A stretch of 64,000 bases of DNA from Rhizoclosmatium globosum (lineage: Eukaryota > Chytridiomycota > Chytridiomycetes > Chytridiales > Chytriomycetaceae). Location of the stretch: the NCBI GenBank assembly GCA_002104985.1, contig MCGO01000180.1, positions 1-64,000 on the forward strand, written 5' to 3'. This document shows positions 1-64,000 of the stretch, piece by piece; position 1 is the stretch's first letter; each line of letters begins with the position of its first letter. The position numbers and the translations under genes are program-made. Below the pieces are notes generated by a model that saw only the letters and a list, made by a program, of their open reading frames with translations, did not search any database and was not told the DNA's origin.

Positions 1-99
1 CGAGGCGTCGGTGAATGACGCCATCATCAAGTTCCATGCGAGAAGGTTGATCACAGCGATGGCTGCGATTGCGAGGAGAAGTTGACGGCTGGAAAGCAT
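1..99 (-). CDS. 5' end of a gene leaving the window (signal-anchor protein)
   Basis: An ATG at position 99 on the minus strand opens a frame that stays open to the window edge (33 codons). It starts MLSSRQLLLAIAAIAVINLL, a short polar start followed by a strongly hydrophobic stretch, as in a signal peptide or signal anchor, so the product is probably secreted or membrane-bound. The rest lies outside the window and the family cannot be told. It reads in the same direction as the ABC transporter remnant upstream, about 100 bp away. Confidence 0.55.
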   Translation of the reverse strand, partial: MLSSRQLLLAIAAIAVINLLAWNLMMASFTDAS

Positions 100-197
100 T
101 CAGTTCAACGAAACAATGACAAGAACAATGTACAACACAATGTACAGTACTTTATGATGTCTTTTTATTCAAGATAAAATCAAATGATCGATATGCT

Positions 198-3030
198 CTA
201 CTTTTGCTTGTCACGGTTAAATGTCACAAGCAAGACGAATGCAACAATGCGGTAAGCAACGGAGACGGCAACCATCACGAGGAGGTTTCTCGTCGTTTTT
301 CCCATTTCATATCCAAAGTACCCGTTGGGAACTTCAGGGTCGTAAATGTCATTGTAGGGCTCAATCCACGCGATAAACAAAGTCTCAGACGCATATCTGT
401 TAACACCAATGTTGAACAGCCAAAGAATTCCTTGTCTTGCAGCCGCCTTCAAGGTTGGTGCGAATCCACATAGAACTCCAAAAATCATTCCGAGAGTCAC
501 AGCCATCAATGGAGCGTTTTCACGACGAATCACCATGGAAACAATCATAGCCATTCCGTAAATTCCGAAAAAGTTGAGGAACATGGCAGCATACTGGAGA
601 CCAAGGTTGATTGGAGGGTGTGCCAAAAGATAGTACACAGCAGTAAAGTGTGCTGCAGCCAAAGCAATACGGTATATGATCGACACATTCTTGCCCAAAA
701 AGTATGCGGGCTTGCTATGACCAGCAGCAGCTTCACGGTAGTAAATTGCCATTTCCTCACCAAACACCTTAACAGCAGGTGGGGCACCAACAAGAGCAAT
801 AACAATACCATTCACCATTCCAATCATGCCCAAGAAGACAGAGTTTTGGGATCCAGAAATGGCAGAGAAGGGTGCGTTCAAAATACCTTGGTACGCTTCG
901 CCTTCTGGCGCAGACATACCCATCATAACACCTGCAATGGCTCCTAGAGCAGCTTCCATCACAAATGCACCCACTAAACGAGTTTGCTGCACAATGGAAC
1001 GATTATGGGACAGAATAACTTGACGTGAAAATGAGGCACCACGCTTTGCACTAATGTCAGCCATTGCAGAAATAGCATCGAGGTCTTCTTGCTTATCAAC
1101 ATGACCAACATCAGCTTTCGCAAGAGAATTCTTGTTCTCAGAACGATTGATCCATTCTTGAACAATACTATCCACCTGTTGACGTTCAGCTGGAACTCCT
1201 GGCTCCAATTCACCACGTCCAGAAAGAATATCCATGAGAACATCGGCAGGATTCAATCTGGTATCGAAAACGAAACCAAGGGACTTGAAATAGTCTTGGA
1301 CTTGGTCAACAGGCCCAATGTAAGCGGTAAGACCACCTGGAGCAATCATGAGAACGTCGTCAAAGGCTTCAAAGATTTCGAGACGCGGTTGGTGAATGAC
1401 AGCGACAATAGTAAGGCCCAGACGAGAAATGGAGGACATGATGTTGGCAACATCCAAAGCAGCAGTAGAATCAAGACCAGAGGTTGGCTCATCCAAGAAA
1501 ATAGAGAGTGGAGCTACGTCAATCAGTTAGCCATCAGTATCAGAATCAGATAATGACGAACCAGCTGCAAGCTCGAGACCAATATTGACACGCTTTCTCT
1601 GACCTCCAGAAATACCGCGTTCCAATGTGCTTCCAATTCTCGAGTTGGAAACATGTGCGAGGCTAAAATAACGCGGTTAGAGATAATTCTCAAAAGAAAA
1701 GACCACGTACTTGAGTGCTTTCAACAACGAGTCAACGTGGTCTTCAACTTCTTGGTTCGACCAGGTTTGTGGCAAACGGACTCTGGCAGAGTACAAAATA
1801 TTCTCACGCACAGTGAGTTCAGAAATCATGACATCATCTTGAGGAACGTAACCGATAATCTTGCGGTAGGTTTGCATCTCGGCAACAACGTTGTTGATAG
1901 GGAGGGAACATCAGTACGAGAAACTTTTCCCATCAACACATTCATGAAGGTTGTCTTTCCAGCACCTGTGGAAAAAGTTAAGCAAATTGGAAGCTAGACT
2001 GGCGAAAGACATACCAGAAGGACCCATAATCGCAGTCATGCGTCCAGCTTTAATCTCACCAGAAACACCCTTCAAATCTGCTTTCCAGTTGCAAGCTTGA
2101 GAGACAAATCCTCAAACTTGTAGTTCATCCGCAAGTCGTCGTGTCCTTCCAATCCTTTCTTGAATCCAGATGTCAAAATTGAAATATTCTCAGCAACAGC
2201 GCCAGCAGCTGAACCCTTGTTGACGACCAACGCCGACTTTGAAGCAGCTGGAGACGTCGCAGGCGAAGAACTGGCTTTGCCGGCTTCTTTCTTCTTAAGG
2301 TAACGAGACGAAAAGTCCGAGTATGCTTTCTGGAGGGCATAAGGAATCAACGCAGAAGTTGGTTCATTGTTCGCCTTCAGCTCGCGCAATCGATAGTACA
2401 AGAAAACGGCAGCGAGCAATGCATCAATGATCAAAACAAGGATCAAGAACCCGTAATGCTTTCGACGGTGCTTCCAGTGGGACAGTAGCTTCCAAAGATA
2501 CATGCACGAGGAGCAGAGCTTCCAGTGAGGCAGTACGATCCAGCAGGGCTACAATAATTGAGTGTTCAGCATAAATTGATTGAAAATCAGTATCATTCAT
2601 ACCATACAAACACCTCCTTAGGCGATGGGCAATAGAATCCACCTGGGCAGGCAAATGGCTCATAGTATCCCTGAGGTACTTACAGGCCACAAATGTACCG
2701 AGTCTTGTTGCAAGACAGGACGGAGTTGGTGGACAGTAGACTGGCCAAGTCAAGGGATTAGCAACATCAAGGTATGGACAGAAGAAGCCCTTGGGGCACA
2801 TGGAGTCGAGTGTTCTTGTTGCATTAAGGGATGTGTCGGAGAGCATTGGGATACCGATCGGACTGGAGGGACAGGTAAAGCAGCCGTAACCAGGTTTAAT
2901 CCCAGCTGTCAGATTGAATGGCTGCAAATCGGCAGCAGCTGGAAGCACCCAGTCGCTACCGCTGCTGCGTGGACCGTTCAACGTGAATGGATTGTATCCT
3001 GTCGATGGGTATGGACAGAGAGCCATGAGA
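198..3030 (-). pseudogene. ABCG-type (white/PDR half-size) ABC transporter, broken by frameshifts and lacking its 5' end
   Basis: The translated pieces give a half-size ABCG transporter: a Cys-rich luminal N-terminal region, one membrane helix near 2430-2500, a nucleotide-binding domain and a C-terminal set of helices. Walker A (GPSGAGKTT, split by the intron 1966-2014), the signature ISGGQRKR and Walker B FLDEPTSGLDS are all intact. Exons read well at 198-1513, 1562-1662, 1711-1965, 2015-2548 and 2603-3030. Protein continuity breaks four times, each time by one missing base in a short homopolymer: near 1909, 2074-2076, 2460-2462 and 2675. No start with a signal peptide is visible; the frame runs into an inverted-repeat element at 3031. 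Together this suggests a decaying gene, although consensus sequencing errors could make the same pattern. Family assignment is firm; non-functionality is likely. Confidence 0.8.
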
Positions 3031-3047
3031 TACACCGCTAAACCACT
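3031..3047 (+). repeat. Left terminal inverted repeat of the 1.9-kb element
   Basis: 17 bp, exact reverse complement of 4928-4944. Confidence 0.8.
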
Positions 3048-4927
3048 ATTTCTGTGGAATACCAACAGAATGGGTGTTCTACAGGTATTCTGTCGTAAAT
3101 CTACATTGAATTCCGACAGAATTTCGTTCTGTGTTCATTCCGTAGGAACGTTCCGTAGGAATGCCAAAAGTATGTTCTTTGGGACGTTCCACAGGAAATT
3201 CCCACGGAATACCCACAGAACCACCAATATCTCCTCTAAAAGGTGCATGACCAGGGTTTGTTCCCGCCACCATTTAACTGGAAGACCAGATCCCTCCCAG
3301 ATGAACCAGATTCTCCGAATGCAAAAGTGGAAGCTTAAATACTTGTCTGCAGCTAATATTTGAAGACTATAAAATAGTTTTATGTTATTGAAGGCAGATT
3401 CAAGGTATGTTTACAAGATCCATTGACAAATGCCAAGCGCCACAAAGGACGCATGTTGCTGTTGAATGCTGCATTAATTCCCAACATCCATAACCCCTTC
3501 ACAGTCACTTTGTCACAAATTATTTTTGCATAAACTCGAAGACAATTCCCATCCATTGTCGGGTCTTTTGCAAAGGATTTATCTTCCTCTGCGCTTTTTC
3601 TCTTCAAACACACATTCAAAACCCTCTCCGAAAGTCCAACACCCTTTGCAAACAACCAGTCTCTTGTGCTTTGGACGAAGAGTTCATTGTTTCGTCTCGC
3701 ATCTATCGAATGGGCTGCTTGTGAGTAACTCCTCCGTTCCTGCTTGTTTTCATTTTAAATAACAATGTGAAGGCTCATCACCGCGGATTAACTGTCTTTG
3801 GTACAAGGTGTGGCTTTCAGTATTTGCTTTATTAATTCTCAGGAATTTAGATAGCGCTCCTCACCATTGCCCGCAATATATAATAATGTGGATCAAACCC
3901 TTTCTCTCCAAGACATGGCACGAAGAAGTAAGGTACTTCACTTCCTCACTTCTTCGATTTCTTTCCCGACTGAACTAATTTAATCCAGTTTCCAAAGGAC
4001 GGCTGCAAACTTGAGGAGTAGTCTCGAACAAGAACATTGCAGTCACAGAAGTTTTCGCATTCAAATCCGACAGTCTGACAGCGTAATGTGATATCGGTAA
4101 TACTGGCTGTGCTCATTGATCAAGTAAGTTGTCATGAGCGTTCCTAGACACATGCGACTGAATTATTCAGGCACGTACTCAACAGTTATCTTGCTCTATC
4201 CTATTCGCCCAGCTCAACGAGATGAAGTTGCAACTAATGCACCCATACGTATAGCTGCTTGTGAACCCAAAAACTTACAGGTTTGGTTGATTGTCCTCTT
4301 CTCTCATACTACTCTCATTCCGAATCTCGCAGGAGTCCCACACCGTTCGATACACTCCTGATCTATTAAAAAAGCGTTTTCATTTCTCTTTGCATCACAG
4401 CCATAGCGTGACACATTAAATTTCGTCAGCTTCTTTTTGTGGAGAAATCATTCGGCAAGAACAAATCAAAACAGTTGGTTCGTTATGTGACGCTTTACGC
4501 AGCTACTTCTGGTAAAGGTAACGTTCGCTTCTGTTTTCATACTGATAGTGGCCTCTGGGTGCGAATGGCTGCTTTAGTGAGTACTTTGCGTCTGGACAAA
4601 GGGAGAGGGATGAGTTCATTGTCTTTGTGGCTCTTTGTCTTTTTTCTCGTTCTCAAATAAACCTCAATTGTTATGCATAACTCATTATTTGTGATATGAA
4701 GGAAGGAAGAAAGGGGCGGAAGGCATGCACGGATCTCCAGCGTTCCGTGGGAATTCTGTGAGGAATCTCCATGGATTACCGACGGAATACCCACAGAATT
4801 CCTGTGGTTGGTTCCGAAAGAATTCTGTGGGTGCACATTCTGTAACAATTCCTGTGGAACATTCCAAAGAATCTCCACCGAAATTTCCCGTGGAATCCCG
4901 ATTGAAGACCTACAGATTTTCAGTGGC

Positions 4928-4944
4928 AGTGGTTTAGCGGTGTA
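4928..4944 (-). repeat. Right terminal inverted repeat of the 1.9-kb element
   Basis: 17 bp, exact reverse complement of 3031-3047. Confidence 0.8.
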
Positions 4945-5490
4945 ATGTTGTTAGGGTTGAAGATTGTTGAAGCCAATTCCCTTTTTGTGTACCCGAATTG
5001 GTTATCCTTGAATTTGTTATCCAAATTTGAACGTGCTTTTATGGCACACGCATCATTCATGTTTCATCTTTGATTCGTCCTTGTTTATTCAATATCATTC
5101 GTCTACAGTTGTTGAGTTATGTATTTAAGATAACGTTCAATTCAGCACGAACACAACCATTCCAAATAAATACGACACTAATCGCCGGCAAAATAATAAC
5201 CCTAATGGAAATTTGATTTGATTTGAAAGCACCCAAGACAGTTTTGGCTTCCAAGCCCACCAAACCCTGCCATAAACCCTCACAATTCCGTTTGCATAAT
5301 TCATTTCATTTGAAATAATGCTCCACGTGCGATAGCGCTGAAGAATCAACCGCTTAAATTTCGTAAAGTCGAAAAATCTGTATGTATCCGTTTCTCCAGT
5401 CAGAAGAGAAATCAACCTTCGTCCTGGATTTCATTTTTCCATCACCTTTTAATAATCTATTTCACAACTTTTTTTTTTGAAATGAGGCTG
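4945..5490. other. Intergenic, AT-rich
   Basis: No frame with a recognisable protein or splice pattern was seen on either strand. In particular, no N-terminal exon of the ABC transporter could be found on the far side of the inverted-repeat element. A T-run (about 5468-5478) precedes the perfect palindrome that starts at 5491. Confidence 0.5.
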
Positions 5491-5542
5491 TTGGAAGTGT
5501 TCAGCTTTGATTCGAAGCCGAATCAAAGCTGAACACTTCCAA
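5491..5542. repeat. Perfect 24-bp inverted repeat with 4-nt loop (snap-back palindrome)
   Basis: Arms 5491-5514 and 5519-5542 are exact reverse complements, separated by AAGC. The palindrome ends 13 bp before the ATG of the next gene, so it lies in its promoter or 5' UTR and could form a strong hairpin in DNA or mRNA. Confidence 0.9.
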
Positions 5543-5555
5543 CAAATTGGTCCAA

Positions 5556-7499
5556 ATGATTTTCCTCGCTCCTCTCATCGTCCTTGCTTTCAGCACATTT
5601 GCGTTTGAAACGCTGAAACCACCTGTTTTCGCGGTAGTACCTGTTTCCGTTTCAAAGATTGCAGCCGGTAAGTACGCTCTGGGATCTGTTCGTAAACTGA
5701 ACCTTACCAAAAGCGAACGTGTCTACTACTCCGCAACCTATCTCGAATCCTGGCGTGCACCCCTTTTTGTATCCTTATGACGAGTTGCTTGAATTGTTTG
5801 GAGTGTATTTGGACAGTGTCCATGACAAGGTGCCTCACAGTGATATTCAAGTTGAATACCTTTTTGGTTCAGCTTCTTCACATGGATTCGATCCAGTGGC
5901 TTTTATGGTTGACGAGGTTTTGGAGACTGAAGCTTTTGTTGCCGTGATGCTGAACTTTGACGATATTACTAACCCGGTAAGTATAATGAAACCAAAGAAA
6001 ATAAGCACAACGTTAACTTTTCGAAACAGATCGGCAACGGTGTTTCCAATTTCAAGGTGTACAACGAGTCCATGTTTGACATAAACAGTGTTCGGACATT
6101 CACCATCGAAAATGGGTACATTGGAATCTACTTTAAAGTTTCAGTACCCAGCATATGGTATTCAATTAGCATTGATCGTGGAGAACAAACCAACACAATC
6201 CACATCGATATATTGGCAGGAGCAAAGAAAAGTCCATTCGCCTCTTTTGACATTGGCTTTGGAGTTTCTCTTAATCCTGATTATGCGTTCATATCTCGAA
6301 CATTTGTTCCAGCTCCCATTTTTGTTGGCATCAGTACAGACAAAACCTTGTGGCAAAAACTCTCTCCTTCCAGTCCTTGGTTCCAAGTTTCAGGCACTCC
6401 CATCATCGACTTAATTCAACTCCCAAATCTCTCATTTATCACTGTTGGAATTGACAACACACTGTTCACCTGTCCCACACTTGAAACTTGCACACAAGTT
6501 CCTGGATCTGGCTCAGTAATCAGTATCGACGTTCTTACAGACAAGAAAACCTTCATCGGCGTTGGAATGGATTACCAGCTCTACACGCGCTCCGGAATTT
6601 CTGGGCCCTGGAGCTTGGTCGCAGAGTCTGGAAAAGTTGTTGATGTTACAGTGTTAACCAATGGTGTGATTCTTGGAACAACTTTGAAAGCAACGCTTGT
6701 TTACCGAAACACTTTAACTTCAAAGTGGATCGAAATTCCAAAATCATGCTGCGTGTCGCGTACTGCCGCGCTGTTGAATGGGGGATTTGTTGGGGTTGGA
6801 GGTGAATACGCGTTATATCGACGTGCAACACTAGAATCAGATTGGGAGTTTTTGCCAGGAACCGGAAGTGTTGTTTCTGTGGTTCAAGTTTCGGCGATGC
6901 CTGTTCCAAAACTTGTCTTGGTAGGCGTCGGTATGGATTCAACACTATGGGGAAAGTATTCTCTTGCAGGTTCTTGGAGCCTGCTTTCCAAAACAAAAGC
7001 ACTTGATTTGGTTCAAATGCCTGACGGATCATTTGTCACTGCGGGTTTGGATAATATTCTCTACCACTGCCAAACACTCACTTCGTGTACTCAAGTTGTT
7101 GGGTCTGGCGCTGTGACGAGTATTGACTTGCTGTCAGACAAGCGTACATTTGTTGGTGTTGGAATGGATGGACTCTTGTATACGAGAGTGGGTATTTATG
7201 GTGGTTGGAATGTGGTCTGGAATTCTGGCACTGTAATAGATATCACTGTGTTGAACAGTGGTGCCCTGCTTGGAACAGGACCAGATAAATACCTCTACCT
7301 CCGAGACAAGCTGACGGCTGATTGGAAAATAGTGAAAGGCTCATGTTGCGTGTCCCGCACAGCCCAGTTGCCAGATGGATCGATTCTAGGAGTTGGTGGC
7401 AACAATGCCATTTACCAGAAGAAGGATTTGCTTTACACTTCGCCATGGGTTGAGGTTCCCAACTCAAAGGCTGTCCTTTCCATTGAAACAACGAATTGA
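5556..7499 (+). CDS. Secreted protein: novel N-terminal domain fused to tectonin-like beta-propeller repeats
   Basis: Exons 5556-5667, 5714-5976 and 6030-7499 join in frame with GTAAGT donors at both introns. The product begins with a signal peptide (MIFLAPLIVLAFSTFAFE). Roughly residues 40-210 form a domain with the core FKVYNESMFD that is also present, twice, in the surface protein at 27584-29422. The remainder consists of repeated blades of the form GVGMDxxLYxR...W with conserved Gly, Asp and Trp, arranged as two similar halves (SCCVSRTA occurs in both). Such repeats match the general pattern of tectonin/tachylectin-2 type propellers, which often bind sugars, so an extracellular lectin-like role is plausible. 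The exact family was not confirmed. A perfect hairpin lies just before the start codon. Confidence 0.75.
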
Positions 7500-7556
7500 T
7501 GAGTGGTTGAGTTGTGTTTTGATGCAATAAATGTTGTTGCAAAAAGTATCATCCAA

Positions 7557-8261
7557 ATGCAACTCCCCATCCTCACTTTACTCTTCGCGAGTTTCGCCGT
7601 CTTCGTCTCAGCTGCAAATCATGTATTGTTGCGAATCATTTGAGTATATAGTACTTAACTTTCTCTTCAGTTCCAGGTCCTTCACGCCGTTGGTGACAGT
7701 CCATTCACTGTCCGCGGCCTCATCACACAACTTGAGAAGAAGACCGGATCTACCGGAGCCCGCTACGAAAACTATGAAGGCCTTGATCTCTCTCCCATCA
7801 CATCGGCTCCCGCAGACGAATCAACACTCTACCACATTAAAATCGTCCAGGGTCAGTTGGAACTGAGCTCGAGCATCAGACTCTGTCATCTTCAAAAGGC
7901 TCAGCTTGTCGATATGATTACTGTACATGTGGACCAAACGGGAGTTCCGTTCCATGTGGATTATGCTGTTGAGTCGAAGGATGGTTCATGTGGAAACATC
8001 AAGAAGGTTGCTGTCGCTGCAAAGAACGGATTTAAGACAAAAGCTGTGTTTGGGAAGACGCATGATGGAGCAAGGTTTGTACGTTAATGTGTGTTTTGAC
8101 GGATATTGACTTGAAGTTTCAGACCACGCCTCGACCAAATGACTGCAGAAACTGTGACTGGAAAGACAGAGGAGAAGAGTTTCTTGCAAAAGTACTGGTA
8201 CTATATCCTTCCAATCGTCGTCATTCTGGCTCTGACAGGAGGAGAAGAACCAAAGAAGTAG
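7557..8261 (+). CDS. EMC10: ER membrane protein complex subunit 10 (EMC10-like)
   Basis: Exons 7557-7622, 7671-8074 and 8123-8261 give 202 residues. There is a cleavable signal peptide (MQLPILTLLFASFAVFVSAA), a luminal beta-rich domain with a Cys pair (RLCHL and DGSCGN), and one C-terminal helix (YWYYILPIVVILALTGG) followed by a short charged tail. This layout and the luminal motifs fit EMC10, a subunit of the ER insertase that helps place transmembrane segments. Introns are 48 nt each. The assignment rests on motif recall, not on an alignment. Confidence 0.72.
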
Positions 8262-8359
8262 AGAGTACCAATAAACGATGTATCCTGGGTTTCTGGTCGC
8301 ATAATTTAACATTCACAAGCTTATCGAGCTAGCTTGTTCAGCAATAATTTATTGTTTTA

Positions 8360-10100
8360 TTAGTTAATAACGATCTTCCTTGTCACCACATACACTCCGC
8401 AGAGTCCCATCAAGATTGTGAAAGGAAGTAGACCCAAAAATGCAATGTGAAACGCGCCCATGAATTGCTGTACGAGCTCTGCTTGCGCTGCTCCCGAATT
8501 CTGAACAACCTTATTTGTCTTCAAGAGTTCCAGAAAATCAAGAACTTGAGTAGGGTCTACGATAGTTCCATTCTTCTTGAGAGTCTCCATCGCTTGAACC
8601 AAGATTGCATTGTTGGAAATGTTCTTTTCAACCAAATTGTTGAAAAGCGTTCCAAGAATCGCCACACCGAGAGAACCTCCCAAATATTGGCATGTTTGTG
8701 AAACTGATGTCACCACTGGAATCATGGGGCGTTCGACGGCAGACTGAACCGTAAGAACCATCATAAGCATCAAGCTTCCGACACCGACACCGTAAATAAA
8801 TAGGAAAGCCATTCGCATAAGAGTTGGAGAATTTGTGTCGAGGATGGAGATGAGGGCAATTCCCACTGTCATCAAAACGGGACCAATAATAAACCAGTAT
8901 TTGTATTTCCCTGCAGAGCTCATGTTAGCAATAACTTTCAGCCATCATAGATGCTTACCAGTCTTGGTCAACAACTGAGCACCAGAGAACTCGGAGAGGA
9001 CAAGTCCAAGAATCAATGGCGATGTCTTCAACCCAGCCTGCATTGCTGAATCTCCATTCACAACTTGGAAAAACAACGCAATAAAATACATGCTTGCGAA
9101 AAAGCAAGCCCCCATACAAGCCGAAATCAAGATCAATGCAGTAACGGTCAGATTTCGGAACATACTCAAAGGAACCAAAGGCTCTGTAGCAATACGTTCC
9201 TCGATATAACCAAAAATACCGAATGCAACAAACGCAATAGCGAACATGACTATAACTGGCACAGAGTTCCATGCGAAAATTGAACCACCCAATTGAAGTG
9301 GAGTCAAGAGAGTCATTGAGGCAACGAAGAATGTAATTGTGCCCCAGACATCAATTCGCTTCATCTTTTCAGAAATGTTTCCCTGAACTGGTGGGAACTT
9401 AAGGAACACAAGAACAATCGTCATCGTCACCAAACCAAATGGAATATTGAGGAAGAAACACCAACGCCATGTGGCAAGATCAGAGAATGTACCACCCATG
9501 AGTGGACCAACGACTGAACTGAATCCATATAACACTGAGATAATCGAGAGGTACTTTCCACGGTCTTGAGGAACAACGAGGTCAGACACAATAACGACAA
9601 CCATCGAAATAAGTCCTCCTCCTCCAACACCCGCAACTGCACGACCGATAATAAGGATTTCCATTGTTGGTGCAACACCACAAATGAGGGAGCCTAACTC
9701 AAACGCAATAAGGGCAAACAGGAATACCCACTTGCGACCAAAGATTTCGGCAAACTTTCCGTATAGTGTTCCAAACGAGCATGCAGTTAGAAGGTATGCG
9801 GATCTGTTGTTGTATCAGCAATGCTGTTCGTTCAAGCTGGCTAACAACTTACCCAGTCCAAGGGACCAGCTCTTGTCGGCCCAAATCACTTGTAATCGCT
9901 TTGAGAGCAGTACTGACGATGGTGAGATCCAGGGCTGCCATAAAGATAGCAAGGGCAAGCCCGATGTAGACAATCAGGAACTGGGTCTTTGACAAAACAA
10001 CCAAGGGCTCATTAGATTCCTTTTGGGTGTCTTCGACGACGGGATTGTGCTTCAGATCAGTGAGAATGTACTCAGGGGCTGGGACTTCTGGATCAGACAT
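8360..10100 (-). CDS. Major facilitator superfamily drug:H+ antiporter, DHA2 (14-helix) type
   Basis: Exons 9853-10100, 8959-9803 and 8911-boundary exon 8360-8910 give 547 residues; the introns are 48-49 nt. A hydrophilic N-terminal tail of about 45 residues leads into helix 1. Family marks are VSTALKAITSDLG after helix 1, the GRAVAGVGGGG segment, the antiporter motif GPLMGG followed by WRWCFFLNIPFG, and 14 likely helices. These features place it in the DHA2 exporters of the plasma or vacuolar membrane, which expel drugs, amino acids or siderophores with proton exchange. The substrate cannot be inferred. The start at MSDPEVPAP was chosen over an upstream non-ATG extension. Confidence 0.9.
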
Positions 10101-10231
10101 GGCGGGAAAGAAAACAAAAGGAAATGCAACTTGAGTTCCGATTCTTCCGACGGCACACATGAAACAAGGCTTGAAAATGGTTTATGGATAAAGAATGGAA
10201 TCATAAAATCATATGATAACCAAGTGTATTA

Positions 10232-12092
10232 CTACCACTTTGGTTTCTTGGCAGTGAATCTATCCAACGCAGAGTATTCCTTCTCGCCATTACCAGCACC
10301 ACCTCTCTTTCGTTTCCCTTCTTTCTCCTTTGCATCCCGCTCCTTTTGTCTATCCTCCAACGCTTTGACACGCAAAGGATCAACAATATTCGTTTGCTTC
10401 CTCAAAAACTTGTTATGAGCGCTAGACTTTCCTCTCGCCTTCTTCTTGGGCACAAACTTCTCGCCCAGGTTATTTGCCTCAAACGCTAACCGCTTCTCCT
10501 CCATCACAGTCTCTGTGCCTGCTCGGTCGACACTTCCAATGAAATCTGGGTTGAGTGAGATCATTTCGGGTTGGATTTTGTCGAGGAGAGACATGACTTC
10601 ACGTCTCTTTGCTTGGGTGGCAGTTTGGTATGGATTGGCTTCGAAGGCGTCGTAGTTGGGTTCTCCGGATCCTGGAACGATCATTGAGGTTATGCCTTCG
10701 TTATGGCCGACTCCGAGGACATCATCGTAAGGACAGAATTTGAGTGAGTTCACTGCGGATCCAGGGAGAAGGTGCGTGAGGTATGGGGATTTCTGTTTCT
10801 CTTTGAAAGCATCCTTCCAGACCTAATACAGGTTTAGTTTTGTTTCAGGTGTGATGGGATTTATGATTGTTACGCACAGCAACGTTTGGTCCGAAGCCGA
10901 CCGCCAACATTCCGAGCTGACTGATGGATAGCTCTGAAGCTGGAGTATGCGTATAATATTCATGAACAGGTTTGTAAGATCGAATATCCCAGACTTTCAG
11001 TCGTCCATCTAAACCACTGGTGGCCATATAATAACCACCACGGTCGACGGCGAGAGCTTTCACAGGGCCCTTATGACAGAACATTTTCACGAGTGGTTCA
11101 TTCATATTCGGACTCCATAACGATACGACACCATTTGAGTGACCAAGGTTGATGATGGCGTTGTAAGGATTTTGTGTCATTGCGTTACAGTCTCCAAATC
11201 GAGTTCTGTGCTGGGCAACAAGAGAACCAGTGGATGTGTCTTGCCATGTCAATTGACCGTTTTTACTCTAGTATACCAAAGTTAGAGCCTTGTTCGGCAG
11301 ATTGATGGCACTCACTATTCCACAAAGCAAGAAATGGTATGGCAAGAATTCCAGCCGATTAATTTCCACAAACTTCCTCATACAGTGAATTTCCATTCCC
11401 GTGCGATCGTAGATGTAGGTGTATTGCTTTTGGGCAACGGCAAACATTGTTTGGTCATGAAGCCACCTTGAAATTAGACATTAAGAGATAATTTGCTAAA
11501 TATAATGATGTGAACTCACTTGACATCGCGTACTGTCTCCTTCAAGTGAAGTTCACATCCCAATGCCTTGCTTTTCCAGTCGAACGTCGCAATGTGTCCC
11601 TTACGCCCTCCAATCAACAAGTTTCTTCCGTTTCGAGTATAATCTACAGCATAAGGTCCGAATTCTTTCAGTTTGAGGTCAAATCCCTTGGCTTCCGTGT
11701 TGATGTCGACATTCTCACGAATAACTTTCTGTGAGAACTTGTAGGTGCGTTCCATTCCTTCAGCTTCAATGTAACCGGCATCCTGAGTGAGCAGCACTTC
11801 GGACTGGGCAGCGCGAGTTGCAACTTCCGAGTACTTCTTTTCCTGTCGTTTGTACTGACCGCGGGCCTTCTTATCTTGCAGATTCTAGTGATCGACGTGT
11901 TAGCCATGCTCTGAGTGCAAGAGACAGTCCCACCTTAGCGCTGTAAGGGTTCTCATCGTCGCCTCCCGTTGCCTCAACACGATTGTATTTGACAGTTTTG
12001 AGCTTGTCGGCAACCTTCTTCTGCTCAATGTGAAGTTCGACTGCTTTCTGGGCCGCGGCGGCTTTCTTTCGTTTGTCGTCGTCGCCTGCCAT
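10232..12092 (-). CDS. UTP7: U3 snoRNP / SSU processome WD40 protein Utp7 (WDR46)
   Basis: Five exons (11934-12092, 11520-11884, 11316-11466, 10878-11267, 10232-10822) join in frame into 551 residues. A basic N-terminal coiled region is followed by WD-type blades (GGRKGHIATFDWKSK, SGLDGRLKVWDIRSYKP) and the conserved C-terminal block with NSLKFCPYDDVLGVGH and GSGEPNYDAFEANPYQ, typical of Utp7/BING4. The lysine-rich tail suits nucleolar targeting. Utp7 takes part in 18S rRNA processing in the small-subunit processome. The first in-frame ATG is at 12092; the codon farther upstream is TTG. It is divergent from RTR1 with about 290 bp between the starts. Confidence 0.92.
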
Positions 12093-12384
12093 CTGTCGTT
12101 GTTGCGAGAGCAAGAGTTTGTGTTGGTCGAAAAAAACAAAAAGGGGTCATCAAAACTTCTCTATTATATTTAAATCATGCGTGTTGTATTAGGGTTTCAG
12201 TAAGAGACATTCAATATCACTAGAAAGAAAGTGCGAGGTTGAGGAGTAAAGGCCGTCTTTCTATGTGGACGCTGACTATTCGCCGACTGCAAGTGCGTTT
12301 TCAGCATTTTAACCCTGAAACCAAAACTTCCCTTCATCAAAAGTAAATGATATTATATAATTAAATCATAGTTTACACTCGAAA

Positions 12385-14095
12385 ATGTCTGCTCGAATCA
12401 CTCCGATGACAACAACTCAGCAACAACCACAAAACACGCAACCAAAGCGAAGGCCCAAAGCAAAAGCAAAAGCAGCCCCTCCTCCGAAACCAAAGCCTGT
12501 TACTGCCCGGCAAACTGCAGTCAAAACCTCGGCTGTAACCAAGAAGCAATGGGACGATCAAGTCTTTGATGCCATGCAAGAGCACCTGTTCGAAGGCAAA
12601 GTGACGAAGGATATGCTGAGGAACTTGACGGTGAGTTTGTCAGTTGGATGGGGCAGCTGAGCAACTTTCATTTGAACAGGCTAAGTTCCTTGAGCCTCGT
12701 CACTACGAAGCTGTGCTTGAGGAACGAATTGCGATTGATATCTGTGGATACCCTCTTTGCGAGAAACCTCGAATGGTGAGACGAGATTTCGTAATTGCAT
12801 TCGATTGCTCAACGACAACAAAACAGAAAGCTGTTGGCCAATACCGAATTTCAAACAACAAAGTCTATGATATTACGAATCTGAAACGATTTTGCTCAAA
12901 GGAATGTATGGCTGCGTCGAGTTACCTGCAGACACAGATCCCTGTGGATCCAGGATACATTCGTGATTATGATAGCGTGCGGGAATTGCTTGAAATATTA
13001 GATGCTTCTGATATGGCTTCAATGTGAGTTCTGGAAGGTTAATCTGCTCAGGATTAATTTTGAATCTGTAGACGTACTTCGATTGATGCTACCAAAGGCT
13101 CCGCACCGTTAGATAAAGCCAGTAGAGATGCATTAGTTATGGCTCACATCAAAGAACTAGTGTCTCAGGCCCCAAAGCCGCCATCAATACCTTCGTTAGT
13201 TGGAAACATTTCCGAAAGCATATTGGATCCTGATGCTCTTGTCATTCGCGAAAACACGAATCCCGACATATCTGGGTTGCTCAATTTCAATACGCTATCA
13301 ATTACGACTGAGGATGCTGAAATGGTCGAAGGTTTCCGTGTGTCCCGTCAAGGCCGGGCATTGACAGACCTTCTGGCTGAGTACGAAGAGAAGCGACAAG
13401 AGCGGGAAAGACAATCCAAACAAGTCTCTCAAGAACCACAGAAGCCTATTCCAAGTGCTCAACCGCCAAAAGCTACAGAACAAAAGCCGACTGCTCTGAG
13501 CACGGACTCTACTTTAACTGACAATGAATTCACAGATGCGGAAGACGCATCCGACGAAGAACCAACCACCACCCAACAATGGCCCCGCCCCTCCAAAAAA
13601 TCCGTCTCCCAATCCGCCTCCCGCACACACCTCTCTCTCTTTGGCCGTCTTCACACATACCTCTCAACCCTCCCCACATCCGAAACCAAAAACTACATCG
13701 AAAAATCCCCGACAAACATGGACGCCTTCCACGCATCCCTCTTTGACCACGGTCACGACATGGACGCGCTTTCCCTCCGCACGAAAATCTTTTCCGAACG
13801 CGCTGCAAAAGCGTGCATGTCGATTTGCAGGCGCGCTCGCGTCGAGATGAGGGTCGAGTGGGTGTTGGAGCTGTTGGAGACGTTTTGGGTGAGGAGTGGG
13901 GAGTTTGTTGGGGGTGTTGAGGAGAGGGTTGTTGCGCTTTGTTTTATTAAGGTTGTGGCGGATGTGAGGGGTGGTGTGTTTTTGGAGGAGGTTTGTGAGC
14001 GGGTGTGGGTGGAAAGGGTTGTGAGAGGAGAGACTGGTGGGAATGTTGGAGTGGATGAGGTCGGTGCTTTGGTACGGAGTGTGTTTTATATGTGA
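12385..14095 (+). CDS. RTR1: RNA polymerase II CTD phosphatase Rtr1/RPAP2
   Basis: Exons 12385-12630, 12680-12775, 12827-13023 and 13072-14095 give 520 residues. After a basic Pro/Lys-rich head, the Rtr1 zinc module is seen: ICGYPLCEKP followed by KRFCSKECMAASSYL, which supplies the Cys ligands. Rtr1/RPAP2 removes Ser5 phosphate from the Pol II C-terminal domain and helps in polymerase import. The last exon carries a long acidic/serine-rich linker and a C-terminal helical part. That exon switches from C-rich coding sequence (13550-13750) to G/T-rich coding sequence (13830-14095). Confidence 0.88.
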
Positions 14096-14127
14096 GTTGT
14101 GGATTGGTTAAGTAAAGTAACTCTTTA

Positions 14128-14976
14128 TTACGGTGCGTTGTTTGTCTTTGTCAATGGTTGTTTTGTTGTTGCCATAGAAGCAGATCGAGCTGAACTAGCC
14201 CTTGACTGATGAATGACGCGTATTTTCATCAAACTCAGCATAAGAAAGACGAGAGACATCAGTAAAGTGATGATGGAAAACATAAAATTGATGACTTCAA
14301 GCTTCTTCACAGTCGCTACCCCTACAAATACAGCAACCATGAAGAAACACAGTATCGTACTCCCTATTCCGTACCAACAAATCATCAAAAAATCCTTCAA
14401 AGCAGGTTCGTCTTCCAAATGAGTTGTCCTCAGAAATTGAATGAATGAGCCCAGCATTACACCGTCGAATACTACTATCACGAACCCAGTCACGCCATGA
14501 ATACCGAAATAAATCGGAACATATCGTGTTGAGAGTGGCTCAAGGGAATAAAGCGCTGTTGCGGCACATTCGGCCATGAGAAGAACAGGCACCAACTTCA
14601 AAAACAATCTCATTCCCGAAAACACAAACTTAAACTGTCTTCGAACGATATCAGAGCCGCGTGCCCATGTATAGCGTAAATAACAATACTGTAAAAGAGC
14701 AAACATAAATCCTGACAATATTCCCATGGCTTTCGAAAGTGGACTGCCAACTTCCGCGTAAAATCGTTGTGTTCCGATTGAGATGCTGAACCCAGCGCTT
14801 GCAAAGTTTCCTGTGATGATGAGGACATTAAAGAGTGACGCGAATGCTTTCCAAGTGAAATCTTTCGACACGAGGAGAAACTCATAAACTACAATAAAGT
14901 ATATGATGTAGAATATCAATAGAATCGAGATACTTGTTGCGATAGAGCAGAGAATGATTGAAGGCAAGATGAGCAT
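14128..14976 (-). CDS. Seven-helix membrane protein, tandem family copy A
   Basis: Single exon of 282 residues starting MLILPSIILCSIATSI. Seven hydrophobic segments are evident at about residues 1-30, 45-70, 85-105, 120-145, 150-180, 193-220 and 225-252. Between helices 3 and 4 lies the loop YTWARGSDIVRRQ, kept in all copies, and the tail is Ser/Thr/Lys-rich. Topology fits a GPCR-like receptor, but I do not recognise the family. An extension upstream of this Met is possible but is not shared by all copies. It is the nearest relative of the broken copy B next door. Confidence 0.75.
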   Translation of the reverse strand: MLILPSIILCSIATSISILLIFYIIYFIVVYEFLLVSKDFTWKAFASLFNVLIITGNFASAGFSISIGTQRFYAEVGSPLSKAMGILSGFMFALLQYCYLRYTWARGSDIVRRQFKFVFSGMRLFLKLVPVLLMAECAATALYSLEPLSTRYVPIYFGIHGVTGFVIVVFDGVMLGSFIQFLRTTHLEDEPALKDFLMICWYGIGSTILCFFMVAVFVGVATVKKLEVINFMFSIITLLMSLVFLMLSLMKIRVIHQSRASSARSASMATTKQPLTKTNNAP

Positions 14977-15224
14977 CACTGTGGGATGAACAATGACAAT
15001 GGACGAGAATTTAGAATGAGGAATGTACGCAAGACAAATATACGTTGAAATTTTAGGGTTTTGCCCTTGTAAATCCTTGTTGACCAATCCTAGCCATTAA
15101 GCTTCACAAAAATGATATTGCAACGCGAACAGCTGAGTAGAGTGCATGAATGACGTTGATGTTGTGTCAAAGTGTATGTTAAACATATGATGTTATGGAT
15201 TTTGTTCTGTTAATTCTCACTTTA

Positions 15225-16042
15225 TTATGGTGTGTTGTTCGTCTTACTTGACAATTGTTTTGTTATTGTTATAGACATGGATTGAGCCGAGCTAGCTCTT
15301 GAGTGATGAACGACTCGTATTTTCATCATATTCAGCATAAATAAGACCAGAGATATCAATAGCGCGATGATAGAAAACAGAAAATTCACGACTTCATAGC
15401 TCTGAACAGTCCCAACCCCAACAAATACAGCAATCATGAAGAAGCAGAGTATCGTACTCCATATACCATACCAACTTATTATCAAGAAATCTCGTGAAGT
15501 ATCTTCCTCTTCCATATGAGTATTCCTCAAACATTGGATGAAGGAACTTAGCATTACCCCATCGAATACTATTACGAGGAGCCCTGTTACACCATGAATA
15601 CCGATATACATAAGCACATACAGTGTTGAGGTTGGTTCAAGGGTGTAAAACACGCTTGCAACGCATTCCGCAACGAGGAGAATTGGAACCAACTTCAAAA
15701 ACAATCTCATTCCGAAAAACACAAATTTCACTTGTCGTCGTACAATGTCACAGCCGCGTGCCCAAGTGTAGCGTAAGTAGCAATATTGTAAAACAGCAAA
15801 CATCAATCCTGACAATATTCCCATCGCTTTCGAAAGTGGGGATCCAACTTGCGCATAAAATCGTTGTGTTCGTTTCCTGTGATGATGAGAACGTTGAAAA
15901 GTGAAGCCATCGCTTTCCAAGAAAAGTCTTTGGACACGATGATAAACTCATGGATAATAATGAAGTAGACGATATAGAATACCAAGAAGATCGAAAGTGC
16001 GGTTGCGATGGAGCAGAGAATGATTGAGGATAAGATCAGCAT
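15225..16042 (-). pseudogene. Seven-helix membrane protein, tandem family copy B, frameshifted by a deletion
   Basis: The start (MLILSSIILCSIATAL, at 16042) and the rest of the protein down to 15225 are both present but in different frames. At 15871/15872 the sequence jumps from ...IITGN to the codons for QRFYAQVG; compared with copy A about 31 nt of helix 2 are missing, which shifts the frame. Everything downstream is otherwise intact, including YTWARGCDIVRRQ and the C-terminal tail, so the loss looks recent or is an assembly slip. Confidence 0.8.
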
Positions 16043-16153
16043 GGCTGTGGAATGGACAATGGAAGCGAAATTTATAAGTATGGGAGGAAAAGAGATGTTT
16101 ATAAAAACAACTTCCAAATAGGCCATACAGCCAGGGTAATGCAAAACTATTTA

Positions 16154-16996
16154 TTAAACCACAATCTTTGTCTTTGCTGATGGTTGTTTTGCTGTTATGG
16201 AAACGAATCGAGCTGAGTTTCTTCTTGACTGAACGACTCGTATTTTCATCATGCTTAGCATAAAAAATACTAGAGACACTAATAGTGTTATAACGGAGAA
16301 CAAGAAATTGTTAACATCGCCACGTTTAACTAGCCCTGCTCCAACAAATACGACATTCACGGAAAAGCAGAGTAAAGAACTTCCTATTCCGTACCAGCTT
16401 ATTATCAAGAAATCTTCAGAAACAGCTTCCTCTTCCGTATGAGTACTTCTCAAACATTGGATGAATGAAATCAACATAACAGCGTCGAAAACAACTACCA
16501 CGAACCCAGTCACGCCATAAATACCAAAAAATATTGAAGCAACTTGTGCTGATTTTGGTTTGAGGATATAAACCGCGCTTACAGTACACTCAGCGATGAG
16601 TAGAATAGGAACCCACATCAACAACAGACTCATTCCCGAAAACAAAGGCTTAAACGACCGGCGCACGATATCAGAACCGCGTGCCCAAGTACAACGCAAA
16701 TAGCAATACTCTGAAAGTGCAATTGTAAATCCTGCAATTATACCCATGCCTTTCTGAAGTGGGGAATCAGCTTCTGCATAAAATCGTTGAACTGCTACAG
16801 AGATACTGAAACCGACGCTAGCAAGGTTTCCTGTGATGATGAGAATATTGAAAAGCGATGCAAATGCTTTCCATGAGAAGCCTTTTGACACAAGGACAAA
16901 CTCATTGATAATTATGAAATAGATGAGGTAGAATACCAAGAAGAGTGAAACGCCGGTTGCAATTGAGCAGAGAATGGTTGAGGGTAAGATCAGCAT
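16154..16996 (-). CDS. Seven-helix membrane protein, tandem family copy C
   Basis: Single exon of 280 residues with the family start MLILPSTILCSIATGV, seven predicted helices and the loop CTWARGSDIVRRS between helices 3 and 4. It resembles copy D most (shared LFGMSLL-like region after SFKPLFSGM, HTEEEAVSEDF before helix 6, VNNFLFSVI). It lies about 110 bp from its neighbours and reads in the same direction. Family unknown; receptor-like topology only. Confidence 0.75.
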   Translation of the reverse strand: MLILPSTILCSIATGVSLFLVFYLIYFIIINEFVLVSKGFSWKAFASLFNILIITGNLASVGFSISVAVQRFYAEADSPLQKGMGIIAGFTIALSEYCYLRCTWARGSDIVRRSFKPLFSGMSLLLMWVPILLIAECTVSAVYILKPKSAQVASIFFGIYGVTGFVVVVFDAVMLISFIQCLRSTHTEEEAVSEDFLIISWYGIGSSLLCFSVNVVFVGAGLVKRGDVNNFLFSVITLLVSLVFFMLSMMKIRVVQSRRNSARFVSITAKQPSAKTKIVV

Positions 16997-17109
16997 TTGT
17001 GTGGGATGGACAATGGAAGCGAAATTTATAATGAGTTAAGTATTCAAGGTAAATAGATGTTTATAATAACAACTGCCAAATAAGCCATGAAGTCATATTT
17101 AGGGGAATG

Positions 17110-17955
17110 CTAAACCATATTGTCCACCTTCACGGAGGGACGTTTTGCCGTTGTAACAGAATTGGATTGAGACGAATTGCTTCTTGACTGTAAGACTCGT
17201 ATTTTCATCATGCTTAGCATCAAAAACACCAAAGAAATTAATACTGCGATAACGGAGAACAAGAAATTGTTAACTTCGACGCGTTTAACTAACCCTGCTC
17301 CAACAAATACGACATTCACGGCAAAGCAGAAAATAGAGCTCCCTACTCCGTACCAACTAATTATCATGAAATCTTCAGAAACAGCTTCCTCTTCCGTATG
17401 AGTACTTCTCAAACATTTGATGAATGAAATCAACATAACAGCGTCGAAAACAACTACCACAAACCCAGTCACGCCATAAATACCGAAAAATATTGAAGCA
17501 ACTTGTGCTGAGTTTGGTTTGAGGATATAAACCGCACTTAAAGTACACTCAGCGACGAGTAGAATAGGAACCCACTTCAAGAACAATCTCATTCCTGAGA
17601 ACAAAGGCTTAAAGGATCGGCGCACGATATTAGAGGCGCGTGCCCAAGTACAGCGCAAATAGCAATACTCTGAAAGTGCTACTGTAAATCCCGCAATAAT
17701 ACCCATGGCTTTTTGAAGCGGCGAATCAGCTTCTGCATAAAATCGTTGAACTGCTACAGAGATACTGAAACCAACGCTAGCAATGTTTCCTGTGATGATG
17801 AGAATATTGAAGAGCGATGCAAATGCTTTCCATGAGAAGTCTTTCGACACAAGGACAAACTCATTGATAATTATGAAATAGATGATGTAGACTACCAAGA
17901 AGAATGAAACGCCAGTTGCAATGGAGCAGAGAATGATTGAGGGTAAGATCAGCAT
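17110..17955 (-). CDS. Seven-helix membrane protein, tandem family copy D
   Basis: Single exon of 281 residues from the conserved start MLILPSIILCSIATGV at 17955; the frame is open 22 codons farther upstream, but that part is not shared. Same helix pattern and loop (CTWARASNIVRRS, with Ala and Asn where the others have Gly and Asp). Very close to copy C, so one arose from the other by recent tandem duplication. Function unknown. Confidence 0.75.
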   Translation of the reverse strand: MLILPSIILCSIATGVSFFLVVYIIYFIIINEFVLVSKDFSWKAFASLFNILIITGNIASVGFSISVAVQRFYAEADSPLQKAMGIIAGFTVALSEYCYLRCTWARASNIVRRSFKPLFSGMRLFLKWVPILLVAECTLSAVYILKPNSAQVASIFFGIYGVTGFVVVVFDAVMLISFIKCLRSTHTEEEAVSEDFMIISWYGVGSSIFCFAVNVVFVGAGLVKRVEVNNFLFSVIAVLISLVFLMLSMMKIRVLQSRSNSSQSNSVTTAKRPSVKVDNMV

Positions 17956-18191
17956 TTGTGGGATGGACAATGAAAAGAAATTATGAACGAATGAAGTATG
18001 AGACAAACAGGTGTTCATCAAATCAATCGTTAAAGGAGCTGTTCAGTCAATTGTGTGAATAATACACGTCAACCTGTCTAAGGTATGATAAAAGCAGTGA
18101 CCCGGATAAACATCTAAGCAACCAAAAAATAAGGTAGAGCGTTTTATGGTAAAGTATGTATTTAATTTTCGCTGAGTTAATTGCTTCTTTA

Positions 18192-19040
18192 TTATGGTCC
18201 GTTGTATGTCCGACTTGACACCTGCTTTGTTATCGAGATGGATATGGATTGAGCTGAGCTACCTCTCGACTGATGAATGATTCGTATTTTCATCATGGTC
18301 AGCATAAAGAAGACCAGAGACATGAAAACCGCGATTACGGAAAATAGGAAATTGCTGACTTCGAGGCTTTCAACAATGCCTGCTCCAACAAACACTGCAA
18401 TCATTGCGAAGCAAAGTAGAGTACTTCCTATTCCGTACCAACTAATCATTAATAAGTCTTTCGAAGCAGCTTCTTCTTCCATATGAGTGTTTCGCAAACA
18501 TTGGATGAATGAACTCAGCATTATACTGTCGAATGCGATAATAAGAGCTCCAACTACACTATGGATTCCAAAGTATATTAGTGTATACACTGTTGAGTCA
18601 GGTTCAACTGTGTGTAACGCCGTTGCAACACATTCTGTAATAAGCGGAATGGGCATCAACTTCACGAACAAACTCATTCCTGAGAAAGCAAACTTGAATT
18701 GTCGTCGCACAATATCCGATCCACGTGCCCAAGTATAACGCAAATAGCAATATTCAGAAAGTGCGACTGTAAATCCGGCAATTATACCCATGGCCTTTTG
18801 AAGTGGCGAATCGACTTCTGCATAAAATCGTTGAGCTCCCATAAAGATGCTGAAGCCAGCGCTGGAAAAGTTTCCAGTGAGGATGAGGATGTTGAAGAGC
18901 GATGCCATTGCTTTCAATGAAAAGTCCTTGGACACGAGGAGAAACTCATGAACCACAATGAAATAAATGATGTAAAGCATCAAAAAGAGTGAAAGACTCG
19001 TTGCGATGGAGCATAGAATGATCGAGGGTAAGATAAGCAT
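18192..19040 (-). CDS. Seven-helix membrane protein, tandem family copy E
   Basis: Single exon of 282 residues from the conserved start MLILPSIILCSIATSL at 19040; an in-frame Met 22 codons upstream also exists. Seven helices, loop YTWARGSDIVRRQ, and a Ser/Thr tail as in copies A and B. It combines features of the A/B pair (HEFLLVSKDF) and the C/D pair (DSPLQKAMGIIAGFTVALSE), which suggests it is nearest the ancestral form. Outermost and 5'-most member of the array. Confidence 0.75.
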   Translation of the reverse strand: MLILPSIILCSIATSLSLFLMLYIIYFIVVHEFLLVSKDFSLKAMASLFNILILTGNFSSAGFSIFMGAQRFYAEVDSPLQKAMGIIAGFTVALSEYCYLRYTWARGSDIVRRQFKFAFSGMSLFVKLMPIPLITECVATALHTVEPDSTVYTLIYFGIHSVVGALIIAFDSIMLSSFIQCLRNTHMEEEAASKDLLMISWYGIGSTLLCFAMIAVFVGAGIVESLEVSNFLFSVIAVFMSLVFFMLTMMKIRIIHQSRGSSAQSISISITKQVSSRTYNGP

Positions 19041-19444
19041 CGTTGAAGGATGGACAATGGAAGTGGGAGAATTACTCAACAGAAATACAGTGGAAAGAAT
19101 CAACAAAGAGACTTTCAGTCAGCTACAAGTAATAAACACCACAACGTAAATCTCTGTCAACTTGCCTACGCTGTATGATTTACCACTAGTTTTTGCATGA
19201 GTTCCAGAGCTGGAAGGCACTCTTAATATGAATTGAGGCTTATGAAAGTTTGACAAAAGTTACTGATTTAATACTATGTCTAAAATGCCGAAAGCAGTTT
19301 AATAGTTGAATGCAGAAACAATACATTACCAAATAGGCAAAAAAGATGAAACACAGTTGCAGACACGCACCGTTTCTGATTCGGGTTGTTGGTCAATTGG
19401 AAACTAGGTGACACATCTCCACCTCCAAAAAACACCATCCAAAA
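19041..19444. other. Intergenic between divergent seven-helix array and BTG/Tob gene
   Basis: About 400 bp without a supported gene or RNA; it must hold the promoters of the divergent genes on both sides. No clear TATA element or repeat was picked out. Confidence 0.4.
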
Positions 19445-20430
19445 ATGGCCACCCGCCCAACAACATCGTCAACAACAACGCAATCAAAGCGAGTGCAGCC
19501 ACCTTCGCCGACTGGCTCCGACGCAACAACAAACTCAAATTGCTCCAGCGACTTGGCCGACACGGAGAAACGAGGCGGCGAGGCAGAGGTCGCCGCCGCC
19601 GTCGACTTTGTTGGTACGTGACTAAGCGAGAGTAGTTTGACAGTGTGTGCGTGCGTGTGGGATAGTGTGTGGTGTCGTGTGGGAGGGCGGGCGATCGTCG
19701 GCGGAACGAGAGAACGTGCGACGACGGTGGCACGACGCAACAATGAGACACCCACTCTGAAAACCCTACTTTGCGTGCACGCCCCACGCCCCTTCTGTTC
19801 CTATTTGTCACCCTGCTCTCTTTTCTCACTCTCGATTCTACAGCTCGGTATCTGTCAAGTTCTCAGTCGCACCTCACAGATGCCCAAACGAAACAGTACT
19901 TGGCCTCACTGACCTCCCTCCTCCACTCACTCATCAAATCTTCTGCCTGGTCAACTTCCTCGCCACACAAGGGCTCTGCCTCAAGGTGTCTGATGAACCA
20001 CCCAAAACGCTTAGATAAGACGTTTCAAAGAGCTGCCTCAGAAAACTCGATCCCACTGTCCCTGATCCACCCCTTGCTGCCCACCGACTTGGTGTTATGG
20101 ATCGACCCTGGAACTGTATGTTATCGAGTTGGAAGTGATCATTCGCCCGTCATTGGAATCTGGGAAGATCCCGCCGTCACCCAGCAACGAATGTTACAAC
20201 AACAGCAAATCAAGCTCAAATGGAGCCAAGGACAGCATCAACAGCAACAGTATGGAAATTCTCCACCGCAAATGACTGGATATATTACACCACCCTCTGG
20301 ATACATGTCTGGTCACAATAGCCCTCAACTCACTGCTCAGCAAGTCAACTTGCCCCAAAAGACAAGAGTTGTTATGAAAATGCCGGGGTCCGCTTCTACA
20401 AACAGTAGCAGCAGCACCGTGTACATCTAA
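19445..20430 (+). CDS. BTG/Tob family protein (antiproliferative / deadenylase adaptor)
   Basis: Exons 19445-19613 and 19844-20430 with a 230-nt intron, long for this genome, give 251 residues. The start of the BTG fold reads EVAAAVDFV, joined across the intron to ARYLSSSQSHLTD; later come RLDKTFQRAASEN and LPTDLVLWIDPGTVCYRVG, the classic BTG box. The rest is Gln-rich and low-complexity. BTG/Tob proteins bridge the Caf1/Pop2 deadenylase to mRNA-bound proteins and slow growth. The assignment is strong on the box; the Thr/Ser-rich head before it is not conserved. Confidence 0.85.
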
Positions 20431-20928
20431 ACCCCCTCTACACATCCGAAGGAACCTGCTTTGTAGCTATTGATGATGTAGGAGGAGGAAGATGATGGAA
20501 TTAATGTTTTTTGGTTGTTGTTCTTGCTTGTGGCTGGTGTATGTGCTCTAGAATGTCTGAAGGAGGGTTTATGGTTGTTGTGTTTTCAGGTTTTGCCTCA
20601 TATTCATCTCACTCACTCCCCCCTTCCTTCGTTCTCTATTCAATGTTCATATGTGTATTCCTTTTGTGCATCATTTTCACACTTGCAAGTGTAACATTCA
20701 CTTTCGTTCTCCCTCACTTTCTCTTCTTATTTCATCAGTATCTTAATGGGGTTCCTTCTATCATTTTCCTTTTTGGTTTTCTCGTTTTTTAGCTTTGTTG
20801 TAATTGAAAAAAGGTGTTTTCGTTCAGTACTTATTCACGTTGCTATGAAACCAGAAGGTTCTCGTCTCAAGTAGAGAACATGATAATGTCACTGTCCCAA
20901 CTGCCGAATCAATCCCAGTAAAACGCAT
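20431..20928. other. 3' region of the BTG/Tob gene, no further gene seen
   Basis: T-rich, low-coding sequence; no supported gene or RNA. It ends at the target duplication of the MITE. Confidence 0.4.
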
Positions 20929-20934
20929 TTATGA
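20929..20934 (+). repeat. Target-site duplication, left copy
   Basis: TTATGA, matching 21517-21522. Confidence 0.7.
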
Positions 20935-21516
20935 AAGGAGGGGTGACAATCCTAATAAATGGTGCGTACAGTGGTCCGGTCTGCCTGGCAATGCCGTTTT
21001 GGTACGTGCACCTGATTTTCTTATCCGCCCCTCAGGTGTGTCTGAAAACATTGCAGGTACGTGCAGGGTTTTTCCGGCCTGCCTGCTTCGAAATGAGGTT
21101 TGCTTGCACCATATATCCGTTCTGCCTGCCAAGACAGAAGGATTGGGTGTACCCCAAAATAAATATGCCTGCCTGCCTCTGATGCAAGTTAATTGGAGTG
21201 CACGTTGTTTGATGATTGGTTTTCTTCCAACTACTCACTTCAAAGGCAGTGCAACACGTTTATATTGTTAATTTCTTTACTCTTCCTTTAAGAAGTAGTT
21301 ACCTACCGCCAAATTTACTATTTACATATGTAACAGAGGTGCAAACCTGGCCACCTATATATTAAATGGCCTTATTTTTGGTGCAGGTCTCGGCCGCCTG
21401 CCTGAACAAAAAGGGAAGAAAAGGTGCACCATAACTATGGATGCCTGGCTGCCTGTGAAAAACGAGTCAAAGGGTGCACGGTCGTCAAGGTTTTATTGGG
21501 GTTGTCACCCCTCCTT
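20935..21516. mobile_element. MITE, 582 bp, with 15-bp inverted repeats and 6-bp target duplication
   Basis: AAGGAGGGGTGACAA at 20935-20949 is exactly inverted at 21502-21516, and the similarity continues imperfectly inward. Both ends are flanked by TTATGA (20929-20934 and 21517-21522). No coding sequence. Inside, GCCTGCCTG-type and GTGCACC-type motifs recur near both ends, which looks like subterminal transposase sites. The right end is only 52 bp before the PRP19 start codon. Confidence 0.82.
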
Positions 21517-21522
21517 TTATGA
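21517..21522 (+). repeat. Target-site duplication, right copy
   Basis: TTATGA, matching 20929-20934. Confidence 0.7.
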
Positions 21523-21574
21523 AGTACTGCTTTGTTTCTTTTCCGTATCTCTGTTTTTTAATTTCTCTTTCACA

Positions 21575-23507
21575 ATGTTCTGTTCCAGTTGAGTCTCCGC
21601 GTCCGCCACCACCTCAAATCCCCGAAACACTAAACCCGTTTCCGAATGTAGTTTCAGGCGAGCCGCCCGTGGACCCTGTCGTCAGCCGTCTTTCAGGCTT
21701 CCTCTACGAGCGACGACTCATCACAAAGCTGATTGCCGATGGTTCAAAAGAACCAAACACGGACTTTGAAATAACCGAAGATGACTTGATTTCTGTTAAA
21801 ATGAGTACGTGTCTCACTTGCTGTTTGCCTTGGTCTCAGTCCTTAGGGCTATGTTGACCGCCTCGCTTCAAAACTACGCACTGTCCTAACACCAAAAACC
21901 CACAACCAGATCCAAAGATTGTGAAACCTCGTCCACCAACCGTCAACTCAATCCCGTCTCTTCTCTCACTCCTTCAGAACGAATACGACTCTATCATGCT
22001 TGAAACTTACCAGCTCAAACAACAACACCACCAACTGCGCCAGGAACTCTCGAACGCTCTGTACGAAAACGATGCCGCAAAAAGGGTTATTGCTCGACTG
22101 GCGAAGGAACGGGATTTGGCGAGAGAGAACTTGGCCGCTGTGACTGCTGCTGGAGGAGTCTCATCTGCCCCTGGACCAAACGGAAACGATATGGAAGTTG
22201 ACGAAACTCCAGCTTCTGCAAAGGACGAAGCAATTGCAGGTGTGAACCCAGAAATCGCCGCGGTTTTGGACGAAACAGCAGCCGCGTAAGTTCTTCCACA
22301 CCAACAAAGCGCATAGCTAACCCCCTACAAAATAGTCTCGTCAAAACCCGTAAGAAGAGAAAGGCCCCCACCGGCACAGCCACCGCCGAAGAGATCCAAT
22401 CCTACGAGCAAAAGACGGAAATCCCATCTCTCCACAGCACAACACACCCAGGCATCTCTTGCATTGACCTCCTCTCCCTCCCTCCATCTGCTGAAAAGTC
22501 GGAAAAGTCGGATTGGGTCCTCACAGGTGGAAACGACGGAACCATCATCATTAGTGACTGGAAGAACGGTGGAAACGAGGTTGTCAACATTAAAGCGCAC
22601 GGTGCCAAGAAAGTGACGAGTGTCGCGTGGGTTGAGCAAGGGGAGCATGCGGGAAGTATGTTTGTTTCTGGAAGTGTGGATCATACTGTCAAGGTTTGGA
22701 ATGTGAAGGAAGATGGAGATGGATGGGCTGTTGGAAAGGCATCTCACGTTATTAAGGGACATTCTGGGGATGTCACTGATGTTGCTGTTCATCCGTCTGG
22801 ATTGTATGGTGTCAGTGCTTCGTTGGATGCTTCTTGGGCGTTCTTGGACTTGGTGAAGGGTGTACAGGTCTCAAAAACAACGCATCCAGATGGGAAAGAA
22901 GGTTTGTTATTAGTTTACTCTTCTGTTGAGATACTCATCATACTCATTCTTACTTTAACAGCCTACTCAAGCATCGCAATGCACCCAGACGGTCTTATTA
23001 TCGGAACTGGTACCACTGATTCCATCATTCGTATTTGGGAACTCAAGTCTGCTAAAAATGTGGCCACCTTCACTGATTCCGCGCGCCAACTTGCTGGAAG
23101 AATCACATCAATGTCTTTCAGTGAAAACGGATACTACTTTGCAACCGCAGCCGCTGATTCTAATGTTGTGAAATTGTGGGATCTCCGAAAGCTAGAAAAC
23201 TTCCATACCATCGAGGTTGCTGGAAGCAGTGGTTATGAAGGAAAGAAGGGAGTCAGCAAGGTTTCCTTTGACTATGGAGCTGGATTCTTGGGTGTTGCTT
23301 GTGCTGATTCGATTAGGTTTGAAACTCGTAGAATTATGAACAGTGCACTGACCTTTATTCAATAGCGTGTTCCGCAACAAGTCATGGGACGAGCTCATCA
23401 AGTTCTCTCCAAATGGAACTTCCGCTGTCTCAGATTTCAAGTTTGGAGCACACTCCAAATGGATTGCTGCTGCAAGCGAGCGTAAAGTTGTTGTTACTGG
23501 TGTGTAA
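21575..23507 (+). CDS. PRP19: Pre-mRNA-processing factor 19 (U-box / WD40 ubiquitin ligase)
   Basis: Exons 21575-21587 (only 13 nt), 21652-21804, 21910-22285, 22336-22901, 22962-23316 and 23366-23507 join into 534 residues. The tiny first exon creates the expected start MFCSISGE, followed by the U-box ([14 protein letters not shown]), the Prp19 coiled coil ([28 protein letters not shown]) and C-terminal WD repeats ([30 protein letters not shown]). Prp19 is the core of the NineTeen complex, needed for spliceosome activation, and acts as an E3 ligase. The clean splice reconstruction argues the gene is functional. A MITE sits directly before the start. Confidence 0.95.
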
Positions 23508-23559
23508 ATTGATACGAGGGATTAGTCGTGTTATTTTAAGTGACGGAAGATGACTTTGG

Positions 23560-23920
23560 TCGGGAATAGCTTAATACAAGCTTGTTGTTTTTTGTTCAGA
23601 ATGTGCACAAACCCCTGGCACAAACAGCCGAACGTATTGGCCGCGCGTCCTTCACCTCGTCTTTGCGCTCCCGCTGTAATACCAAAAACTCCGCGTAGCC
23701 TGACCAATGTGATCGTCGCCGCCGAGGAATTCAATGCAAGAAAACGACTCTGAAAGTACGATCTCAACCAGGTCTCTGCTGATGAAGTTGCTGTTCGAAA
23801 TGCTCAGATTACTCTTGAGTTTGTTCCTGGTGGTGGCGATGGTGCTCTCGCCACTCCGCCTTGGGTCGCTGCCTTCAGAATCCAGATCAGACAGGACATG
23901 ATTCAGGGTGATAACAGTAT
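23560..23920 (+). pseudogene. Possible remnant of a protein-coding gene
   Basis: GC-richer than its surroundings, with open stretches but no continuous gene. One frame around 23760-23920 reads VSADEVAVRNAQITLEF and then PPWVAAFRIQIRQDMI; another before it reads AERIGRASFTSSLRSR. No start codon or clear splice sites join them, and I do not recognise the protein. It may be a gene relic or an untranslated region. Confidence 0.25.
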
Positions 23921-23932
23921 AACATATTTTGT

Positions 23933-24751
23933 TTATATTAGATTGCTCTTTACCCACCACATCATGACTTCTACTCCCGCAGATTCAAATGCAATGTCAG
24001 AGAATCGCAATGACTCCAGACCCGACTTTAACCACCAATCCAGTACATCTATTCGCCCCGCCACACTGGCCTCATCCATGGCATCCTCTGACCATGATAT
24101 TGGTAAACCCGAATTTCGCCACCATTCGAGTACCTCAATATCTCCCCTGGCACTTGCTCTATCCATCACATTGATGCTGAACTTAGTTTCCAAGCCAGAC
24201 CCCTTCCACCAATCCAACATTGCCAGATTTCCTGAAGCACTGGCACAATCAATAGCCATCACAGTCCATTCAAGAGCCAATCCAGAGCTATTCCACCAAT
24301 CTAGAACTTTGGTGTACCCGTTATCACTCGCGAAATCGATTGCACGCGAGGTAAAACTGAGCTCCAGGCCGCTTTCCGAAGCCCACCATTCTAATACATC
24401 TACATGCCCGTTTTCGGAAGCGCCGTCAACGGCTTCACTTGAGAATATGACTGCAAGGCCACTCTGCTTCCACCACCGCAACACATGTATATGGCCGTTT
24501 CGGGAAGCTTCGTCAAGTGCTTGATACGTGTATATGAGTGACAGTCGGTCAGCGTTTCCATGCCACCATTCGAGAAGCGAAAGACAGCCTCGAGCAGCCG
24601 CATTGTCTATGGATGCGGACGGGATTTGGGGGATACAGAGACGATGAATCGAGGGGTATCGGAGTGCTGTTGCGATTTTAAATTGGAGAAGAGGTGGTGT
24701 AATGTGCGAAAGGATTTGATGGATTAGCTCAGGAGGGAGTGTTGGCAACAT
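23933..24751 (-). CDS. F-box-like protein with WW-containing ankyrin-like repeats
   Basis: Single exon of 272 residues. The first 30 residues (LPPELIHQILSHITPPLLQF) look like an F-box. Seven or so repeats of about 33 residues follow, each with the pattern ALDEASRNGHIHVLRWWKQS, an ankyrin-like helix pair ending in a conserved Trp-Trp. Such proteins usually pick substrates for SCF ubiquitin ligases, but this is inference. Start taken at MLPTLPPEL (24751), because the upstream open part is a hydrophobic AT-rich read-through. Confidence 0.65.
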   Translation of the reverse strand: MLPTLPPELIHQILSHITPPLLQFKIATALRYPSIHRLCIPQIPSASIDNAAARGCLSLLEWWHGNADRLSLIYTYQALDEASRNGHIHVLRWWKQSGLAVIFSSEAVDGASENGHVDVLEWWASESGLELSFTSRAIDFASDNGYTKVLDWWNSSGLALEWTVMAIDCASASGNLAMLDWWKGSGLETKFSINVMDRASARGDIEVLEWWRNSGLPISWSEDAMDEASVAGRIDVLDWWLKSGLESLRFSDIAFESAGVEVMMWWVKSNLI

Positions 24752-24944
24752 GAAGATTCTAAAAAAAAGAAAGGCGACTATCAAATGAAAGAAATACAGC
24801 TTGGAATATAAGCAGTTATTTGGCATTACGTCGAACACGTGTTTTTGTAGTGGTGAGTGTGAGTCAAGCAGGCGGCTGAGTTCTTATCCTTATCCATCGA
24901 TAATAACAAATCTTTACATCAGTTCCGCACCTTTCCTTAGTCCT

Positions 24945-25457
24945 ATGTCAGAGCAAAACGCAATCCCTACAGTGACCGTGACAGACACTGAACCAAGGCG
25001 AACCATCGCTATCGCCATCGACTCATCAAAATACTCAGCACACGCATTCCAGTTCGCACTCGACAACTACCTCAAACCAACCGACTACGTAGCCCTAATC
25101 AACGTCCAGCAATACCAAAGCACTGTACACAAAGCACGCTCTCCACCAGCCGATACCGCAACACCCATGGAAGAATCCTACGACATTCTCGAAAAGTACT
25201 CAAAGATCCTCAAGGCAAAGCATTACGAATACAAGGAAGTTTTCATCCATCCGAACGAGATCTCTGTGAAGGAGAGTGTTGTACGGGCGGTTGCGACGTT
25301 GAAGGCGGATGCATTGATCATCGGGAGTCGGGGTGAGGCTGCGACTCGGTCTGCGTTGGGGAGTGTTTCGGATTATTGTGCGCATTATTGTCAGTGTCCT
25401 GTGTTGATTGCAAGACCAAATGAAGAGGATTCGGAAGCAGGGCTGACTGCTGCTTAA
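24945..25457 (+). CDS. Universal stress protein family (UspA-like)
   Basis: Single exon of 170 residues starting MSEQNAIP. The core shows TIAIAIDSSKYSAHAFQFAL (strand 1 and Asp of the nucleotide fold), a central helix, and the ATP-binding signature IIGSRGEAATRSALGSVSDY followed by CPVLIARP. The G-x2-G-x9-G-S pattern points to an ATP-binding Usp. The role is a general stress response; the partner is unknown. The coding strand turns from C-rich to G-rich halfway through. Confidence 0.88.
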   Translation: MSEQNAIPTVTVTDTEPRRTIAIAIDSSKYSAHAFQFALDNYLKPTDYVALINVQQYQSTVHKARSPPADTATPMEESYDILEKYSKILKAKHYEYKEVFIHPNEISVKESVVRAVATLKADALIIGSRGEAATRSALGSVSDYCAHYCQCPVLIARPNEEDSEAGLTAA

Positions 25458-25542
25458 GTAATCAAGAATTTAGTGAATATCAGTTTCATTTGTTTATTAG
25501 TAAGAAAACCTTAATCCTAATTTCTGAAATTGCTGGGGGATG

Positions 25543-27161
25543 CTATTTTCCACACATTGCATTCAAATACAACTGTGCATTTGTGTTCGTGAATATAGCT
25601 CTTGGATGAGCATGTACCCAATCCCCAACCATGGCTCCCCCGTCCCCATTCAGCCGATGAATGAAGGCACCATTTTGGTCAAGAAACAGGAAGCCATTCT
25701 TTCTAGCAACACGTCTGGACACAACATTCACATACCGATTCGGAAAATTATGCCGCCCAATCGTAGGATTCGTTGCAACGTACACCTTCGTCCGCGCCAA
25801 TGGCGCCAACTCCTTCATAACACGATCCAACCAGACTTCATAGTCCTCCAATTTATACTCCCCGCCACCCGAAATCGCCTGCAAATCATGCAAACCAGAC
25901 GTATACACCAAAACATCCTGTTTCTTCGAAGGTTTAGACTGCCATTTCCCCTTCACAGCCCATTCTTTTTCGGAATACGCCATGGACTCGTTGAAATGGT
26001 GACAAAATTCGGGATACGAAATCTTGAACTTTGTCCAGTCGAGAAAGACTTGGTTGTCCTTGTATGCAATGACTCCTTGTCCGTTTGCACAGGGATGTGA
26101 TGTAGATCCCCAGATGTGTGTGATGTAGGTGCTTGGGCTGTTTGGCGAGGAACTAGGGCTTTCGTATGCGAATTCGCGGATTTTGGCGCATGGTTCGTTA
26201 AGCGTGCATGAAGATTCTGGCCATTCTTTTGTCGTGAGTTGCGCGGTAACGTGGGCAAGAAGGTCGCGGACGCTTTCTGCGGAAGTGGAGTCGCCGAGGA
26301 CGGTGATGTTTTGGGTTTGGAGGCAGGTTGTGGCTTCGTTGGAGGAATAGTAGCGGAGTTTGCAATTGGGTGGGAGGTAAATGAGTTGGGCGCCAGCGCC
26401 GCTGCCTTCTTGAAATGTTGGGAAGAGGGTTGCGATAAGGAATCGCCCGCCTTGTTGAAAATCGTCCATCGAGGAGGGTGTGCAGAAGGGGAGGGTTTTG
26501 AGATGGGATTCGAGTCGCAGACGAGGTGAGGAATTGATAGACTCTTCTTTGAGTTCCATATCAAACTGATATAGTTTATCGAGATTTGGCATATCAAAGT
26601 AATCCTTCGACTTGAAATCAGGCAACCGCCAGGGAAGGTCATTGTGTTTGAAGGTCCCTTCCGCAAAAAGCGTCACTTTGAATGTTCCAGACATAAACAT
26701 CTTGAATGAAAACTGTATATTAAATAAGCGACTGATCAAGGAAGTTGGTATTGAAGTAAGATACCAAATACCTCAACGTCATCATTTGGATATACAGCTG
26801 CAGGAAACAATATCTGTCTCTCTCTTTCGTTTTCTAATAGGAGCTGGTACGCAGTCCGTGATGGGGTTGCGCTGTTTCCATTTGGAACAATGTAAAGCCT
26901 GACAATGGCCCCTGCAACCAACATGTTCTTGGGAGACAAGTATACTGTTTCACGTTCAAGTACAGAGAGTAGATCGAAAGCAGAGGCATTGAATTTCTCG
27001 CTAAGGAGTGGGACAGAGGAGTTAGGCTGGGACATTACTTGAGCGACTAGATGTTTCCTTGACGCCGTAGAAACCAAAACAGCCACTGAAATCGTAAGGT
27101 ATACAGCGATACAAATGGCAAGGATAGCAGTTACTCTGTTGTGTTTTGTACATTGGATCAT
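25543..27161 (-). CDS. Type II membrane PC-esterase-like protein (TBL/NXPE-like), copy 1
   Basis: Exons 26772-27161 and 25543-26700, joined by a 71-nt intron, give 515 residues. A short cytosolic start leads to one membrane anchor (TAILAICIAVYLTISVAVLV), a beta-rich domain across the intron (RTAYQLLLENERERQILF; GTFKVTLFAEGTF), then the esterase domain. The GDS block is ITVLGDSTSAES and the C-terminal Asp-His pair is GDWVHAHP, as in SGNH/PC-esterases that acylate or deacylate glycans in the Golgi. Catalysis on cell-wall or surface sugars is inferred. A paralogue in opposite orientation lies at 32514-34182. Confidence 0.78.
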
Positions 27162-27583
27162 TGTCTGAACAAATGTTGTTGGATATTTAATCAATTTAAA
27201 AAATGTGAAAAAGAAAGGATAACCGCAATAATAAGTTTCATAATATTCAATGTATTTAAATAGTTTGAACGGATAAGAAGGCTTTGCAATTAATATATAG
27301 CTGCGCTGGCAAAACCAGTGGATGTCAAACATGAGTGAGTGTGTATGTTATGGGTGCCTGAAACATGTTCTTTGTCAGCGCTTGTGACGCCGGTTTCGGG
27401 CAATTGTATGTCAAGACATCGCAATTCTTGGGATCACACACCATTCTCTGTCGACATTGTTGCTCAACATGGGCATTTCGGTTCTTCGTTTGTCTCAACA
27501 ACAATTTTTATTTTTTGCATGGCGTTGTGCCAGCATCAAGTATATATCATGTTTATGAAGAAATAAATCTAATCGCAATGTAA
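27162..27583. other. Intergenic
   Basis: AT-rich, about 420 bp; no supported gene, RNA or repeat. Confidence 0.4.
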
Positions 27584-29422
27584 TTAAGCCAAAAGAACGA
27601 ACGCACCAAAGGCGACAATGAGGCTGGAAGTAACCTTTCCGGCGGCAGAGTAAAGGTTGGCTGGCTTGATGGCAGTTTGTGGAGCTCCATAGGCCGGTGG
27701 TGGAACGTAAACCACAGCAGCAGAGGTTGGGGCTGGGGAAATAGGTGCAGCAGAATCCGCGGCGGCTGCAGTCGTAGTACCAACACGGTTTGAAGCAGAG
27801 GCGGAAGACAAAGCTGCGATGGAAGTGGAACGAACAGCAGAGACGGTTGAGACAGTACTAACAGTTGAAACAGTACTAACAGCTGTAGAAGCAACAGTGG
27901 TGGTCTCAACATTGATGGGGTTGAATCTGGCCGAACCCAAGAAGACATCCCCCCAAACACCAGCAGGCGCTCTTTTTCTGCCATTCTCGAAATATAGTGG
28001 AGTAATATCAAAAGAGCCAAGAGTTTGGTGGCCAGTAAAGATGTCAACGTGAACACCGAATTTAGTGATGTCCCCCACAGCACGAATAGCGTACCACAAG
28101 CTGGTAACAGTCTTGGCAACAGCAAATGAGACGGTGAAACCAGCGTTACCAGCACTAGAATTTGAGTAGTAAATCGTAGAAATATCAATCGCCTTGGTAT
28201 CGTAGATGGTGAAGTTGGTTGGATAACCAGGAATTACGTTCTTCGCAGCAAGTAGGACGCTCAAAAGAGCTTGGTTTGTGAAATCGCCTGGAATCAACGC
28301 GGAGCCATTAAGAGTGTAAGGAGCGTAACCAAAACCGAAACGGACTTCTTGTGCAGCCACCAAAGTGGATTTGTAGTCGGTCTTGTTGCTTCCTGGACCG
28401 ACTGCCAACTTACTAACAAAGGAGTCCAAGCCCCTGACATTGTATGGATACGCTTTGGAGGAAGGAGTTCCGCTGGCAATTGTGGCAATGCTGGTTGGGA
28501 CATCAGTGGTGGTAGTGATTCCAGTGACCTGGGCAAGGTAAGTCGAGGTTGTGGTGGTAGTAGCTGCAGTTCTGGCAGTCTCAATGGTGGTGCTCAAAGT
28601 GGTTTGCTGGACGGTACTGGTTGCAATGGTCGTTTCCGCAGTGGTAGTTGGAGCAATGGAATCAACATTGGCAAGACGAAGAGTGAATGGAAAGATGGTG
28701 TCTCTCTTTGCTGGGCTTGGGAAGTTGATTGCCAATTCAAAAGTTGCAAATGGTGCTTCAACAGCATTCTGAATTAAGTCAAAGTGGAGATTTCCGGTGC
28801 CGTTTGGATCGTCGTAGGTGGCTGTAATCTCAAACCAGATACCCGAGAGACTGAGAACTTTGAAGAACACTCCAACTGGACCAGCACCAGTGTTGTTGTT
28901 GTATGCCAACACACTGCTAGCATCAATCGAGGAGTTATCGTAGACCTTAAAGTCATAGATACCATCGTATGCCTGAATGCCATGTCAATATGATGAAATA
29001 GACCAAGCAGAAATATACTCACGAAAATTGGTTCGTCATATTCAATGAGAAGAGCAATACCGATGGACGACGCACCAGAGAGTTCCTGACCTTGAAAACC
29101 GATGGACTCTGAGTTCGCAATTTCGATGGTGCCATTCACTAAAGAAGATTGCACAAGGTCTGCATCCAAATTGAAAGGAACAGCAATGTCATCAACTACT
29201 CTGGCAATGAATGGGCTCTGTTCCAACACAGCACGAGGAGTTGAAGCAGGAAGTGCTGTTAACCAAAGATAAGTTCCAATCAATATGCATACATTGCAAG
29301 TCTTTACCTGGCTGAGTGGTTGGAAAGGCCGCATTGACGGCAGTGGCAGTTGGGATCTCGGCAGCGACGCCTGACAGAAGGAATGCAGCGGCAGCACCAA
29401 ACAGGGCGGTGAAGGTTCTCAT
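27584..29422 (-). CDS. GPI-anchored-type surface protein with two copies of a shared extracellular domain
   Basis: Exons 29308-29422, 29023-29255 and 27584-28972 give 578 residues. It begins with a signal peptide (MRTFTALFGAAAAFLLSGVAA). Domain 1 (about residues 40-240) contains the core DFKVYDNSS; a Thr-rich linker follows; domain 2 (about 290-450) contains NFTIYDTKAID and a second GSFDITPLYF end. A Ser/Thr/Ala-rich stalk with STV repeats and a final hydrophobic tail (SSLIVAFGAFVLLA) fit GPI attachment. The domain is the one seen at the N-terminus of the propeller protein at 5556-7499. Function unknown; a cell-surface role such as adhesion is a guess. Confidence 0.75.
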
Positions 29423-29874
29423 TTGTAGTTAAGAAAATTTTCACGGCGTGGAGCATGCACGTTTTCCTTTGGCTTTGTGCTGCTATCGTCAGCATATTTT
29501 CCCTGTACAAAGCCAGACCCGGATGAAATCATGCTACTTTCTTTCCGTGATCTTCATATTCATGGACAGAAGGAAGCCAAAGAACTTATCTTGCTCTTCA
29601 GGATGTGGGTGGGCTTGTGCAGAAGGTGTCATCGCTGGGTGTCTTGGAGCATGCTGTTGTGTAACCAACTCCAAAACATCACAACACACGCTTTCATTTG
29701 TGTTTTAGTCGTGTTGTTTTTAATAAAAAGGTTTTGTAATGATGTCACAGTCTGGAAACGAAATTAAGGTATTTATTCGAAGTATCAACTCAAATAATTA
29801 CAAAAAATTTGATATAGAGAGGAGAAGATCAAGATAAGGTTTTTCGTTCTTAAAATTCGAATTTATTACACATT
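29423..29874. other. Intergenic, possible but unsupported short frames
   Basis: About 450 bp. Two overlapping frames of 86-96 codons exist, one ending in a Cys-rich stretch, but neither has a convincing start, splice context or family; treated as non-coding. Confidence 0.35.
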
Positions 29875-29947
29875 GGTCTCTTGGTGTAGTGGCTATCACG
29901 TCTCCTTTACACGGAGAAGGTCGCGAGATCAATCCTCGCAGAGTCCA
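29875..29947 (+). tRNA. tRNA-Val (anticodon TAC)
   Basis: 73 nt fold as a cloverleaf: acceptor GGTCTCT/AGAGTCC, anticodon stem TCTCC/GGAGA with loop TTTACAC (anticodon TAC), T stem GCGAG/CTCGC with loop ATCAATC, discriminator A, and TTTT four nt later. Position 3:70 is a T-T mismatch. No intron. Confidence 0.9.
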
Positions 29948-30123
29948 TGCTTTTGGTAAGTTAAGTGTGGGAGGTTGGTGTCGTTACGTTGGAGGAAGAA
30001 GTGCCACAATCTATGCTCCCACAGCACACTCGTCAATCCGTTCTCCCTTCATCAGAATGCAATACTAGTTGCCCTAACTTTTCTTTTATTGTTGAATGAA
30101 CATAATGAAAAAAAAATCCAATG

Positions 30124-30366
30124 TTAAACAACATAAACAGTGTCATAAGAAGGGAAGGAAGTCAGGGCTGCATCAAGAGAAACTGTACTAGCTCTGGGAT
30201 TTTGGATTTGTTGATCAGTTGGAGAATCGGCAGGGGTTTTATCAACCTGCAGCGCTGATTGTTGCAGTGGTTGTTGATGCTGAATATTCCAATGCGATAC
30301 TCGGTACAAGAATGACGCCCTGTTACCGAATAAGGGCAAAGAAGACATACCATTGTGGAAAGACAT
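30124..30366 (-). CDS. Small hypothetical protein (80 residues)
   Basis: ATG at 30366, Gln/Pro-rich, no signal peptide or known motif. It lies between tRNA-Val and tRNA-Lys and could be a chance frame; nothing supports a function. Confidence 0.25.
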   Translation of the reverse strand: MSFHNGMSSLPLFGNRASFLYRVSHWNIQHQQPLQQSALQVDKTPADSPTDQQIQNPRASTVSLDAALTSFPSYDTVYVV

Positions 30367-30437
30367 GATGGAAGTATTTTCGAGAAAGATCTAAATAGCG
30401 AAAAAAGAAAGGAGGCGTTGTGGAGCTCAAGAACAAA

Positions 30438-30510
30438 AGCCCAACGTGGGGGTCGAACCCACAACCTTGAGATTAAGAGTCTCACGCTCTGCCGATTGAG
30501 CTAGCTAGGC
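30438..30510 (-). tRNA. tRNA-Lys (anticodon CTT)
   Basis: On the minus strand: acceptor GCCTAGC/GTTGGGC, D arm GCTC/GAGC, anticodon stem TGAGA/TCTCA with loop CTCTTAA (CTT), T arm GTGGG/CCCAC with loop TTCGACC. TTTT follows directly. No intron. Confidence 0.93.
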
Positions 30511-30655
30511 TTGTGACATTTGCTATTTCATATAAACTATGAAACTAATTTCAAGAATTCTCCACTACCTCGTTTTTGCGTTGAATTAAATGTTCTATGC
30601 TGTATGCTGAAATAATATGTTTTTATTTTGATGTCGAAGCCAAAAAGTTTGCGGA

Positions 30656-31366
30656 TCAGTGACGGAATCCGCCGTCAACAGCCAGAATCTGGCCAGTAGT
30701 AAAAGAACTTGCAACCAGAAAAGCAATAGCTTCACCACTGTCGTCCGACTGAGCATCTGCATTTCCAGTTGAGATTGCATTCACTCTGATTGGGCTAAGT
30801 TCAACAGCAAGCGAGCGAACCAAGGAATCCAAAGCGGCGGCAACAACGGCCGCAGCAAGATTACCCTTTTGAGGGTCACGCGAAGCCGAGGAAGAAACGA
30901 GTGTGATTGACGGAGCCGAGTCCGAAGTAGTTTTCCTGACGTGTTTCGCGGCTGTCTGAACAACGGCAAAGGCAAGACCCACGTGCGCGGCAAACTGAGC
31001 GTCCAAGTCGTCGGCGGAAAGCGAGGCCACGGACACCGGCGCAACCGACGGACTCAGGGCAACGACAACGTGGTCGACGCGGTTCAAGTCCGCGAACAAC
31101 TGCGCCACCGCGTCAGACGATGTCACGGGAACAGCGCGGGCCGACACTGTTGGCGTTGGCGTCGGCGACCCAGGGTTCGAAGCCGGTGGCGGTGGCGGTG
31201 GCGGTGTGGGGGAAACGCCGAAAACTGCAACGGCCGCATCGTCAACGTTTTGTCCGCCCGTGAGAACAACGTGCGCTCCTCGGCCGCGGAGTTGCTGCGC
31301 GGCACTGAGCCCCACAGATGTCGTTGCTCTAATTACAACACAGGTCTGGCCATACAAGGTGGTCAT
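30656..31366 (-). CDS. Short-chain dehydrogenase-like protein lacking the catalytic Tyr/Lys
   Basis: Single exon of 236 residues from MTTLYGQTCV (31366). The fold is that of an SDR: first strand VVIRATTSVGLSAAQQL where TGxxxGxG is expected, the helix-strand series, ITLVSSSASR (the SDR Ser region), then LDSLVRSLAVELSPIRVNAI and the C-terminal AIAFLVASSFTTGQILAVDG. The usual YxxxK is replaced by Ala/Val-rich residues and the nucleotide loop is degenerate, so the protein is probably not an active oxidoreductase of the standard type. A proline/glycine-rich insert near residues 56-72 is also odd. Confidence 0.75.
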   Translation of the reverse strand: MTTLYGQTCVVIRATTSVGLSAAQQLRGRGAHVVLTGGQNVDDAAVAVFGVSPTPPPPPPPASNPGSPTPTPTVSARAVPVTSSDAVAQLFADLNRVDHVVVALSPSVAPVSVASLSADDLDAQFAAHVGLAFAVVQTAAKHVRKTTSDSAPSITLVSSSASRDPQKGNLAAAVVAAALDSLVRSLAVELSPIRVNAISTGNADAQSDDSGEAIAFLVASSFTTGQILAVDGGFRH

Positions 31367-31489
31367 ATTCTGCTGGAAAGTTGTGGCGTTTTTTGGATCA
31401 AAGCAAAAAAAGACAAAACTGGGAAACACGTGTTCGGACAGGAACAACAGCAACTAAAAAGTATATTCCATCCTAACTTATATCGTCGG

Positions 31490-32476
31490 TTACAATTTGG
31501 GATCCTTCAAAACACGTCCGTTGAATACTTTACGTAACTTGCGAAACAAGTGAATTTTTAGCTCATATACAAGTTCTCCAGCGACAGTAAACTCATCATG
31601 CACATCAGCCTTCATTGTTTCCACTTCATTCCGTTGCAGAAATTGGTATACCCGCTCCCGCACAATCATCGTCTCCTCATTTCCCAAGTTGTTATAATCA
31701 GGCAAAACCTCTGAAACAATGTCAACCAATTTTCTGCCCTTCCTCCGTCCTCTCTTTTCAACTTTAACTGTCTGACATGTCGCAGTGTGTTCCGTCATCC
31801 AACTGGCTTCCTTTCCGCGTATCTTGCACTTTCCACACACCAAAAACCCATCCACACCACGGCTCAATTGCTTGACCTCTAGAAATTCATTCGAGCCATA
31901 TCTTACTGTCACAGGAGACTCGTGCCAGTTTCTGTAATGATCGTCCAACAGTTTTCTTGAGGAGAAGGTTGTTTGCTTTGCTGTGCATGATATGATTTTG
32001 CAATCGAAAGTTCTTGTATGAGTGATCGGGGTTGGGATCGGAGTTATTGGAGACCTTTGTTGCGTATTGTGTCGTAGAGCTGTTGATGAAGACGGCGCGG
32101 GAGAGTAAGGTGGAGGCGGAGATGATAGACGACAGCGACCACGGCGACGAGGCGGACTTGATGTATTCGTAGGAATGTAGCTCACTAGGTTTCCAGCATT
32201 TCTGTTAGGATTCGTGTGTGCTCCGCGAAACACGTTTGGAGTAATGCTTGGATTGTTCAATCCATCATAACCAGACGATGCTGAATGCCCTTTCATTGTA
32301 AGAAGGCGTTCCCGATTGTGATACAAATATGCTTCAAAGAGCGTGGCAAACTCCAGTTCGGTGAAAAGTGCTCTTTCAGTCATTCTCTTAAGGAAACAAT
32401 GAACAATGGCTTGAATTTGTCTCGTATTGAAATATTTGACACAGAACAGCTCTTTACTTATCACGGTTCTCCACAT
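31490..32476 (-). CDS. C2H2-like zinc-finger protein
   Basis: Single exon of 328 residues from the first ATG at 32476. The first 60 residues form a helical region (IQAIVHCFLKRMTERALF). A Pro/Ser-rich middle precedes a finger CKIISC...HYRNWH (C-x4-C, H-x4-H) and a second CGKC...HTATC cluster (C2HC). The basic segment EKRGRRKGRK could be a nuclear signal. Probably nucleic-acid binding; the target is unknown. Its start is only 37 bp from the start of the divergent PC-esterase gene. Confidence 0.55.
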   Translation of the reverse strand: MWRTVISKELFCVKYFNTRQIQAIVHCFLKRMTERALFTELEFATLFEAYLYHNRERLLTMKGHSASSGYDGLNNPSITPNVFRGAHTNPNRNAGNLVSYIPTNTSSPPRRRGRCRLSSPPPPYSPAPSSSTALRHNTQQRSPITPIPTPITHTRTFDCKIISCTAKQTTFSSRKLLDDHYRNWHESPVTVRYGSNEFLEVKQLSRGVDGFLVCGKCKIRGKEASWMTEHTATCQTVKVEKRGRRKGRKLVDIVSEVLPDYNNLGNEETMIVRERVYQFLQRNEVETMKADVHDEFTVAGELVYELKIHLFRKLRKVFNGRVLKDPKL

Positions 32477-32513
32477 TAGTCTATTGTTAAATATTTCTCG
32501 GGATTGTGCCGAA
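32477..32513. promoter_or_regulatory. Very short divergent intergenic region
   Basis: 37 bp separate the ATG of the zinc-finger gene (32476, minus) from that of the PC-esterase-like gene (32514, plus). The 5' UTRs or promoters must overlap the neighbouring coding sequence unless one of the starts is farther downstream. Confidence 0.5.
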
Positions 32514-34182
32514 ATGTTCACTCAGACACAACGGCGCAATATTGTCATACTCGCCATCGGTATGATCATATACTCATCGATTGCATTTGGAATCCTATCT
32601 ACAGGCAGCTTCACTCGCAAACAAGCCTCTGTCACTGTGGCTGACAGCATCGCAACTTTCCAAACCTTGAACGCAACTAACGGATCCTACCCTCTCTCCA
32701 TATTCGGCAATATCAGTGGACCTAATGCAACACACGTCACACCTCTTGCTGTGCTCACCAGAGAAACGCTCTATCTCATGAACTCAACAAATATCACAGC
32801 TGGATCAGCTACAACGCTGCGTATAGTACCCAATAGCGAGGTTACTCCAATCCGCACGGCTTATATTTTAGTTCTGGAAAACGATCGGGAGAGACAGTTC
32901 CTATTTCCTGTCGCTGTCTATGCGGACGATATTGTCGAAGTGAGAACCTTGTTGTGTCTAAGCTTGTTCAACCCAATGACACATTTCATATCAACAGTTT
33001 TCTTTCAATATGTTTATTTCAGGAACTTTCAAAGTGACATTGTTTGCAGAAGGTCTATTCAAACACAATGATCTGCCTTGGGAGCTACCCAATTTCGACA
33101 AGAAACACTACTTTGACATGCCTAATCTTGAAAAAGTCTACGATTTCGAAGCTGAGATCATCGAGCCGTCTCCATTTTCATCAGCTCATGAACGACTCGC
33201 AAAACATCTGTCCACATTACCTAAATGCTCACCAACCACCATGGACAATTTTCAACAAGGAGGTCGATACCTTGTTGGTACTCTATTTCCAACTCTCGAG
33301 GATGGTGGTGGCGTTGGTGCGCACCTTACATACCTTCCGCCCAATTGCAAGCTCCACTACTTTTCTTCAGCCGAAGCAAACACCTGTCTCCAAACAAGGA
33401 ACGTAACGATTATCGGAGACTCAACGACTCGCGAAACAACCCAAGAAATGATTTTACACCTTACTGCTCAACTATTTGATCGACAACTACCAGAAAACGT
33501 ATACGACTGTCTCCCTGGCTGGGAGCACTGCTACAAATCCCGCGAATTCGGGTACTCTGTCCCAACTCCCTCTGGCAAACCCAAAAGCTGGATCAACCAT
33601 ATCTGGGGCGCAACCAAATACCCATGCGACAACGGGAACGGCGCCATCGATTTGAAAAACGATCACACCTTCCTCGATTTCACGAAATTCAAAATCTCGT
33701 ACCCGGAATTCTGTCACGGATTCAACACGACTATGGGATTCCCTGCCAAAGAGTGGGGTGTTAAAGGCGGCCAATGGGAAAGCAAGGTCTTGAAGGAACA
33801 AGACGTGTTGATTTATTCGTCGGGGCAGCATGATATGCACGGGATTGCGCGGTATCCTGATGTGGATTACCATTTGTATGAGTATGAAGAGCGTATTGAT
33901 TTTGTCATGTCACAGCTTGCGCCGCTTGCGACTACAAGAGTGTTTGTGGCCACGTATCCACAGGTTGGGCGACACAATTTTATGAATCGGTATATTAATT
34001 CGGTTGCGAGGCGGGTTGCCAAGAAGAATGGGTTTTTGTTTGTGGATCAGAATGGTTCCATGATTCATCGGTTGACTGGAGCTGGGTATGGGTTGACGGG
34101 TGATTGGGTTCACGCTTATCCAAGAACTATTTTTACAGCGACTAACATTCAGTTGCTCTTGAATGCAATTTGCCCAAAGTAA
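32514..34182 (+). CDS. Type II membrane PC-esterase-like protein (TBL/NXPE-like), copy 2
   Basis: Exons 32514-32939 and 32998-34182 give 536 residues. Same plan as copy 1: a single N-terminal anchor (IVILAIGMIIYSSIAFGILS), the beta domain (RTAYILVLENDRERQFLF; GTFKVTLFAEGLF), GDS block VTIIGDSTTRET and terminal GDWVHAYP. The acceptor used by copy 1 just before MF(I/M)SGTF has lost its AG here (TTCAAT instead of TTCAAG). An upstream CAACAG keeps the frame and adds FSFN. The enzyme class is inferred from the GDS and DxxH motifs; the substrate is unknown. Confidence 0.78.
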
Positions 34183-34218
34183 CTTCAATAAATTAATTAA
34201 TTCTATATAATCTCGTAT

Positions 34219-35037
34219 TTATTTCTTAAAACTTTTCTTTGGACAGTAATCAGCAACAGGGCATGAGTCGCAATGTGGTTTCACCGCCGTGCAACACGTT
34301 TGACCAAAGCCAACTAAGAGCGGATTAATTTCTGCCCAATACTTTTTTGGTAACCAATCCTCCAGCTCCTTTCGAGTTGATTCCGGTTCAGTCTTCTTTG
34401 TTGATACCCAGCCAAGCTTATTCGCGATACGGTGAACGTGAGTATCGACACCAATACCAACCGATATATCCCAACAGCACTGTAACGCCAGATACGCCAT
34501 TTTCGGTCCAACACCAGGAAACTCCAGTAATCCTTCCAACGTATTCGGCACGTCGCCTTCAAACTTGTTTAGTACCATCTTTGCAGTTTCCTTCAGATAC
34601 ACAGCCTTCCGTTTGTGAAATGAAACACCACGCAGATTATCTTCTAATGTTTGTGTTTCAGTTGCAATGATTGACGATGCATTCAAGCCGTCAGGCAGTG
34701 CTTTCAGTCTTTCGATTGCAGCTGCATTTCGTTCATCAGTTGTTTGCGATGATAGAAGCAGAGCTGTCAAAGTTTGGAAACGGAACTCTGGTCCAGCTAA
34801 CTCGCGATCTGCAAGCCAGCCGCAACCGATGGTGTCGACAGGAGCAGTATGAGTCTTGCGATATTGCTGGATTGCTGCATAGACATCATCAAAGTTGGAT
34901 GGTATCGTTGGACCTGAATGAACTTTGACTTTCTTTGGCGGTGATTCAAGCTTCAGGTCTGTCAGTCGTTCTAGCGACTTGGTGGGTGAGGATGATGGCA
35001 GAGCTTGGCTTGCACTTCGAGTTATTCGTTTGCTCAT
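34219..35037 (-). CDS. NTH1: Endonuclease III DNA glycosylase / AP lyase
   Basis: Single exon of 272 residues. The helix-hairpin-helix LEFPGVGPKMAYLAL contains the catalytic Lys, the conserved Asp is in GVDTHVHRIANKLGW, and the [4Fe-4S] loop has the exact spacing C-x6-C-x2-C-x5-C at the C-terminus. The substrate pocket motif LLSSQTTD is also present. It removes oxidised pyrimidines and nicks the AP site in nuclear and mitochondrial base excision repair. The N-terminal 45 residues are a basic/Ser-rich extension, likely for targeting. Confidence 0.95.
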   Translation of the reverse strand: MSKRITRSASQALPSSSPTKSLERLTDLKLESPPKKVKVHSGPTIPSNFDDVYAAIQQYRKTHTAPVDTIGCGWLADRELAGPEFRFQTLTALLLSSQTTDERNAAAIERLKALPDGLNASSIIATETQTLEDNLRGVSFHKRKAVYLKETAKMVLNKFEGDVPNTLEGLLEFPGVGPKMAYLALQCCWDISVGIGVDTHVHRIANKLGWVSTKKTEPESTRKELEDWLPKKYWAEINPLLVGFGQTCCTAVKPHCDSCPVADYCPKKSFKK

Positions 35038-35157
35038 TTCAGAAACCTTTTAACTAAATTAATTCTCAAGGGAATAATAAAATAGAGTCACGTGCAGGAA
35101 GTAAGTGCTGGTGCAAGTTGTGGAGGTGTGATAAAAAAGAATCGTCGAATCACGTCC

Positions 35158-35577
35158 ATGTTCTATTCTCCAGCCAGACTTGCATCGAGTGGATTCAGAG
35201 CATTGCGGGAGTCTTCATTCTCAGGTTTTAGGTTGTCGGTAAGAAGCTACCGGCCGTCCGTGTCTCCCCTGCTTTCCATCACAAGCAAAGTGCACACTCG
35301 AGCCGGCCCCAAGCCAAAGTCCCACAAAGAAGCTTCCTCCTTTGAAGAAGAGAGCCAAGACCGTCTTGATGCCGGTTCCATCATTACAGCATCTTCTCCG
35401 TTGAATGCCCGCACCGTCTCCGACAATTTGAATGTGGGTTCAAACACAGTCTCGTTTGTCTCTCTTCCTCCGCCAAAGAAGAAAAGCTCAAAGCGCTCTG
35501 GTTCTGTGGCTCGTGGTGACAAGAACGCTAAAACTACGAGATCTTGGGTGCGGACTCCATCTTTGCAACGACGTTAG
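35158..35577 (+). CDS. Small basic protein, possible mitochondrial import signal
   Basis: 139 residues from the first ATG at 35158. The first 40 residues are rich in Arg, Ser and hydrophobics without acids until Glu19 (MFYSPARLASSGFRALRESS), like a mitochondrial presequence. The rest is Ser/Lys-rich and disordered with PPPKKKSSKRSGS. No family recognised. It is divergent from NTH1, 120 bp away. Confidence 0.45.
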   Translation: MFYSPARLASSGFRALRESSFSGFRLSVRSYRPSVSPLLSITSKVHTRAGPKPKSHKEASSFEEESQDRLDAGSIITASSPLNARTVSDNLNVGSNTVSFVSLPPPKKKSSKRSGSVARGDKNAKTTRSWVRTPSLQRR

Positions 35578-35703
35578 CGCTGGAATATTGTCTATACCTC
35601 ACTTATGAAATGATACCTCTTTTCAATATTAGATCTATTCAAATAAAGACCTCTTGTAAACTATGCGTTAACTGAACCCCAAAACTAAAGTCCGCTTCCT
35701 CAA

Positions 35704-36926
<1,223 letters not shown>

Positions 36927-37137
36927 TTTTTGGGGAGAGTTTTGACAACGGCTTGAAAACGTAAGATAAAAGAGAAGAGAGGAAGAGACGGGTTATTGTT
37001 TTTTTAATATGTGTATAACCTCAGCTACCAGAGATCAAATCAAAGACCTCAAACAACGTGAAAAGTGCAAGGAAAACTAGACAGCAAAAAAGTACTAAAG
37101 AACAAGACCAAAATTCGATTTCCCAAGTCTATTTCAC

Positions 37138-39732
37138 TTAAGCAATCATAGTAATTGGGTTCTCAATGTACTTCTTGAAGGCCTGCAACCACTGTGCTCC
37201 AACAGCACCGTCAACAACACGGTGATCGCAGCTCAGTGTAACATTGAACACCTTCTTGACTCTGAATCCCTTAGGTGACTTGTCGTCCAAAACAAGCTTC
37301 TCCTCGGTTCCACCAACGGCAAGGATGGCAGCGTGTGGTGGGTTGATGATAGCAGTGAACGACTTGATTCCAAACATTCCCAAGTTCGAGATAGTGAATG
37401 AACCACCCTGGTATTCGTGTGGCTGGAGCTTTCCGTCACGAGCCTTCTCAGCAAGGTATTTCACGTTGTTGGAGATTCCAGCGAGGCCGAGGGTTTCAGC
37501 GCGGGAAACGATTGGGGTAATGAGGCCGTTGTCGGTCGCGACTGCGATGGCAATGTCGGAGGTTTGGAACTCACGGATGAAAGTTCCTTGCCAGGCGGAG
37601 TTGACGGCTGGGACGTCCTTGAGGGCGAGCGAGGAGGCTTTGATGACAAAGTCGTTGACGGAGAGCTTGTACTTTCCGTTGGCTTGCTTGTTCAAGGTCT
37701 CTCTAGCGCTCAAGATGGCATCGGCGTCCAACTCGACGGTGAGGTAGTAGTGGGGGATAGATTGCTTTGACTCGGTCAAACGGCCGGCAATGACCTTGCG
37801 GATGTTGGTGAGAGGGGTGTCAATGTATGCTTGGGCGGTTGGTGGGGCTGGAGTGAAAGAGGATGATGGGGCAGCGGCCGATCTGGCGGCAGCAGCTCCA
37901 GTGGCTCCCTTGTAGGACAAAACGTCACCCTTCACGATGCGGCCGTTTGGACCAGTACCATTGATGTTTTCGAGAGGAATACCCTTTTGAGCAGCAATGA
38001 ACTTGGCAGCAGGAGAAGCAAGAATACGGTCTCCGGATCGTCGGGTAGCAGTGTGAGCGGCGGCAGCAATTGGCGAGGCAGCAGCTGGAACAGCAGCAGC
38101 AGCCGCTGGAGCAGCAGCGGCAGCAGGGGCAGCAGCGGCACCAAGAGTGAAGGAAGCAAACTTGGCAACATCCTCCTTGTTCTCAACAAGAATAGCAATT
38201 GGCTGTGGGAATAAAATTAGTAAGCATTCTCCTGTAATCTGAACAAAACTCACAGCTCCAACAATAACGTCCTTGGTGTTGGCATCAACAAAGATTTTGG
38301 CAATGTAACCCTCCTCCTGACATTCAAAGTCCATGGTGGCCTTGTCAGTCTCAACCTCGACAAGAATGTCTCCTGGAGAAACCTTGTCTCCGACCTGCTT
38401 CTTCCAGGCACCAAGGTTACCTATTTTCGAAATGTATTAGTAGCTATTTAAAGAGCAGCATGAAGAAATGCACCTTGTGTCATGGTTGGGGAGAGAGCTG
38501 GCATTCCCATCAAGTTGTGTGGTGGGAAGTTGGCAGCGTTGGAGGCTGGGGCAGCTGGAGCGGCTGGAGCAGCGGCTTTGGCTGGAGCAGCAGCAGGAGC
38601 GGAAGCAGCCTTTGGAGCAGCTCCGCCAATGTTGGCAATGGTGAAGTCGGCAAATGCAGCAACGTCAGCCTTGTTCTCGGCAAGGATACAAAGAGGCTAA
38701 TCAGGAAAATTTCATCAGATATTGAACCAATGCTTGAATGGATGCAAGAGTGTATGGTTGCGGTTGAATAGTTGATGAGACCGAGGTTTCTGTCAATAGT
38801 GGGGGCTTTCCGATTGCACTCCAATGTCAGTCGTCACTTTTCCGGTCAATGGAAGCCTCGTATGACAAATGATCCATTTCAGCATCACAATTCTTAGACG
38901 ATATCAAACTCCGAGATTCAGATTGACGTTGTGTTCAAGTGAGGCTTCACCAAGTGAAGAGAAGCCAAAAGCGCAAAAACTCAAGGTCGTAAACACTCAC
39001 AGTACCAACAGGGACATCCTTATCACCAGCCTTCAAGAAAGTCTGAGCAAGGAAACCTTCTTCCTGACATTCAAAGTCCATGGTAGCCTTATCCGTCTCG
39101 ACTTCCACAAGAACATCACCAGGGGCGATTTGATCACCAATCTGCTTCTTCCAAGCACCCAAGTTTCCTGGATTGTTGTTATACGGATTTTAGATGCGGT
39201 GGTTGAATTGAAATAAGCAAGAAGCGTGCATGTTTCCTGAATTTTTCCGGATGCGGGTGATGTGCTTCAAAGATAAGAGAGGGAGGTGATCGAGGGTGAT
39301 AGTGTTGCCGACAAGAAGTGATGCATCAAGATAAAGCAAGAGAGGGTTACCTTGAGTCATGGTAGGGGAGAGGGCAGGCATGTTCATGACGACGTGGGAA
39401 GGGTAGGCTGTTTGGGCAGAAGAAGGCGGTTAAACAGGCAGCACCAGGGACACCCTCCACTCAACTCTTCGCAGCATAGGCTCTAATCGCCACCTTGTTA
39501 ACAACAGACAGGGTTTGAAGCGGAAGAGCCCTATGTCGACCGTCGAAGTCAGTCACCTTCCAAATCATCACCCAAAAACGCACCTTTGAACACGCGCACC
39601 CAAAACACGGACACTCGCACCCAAAATCGCCCTAGTTGAAACACTCGAAATCGATCGATGAGTCACTGGCAAGGTGCTCGTAATCGAAGAAGCCGCACGA
39701 CAAGAAACGGTGGTTGAACAACGGCGGAGCAT
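37138..39732 (-). CDS. LAT1: Pyruvate dehydrogenase E2, dihydrolipoamide acetyltransferase, two lipoyl domains
   Basis: Seven exons (39584-39732, 39466-39530, 39351-39407, 39001-39167, 38474-38696, 38254-38420, 37138-38202) give 630 residues. It starts with an Arg/Ser-rich mitochondrial presequence ([16 protein letters not shown]). Two lipoyl domains follow, each [19 protein letters not shown]...[13 protein letters not shown] with the lipoylated Lys in DKATM; Ala/Pro linkers; the E1/E3-binding domain ([19 protein letters not shown]); and the catalytic domain ending in the active-site [16 protein letters not shown]. The two lipoyl exons are both 167 nt and in the same phase. It transfers acetyl groups from E1 to CoA in the matrix complex. 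Confidence 0.95.
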
Positions 39733-39816
39733 TTTCTAAGTACTTTCTTTGGTTTGGATTGGGACTGAAAAAGTGAACAAATCTTCACAAGAAACAAGAA
39801 ACAAGAAACTAAACAA
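39733..39816. promoter_or_regulatory. Shared divergent promoter, E2 and kynureninase
   Basis: 84 bp between the start codons of the PDH E2 gene (minus) and kynureninase (plus). Both 5' UTRs and any core promoter must fit here or inside the genes. Confidence 0.5.
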
Positions 39817-41779
39817 ATGAACTCTCTGCGCTCATTCGCAAAACAGAACGCGCTTGTCCTCGAATCTTCCGCTTTTGCCAAGACCCTCGATGCCTCGTTC
39901 GAACACAAGTCCCTCAGGAAAGACTTCCTGTTTCCAAAGCAGAAGGCCGTTGCGAAACACCCACACCGCCCGGAGGATGCCGACAAGGACGTTGTTTACA
40001 TGATTGGTAACTCGCTTGGGCTGCAGCCGGTGGCAACCCGCAAGCTTATCAACGAGGAGCTGGATGTCTGGGCCGACAGGTGAGTCCGTTGATTCCTCTG
40101 CCTCCTCCTTTCCCGATATTCAGGCTCATACGGGCATGAACTCTCTGATTTGAATGCATCTCGGTCTATCTGTGAATCTTGTCATGATCTTTCGTCTCTC
40201 AATTACTAAACTAACTTTGAATTCAACACAGAGGTGTCAACGGCCACTTTGACCACCCCCTCAATCGTCCGTGGGTCAGTGTTGACGATAATGTCTTGGA
40301 ACAGTCGGCGCGCATCGTTGGTGAGGCCTCATTTCCCAATCCCATCACTGTTCCGTTTTCTCCGTCATCGCCTCCCAAAGATCTCCAGAGAAGCGAAAAC
40401 GGAACGCCACCAAAACCGATCTCCATTACATCCCAACCAACGATAATACTAATGTGCATGCATGCTTACAGGTGCCAAATCAACCTCCGAAGTAGCAATC
40501 ATGAACACACTTACATCCAACCTCCACTTCCTCCTGGTCTCCTTTTACCGTCCAACGCCTCTTCGCTACAAAATCATCATGGAAGCAAAAGCATTCCCCT
40601 CTGATTTCTTTGCGTTCGCGTCTCAGACCACGTTCCATGGATTTGATCCAAAGGATGCTATTATCGAAGTGAAGCCAAGAGACGGAGAGTTTACTTTGAG
40701 GATTGAGGATATTGTCGATGTAATTAGAAAGGAAGGGGATAAGGTTGCACTGGTGTTGTTCAGTGGTGTTCAATATTATACTGGTGAGTAGTTTGTGACT
40801 TTGCGGAAAAGAGCGGAGCGCAGCGCAGCGAGACCAAGAATAATAGGTGAATGGTGACAATGAGTGGAGATGCATGGGAGGAAGAAAAGTGAGTGGAGCG
40901 AAGCAGCCTAAGCAAACACAAAGTGAGACGTTCGTGTCATCAACAACATATGTTCCATTGATTCACTCCAGACTCACAAAATGCATCAAAGAAATGAGGA
41001 CCATTTCCCACCACCAAAATCAACTCTAACCTCAAAATACTACAGGCCAATTCTTTGATTTGAAGCGTATCACTCAAGAAGGCCACGCCATTGGCGCTCG
41101 TGTCGGATTCGACCTTGCCCACGCAGCCGGAAACGTTCCCCTCGAGTTACACGACTGGAACGTTGATTTCGCAGCATGGTGCACTTACAAATACCTGAAC
41201 GGTGGACCGGGTAACATTGGAGGACTGTTTGTGCACTCGAAATTTGATGGTGAAAAGTTGCCACGGTTGGCTGGATGGTGGGGAAGTGATCCAGCTACTA
41301 AATTCACGATGGATAATCAGTTCCATGGGATTCCGGGGGCGGCTGGGTACCGTTTGAGTAACCCGAGTGTGTTGGCGGTTACGAGTTTGTTGGGGTCTTT
41401 GCAGACTTTTGAGAAGACTAGGTATTGGTGTATATATGTTGATATTCATTCATTCTGATTTGGCTTTATGAGCAGCATGCAAGAGCTTCGTGAGCGGTCC
41501 CTTCTTTTGACGGGGTACCTTGAGCACTTGCTCCTTGAACTCCACAAAAGCAAGCCCCACTTCAAGATTATCACTCCATCGGATCCTGAGCAGCGTGGTT
41601 GTCAACTTTCTGTTCTCTTTGAACCAGGACAGATGGAGCGTGTGTTTGAGGCTCTCTTGAACAGAGGAATTGTATGTGATGAGAGACGACCAGATGTCAT
41701 TCGTATCAGTCCAGCTCCATTGTACTGCACTTTTGAAGATGTTTGGAAGACGGTGGATGGGTTGAAGGAAGTTTTGTGA
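39817..41779 (+). CDS. BNA5: Kynureninase (tryptophan to NAD / anthranilate pathway)
   Basis: Five exons (39817-40079, 40232-40320, 40472-40783, 41046-41421, 41476-41779) give 447 residues. Signatures are YMIGNSLGLQP at the N-terminus, KSTSEVAIMNTLTSNLHFLL, the PLP Asp region GFDLAHAAGNVPLELHDW and the Schiff-base Lys in AAWCTYKYLNGGPGN. The RISPAPLYCTFEDVW end is typical. It cleaves kynurenine or 3-hydroxykynurenine to (3-hydroxy)anthranilate plus alanine. Introns of 150-260 nt are longer than elsewhere in the window. Confidence 0.95.
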
Positions 41780-42123
41780 TGTGTTAAGTGAAATTGCCCT
41801 TTGTTTTCTCTTTCCTTTCCTTTCTATAAAGTAGTTTCTATCTTATTATATTGTGGTGTTGGCGGACTGGGTAGGGTACGTTGTGGGGACAATGAGTCTG
41901 AATCCGAGACTTCATCCTTCCAGTTGCCACAGACTCAAACAGATCACTCCAATCGCCAAACGCTCCTCTTCCAATCAAATCTCTTCTCTAACCAACAACT
42001 GCCCCATCCAACTCCGACGACAACAAAAAGGCAACCAACAACTGACTTGGTGCAAAGAAAAACTCTCATCCAAAACTCGCACTCCACCAGCGAACACACA
42101 CGAAACCACGCACGAATTCCAAC
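41780..42123. other. Intergenic, promoter side of SPT5
   Basis: About 340 bp; C/A-rich just before the SPT5 start. Open frames here are low-complexity and unsupported. Confidence 0.4.
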
Positions 42124-45100
42124 ATGAGCGACATTGAAGACGACGATATTGACGCTGAGATGCGTGAGGACGATGAAGACCTTGACGACCGCGATGACGA
42201 CGACGATGAAGATGATGAGGAGGATGAGGATGAAGAGGAGGAGGAAGAGGGCGAGGATAGAGGACCAGTGAAAAAGAAGCAGCGGAAGAGGAAGGTTAGT
42301 TTCAGGTGGTGGCTGGTGGTTGGATGTGTGCTGAATGTGAGAGCCTCGATGAGTTGTTGATTGTGAAGCGGGTGATTATCCTGGACACTCGTCGGTTTTG
42401 GGCTTTATATATGGGAGGAAGGAAGGATCTGAAAAGGGCGCTTTTGGGGTTGAGGCATCAAGTACTGAAAAGCAGTTACAATATCCAGGGAGCCGCTCGT
42501 TTCATTGATGATATCGCCGACGTTGATGACGACGAAGAGGAAGAAGACGAAGAGTTTGATGATATCGTAGGAGGTCGAGGTGAAGGTTTTCGATGCTTTG
42601 GAAGACTGCTCGTTAACAGGTTCCACAGACGAAGACTTTGACGAGGAGCAATATAATGATACACGAACTCACCGAAAACTTGATACCCGTCGAGAACAAC
42701 AAAAGGAGGTGGATGCTGAAGAACTTGCGGCTCGTTTCGATGAACGGTACAGAGGACGAAACCGTGGAGGGAACTATAAACCTTCTGACAATGTCGCCGG
42801 ACGTATGCTGATGCCATCTATTAATGATCCAAGTTTATGGCTCGTCAGATGCAAGGTTGGGTTTTCCCACAACGTATTCAACGAATCTCTAAACTCCTCC
42901 ACAGCAAGGATCAGAAAAGTCTCTCATCATAACACTATGGAGAAAATTCATGGAAGCCGAAGATCCGTCGAAACTCAACATCATGTCCATTTTTACTCGT
43001 GAAAACCTTCCTGGTTTCATTTACGTCGAAGCACGCGACAAGAAGAGTGTGGATTTCGCTATTGAAAACGTCAGTGGAATCTATCAGCAAACTGTCAAAG
43101 TTATTCCTGTCGACGACATGGTTGCTTGTTTGCGAATCAAGAAGAAGGAAAAAGATATGAAGGAAGGCGCATGGGTTCGTGTCAAGAAGGGAACGTATGC
43201 TGGGGATTTGGCGAAAGTGAGTTCTGAGCAGCTTAGAGTTGTTATTGATACTAACTGACGATCAGATTATCGAAGTTTTGGAAGGCGGATCAGTTCTCCG
43301 TCTCAAACTCGTGCCTCGCCTTCAACCGCCTTCATCAAATGACCGGGCTGGAGAAAAGCGGAAGCAACCAACAAGTGGTGTTCCTCCGCAAAAACTCTTC
43401 AATCCCGAACATGTCCCCAAGGGATCCTACACCAAAAATACACAGTACAATATGTATCAATATCAAGGCGAACTGTTTGACATGGACGGATATCTCGAAA
43501 AGGACATGAAGGTCACTGGTATTGAACTCGACAATGTCAACCCCACACTCGAGGAAATCACTCGCTTCAGCGGCGGAAGTCTCAATGAGCGAAACATTGA
43601 CTTGGATGCTATTGCTGCGCGGTCTGGAGGTCTCACAACTACGGATTTCAAGACTGGTGACAACGTTGAGATTTTCCGAGGAGACTTGAAGGATGTGACT
43701 GGAAAAGTTATTGCTACGGACAGCGAATTTGTAACTATCTTGCCGAAGGATGTTCAGTTGGGAGCTATTCGTATTGACGCGAAGGATTTGAGGAAACGGT
43801 TTGATGAAGGAGATCACGTAAAGGTCATCAACGGAAACCATGCTGGAGAGACTGGTTTGGTTATCAAAGTCAATTCTAACGTGGCGACTGTATTGTCTGA
43901 TTCAACATACAAGCCAGTTGAGTATTCTTGGCTCATACTATATTTAACTAACATTCTTGCAGATTCAAGTTTTCACAAAGGATCTTCGTGGAAGAAACGA
44001 AACCTCAAGCGCCTCAACACAACAAAGTATGTTTGATATCGATGATCCTGTTCAAATCAAGTAAGTCGATTTCGCTGCCATTTGGTCTGAAACTGACTCA
44101 TCTTTGGCAGTCAATCGGATGCTGGAGTCGTCTTGAAAGTTGAAAACGGTGCTGTTACTGTCATGAACCAATTCGGAACCATCTCGAAAATGCCACAACA
44201 GCAAATTCAGCGAAAAGTCGATAACAAGAACGTACGAACCTCTGATGCAAATGGTCGTACGCTGGCTCCCAAAGACTCGGTCGTTGCGAAAGATACAGGA
44301 AGGAGAGGAACCATCATACACATCTTTCGTACTTTTGTTTTCATCAAGTCGAGAGAGGTTATGGAACACGGAGGCTTGTTTGTCACGCGTCCGAATAACG
44401 TGGAGCTTTTGGGAACACACGGATCTGCGCCGGTGAGTTGGATTTGCCTGATAGTTTCACAGTTAGGCTAAATTTATGCAGAACTCGTCTAACAATGGTG
44501 GTTTCGCAAGGCCATTTCCTTCTGGCGGTGCTGGTCGAGGGGGTGGTGGTTTTGGAGGGGGTGGTGGAGGAGGCCGTCGTGATCCACTTATCAGTGCTAC
44601 TGTGACTATTGTTGGTGGTCCTTATAAAGGCTACCTGGGAATCGTGAAAGATATGACATCAGGAGGCGCTCGTGTTGAACTCCACACCAACTCTCGTATT
44701 GTGACAGTCAATCCTGAAATTCTGAAAGTGCATGGTTCATCTGGACCAAGCAGACCATCGTTTGATTATAGCAACAAAGATAGTTTTGGAAGTGGAGGAA
44801 AGACACCAGCATATGGGTCAAGTGCTCGAACACCGAATCCATATGGAGGTGACGGCGGTAGGACACCAGGATGGGATTCTGGAAGCCGGACTCCTGGTTG
44901 GGGTGGAGGCCGAACGCCAGCAAGAGACAATGGATGGGATTCTGGAAGTAAAACACCGGCTCGTGGAAGTATGGATAATGATGAATATTCCTTCGGCAGA
45001 AGTTCTCTGTAAGTTGTGTTTGCGTTTTGGACTGCATTGATAACCATTGTTTTAGTTCTGACAACCCAGATACACCATTCAACCCGCATACTCCTCGATA

Positions 45101-45750
45101 CGACCAAGAAACTCCTTTCAACCCAGAAACTCCCGGAAACTACCATATGCCCCAAACCCCTGGTTCTTATCCAAACGCCGCGAGTGTGTCTCATGGAAAT
45201 CCAGCCACACCATACAATCCAAACACTCCTTACAACCCAAACACACCATACAACCCCAATACTCCTTTCAACCCGGCTACTCCGTACGCATCAGGACCTT
45301 CATACGCTGGACACGACTCTGGACCATCCACTAACCACAGTGAGTGGCTGTTCATCGTTTAAATGTGTCACTCACCATGATGTTACAGCTCAAAGGCCGG
45401 ATAACTGGCTGACAACCGACATTGAAGTTACAATCAAGCCTCGAAACGGCCGAAGTTTCAGGAATGGAATTGTCGATTATAAACGTGCAATTATTCGTGG
45501 CGTGGAAGGCGCAGGACTGGCGAGAGTGGTTATCATGACAGACGGAAGACCAACAGAATCTGTGCCGGCAGAGTTTTTGGATCCTGTCAAACCTGAGAAG
45601 AAAGAACGTGTGAAAGTTCTCGGTGGAAGCCACCGCGGGGAGTTTGGTGAACTCATAGCCATTGATCAGGAGGGCTTGGTGAAGTTGAATAGTGGTGTGT
45701 TTGAACCAATCCCGATGCCATTGTTGGCGAGACATGTGGAAAGTGTGTAG
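42124..45750 (+). CDS. SPT5: Transcription elongation factor Spt5
   Basis: Ten exons (42124-42294, 42489-42579, 42629-42855, 42905-43216, 43266-43916, 43963-44060, 44111-44432, 44482-45008, 45056-45339, 45389-45750) give about 1014 residues. There is a very acidic N-terminus, the NGN domain (DPSLWLVRCK, then PGFIYVEARDKKSVDFAI), a series of KOW domains (WVRVKKGTYAGDLAKV; DNVEIFRGDLKDVTGKV; DHVKVINGNHAGETG), a Gly-rich linker, and the C-terminal repeat region with TPGWDSGSRTPGW and NPNTPYNPNTP units, phosphorylated by Cdk9/Bur1 in relatives. It ends in a last KOW. With Spt4 it forms DSIF on Pol II. The donor of intron 2 could be at 42573 or 42579. Confidence 0.93.
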
Positions 45751-45836
45751 TTGGCTGAATGTGTACTATTCTTTCTGGTTTGGAATAATAAAAGACTACG
45801 GGGAACTGACAATTCTGTCGAGCTGTTGGAATCATC

Positions 45837-46525
45837 ATGGATTATCTTGACCAGCATGGACTACCCGTCTACATCAGCGTATGTATTTCCACATATATAC
45901 TTCATTGTCGCTGATACCAGTGAAGGATGTTATGTCTCGCATCAATGAGGAGAAGCCACAAAGCATTCGGGGTTTCATGCTGGACTACTTTGACGCCGTA
46001 AGCAACGGTACCAACGTACTGTTCCGAGATTTTGCATACATAAAAGCGACTCCTCGTAATCGCATATCGTTTGCTGCTCAGCTCGCTTCAATCGTCAACT
46101 CCAATCCAAAGGAAAGCTACAAACCCGCAGACTATTTTCATATGATAGAGCTTATCAGCACTGGGTTTCCAGTCGAAATAGTTCAAAGGGCGTCTGACGT
46201 GACGGAGTATTTGCTGGGCCTACGGGATCCACGAAACCAATCAGAACCAGGCGTTGCATTACCAAAGAAGAGTTTCCTTTCATATTTCAAAATCTGCTTC
46301 TATTATACAGGTATATACGTCTCTTTCCCTTCGTTAAAACTAACTCCCAGCCTAGAATTCTTGGACTTGACTGAAAAAGTACTCTTAAGCACCTCCCTCG
46401 ACCATTTCAGTCACTCCACGAACAATATGACAAGCATAATATTGAACTCGACAGATTTAACAAATATCAAGTGCTTATTCCGCTCGCAATTGCAAGACCA
46501 GCTAACAACCTGCTCATTCTCGTAA
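45837..46525 (+). CDS. RIIa/Dpy-30-like domain protein, possibly flagellum-associated
   Basis: Exon 1 (45837-45878) and exon 2 (45926-46525) join to MDYLDQHGLPVYISDVMSRI and NEEKPQSIRGFMLDYF, an N-terminal dimerisation/docking-type domain (RIIa or Dpy-30 fold). A 45-nt in-frame segment at 46311-46355 with GT...CTAAC...AG looks like a further intron. The rest is helical with no motif known to me. Proteins with this start are often found in cilia and in A-kinase anchoring, so a role in the zoospore flagellum is plausible but unproven. The 3' end is uncertain, since a GTAAGT donor overlaps the stop. Confidence 0.55.
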
Positions 46526-46830
46526 GTGGATATCAACCAATCATTCATCAAGGGCAAAACTAAAAAATCACTGGCTGAATCAGGGTTAAAATTCCAACGA
46601 CCCAAACCATATATTCCTGTACAGAGAGAACATTTTCCGGGAACCAGTTGATAGCATCAAGCATTGTCCAGACTGCAAAACTCATAACTTTTGAGTTTAT
46701 ACGTAATTTATGCTTAATTGAAATCAACTTTGATAAGGAATAAATCAAGCAATAGATCAGCGGTTTAGAGCCTGTACAGGCCATAGGATCAATGCCTGTG
46801 GACACATTGGGAGAAGCAAGGGGTTGAAGT
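46526..46830. other. Intergenic before the tRNA array
   Basis: No gene seen. Around 46770-46802 the sequence resembles the T arm of the tRNA-Ala of the array (GGATCAATGCC) in a degraded context; too weak to call. Confidence 0.35.
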
Positions 46831-47299
46831 GGAGGGGAAGCAGAGAAAGAAGGTGGGGGACAGGGGAGAGCAGAAAAGGAGAGGAGATGAAGTTATTAGT
46901 TCTGGACCTGAATTTTTGTGTCTTTGTGGGGAAAGGCATATATTTTTGTGGGACAAAAGAACAAATAGAAGCACCCAGAGCACTCAAAACTCAATAATGC
47001 AGGTCTGAGAGAATGTTGATAGTAAAGCGAGTGCGTGACTAATGCATTTATTTGTTTTGCAAGTATTACAACTAAAGTAGAAGGATTATAAAAATAGAGT
47101 AAGAAGGCAAGTAGTTGCATCTGAGTCTGTTTGATGCTGGGCGGGGGCATTATTGATTTGGATTGTTGATTGTTGATTCAGAATTGCAATTTTAATCCAG
47201 ACCTGGACCTGGATCCAAAACAAGCTCATTTCAGGAATCAATCAATAAAATTGCTCATTTTGTACGCAGTTTGGCTTTATTTGAAGAGGGTGGACACTG

Positions 47300-47306
47300 T
47301 ATAAAA
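47300..47306 (+). promoter_or_regulatory. TATA element upstream of tRNA-Phe/tRNA-Ala pair
   Basis: TATAAAA lies 34-40 nt before tRNA-Phe, and the same sequence precedes every unit. Upstream TATA boxes help Pol III initiation in several fungi. No such element fits in the 7-nt gap before tRNA-Ala. Confidence 0.5.
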
Positions 47307-47339
47307 GCTCCTAACATTATTTCCCTGCAAAAGTTAGCA

Positions 47340-47412
47340 GCCGCCTTAGCTCATCTGGGAGAGCGTAAGACTGAAGATCTTAAGGTAGCGTGTTCGATCC
47401 ACGCAGGCGGCA
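47340..47412 (+). tRNA. tRNA-Phe (GAA), unit 1
   Basis: Acceptor GCCGCCT/AGGCGGC fully paired, D arm GCTC/GAGC, anticodon loop CTGAAGA (GAA), T arm GCGTG/CACGC with loop TTCGATC. No intron. Confidence 0.95.
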
Positions 47413-47419
47413 TACGTTT

Positions 47420-47492
47420 GGGGATCTAGCTCAAATGGTAGAGCGCTCGCTTAGCATGCGAGAGGCACTGGGATCAATGCCCAGGTTCTCCA
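47420..47492 (+). tRNA. tRNA-Ala (AGC), unit 1
   Basis: Acceptor GGGGATC/GTTCTCC with the G3:U70 alanine identity pair and a T-T mismatch at 6:67; anticodon loop TTAGCAT (AGC); T arm CTGGG/CCCAG. It starts 7 nt after tRNA-Phe. No TTTT within 90 nt downstream. Confidence 0.93.
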
Positions 47493-48304
47493 ACTCTTTC
47501 TTTATTGTGCGGAACCAGTACCAGTTTCTTGGAGTCATGTATGGAGGTTGCATCTGTGCGAAACAGAGAGGAGGAGTGTGGTTGTTGCAGCTTTTGGTTC
47601 ACAGAGACACATTACAATGAAATAACAAATAATACGCCAGGCTTACACTAAAAGCAAGATCAATCAGGTCATTAATATTGTTTGGAACAAAAAAATCTTC
47701 AAGGAAAATTTTTTTCTCTTCATTTATACGTTTCAGCATTGCACGGCAACATGAAAATTAGAAAGCAAGGCAGCAGTATGCCAAGAGAAGCAATGGAGGG
47801 GAAGCAGAGAAAGAAGGTGGGGGGACAGGGGAGAGCAGAAAAGGAGAGGAGATGAAGTTATTAGTTCTGGACCTGAATTTTTGTGTCTTTGTGGGGAAAG
47901 GCATATATTTTTGTGGGACAAAAGAACAAATAGAAGCACCCAGAGCACTCAAAACTCAATAATGCAGGTCTGAGAGAATGTTGATAGTAAAGCGAGTGCG
48001 TGACTAATGCATTTATTTGTTTTGCAAGTATTACAACTAAAGTAGAAGGATTATAAAAATAGAGTAAGAAGGCAAGTAGTTGCATCTGAGTCTGTTTGAT
48101 GCTGGGCGGGGGCATTATTGATTTGGATTGTTGATTGTTGATTCAGAATTGCAATTTTAATCCAGACCTGGACCTGGATCCAAAACAAGCTCATTTCAGG
48201 AATCAATCAATAAAATTGCTCATTTTGTACGCAGTTTGGCTTTATTTGAAGAGGGTGGACACTGTATAAAAGCTCCTAACATTATTTCCCTGCAAAAGTT
48301 AGCA

Positions 48305-48377
48305 GCCGCCTTAGCTCATCTGGGAGAGCGTAAGACTGAAGATCTTAAGGTAGCGTGTTCGATCCACGCAGGCGGCA
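48305..48377 (+). tRNA. tRNA-Phe (GAA), unit 2
   Basis: Identical to the unit 1 gene. Confidence 0.95.
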
Positions 48378-48384
48378 TACGTTT

Positions 48385-48457
48385 GGGGATCTAGCTCAAA
48401 TGGTAGAGCGCTCGCTTAGCATGCGAGAGGCACTGGGATCAATGCCCAGGTTCTCCA
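48385..48457 (+). tRNA. tRNA-Ala (AGC), unit 2
   Basis: Identical to the unit 1 gene. Confidence 0.93.
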
Positions 48458-49269
48458 ACTCTTTCTTTATTGTGCGGAACCAGTACCAGTTTCTTGGAGT
48501 CATGTATGGAGGTTGCATCTGTGCGAAACAGAGAGGAGGAGTGTGGTTGTTGCAGCTTTTGGTTCACAGAGACACATTACAATGAAATAACAAATAATAC
48601 GCCAGGCTTACACTAAAAGCAAGATCAATCAGGTCATTAATATTGTTTGGAACAAAAAAATCTTCAAGGAAAATTTTTTTCTCTTCATTTATACGTTTCA
48701 GCATTGCACGGCAACATGAAAATTAGAAAGCAAGGCAGCAGTATGCCAAGAGAAGCAATGGAGGGGAAGCAGAGAAAGAAGGTGGGGGGACAGGGGAGAG
48801 CAGAAAAGGAGAGGAGATGAAGTTATTAGTTCTGGACCTGAATTTTTGTGTCTTTGTGGGGAAAGGCATATATTTTTGTGGGACAAAAGAACAAATAGAA
48901 GCACCCAGAGCACTCAAAACTCAATAATGCAGGTCTGAGAGAATGTTGATAGTAAAGCGAGTGCGTGACTAATGCATTTATTTGTTTTGCAAGTATTACA
49001 ACTAAAGTAGAAGGATTATAAAAATAGAGTAAGAAGGCAAGTAGTTGCATCTGAGTCTGTTTGATGCTGGGCGGGGGCATTATTGATTTGGATTGTTGAT
49101 TGTTGATTCAGAATTGCAATTTTAATCCAGACCTGGACCTGGATCCAAAACAAGCTCATTTCAGGAATCAATCAATAAAATTGCTCATTTTGTACGCAGT
49201 TTGGCTTTATTTGAAGAGGGTGGACACTGTATAAAAGCTCCTAACATTATTTCCCTGCAAAAGTTAGCA

Positions 49270-49342
49270 GCCGCCTTAGCTCATCTGGGAGAGTGTAAGA
49301 CTGAAGATCTTAAGGTAGCGTGTTCGATCCACGCAGGCGGCA
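49270..49342 (+). tRNA. tRNA-Phe (GAA), unit 3, D-stem variant
   Basis: As unit 1 except GAGC to GAGT in the 3' strand of the D stem, turning a G-C pair into G-U. Confidence 0.9.
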
Positions 49343-49349
49343 TACGTTT

Positions 49350-49422
49350 GGGGATCTAGCTCAAATGGTAGAGCGCTCGCTTAGCATGCGAGAGGCACTG
49401 GGATCAATGCCCAGGTTCTCCA
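49350..49422 (+). tRNA. tRNA-Ala (AGC), unit 3
   Basis: Identical to the unit 1 gene. Confidence 0.93.
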
Positions 49423-50265
49423 ACTCTTTCTTTATTGTGCGGAACCAGTACCAGTTTCTTGGAGTCATGTATGGAGGTTGCATCTGTGCGAAACAGAGAG
49501 GAGGAGTGTGGTTGTTGCAGCTTTTGGTTCACAGAGACACATTACAATGAAATAACAAATAATACGCCAGGCTTACACTAAAAGCAAGATCAATCAGGTC
49601 ATTAATATTGTTTGGAACAAAAAAATCTTCGAGGAAAATTATTGTTTGGAACAAAAAATCTTCAAGGAAAATTTTTTTCTCTTCATTTATACGTTTCAGC
49701 ATTGCACAGCAACATGAAAATTAGAAAGCAAGGCAGCAGTATGCCAAGAGAAGCAATGGAGGGAAGCAGAGAAAGAAGGTGGGGGACAGGGGAGAGCAGA
49801 AAAGGAGAGGAGATGAAGTTATTAGTTCTGGACCTGAATTTTTGTGTCTTTGTGGGGAAAGGCATATATTTTTGTGGGACAAAAGAACAAATAGAAGCAC
49901 CCAGAGCACTCAAAACTCAATAATGCAGGTCTGAGAGAATGTTGATAGTAAAGCGAGTGCGTGACTAATGCATTTATTTGTTTTGCAAGTATTACAACTA
50001 AAGTAGAAGGATTATAAAAATAGAGTAAGAAGGCAAGTAGTTGCATCTGAGTCTGTTTGATGCTGGGCGGGGGCATTATTGATTTGGATTGTTGATTGTT
50101 GATTCAGAATTGCAATTTTAATCCAGACCTGGACCTGGATCCAAAACAAGCTCATTTCAGGAATCAATCAATAAAATTGCTCATTTTGTACGCAGTTTGG
50201 CTTTATTTGAAGAGGGTGGACACTGTATAAAAGCTCCTAACATTATTTCCCTGCAAAAGTTAGCA

Positions 50266-50338
50266 GCCGCCTTAGCTCATCTGGGAGAGCGTAAGACTGA
50301 AGATCTTAAGGTAGCGTGTTCGATCCACGCAGGCGGCA
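50266..50338 (+). tRNA. tRNA-Phe (GAA), unit 4
   Basis: Identical to unit 1; the spacer after it reads TACCTTT instead of TACGTTT. Confidence 0.95.
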
Positions 50339-50345
50339 TACCTTT

Positions 50346-50418
50346 GGGGATCTAGCTCAAATGGTAGAGCGCTCGCTTAGCATGCGAGAGGCACTGGGAT
50401 CAATGCCCAGGTTCTCCA
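50346..50418 (+). tRNA. tRNA-Ala (AGC), unit 4
   Basis: Identical to the unit 1 gene. Confidence 0.93.
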
Positions 50419-51264
50419 ACTCTTTCTTTATTGTGCGGAACCAGTACCAGTTTCTTGGAGTCATGTATGGAGGTTGCATCTGTGCGAAACAGAGAGGAGG
50501 AGTGTGGTTGTTGCAGCTTTTGGTTCACAGAGACACATTACAATGAAATAACAAATAATACGCCAGGCTTACACTAAAAGCAAGATCAATCAGGTCATTA
50601 ATATTGTTTGGAACAAAAAAATCTTCGAGGAAAATTATTGTTTGGAACAAAAAAATCTTCAAGGAAAATTTTTTTCTCTTCATTTATACGTTTCAGCATT
50701 GCACAGCAACATGAAAATTAGAAAGCAAGGCAGCAGTATGCCAAGAGAAGCAATGGAGGGGAAGCAGAGAAAGAAGGTGGGGGGACAGGGGAGAGCAGAA
50801 AAGGAGAGGAGATGAAGTTATTAGTTCTGGACCTGAATTTTTGTGTCTTTGTGGGGAAAGGCATATATTTTTGTGGGACAAAAGAACAAATAGAAGCACC
50901 CAGAGCACTCAAAACTCAATAATGCAGGTCTGAGAGAATGTTGATAGTAAAGCGAGTGCGTGACTAATGCATTTATTTGTTTTGCAAGTATTACAACTAA
51001 AGTAGAAGGATTATAAAAATAGAGTAAGAAGGCAAGTAGTTGCATCTGAGTCTGTTTGATGCTGGGCGGGGGCATTATTGATTTGGATTGTTGATTGTTG
51101 ATTCAGAATTGCAATTTTAATCCAGACCTGGACCTGGATCCAAAACAAGCTCATTTCAGGAATCAATCAATAAAATTGCTCATTTTGTACGCAGTTTGGC
51201 TTTATTTGAAGAGGGTGGACACTGTATAAAAGCTCCTAACATTATTTCCCTGCAAAAGTTAGCA

Positions 51265-51284
51265 GCCGCCTTAGCTCATCTGGG
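51265..51284 (+). pseudogene. 5' fragment of tRNA-Phe split by the 5.7-kb element (copy 1)
   Basis: GCCGCCTTAGCTCATCTGGG, the first 20 nt of tRNA-Phe up to the end of the A box, then the element. The missing part resumes at 56988. Confidence 0.95.
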
Positions 51285-51285
51285 G

Positions 51286-51308
51286 TATTGTTGGAGGGAA
51301 CGAAATCC
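51286..51308 (+). repeat. Left imperfect terminal inverted repeat, copy 1
   Basis: 23 bp, 16 matches to the reverse complement of 56961-56983. Confidence 0.6.
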
Positions 51309-51839
51309 GTAGGGGGGAACAATGGGGAGGATTGGAAAATTTTCGCACAGGATTGCAACCTCACCATCACGCTGTCACCGCCCCAAATCAAGTGCGGGAG
51401 CAATGGAAGATGTCGAGCAGATGTTTGGGGATGTAATAGAAGCGATGGGAGGTGGTGGGAGGGAGAGGTGGATGGATGTTGGTTTGACTGAATCCCACAA
51501 GGTTTCCTGTCGACACACAGTTGCCCTCCTGGGTCCAAATGGCACGAGTGATCCGCCATCAAACTGGAAATGGTATGTAGGAGGAGTTTGGAGGGAACCG
51601 GGGGCCTTGGAGCGACGGATCGTGATGGAAACACTGGCGCACACGATCCCGCCAGAACAGTCGCACAGCTAACTTCCATTGCTCTGATATAGACACTCTC
51701 ATGAGTTTTTTATCGCACAGTGACCTGCTCGGTCGTTGATCTCTATATCGCTCGCAGTATACTCGCTGGTCGCAAGTCCTCACCATTTTGTAAAACAAAA
51801 CAAAACAAATAAAAGCAAATGAATTGGAAAAGAACTTTA
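51309..51839. other. Element subterminal region downstream of the gene
   Basis: About 530 bp between the left end and the stop codon of the element gene. Frames of 116-145 codons exist on both strands but show no family, composition or splice support; treated as non-coding. Confidence 0.4.
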
Positions 51840-54800
51840 CTAAATCATACGAGCAATCTCCCTGCGCTTCTTTCGATCCTCCGCACGCTTCGCGTCAGCG
51901 GCAGCCTTCTTCCGACTCTTCACCTCTTCGTCCACAACATCAAAACCCAAATCAGGTTTCTCAATTTCGCACGGAGCTTTCCCCACCACAGTCAAAGAAA
52001 ACTTGAGGTAATTTCCAGTGGTTTTGTCTTTCACCCAGAATTTCTCCTTATTGTTGTAGACAGCTGTGATTCCATCCAAGACTGTAACGGCTTTCCCACT
52101 TTCCCGCAAGACTTCCATCGCACAATAGACATGAGCCACAACGTTTGTGTAGCGAGTGTACCACTGAACAATTCCAGGATTCGTAGTCTTGTGTCGCCAA
52201 ACAAGATGGTGCCGTCTATTCATAGTGGGAAAATAATTGACAGCGGTGGTGTAAACAAGTCGAAGTCGATCGAGATCAGCAGTTTCTCCGAAAGCAGCCA
52301 ACGTACAAACGGGAACATTGACGTCAGATTCAGGCAGTGACTCAGGATCATACGCCTTCCTGTACTTCACAGTGAGAAGACCCCACTCCAAGATTTCAAC
52401 AAAGTCTGAATCATTGACTGCAGCATCACCGGGAATCATAACATCTATCTCAGCAGCCGCTTCATTGACAGGAACAGCAATTTTTTCGACAGTAGCAGGT
52501 TCAGCAGCGGGAGCAACAACAACAGTGGCAGAGACAAGTGTGGGTGACAATGCAGCAGAGTTAGAGGCACCAGTGGAAGCAAGTATCAATTTGTGCAGTG
52601 AGTCAATCTTCTCAGACATTTCATTGATCTGGTTGGACGTATCTTTCTGGGCTTGTTTCAATTCAGTTTGAGATTCCAAGAGAAGGTTCGGCAAAAATTT
52701 CGCAAGAGCGCGTCCAACGTCTGCACAATCCTCTGCCAGTGTTCTGTCAATCTTGAACGGTGTCTCCTTTCGCAACTCAAGGGCGAGAATTTCCTGTCGC
52801 TCAACAATGACGCACACATTTCGGAAATCATCTGACTGGAATGCAACTGGAAGAAGTTCCCACACCGGAGATACTGAGGTACTGTTGTTAATATACGAGT
52901 ACAGCAGAGGAGAAACACCTACCAACAACTCCTGTCTCTTTATCAGGTGCCCAAGGGACCAAATCTTTCTCGAAAACACGAAGAAAGGCTAATCCATAGA
53001 AGAAAGCGTCAACGCCGTACTCCCACCAACCAAGGACGGCCCACATCGAATCTTCCGAGTACATTTCCTGCTGCAACTCCTCATTGAACCAAGTACACAT
53101 TGCCTTGCGCTTCTCGGGATCATCCATTGAAACACGAAACTCCACAACAAGGCCATCAAAAAGCAACGAAGAGAGCGATGTCGGAATAGGAGTCTTCCGG
53201 TGGATGGGGATAGATTTTGCTTTCGGGTCATGCCAGCCTTGAAACTTCACGATTTCCGGATGTTGTGAGAACTGTGTGTGCAGCAACGCTTAAACCAAAT
53301 ATAAGAGAGCAAAATAGACCTACAGCGTAATAGATATCCATCACGTGCTTCTCCATACCAGAGAAATTCCACAGAGACTCCAGCTTGTCTTGGTCAATCC
53401 CCATTCGACGCCCACGCTCCGACCACAACGAGCGAAAGATATGACCAGCTTGGCCTTCCAACTTCATCCCAAACTCGAACAGCACTTTGACAATTTGGTC
53501 GCGGAACGTATGGTAGGCTGGTTCAGATTCCCAGTCAGACACGGCAAAGAAATACATTTTCATCAAGCCAGCAATTCCATGGTGAAATGGGAGTCGGGCC
53601 CGCTTTTGTTCTTGTGTCTCAAGATATCCATGGAATTCCATCGCCATCTCCAACATTGTCATGAAGATTTGGCACATGAGCGGGTGCTGCGTTTCGGGGA
53701 TCTGGAAGTATCGACTGTCAAGCTTTCCTTCTTTTGCAAGTTTTTCCTATGAAATAAGTCAGTCACCATATTTTCGCGAAGTACAAAACATACGGAAGTT
53801 TTAGATCCAGTGATCATGAGATTGGACCCATAGAGAATGTCTCCATTTTGTTCGGGAAGTGGAGCTGATGGCAGAGTCAGATGCTCAGGCACAAGAGCCT
53901 TCGAAGAATCGCACACAAGTTTCATGAGTCCAACTTTCGATAAGTCAATGCTGGTAAGGTCGGAGGATCGGCCACCTGAGTTGAGTTCTGCAATCATGAA
54001 TCGAATCGCAGTCCAACCAGCGCGACCATGAACTCGGTCTGCAACAAACAAGAAACGAAGCATATCCAGAATATTATTGTAGTCAAGTAGCTCGTTCAGT
54101 CTTGCAGTCAGTCCTCCGTGAGGATTATATGACTGCTTTCTGTGATTGATTCAGATTAGAAAGGAAGTTTACTGCAAAGAACAAGCGAGTTTACTTTTTT
54201 ACAGTGAGGGCCTTGTGCTCATTTGCAGAAGTATGTGTCCGGGCGTGTCGACTGCATTTGTCACTTCCTCGTCCGCCACACCCGTACTCTTCAGAATCAA
54301 TGTGGGTGTTAAGTGGGCGAAGAATTCGAGCAATGAAGGCCATTGAGTTGTGGGCTGATTTGATGACAGCCTGATAAGAATTAGACCAAGAACAAGACGA
54401 ATTAAGTACTCACACTTTTCTTTCCGATATCTCCATCGAATTCAGCAGCCTGGGACGGGGTCTTGAAAAGGCGATCCAAGAAGAGAGATATTGCGAGAGT
54501 GGATGGACAATACCGGTAAGTAGCAAGCATCTCCGCAACGTCCTCGCCAGCAGTAGCTCTTTCCCTTAAAATGTCACCAACCATGTCCTGTGTAACTTTA
54601 GACCAACCATTTCAAGCAAAGAACACGATCACTTACACAATAGTAACCATAATATCGAATATGGGAAATCATGGAGCTCATGTTTTCATTACTGGCAACG
54701 CACGCGAGGTTCTTTAGTTGGCAGAAAACACCTTCTCGTTTGGCAAAGTCATTGCGAAATAGAGGAGCCCAGCCGTCAACGTAGGCAATGGCAAGTTCTT

Positions 54801-56691
54801 CAACGCATTTATCTCCACGAAAGGCTGCAGGAATGACGTTGAAGTGCATTTGTGCTTCCAAATCATCAACGACTCTCCCATCAGCCTGTACTCGCACAAC
54901 TACAGACTTTGTCAGAAAACATCGCAATAAACGAACGAGTATCACACACCTTTCTCCTTGATATAGTCCCAGAGTTTGTACATCAGTTCACCCGCATTTT
55001 CCCGGTCTTCCTTCTTACGAAAAGCAACCATTGGCGATTCACGCTTGAAATCAGGAGGCATTGGTACAGGCCAGTCATTAGGACCCAATGGCGCCTCTCG
55101 ACGAGCTGGACCGACAGGAGTGCGACCAGTCGTCGATCGCAAAGTTTTGGCCGGCGGTTCGACTGCATCAATTACGACGCCATCTTGAATGACTAATTCG
55201 ACTGCGCGCTTAACCCGTGGTCCTTGCTTTCCTTTTGGTTTCGAAGTTGAAGCGACAGTAGAGTTGGATGTCGTAGGAGTTTGCGGAGACGAGGTCTCAG
55301 GAGGAATAGAGGTAGTCGTAGAAGAAGTGGGGACATTGGTAGTAGTTGTAGGGGAGGCCAGTTCGGCAGCAATGGTAGTCTTCCGTGGAACGAAGTGCTT
55401 CGACCCAACAAGTTTGTACTTTTGGCCGTTCTTTCCGACAGTTCCTGGAGCTGTAAGCACTAAGTTAGATAATGTGGATGTAGTAAATAAACGGACCTTC
55501 GGTGTGGTTCTCCTTGCACCTCTTGCACGCACGACCGGATTTGTGAGCAACTGAACAAGAGTCCGCGACGTGGACCCCGTGATTGGACAAGATGCACATA
55601 GTTGCCTTATTTTCGGTGGTACACGGCTGTTGACAAGTTACGCACAGCGGTGGCGGCAAAGCGGGGCCGGCTTTCTTCTTTGTCGAAACAGCGGCAGTGA
55701 CAGCAGACGTGGCCGTTGAGCTCGAGGCGGCGGAAGGACTCGTGGCAGTTGTAGTGGCAGCGGTGGCGGAAGCAGCACGCGAAGGAGTTTGACGGGTAGT
55801 GCGTGGAGGAGGGGGTGGTAGTGGTGGTGGCAGTGGCGGAAGAGGAGCCGGGGGACGTGGATGGAACGCGCCGAGGTCGTGGCGCCGCGTCCCGGGATGC
55901 GTAGACAGGTGAAGCGGGATGGCGCCTTCACCTGGGCCAATGGAGGTGCTGTATTATGAATTTTAACACTTGACATTAGATAAATAAATGAAAAACGAAG
56001 CCACGTACATTTGATCTTCGCGATTCTCGCGTCTCGCACGAATGTGTTGTGCGAGCATCATTCGGTACTTATCGGGTCGGGCGATGGACAGGTGGACGCC
56101 ATTCTCTTCCCAACGGCTCGTGTCAATCCAGTTCGGATTTCCTGGTGGATTCAGTTGGTGGTCTATCGGAAACGCGTCTGCCTCTGGAAATGCGGGCCCC
56201 TCCGAATATCCGGCAGACATGTTGACAGGTGTAGATGGTTTGGACTTGTTGGAGAAAAACGAGACGGGCACATTGATCTTGGCACGGTGGCATCGACTTT
56301 CTGACGTGCAAATAAAAAACCCTTGACTTTCTCCAATGGTGCGACTGGCGCAACGGCGATGGAGGTGTTGATGGCAGTAGAAACAAGTGATGTAGTGGTA
56401 TTCTGAATCGCTCTCGTCGCAATCTTCGTCGCATTCCTGGCAGCGAGTCGCTTTTCTCTTTCCTGATGTAGATTCGCTCTAATGCGTAAGTGATAGATTA
56501 GTTGAATGAATCGAAATCGCGTCGAATTCGCGCGAACAATGAGGTTTGACAGGCAGCGTGCGTAACACCGTGCTTGCTGTTGGATGTGTATGTACCTGAG
56601 TGAATAAACGTGAAAATTTGGTTAGATTTGGTGGTGTTGTGAATGCAAGGAGTGTGGGTGGTGGTGGGGGGAGGGAGGGACGCGGGTGCAT
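51840..56691 (-). CDS. Element-encoded 1434-residue protein with two N-terminal Cys/His clusters, family unknown
   Basis: Eleven exons join without a stop: 56596-56691, 56009-56478, 55497-55948, 54950-55450, 54637-54899, 54414-54587, 54195-54370, 53794-54139, 53320-53746, 52923-53288, 51840-52873. All introns have GT-AG ends and lengths of 31-117 nt. From the N-terminus: a PHD-like cluster (CQECDEDC, then YITCFYCHQHLHRRC), Pro/Ser/Thr-rich linkers, a second cluster (CVTCQQPC ... CKRCKENH), helical blocks with CGGRGSDKCSRHARTH, a Trp-rich middle (WAVLGWWEYGVDAFFYG), a coiled coil (ELKQAQKDTSNQINEMSEKI) and a basic end (KKAAADAKRAEDRKKRRE). The fingers suit DNA or chromatin binding; a transposase role is inferred only from the setting. 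First ATG in frame is 56691. Confidence 0.7.
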
Positions 56692-56960
56692 CCCTGTCCT
56701 GTGGCAGGGTGGTTGGGTGGTGAAAAGCTCAGGATTTCGATGGTGTCCAGGCGTCACTGGCTGGATTTTGTTTTAGAAAAGGGCTCGCTCTATTTTCTGT
56801 GGGGGATTTCAGAGGACGCTGACGCTCATTTTGGACGGGTGAGGGGATTTGAAAAATGCGCTACGCTCGCCAAATTGTCAGAATTGTCAGAGAACACCCG
56901 AGACGTCGCGAAGCGACGGATCGGGGGTTCGACCACTCAAAATAGAAAAAATTTTATGTG
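56692..56960. other. Element subterminal region upstream of the gene
   Basis: Promoter side of the element gene; contains a small perfect hairpin at 56904-56918 and a direct repeat AATTGTCAG near 56873. Confidence 0.45.
56904..56918. repeat. Perfect 6-bp-stem hairpin near the right element end
   Basis: CGTCGC-GAA-GCGACG; also present in copy 2. It could be a protein-binding palindrome. Confidence 0.6.
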
Positions 56961-56983
56961 GGATTTCAACACATCCCTCAATA
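56961..56983 (-). repeat. Right imperfect terminal inverted repeat, copy 1
   Basis: 23 bp; pairs with 51286-51308 in inverted orientation. Confidence 0.6.
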
Positions 56984-56987
56984 TTAA

Positions 56988-57043
56988 GGGAGAGCGTAAG
57001 ACTGAAGATCTTAAGGTAGCGTGTTCGATCCACGCAGGCGGCA
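56988..57043 (+). pseudogene. 3' fragment of tRNA-Phe split by the element (copy 1)
   Basis: Starts GGGAGAGCG and runs to the normal 3' end, with intact anticodon and T arms (B box) but no acceptor 5' strand or A box. It is followed by an intact tRNA-Ala. Confidence 0.95.
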
Positions 57044-57050
57044 TACGTTT

Positions 57051-57123
57051 GGGGATCTAGCTCAAATGGTAGAGCGCTCGCTTAGCATGCGAGAGGCACT
57101 GGGATCAATGCCCAGGTTCTCCA
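57051..57123 (+). tRNA. tRNA-Ala (AGC), unit after element copy 1
   Basis: Identical to the unit 1 gene. Its upstream partner is a broken tRNA-Phe, so whether it is expressed depends on its own internal promoter. Confidence 0.92.
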
Positions 57124-57935
57124 ACTCTTTCTTTATTGTGCGGAACCAGTACCAGTTTCTTGGAGTCATGTATGGAGGTTGCATCTGTGCGAAACAGAGA
57201 GGAGGAGTGTGGTTGTTGCAGCTTTTGGTTCACAGAGACACATTACAATGAAATAACAAATAATACGCCAGGCTTACACTAAAAGCAAGATCAATCAGGT
57301 CATTAATATTGTTTGGAACAAAAAAATCTTCAAGGAAAATTTTTTTCTCTTCATTTATACGTTTCAGCATTGCACGGCAACATGAAAATTAGAAAGCAAG
57401 GCAGCAGTATGCCAAGAGAAGCAATGGAGGGGAAGCAGAGAAAGAAGGTGGGGGGACAGGGGAGAGCAGAAAAGGAGAGGAGATGAAGTTATTAGTTCTG
57501 GACCTGAATTTTTGTGTCTTTGTGGGGAAAGGCATATATTTTTGTGGGACAAAAGAACAAATAGAAGCACCCAGAGCACTCAAAACTCAATAATGCAGGT
57601 CTGAGAGAATGTTGATAGTAAAGCGAGTGCGTGACTAATGCATTTATTTGTTTTGCAAGTATTACAACTAAAGTAGAAGGATTATAAAAATAGAGTAAGA
57701 AGGCAAGTAGTTGCATCTGAGTCTGTTTGATGCTGGGCGGGGGCATTATTGATTTGGATTGTTGATTGTTGATTCAGAATTGCAATTTTAATCCAGACCT
57801 GGACCTGGATCCAAAACAAGCTCATTTCAGGAATCAATCAATAAAATTGCTCATTTTGTACGCAGTTTGGCTTTATTTGAAGAGGGTGGACACTGTATAA
57901 AAGCTCCTAACATTATTTCCCTGCAAAAGTTAGCA

Positions 57936-57955
57936 GCCGCCTTAGCTCATCTGGG
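57936..57955 (+). pseudogene. 5' fragment of tRNA-Phe split by the element (copy 2)
   Basis: Same 20 nt as at 51265-51284, with the same junction. Confidence 0.95.
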
Positions 57956-60900
57956 GTATTGTTGGAGGGAACGAAATCCGTAGGGGGGAACAATGGGGAG
58001 GATTGGAAAATTTTCGCACAGGATTGCAACCTCACCATCACGCTGTCACCGCCCCAAATCAAGTGCGGGAGCAATGGAAGATGTCGAGCAGATGTTTGGG
58101 GATGTAATAGAAGCGATGGGAGGTGGTGGGAGGGAGAGGTGGATGGATGTTGGTTTGACTGAATCCCACAAGGTTTCCTGTCGACACACAGTTGCCCTCC
58201 TGGGTCCAAATGGCACGAGTGATCCGCCATCAAACTGGAAATGGTATGTAGGAGGAGTTTGGAGGGAACCGGGGGCCTTGGAGCGACGGATCGTGATGGA
58301 AACACTGGCGCACACGATCCCGCCAGAACAGTCGCACAGCTAACTTCCATTGCTCTGATATAGACACTCTCATGAGTTTTTTATCGCACAGTGACCTGCT
58401 CGGTCGTTGATCTCTATATCGCTCGCAGTATACTCGCTGGTCGCAAGTCCTCACCATTTTGTAAAACAAAACAAAACAAATAAAAGCAAATGAATTGGAA
58501 AAGAACTTTACTAAATCATACGAGCAATCTCCCTGCGCTTCTTTCGATCCTCCGCACGCTTTGCGTCAGCGGCAGCCTTCTTCCGACTCTTCACCTCTTC
58601 GTCCACAACATCAAAACCCAAATCAGGTTTCTCAATTTCGCACGGAGCTTTCCCCACCACAGTCAAAGAAAACTTGAGGTAATTTCCAGTGGTTTTGTCT
58701 TTCACCCAGAATTTCTCCTTATTGTTGTAGACAGCTGTGATTCCATCCAAGACTGTAACGGCTTTCCCACTTTCCCGCAAGACTTCCATCGCACAATAGA
58801 CATGAGCCACAACGTTTGTGTAGCGAGTGTACCACTGAACAATTCCAGGATTCGTAGTCTTGTGTCGCCAAACAAGATGGTGCCGTCTATTCATAGTGGG
58901 AAAATAATTGACAGCGGTGGTGTAAACAAGTCGAAGTCGATCGAGATCAGCAGTTTCTCCGAAAGCAGCCAACGTACAAACGGGAACATTGACGTCAGAT
59001 TCAGGCAGTGACTCAGGATCATACGCCTTCCTGTACTTCACAGTGAGAAGACCCCACTCCAAGATTTCAACAAAGTCTGAATCATTGACTGCAGCATCAC
59101 CGGGAATCATAACATCTATCTCAGCAGCCGCTTCATTGACAGGAACAGCAATTTTTTCGACAGTAGCAGGTTCAGCAGCGGGAGCAACAACAACAGTGGC
59201 AGAGACAAGTGTGGGTGACAATGCAGCAGAGTTAGAGGCACCAGTGGAAGCAAGTATCAATTTGTGCAGTGAGTCAATCTTCTCAGACATTTCATTGATC
59301 TGGTTGGACGTATCTTTCTGGGCTTGTTTCAATTCAGTTTGAGATTCCAAGAGAAGGTTCGGCAAAAATTTCGCAAGAGCGCGTCCAACGTCTGCACAAT
59401 CCTCTGCCAGTGTTCTGTCAATCTTGAACGGTGTCTCCTTTCGCAACTCAAGGGCGAGAATTTCCTGTCGCTCAACAATGACGCACACATTTGGAAATCA
59501 TCTGACTGGAATGCAACTGGAAGAAGTTCCCACACCGGAGATACTGAGGTACTGTTGTTAATATACGAGTACAGCAGAGGAGAAACACCTACCAACAACT
59601 CCTGTCTCTTTATCAGGTGCCCAAGGGACCAAATCTTTCTCGAAAACACGAAGAAAGGCTAATCCATAGAAGAAAGCGTCAACGCCGTACTCCCACCAAC
59701 CAAGGACGGCCCACATCGAATCTTCCGAGTACATTTCCTGCTGCAACTCCTCATTGAACCAAGTACACATTGCCTTGCGCTTCTCGGGATCATCCATTGA
59801 AACACGAAACTCCACAACAAGGCCATCAAAAAGCAACGAAGAGAGCGATGTCGGAATAGGAGTCTTCCGGTGGATGGGGATAGATTTTGCTTTCGGGTCA
59901 TGCCAGCCTTGAAACTTCACGATTTCCGGATGTTGTGAGAACTGTGTGTGCAGCAACGCTTAAACCAAATATAAGAGAGCAAAATAGACCTACAGCGTAA
60001 TAGATATCCATCACGTGCTTCTCCATACCAGAGAAATTCCACAGAGACTCCAGCTTGTCTTGGTCAATCCCCATTCGACGCCCACGCTCCGACCACAACG
60101 AGCGAAAGATATGACCAGCTTGGCCTTCCAACTTCATCCCAAACTCGAACAGCACTTTGACAATTTGGTCGCGGAACGTATGGTAGGCTGGTTCAGATTC
60201 CCAGTCAGACACGGCAAAGAAATACATTTTCATCAAGCCAGCAATTCCATGGTGAAATGGGAGTCGGGCCCGCTTTTGTTCTTGTGTCTCAAGATATCCA
60301 TGGAATTCCATCGCCATCTCCAACATTGTCATGAAGATTTGGCACATGAGCGGGTGCTGCGTTTCGGGGATCTGGAAGTATCGACTGTCAAGCTTTCCTT
60401 CTTTTGCAAGTTTTTCCTATGAAATAAGTCAGTCACCATATTTTCGCGAAGTACAAAACATACGGAAGTTTTAGATCCAGTGATCATGAGATTGGACCCA
60501 TAGAGAATGTCTCCATTTTGTTGGGAAGTGGAGCTGATGGCAGAGTCAGATGCTCAGGCACAAGAGCCTTCGAAGAATCGCACACAAGTTTCATGAGTCC
60601 AACTTTCGATAAGTCAATGCTGGTAAGGTCGGAGGATCGGCCACCTGAGTTGAGTTCTGCAATCATGAATCGAATCGCAGTCCAACCAGCGCGACCATGA
60701 ACTCGGTCTGCAACAAACAAGAAACGAAGCATATCCAGAATATTATTGTAGTCAAGTAGCTCGTTCAGTCTTGCAGTCAGTCCTCCGTGAGGATTATATG
60801 ACTGCTTTCTGTGATTGATTCAGATTAGAAAGGAAGTTTACTGCAAAGAACAAGCGAGTTTACTTTTTTACAGTGAGGGCCTTGTGCTCATTTGCAGAAG

Positions 60901-63656
60901 TATGTGTCCGGGCGTGTCGACTGCATTTGTCACTTCCTCGTCCGCCACACCCGTACTCTTCAGAATCAATGTGGGTGTTAAGTGGGCGAAGAATTCGAGC
61001 AATGAAGGCCATTGAGTTGTGGGCTGATTTGATGACAGCCTGATAAGAATTAGACCAAGAACAAGACGAATTAAGTACTCACACTTTTCTTTCCGATATC
61101 TCCATCGAATTCAGCAGCCTGGGACGGGGTCTTGAAAAGGCGATCCAAGAAGAGAGATATTGCGAGAGTGGATGGACAATACCGGTAAGTAGCAAGCATC
61201 TCCGCAACGTCCTCGCCAGCAGTAGCTCTTTCCCTTAAAATGTCACCAACCATGTCCTGTGTAACTTTAGACCAACCATTTCAAGCAAAGAACACGATCA
61301 CTTACACAATAGTAACCATAATATCGAATATGGGAAATCATGGAGCTCATGTTTTCATTACTGGCAACGCACGCGAGGTTCTTTAGTTGGCAGAAAACAC
61401 CTTCTCGTTTGGCAAAGTCATTGCGAAATAGAGGAGCCCAGCCGTCAACGTAGGCAATGGCAAGTTCTTCAACGCATTTATCTCCACGAAAGGCTGCAGG
61501 AATGACGTTGAAGTGCATTTGTGCTTCCAAATCATCAACGACTCTCCCATCAGCCTGTACTCGCACAACTACAGACTTTGTCAGAAAACATCGCAATAAA
61601 CGAACGAGTATCACACACCTTTCTCCTTGATATAGTCCCAGAGTTTGTACATCAGTTCACCCGCATTTTCCCGGTCTTCCTTCTTACGAAAAGCAACCAT
61701 TGGCGATTCACGCTTGAAATCAGGAGGCATTGGTACAGGCCAGTCATTAGGACCCAATGGCGCCTCTCGACGAGCTGGACCGACAGGAGTGCGACCAGTC
61801 GTCGATCGCAAAGTTTTGGCCGGCGGTTCGACTGCATCAATTACGACGCCATCTTGAATGACTAATTCGACTGCGCGCTTAACCCGTGGTCCTTGCTTTC
61901 CTTTTGGTTTCGAAGTTGAAGCGACAGTAGAGTTGGATGTCGTAGGAGTTTGCGGAGACGAGGTCTCAGGAGGAATAGAGGTAGTCGTAGAAGAAGTGGG
62001 GACATTGGTAGTAGTTGTAGGGGAGGCCAGTTCGGCAGCAATGGTAGTCTTCCGTGGAACGAAGTGCTTCGACCCAACAAGTTTGTACTTTTGGCCGTTC
62101 TTTCCGACAGTTCCTGGAGCTGTAAGCACTAAGTTAGATAATGTGGATGTAGTAAATAAACGGACCTTCGGTGTGGTTCTCCTTGCACCTCTTGCACGCA
62201 CGACCGGATTTGTGAGCAACTGAACAAGAGTCCGCGACGTGGACCCCGTGATTGGACAAGATGCACATAGTTGCCTTATTTTCGGTGGTACACGGCTGTT
62301 GACAAGTTACGCACAGCGGTGGCGGCAAAGCGGGGCCGGCTTTCTTCTTTGTCGAAACAGCGGCAGTGACAGCAGACGTGGCCGTTGAGCTCGAGGCGGC
62401 GGAAGGACTCGTGGCAGTTGTAGTGGCAGCGGTGGCGGAAGCAGCACGCGAAGGAGTTTGACGGGTAGTGCGTGGAGGAGGGGGTGGTAGTGGTGGTGGC
62501 AGTGGCGGAAGAGGAGCCGGGGGACGTGGATGGAACGCGCCGAGGTCGTGGCGCCGCGTCCCGGGATGCGTAGACAGGTGAAGCGGGATGGCGCCTTCAC
62601 CTGGGCCAATGGAGGTGCTGTATTATGAATTTTAACACTTGACATTAGATAAATAAATGAAAAACGAAGCCACGTACATTTGATCTTCGCGATTCTCGCG
62701 TCTCGCACGAATGTGTTGTGCGAGCATCATTCGGTACTTATCGGGTCGGGCGATGGACAGGTGGACGCCATTCTCTTCCCAACGGCTCGTGTCAATCCAG
62801 TTCGGATTTCCTGGTGGATTCAGTTGGTGGTCTATCGGAAACGCGTCTGCCTCTGGAAATGCGGGCCCCTCCGAATATCCGGCAGACATGTTGACAGGTG
62901 TAGATGGTTTGGACTTGTTGGAGAAAAACGAGACGGGCACATTGATCTTGGCACGGTGGCATCGACTTTCTGACGTGCAAATAAAAAACCCTTGACTTTC
63001 TCCAATGGTGCGACTGGCGCAACGGCGATGGAGGTGTTGATGGCAGTAGAAACAAGTGATGTAGTGGTATTCTGAATCGCTCTCGTCGCAATCTTCGTCG
63101 CATTCCTGGCAGCGAGTCGCTTTTCTCTTTCCTGATGTAGATTCGCTCTAATGCGTAAGTGATAGATTAGTTGAATGAATCGAAATCGCGTCGAATTCGC
63201 GCGAACAATGAGGTTTGACAGGCAGCGTGCGTAACACCGTGCTTGCTGTTGGATGTGTATGTACCTGAGTGAATAAACGTGAAAATTTGGTTAGATTTGG
63301 TGGTGTTGTGAATGCAAGGAGTGTGGGTGGTGGTGGGGGGAGGGAGGGACGCGGGTGCATCCCTGTCCTGTGGCAGGGTGGTTGGGTGGTGAAAAGCTCA
63401 GGATTTCGATGGTGTCCAGGCGTCACTGGCTGGATTTTGTTTTAGAAAAGGGCTCGCTCTATTTTCTGTGGGGGATTTCAGAGGACGCTGACGCTCATTT
63501 TGGACGGGTGAGGGGATTTGAAAAATGCGCTACGCTCGCCAAATTGTCAGAATTGTCAGAGAACACCCGAGACGTCGCGAAGCGACGGATCGGGGGTTCG
63601 ACCACTCAAAATAGAAAAAATTTTATGTGGGATTTCAACACATCCCTCAATATTAA
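57956..63656 (-). mobile_element. Unclassified 5.7-kb element in tRNA-Phe, copy 2
   Basis: Nearly identical to copy 1 with the same ends and the same tRNA junctions. It is 2 nt shorter because of one missing base near 59491 and one near 60522, both inside the element gene. Confidence 0.8.
58511..63360 (-). pseudogene. Element gene, copy 2, with two 1-nt frameshifts
   Basis: Same 11-exon structure as 51840-56691, shifted by 6669-6671 bp. In exon 11 the stretch for DDFRNVC has lost one base (near 59491), and in exon 8 the stretch for PLPEQNGD has lost one base (near 60522). Each shifts the frame and truncates the product. Either this copy is dead or these are consensus errors in a hard-to-assemble repeat. 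Confidence 0.7.
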
Positions 63657-63712
63657 GGGAGAGCGTAAGACTGAAGATCTTAAGGTAGCGTGTTCGATCC
63701 ACGCAGGCGGCA
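63657..63712 (+). pseudogene. 3' fragment of tRNA-Phe split by the element (copy 2)
   Basis: Same as 56988-57043. Confidence 0.95.
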
Positions 63713-63719
63713 TACGTTT

Positions 63720-63792
63720 GGGGATCTAGCTCAAATGGTAGAGCGCTCGCTTAGCATGCGAGAGGCACTGGGATCAATGCCCAGGTTCTCCA
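63720..63792 (+). tRNA. tRNA-Ala (AGC), last unit in window
   Basis: Identical to the unit 1 gene; the array unit continues to the window edge at 64000. Confidence 0.92.
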
Positions 63793-64000
63793 ACTCTTTC
63801 TTTATTGTGCGGAACCAGTACCAGTTTCTTGGAGTCATGTATGGAGGTTGCATCTGTGCGAAACAGAGAGGAGGAGTGTGGTTGTTGCAGCTTTTGGTTC
63901 ACAGAGACACATTACAATGAAATAACAAATAATACGCCAGGCTTACACTAAAAGCAAGATCAATCAGGTCATTAATATTGTTTGGAACAAAAAAATCTTC

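Follow-up and report, generated by a model that had tools for sequence, protein, structure and literature searches.

A very probable Crypton-like tyrosine recombinase transposon lineage in Rhizoclosmatium globosum with tRNA G18-G19 as its proposed crossover core

The element described here lies in a window of 64,000 nucleotides of Rhizoclosmatium globosum DNA (the whole stretch that was analysed) and splits a tRNA-Phe gene. Our reading, based on sequence comparison, is that it very probably belongs to an autonomous Crypton-like lineage of tyrosine recombinase (YR) DNA transposons that uses the tRNA nucleotides G18-G19 as the crossover core.

The window contains a tandem array of tRNA-Phe/tRNA-Ala units with a 965-bp period that begins upstream of 47340 and in which four intact tRNA-Phe genes are followed by two split ones. 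The four intact units (47340..50420, + strand; tRNA-Phe genes at 47340, 48305, 49270 and 50266) carry the empty site, CATCTGGGAGAGCG, and the empty sites used in this work are such paralogous tRNA genes rather than the corresponding locus of a different strain. In the first split gene, the tRNA-Phe(GAA) 5' part (GCCGCCTTAGCTCATCTGGG; 51265..51284, + strand) is identical to nucleotides 1-20 of the intact array genes and stops at G18-G19-G20, where the Pol III A box ends. It is followed by GTATTG and not by AGAGCG, i.e. the tRNA is not rebuilt, and the gene resumes as GGGAGAGCG in the 3' part (56988..57043, + strand), which opens with a second GGG. Because GGG lies on either side of the element (the left one at 51282..51284, + strand, with GG being tRNA G18-G19 and also present at the family B, C and D junctions that were read), the direct repeat cannot exceed 3 bp. 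The junctions at 51284/56988 and the intact array genes agree with the first-pass annotation, which had described a 5.7-kb element splitting tRNA-Phe at the end of the A box with flanks that permit a duplication of at most 3 bp. Copy 1 of the element, which we call family A, is 5703 bp long (51285..56987), with boundaries supported by a 99% identical copy in a tRNA-Gln gene (G000:C301) that has the same left boundary, and the same right one except for 6 bp absent there. Copy 2 (57956..63656), recognized by sequence identity, is a tandem duplicate of the array unit with its element; it is 99.95% identical to copy 1 over 6000 bp, flanks included, so the two copies represent one insertion plus array duplication. 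The two single-base frameshifts in the exons of copy 2 indicate that the integrity of the element varies among array units. A second tandem tRNA-Phe/tRNA-Ala array (L011; G000:C1:149000-158500) has nine intact pairs in the stretch read.

By themselves, the window copies are a single event in a tandem array, as would be expected from coincidence or from a host gene whose locus was duplicated into a tRNA gene, an explanation whose probability we consider close to nil, given that other contigs carry independent copies in several different tRNA genes, with a tRNA half at either end. A search of the genome (56.9 Mb, 420 contigs), the check that the first-pass annotation had suggested, found these copies beyond the array; pure array duplication was also rejected, and the junctions on C301, C394 and C42 already contradict a host locus. 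The third family A copy (G000:C301:102689-108386; 99% identical to copy 1) is on another contig and lies between two parts of a tRNA-Gln(TTG) gene, with AAAACCAGGG before the element and GGGTGATCACCACTACACTATACAACA after it, while an intact tRNA-Gln (L072) reads GTGTTGTATAGTGTAGTGGTGATCACCCTGGTTTTTGATACC on the opposite strand. This copy is in inverted orientation, about 10 nt from G18-G19. Its reading frame has no stop, and the A/Phe and A/Gln copies differ by 14 synonymous and 9 non-synonymous codons (pN/pS 0.20; neutrality test, P 1.3e-4), so the protein was under purifying selection during their divergence.

A protein search with family A identified two diverged relatives, one on C394 (family B), which matches A at 45% (residues 709-1421), 33% (20-594) and 41% (652-712) identity, and one on C408 (family C), with a single matching stretch of 24% identity. 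The family B element (5210 bp) splits a tRNA-Gln(CTG) gene; the tRNA 5' half ends in GTAGTGG, the element runs from GTATG to TTTTTTGG and the gene resumes with GGTTATCACC, as compared with GTAGTGGTTATCACC in the intact tRNA-Gln (L070). The family C element (5464 bp) splits a tRNA-Phe gene after nucleotide 19 (CATCTGG), and on its far side, where the right junction is eroded, tRNA nucleotides 20-26 are missing. A predicted protein, P0002 (NCBI, Rhizoclosmatium sp. JEL0117), has 18 extra N-terminal residues where the C408 element adjoins the tRNA, which makes a deletion across this junction likely. Since Rfam (E up to 5) matched none of 13 loci, among them the split tRNA genes, the tRNA halves were identified by their identity to intact genes, and the tRNA-Cys described below by eye and by its copy number. 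The earlier suggestion of a mobile tRNA-gene element is borne out by the copy outside the array in tRNA-Gln and by the relatives in tRNA-Gln and tRNA-Phe. One tRNA-Gln(CTG) gene (L071; G000:C32:24065 region) is without part of its D-arm (GTGTTGTATTATCACC), which could be an excision scar at a target site or plain decay.

The family A element carries a single recombinase gene (51840..56691, - strand), modelled with 11 exons separated by GT..AG introns and encoding 1427 aa, of which the first exon and the start are uncertain. Exons 1-6 (- strand) are 56691-56596, 56478-56009, 55948-55497, 55450-54950, 54899-54637 and 54587-54414, and exons 7-11 (- strand) are 54370-54195, 54139-53794, 53746-53324, 53271-52923 and 52873-51840. 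P0001, an NCBI partial prediction from Rhizoclosmatium hyalinum (923 aa, exons 4-11), equals the model except at 3/923 residues. We aligned the catalytic regions of families A-F (alignment A3; families B-F with 12-47% identity to A, the A-D rows cut by hand and the D row spliced from two exons) and found 11 columns invariant in all six proteins: R54, K110, G119, D122, G169, H214, R217, W238, Y252, H267 and P283. Six of these columns (R54, K110, H214, R217, W238 and Y252) form the tyrosine-recombinase set R-K-H-x-x-R-W-Y, and in a separate alignment (A1) the same R, K, H, R, W and Y are invariant in 3/3 proteins. R, K, H-x-x-R, W and Y in this order are the active site of tyrosine recombinases, and the W-to-Y spacing of 14 is presumably close to that of Flp. 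In the window, the box I Arg (SGGRSSDLTSIDL) and the beta-hairpin Lys (TGSKT), i.e. R54 and K110, are in the exon at 53794..54139 (- strand); box II (HIFR), the Trp (SLWNF) and the candidate nucleophile Tyr (MDIYY), i.e. H214, R217, W238 and Y252, are in the exon at 53324..53746 (- strand). A Cys/His-rich, PHD-like stretch near the N-terminus (CQEC..CFYCHQHLHRRC..C; 56009..56478, - strand) was seen by eye and matches Pfam PHD_4 at just E 7.7. A tyrosine recombinase is the best reading of the encoded protein, judged by these residues, where the first-pass annotation had recognized no catalytic signature in a protein whose hexad is shared with five diverged relatives.

Database searches added little to the alignments. 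No Pfam family passed its cut-off with any YR protein or protein piece tested from families A-F; the family C protein has a sub-threshold match to NDC10_II (E 5.8e-4) and the family E protein a weaker one (E 0.016, sub-threshold), with none to this domain in the D and F proteins or in the A and B proteins and pieces. PHROGs gave matches of unknown function alone (E 0.13 or worse), PDB sequence searches chance-level matches alone (E 0.43 and worse) and a scan of IMG/VR no match to the element protein, and P0001 and P0002, both from Rhizoclosmatium, were the sole matches of the protein searches (in one of which the best 7987 candidates were scored). AlphaFold run without a usable alignment produced two models (pLDDT 34.8 and 29.0), neither usable for the fold. 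The hexad in all six proteins and the sub-threshold NDC10_II match in family C lead us to place the element, previously left unclassified, in a Crypton-like YR lineage.

Several other classes were considered. Pfam at E up to 10 showed neither an RT nor a DDE family in the window protein, and DIRS/Ngaro elements were rejected for want of a reverse transcriptase. Starships were rejected because there was no Pfam match in this protein to DUF3435, the domain of the Starship captain YR, which we assume Pfam to hold. KDZ, Plavaka and CACTA transposase domains had no Pfam match in the window protein, so far as Pfam covers these families. A tRNA intron or homing element was rejected because the insertion is in the D-loop, which is not a known position of tRNA introns.

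The ends of family A are imperfect inverted repeats of 23 bp, as had been noted before: the left arm, TATTGTTGGAGGGAACGAAATCC (51286..51308, + strand), and the reverse complement of the right arm, TATTGAGGGATGTGTTGAAATCC, followed by TTAA (56961..56983, - strand), match at 16/23 positions, and 2 of 400 randomly chosen pairs of 60-bp segments from the element matched equally well. Such ends, along with a 3-bp repeat, could also belong to a DDE-type transposon with terminal inverted repeats (TIRs) and a 2-3-bp duplication (CACTA/hAT-like or Dada-like), and Dada elements insert in tRNA genes, according to the available part of PMC8869645. We consider a DDE-type transposon very improbable since Pfam shows no DDE family, the GG(G) is identical at different sites, the YR hexad is conserved while acidic residues account for one of the 11 invariant columns (D122), and the same source gives target site duplications (TSDs) of 6-7 bp for Dada. 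Dada and other DDE elements were therefore rejected on the absence of DDE in Pfam, the presence of YR residues instead and the repeat of at most 3 bp, in line with the earlier remark that the element is unlike Dada. A recombinase core with its arms is a better reading of the short repeat and the inverted ends than a transposase duplication with TIRs. When the family A ends are placed side by side, TTAA, GGG and G form an 8-bp core, TTAAGGGG, between the arms; the accessible sections of PMC3212892 describe YR spacers of 6-8 bp, with which this core agrees, and arms of 11-13 bp, versus the 23 bp in family A. The motif GAAATCC recurs about 15-25 nt inside each of the four A and B ends; by eye, the B ends share little else. 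No inverted arms or A/B motifs were found by eye at the C and D ends, and family A is the only one in which clear inverted arms were measured. The direct repeat at the junctions is at most 3 bp in A and 2 bp in B, and the 6 bp absent from the C301 copy belong to the right arm adjoining the core.

A search with the C408 protein found more distant YR-like genes. Family D consists of four copies (C42, C1, C365 and C415) that share 97.8-100% identity along some 3.6 kb. The C42 and C1 elements abut the 3' part of tRNA-Glu(TTC), CCTATAGAGGGTCAGGATTCCGCCC (intact on C5: AGTCCAACGGTCAGGATTCC). The tRNA-Glu 5' half, TCCCATATAGTCCAACGG, is at C42:62678 and C1:34938 and the 3' halves are at C42:53764 and C1:26160 on the same strand, so that about 8.8 kb is inserted, the second junction being placed by coordinates only; because C42 and C1 share flanks, we treat them as a single event. 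On C365, the element end that abuts the tRNA-Glu 3' part on C42 and C1 is instead next to GGTAGAGCGTAGGACTGCAAATCCCGAGG, which we read by eye as the 3' portion of tRNA-Cys(GCA); this sequence has 22 exact places in the genome and 5 more with one mismatch (35-base pattern). The D/Cys insertion is thus read on one side only, and the D/Glu insertion on one side with the other fixed by coordinates. The copy on C415 adjoins a tRNA-Glu 5' half, with no tRNA-Glu 3' match within one mismatch on its other side; a guessed tRNA-Glu pattern had 0 matches, and a guessed Cys 5'-half pattern had 3 identical matches, 0 of them on C365. The family D element (about 8.8 kb; G000:C42 ~53810-62677, L066/L067, and likewise on C1, C365 and C415) encodes a Pif1-type helicase besides the recombinase (Pif1_2B, E 1.8e-10; PIF1, E 2.2e-5, just under the cut-off), and since the helicase DNA is at matching distance in 4/4 copies, the tRNA-Cys one included, the helicase travels with the element. 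Short tandem repeats with a unit near AAAAGGTTATGTTCATACCTATGGTGTCGTAATGACAC occur within family D (L067:680-900). Two fragments (G000:C118:31063-31621 and C279:72165-72723), 88-89% identical to the D helicase region and about 2.2 kb from a tRNA-Glu 5' half, are possibly an older relative of D. The genome also has further diverged groups of YR-like genes (L048-L052, L054, L058-L061), namely C113 with C415:84629, two on C46, C301:163509 with C76, two on C395, and C101 with C301:154092; no tRNA was found in the 3.3-3.6-kb pieces around them (about 1.5 kb per side), which neither supports nor refutes tRNA targeting.

All six insertion events that could be placed lie in tRNA genes (A/Phe, A/Gln-TTG, B/Gln-CTG, C/Phe, D/Glu and D/Cys-like), and not in ordinary loci as a host gene would be, the outcome that the first-pass annotation had set against its own proposal. 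Six random insertions would all fall in tRNA genes with a probability of about 4e-18, assuming 1000 tRNA genes that make up 0.13% of the genome. The A/Phe, B, C and D/Glu insertions lie at G18-G19 and share one orientation, the 3' end of the recombinase gene facing the tRNA 5' half, and D/Cys fits the D-loop GG on the one side read, giving 5/6 at, or fitting, GG. The sixth event, A/Gln-TTG, lies on the opposite strand, in a tRNA-Gln stretch that is palindromic, GGTGATCACC; because this palindrome offers GG followed by TGATCACC on both strands, the exception points to recognition of the local DNA sequence. Alternatively, Pol III factors (TFIIIC on the A box) could tether the same YR element, which would then need little sequence recognition. 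The position of the insertions at the edge of the A box would fit this, and the accessible text of PMC5006619 reports that Dictyostelium TRE5-A depends on an intact B box and, probably, on the Pol III complex. We think tethering unlikely, since the insertions hit one dinucleotide within the gene instead of being scattered over the flanks, and since the C301 exception is explained by its sequence. The genome has 22 tRNA-Phe 3' parts outside the element matches (one being the C408 remnant), 22 Gln places (one being the split C394 gene and one, L071, without D-arm letters) and 12 Glu-TTC 3' parts (two split), and the host probably tolerates split genes because its tRNA genes are multicopy.

In the reading that we prefer, we infer a circular intermediate, strand exchange and target recognition by DNA sequence, as follows. 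The recombinase would bind the two imperfect inverted ends, and in the circle these ends would form one attachment site with two arms around the 8-bp core. Recombination of this site with the conserved D-loop nucleotides G18-G19, where the A box ends, would then split the tRNA gene in one preferred orientation, and the flanking GG(G) would be the common crossover core and not a staggered-cut duplication. G18-G19 is present in nearly every tRNA. Given this near-universal dinucleotide and multicopy tRNA genes, one recombinase could insert into Phe, Gln, Glu and Cys genes without much harm to the host.

The lineage resembles Cryptons (CryptonF/S/A/I/V) in having a YR as the sole recognisable mobility enzyme and no RT, and its families C and E weakly match NDC10_II, Ndc10 being what we take to be a Crypton relative. 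Family A has, like Cryptons, a YR without RT or DDE, and D has the helicase besides. Published Cryptons lack TIRs and carry terminal direct repeats of 4-6 bp, and tRNA is not mentioned in the available sections of PMC3212892, whereas the present lineage has a 2-3-bp core, imperfect inverted arms in A, a tRNA-gene target and no Pfam match to GCR1_C in the proteins tested. We did not file it as a Crypton because these published features of repeats and ends are unmatched. Dada shares the insertion inside tRNA genes, with several lineages inserting at nucleotides 8-13 within the A box (PMC8869645, in part), but it has a DDE transposase, a 6-7-bp TSD and another tRNA position. The tyrosine integrases of prokaryotic islands and archaea also combine a YR with a tRNA-gene attB (PMC8371274, in part); they usually restore the tRNA gene, according to portions of PMC4383910 and PMC8371274, whereas here it is split at the D-loop. 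The Phaeovirus YR in Ectocarpus is similar in its insertion at a CC/GG dinucleotide and its inverted repeats, but the sites given in the available part of PMC13236599 are introns, 3' UTRs and intergenic DNA, with no mention of tRNA. Ty1/Ty2 and the Dictyostelium TRE/DGLT-A elements likewise have tRNA genes as safe sites. Ty3 also uses tRNA genes. Ty1/Ty2 and TRE/DGLT-A differ in being retrotransposons that insert beside, not inside, the gene (excerpts of PMC13269885 and PMC5006619). Inserted cryptophyte PLVs have no tRNA genes near their integration sites in the portion of PMC12220804 available. Among the matches listed from open-access full texts, seen in part, no eukaryotic YR transposon, Crypton or otherwise, was described in tRNA genes.

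The finding can thus be classified, as a lineage of Crypton-like YR transposons whose target habit is new. In bacteria and archaea, tRNA genes are favoured sites of tyrosine integrases, and the eukaryotic users of tRNA genes that we found described are retrotransposons, beside the gene, and the DDE element Dada, inside it. A YR lineage with the D-loop GG as its core has a simple rule of target choice; it is a candidate safe-site integrase for eukaryotic cells, and it tests whether a preference for tRNA genes is a repeated outcome of the site geometry of tyrosine recombinases. We lean slightly toward a wider view, in which chytrids host a separate, ancient superfamily of tRNA-gene YR transposons with G18-G19 as the core, one enzyme serving several isotypes and a D branch with a Pif1-type helicase. 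If this is true, the superfamily would be a eukaryotic counterpart, arisen independently or by descent, of the tRNA-gene integrases of bacteria and archaea.
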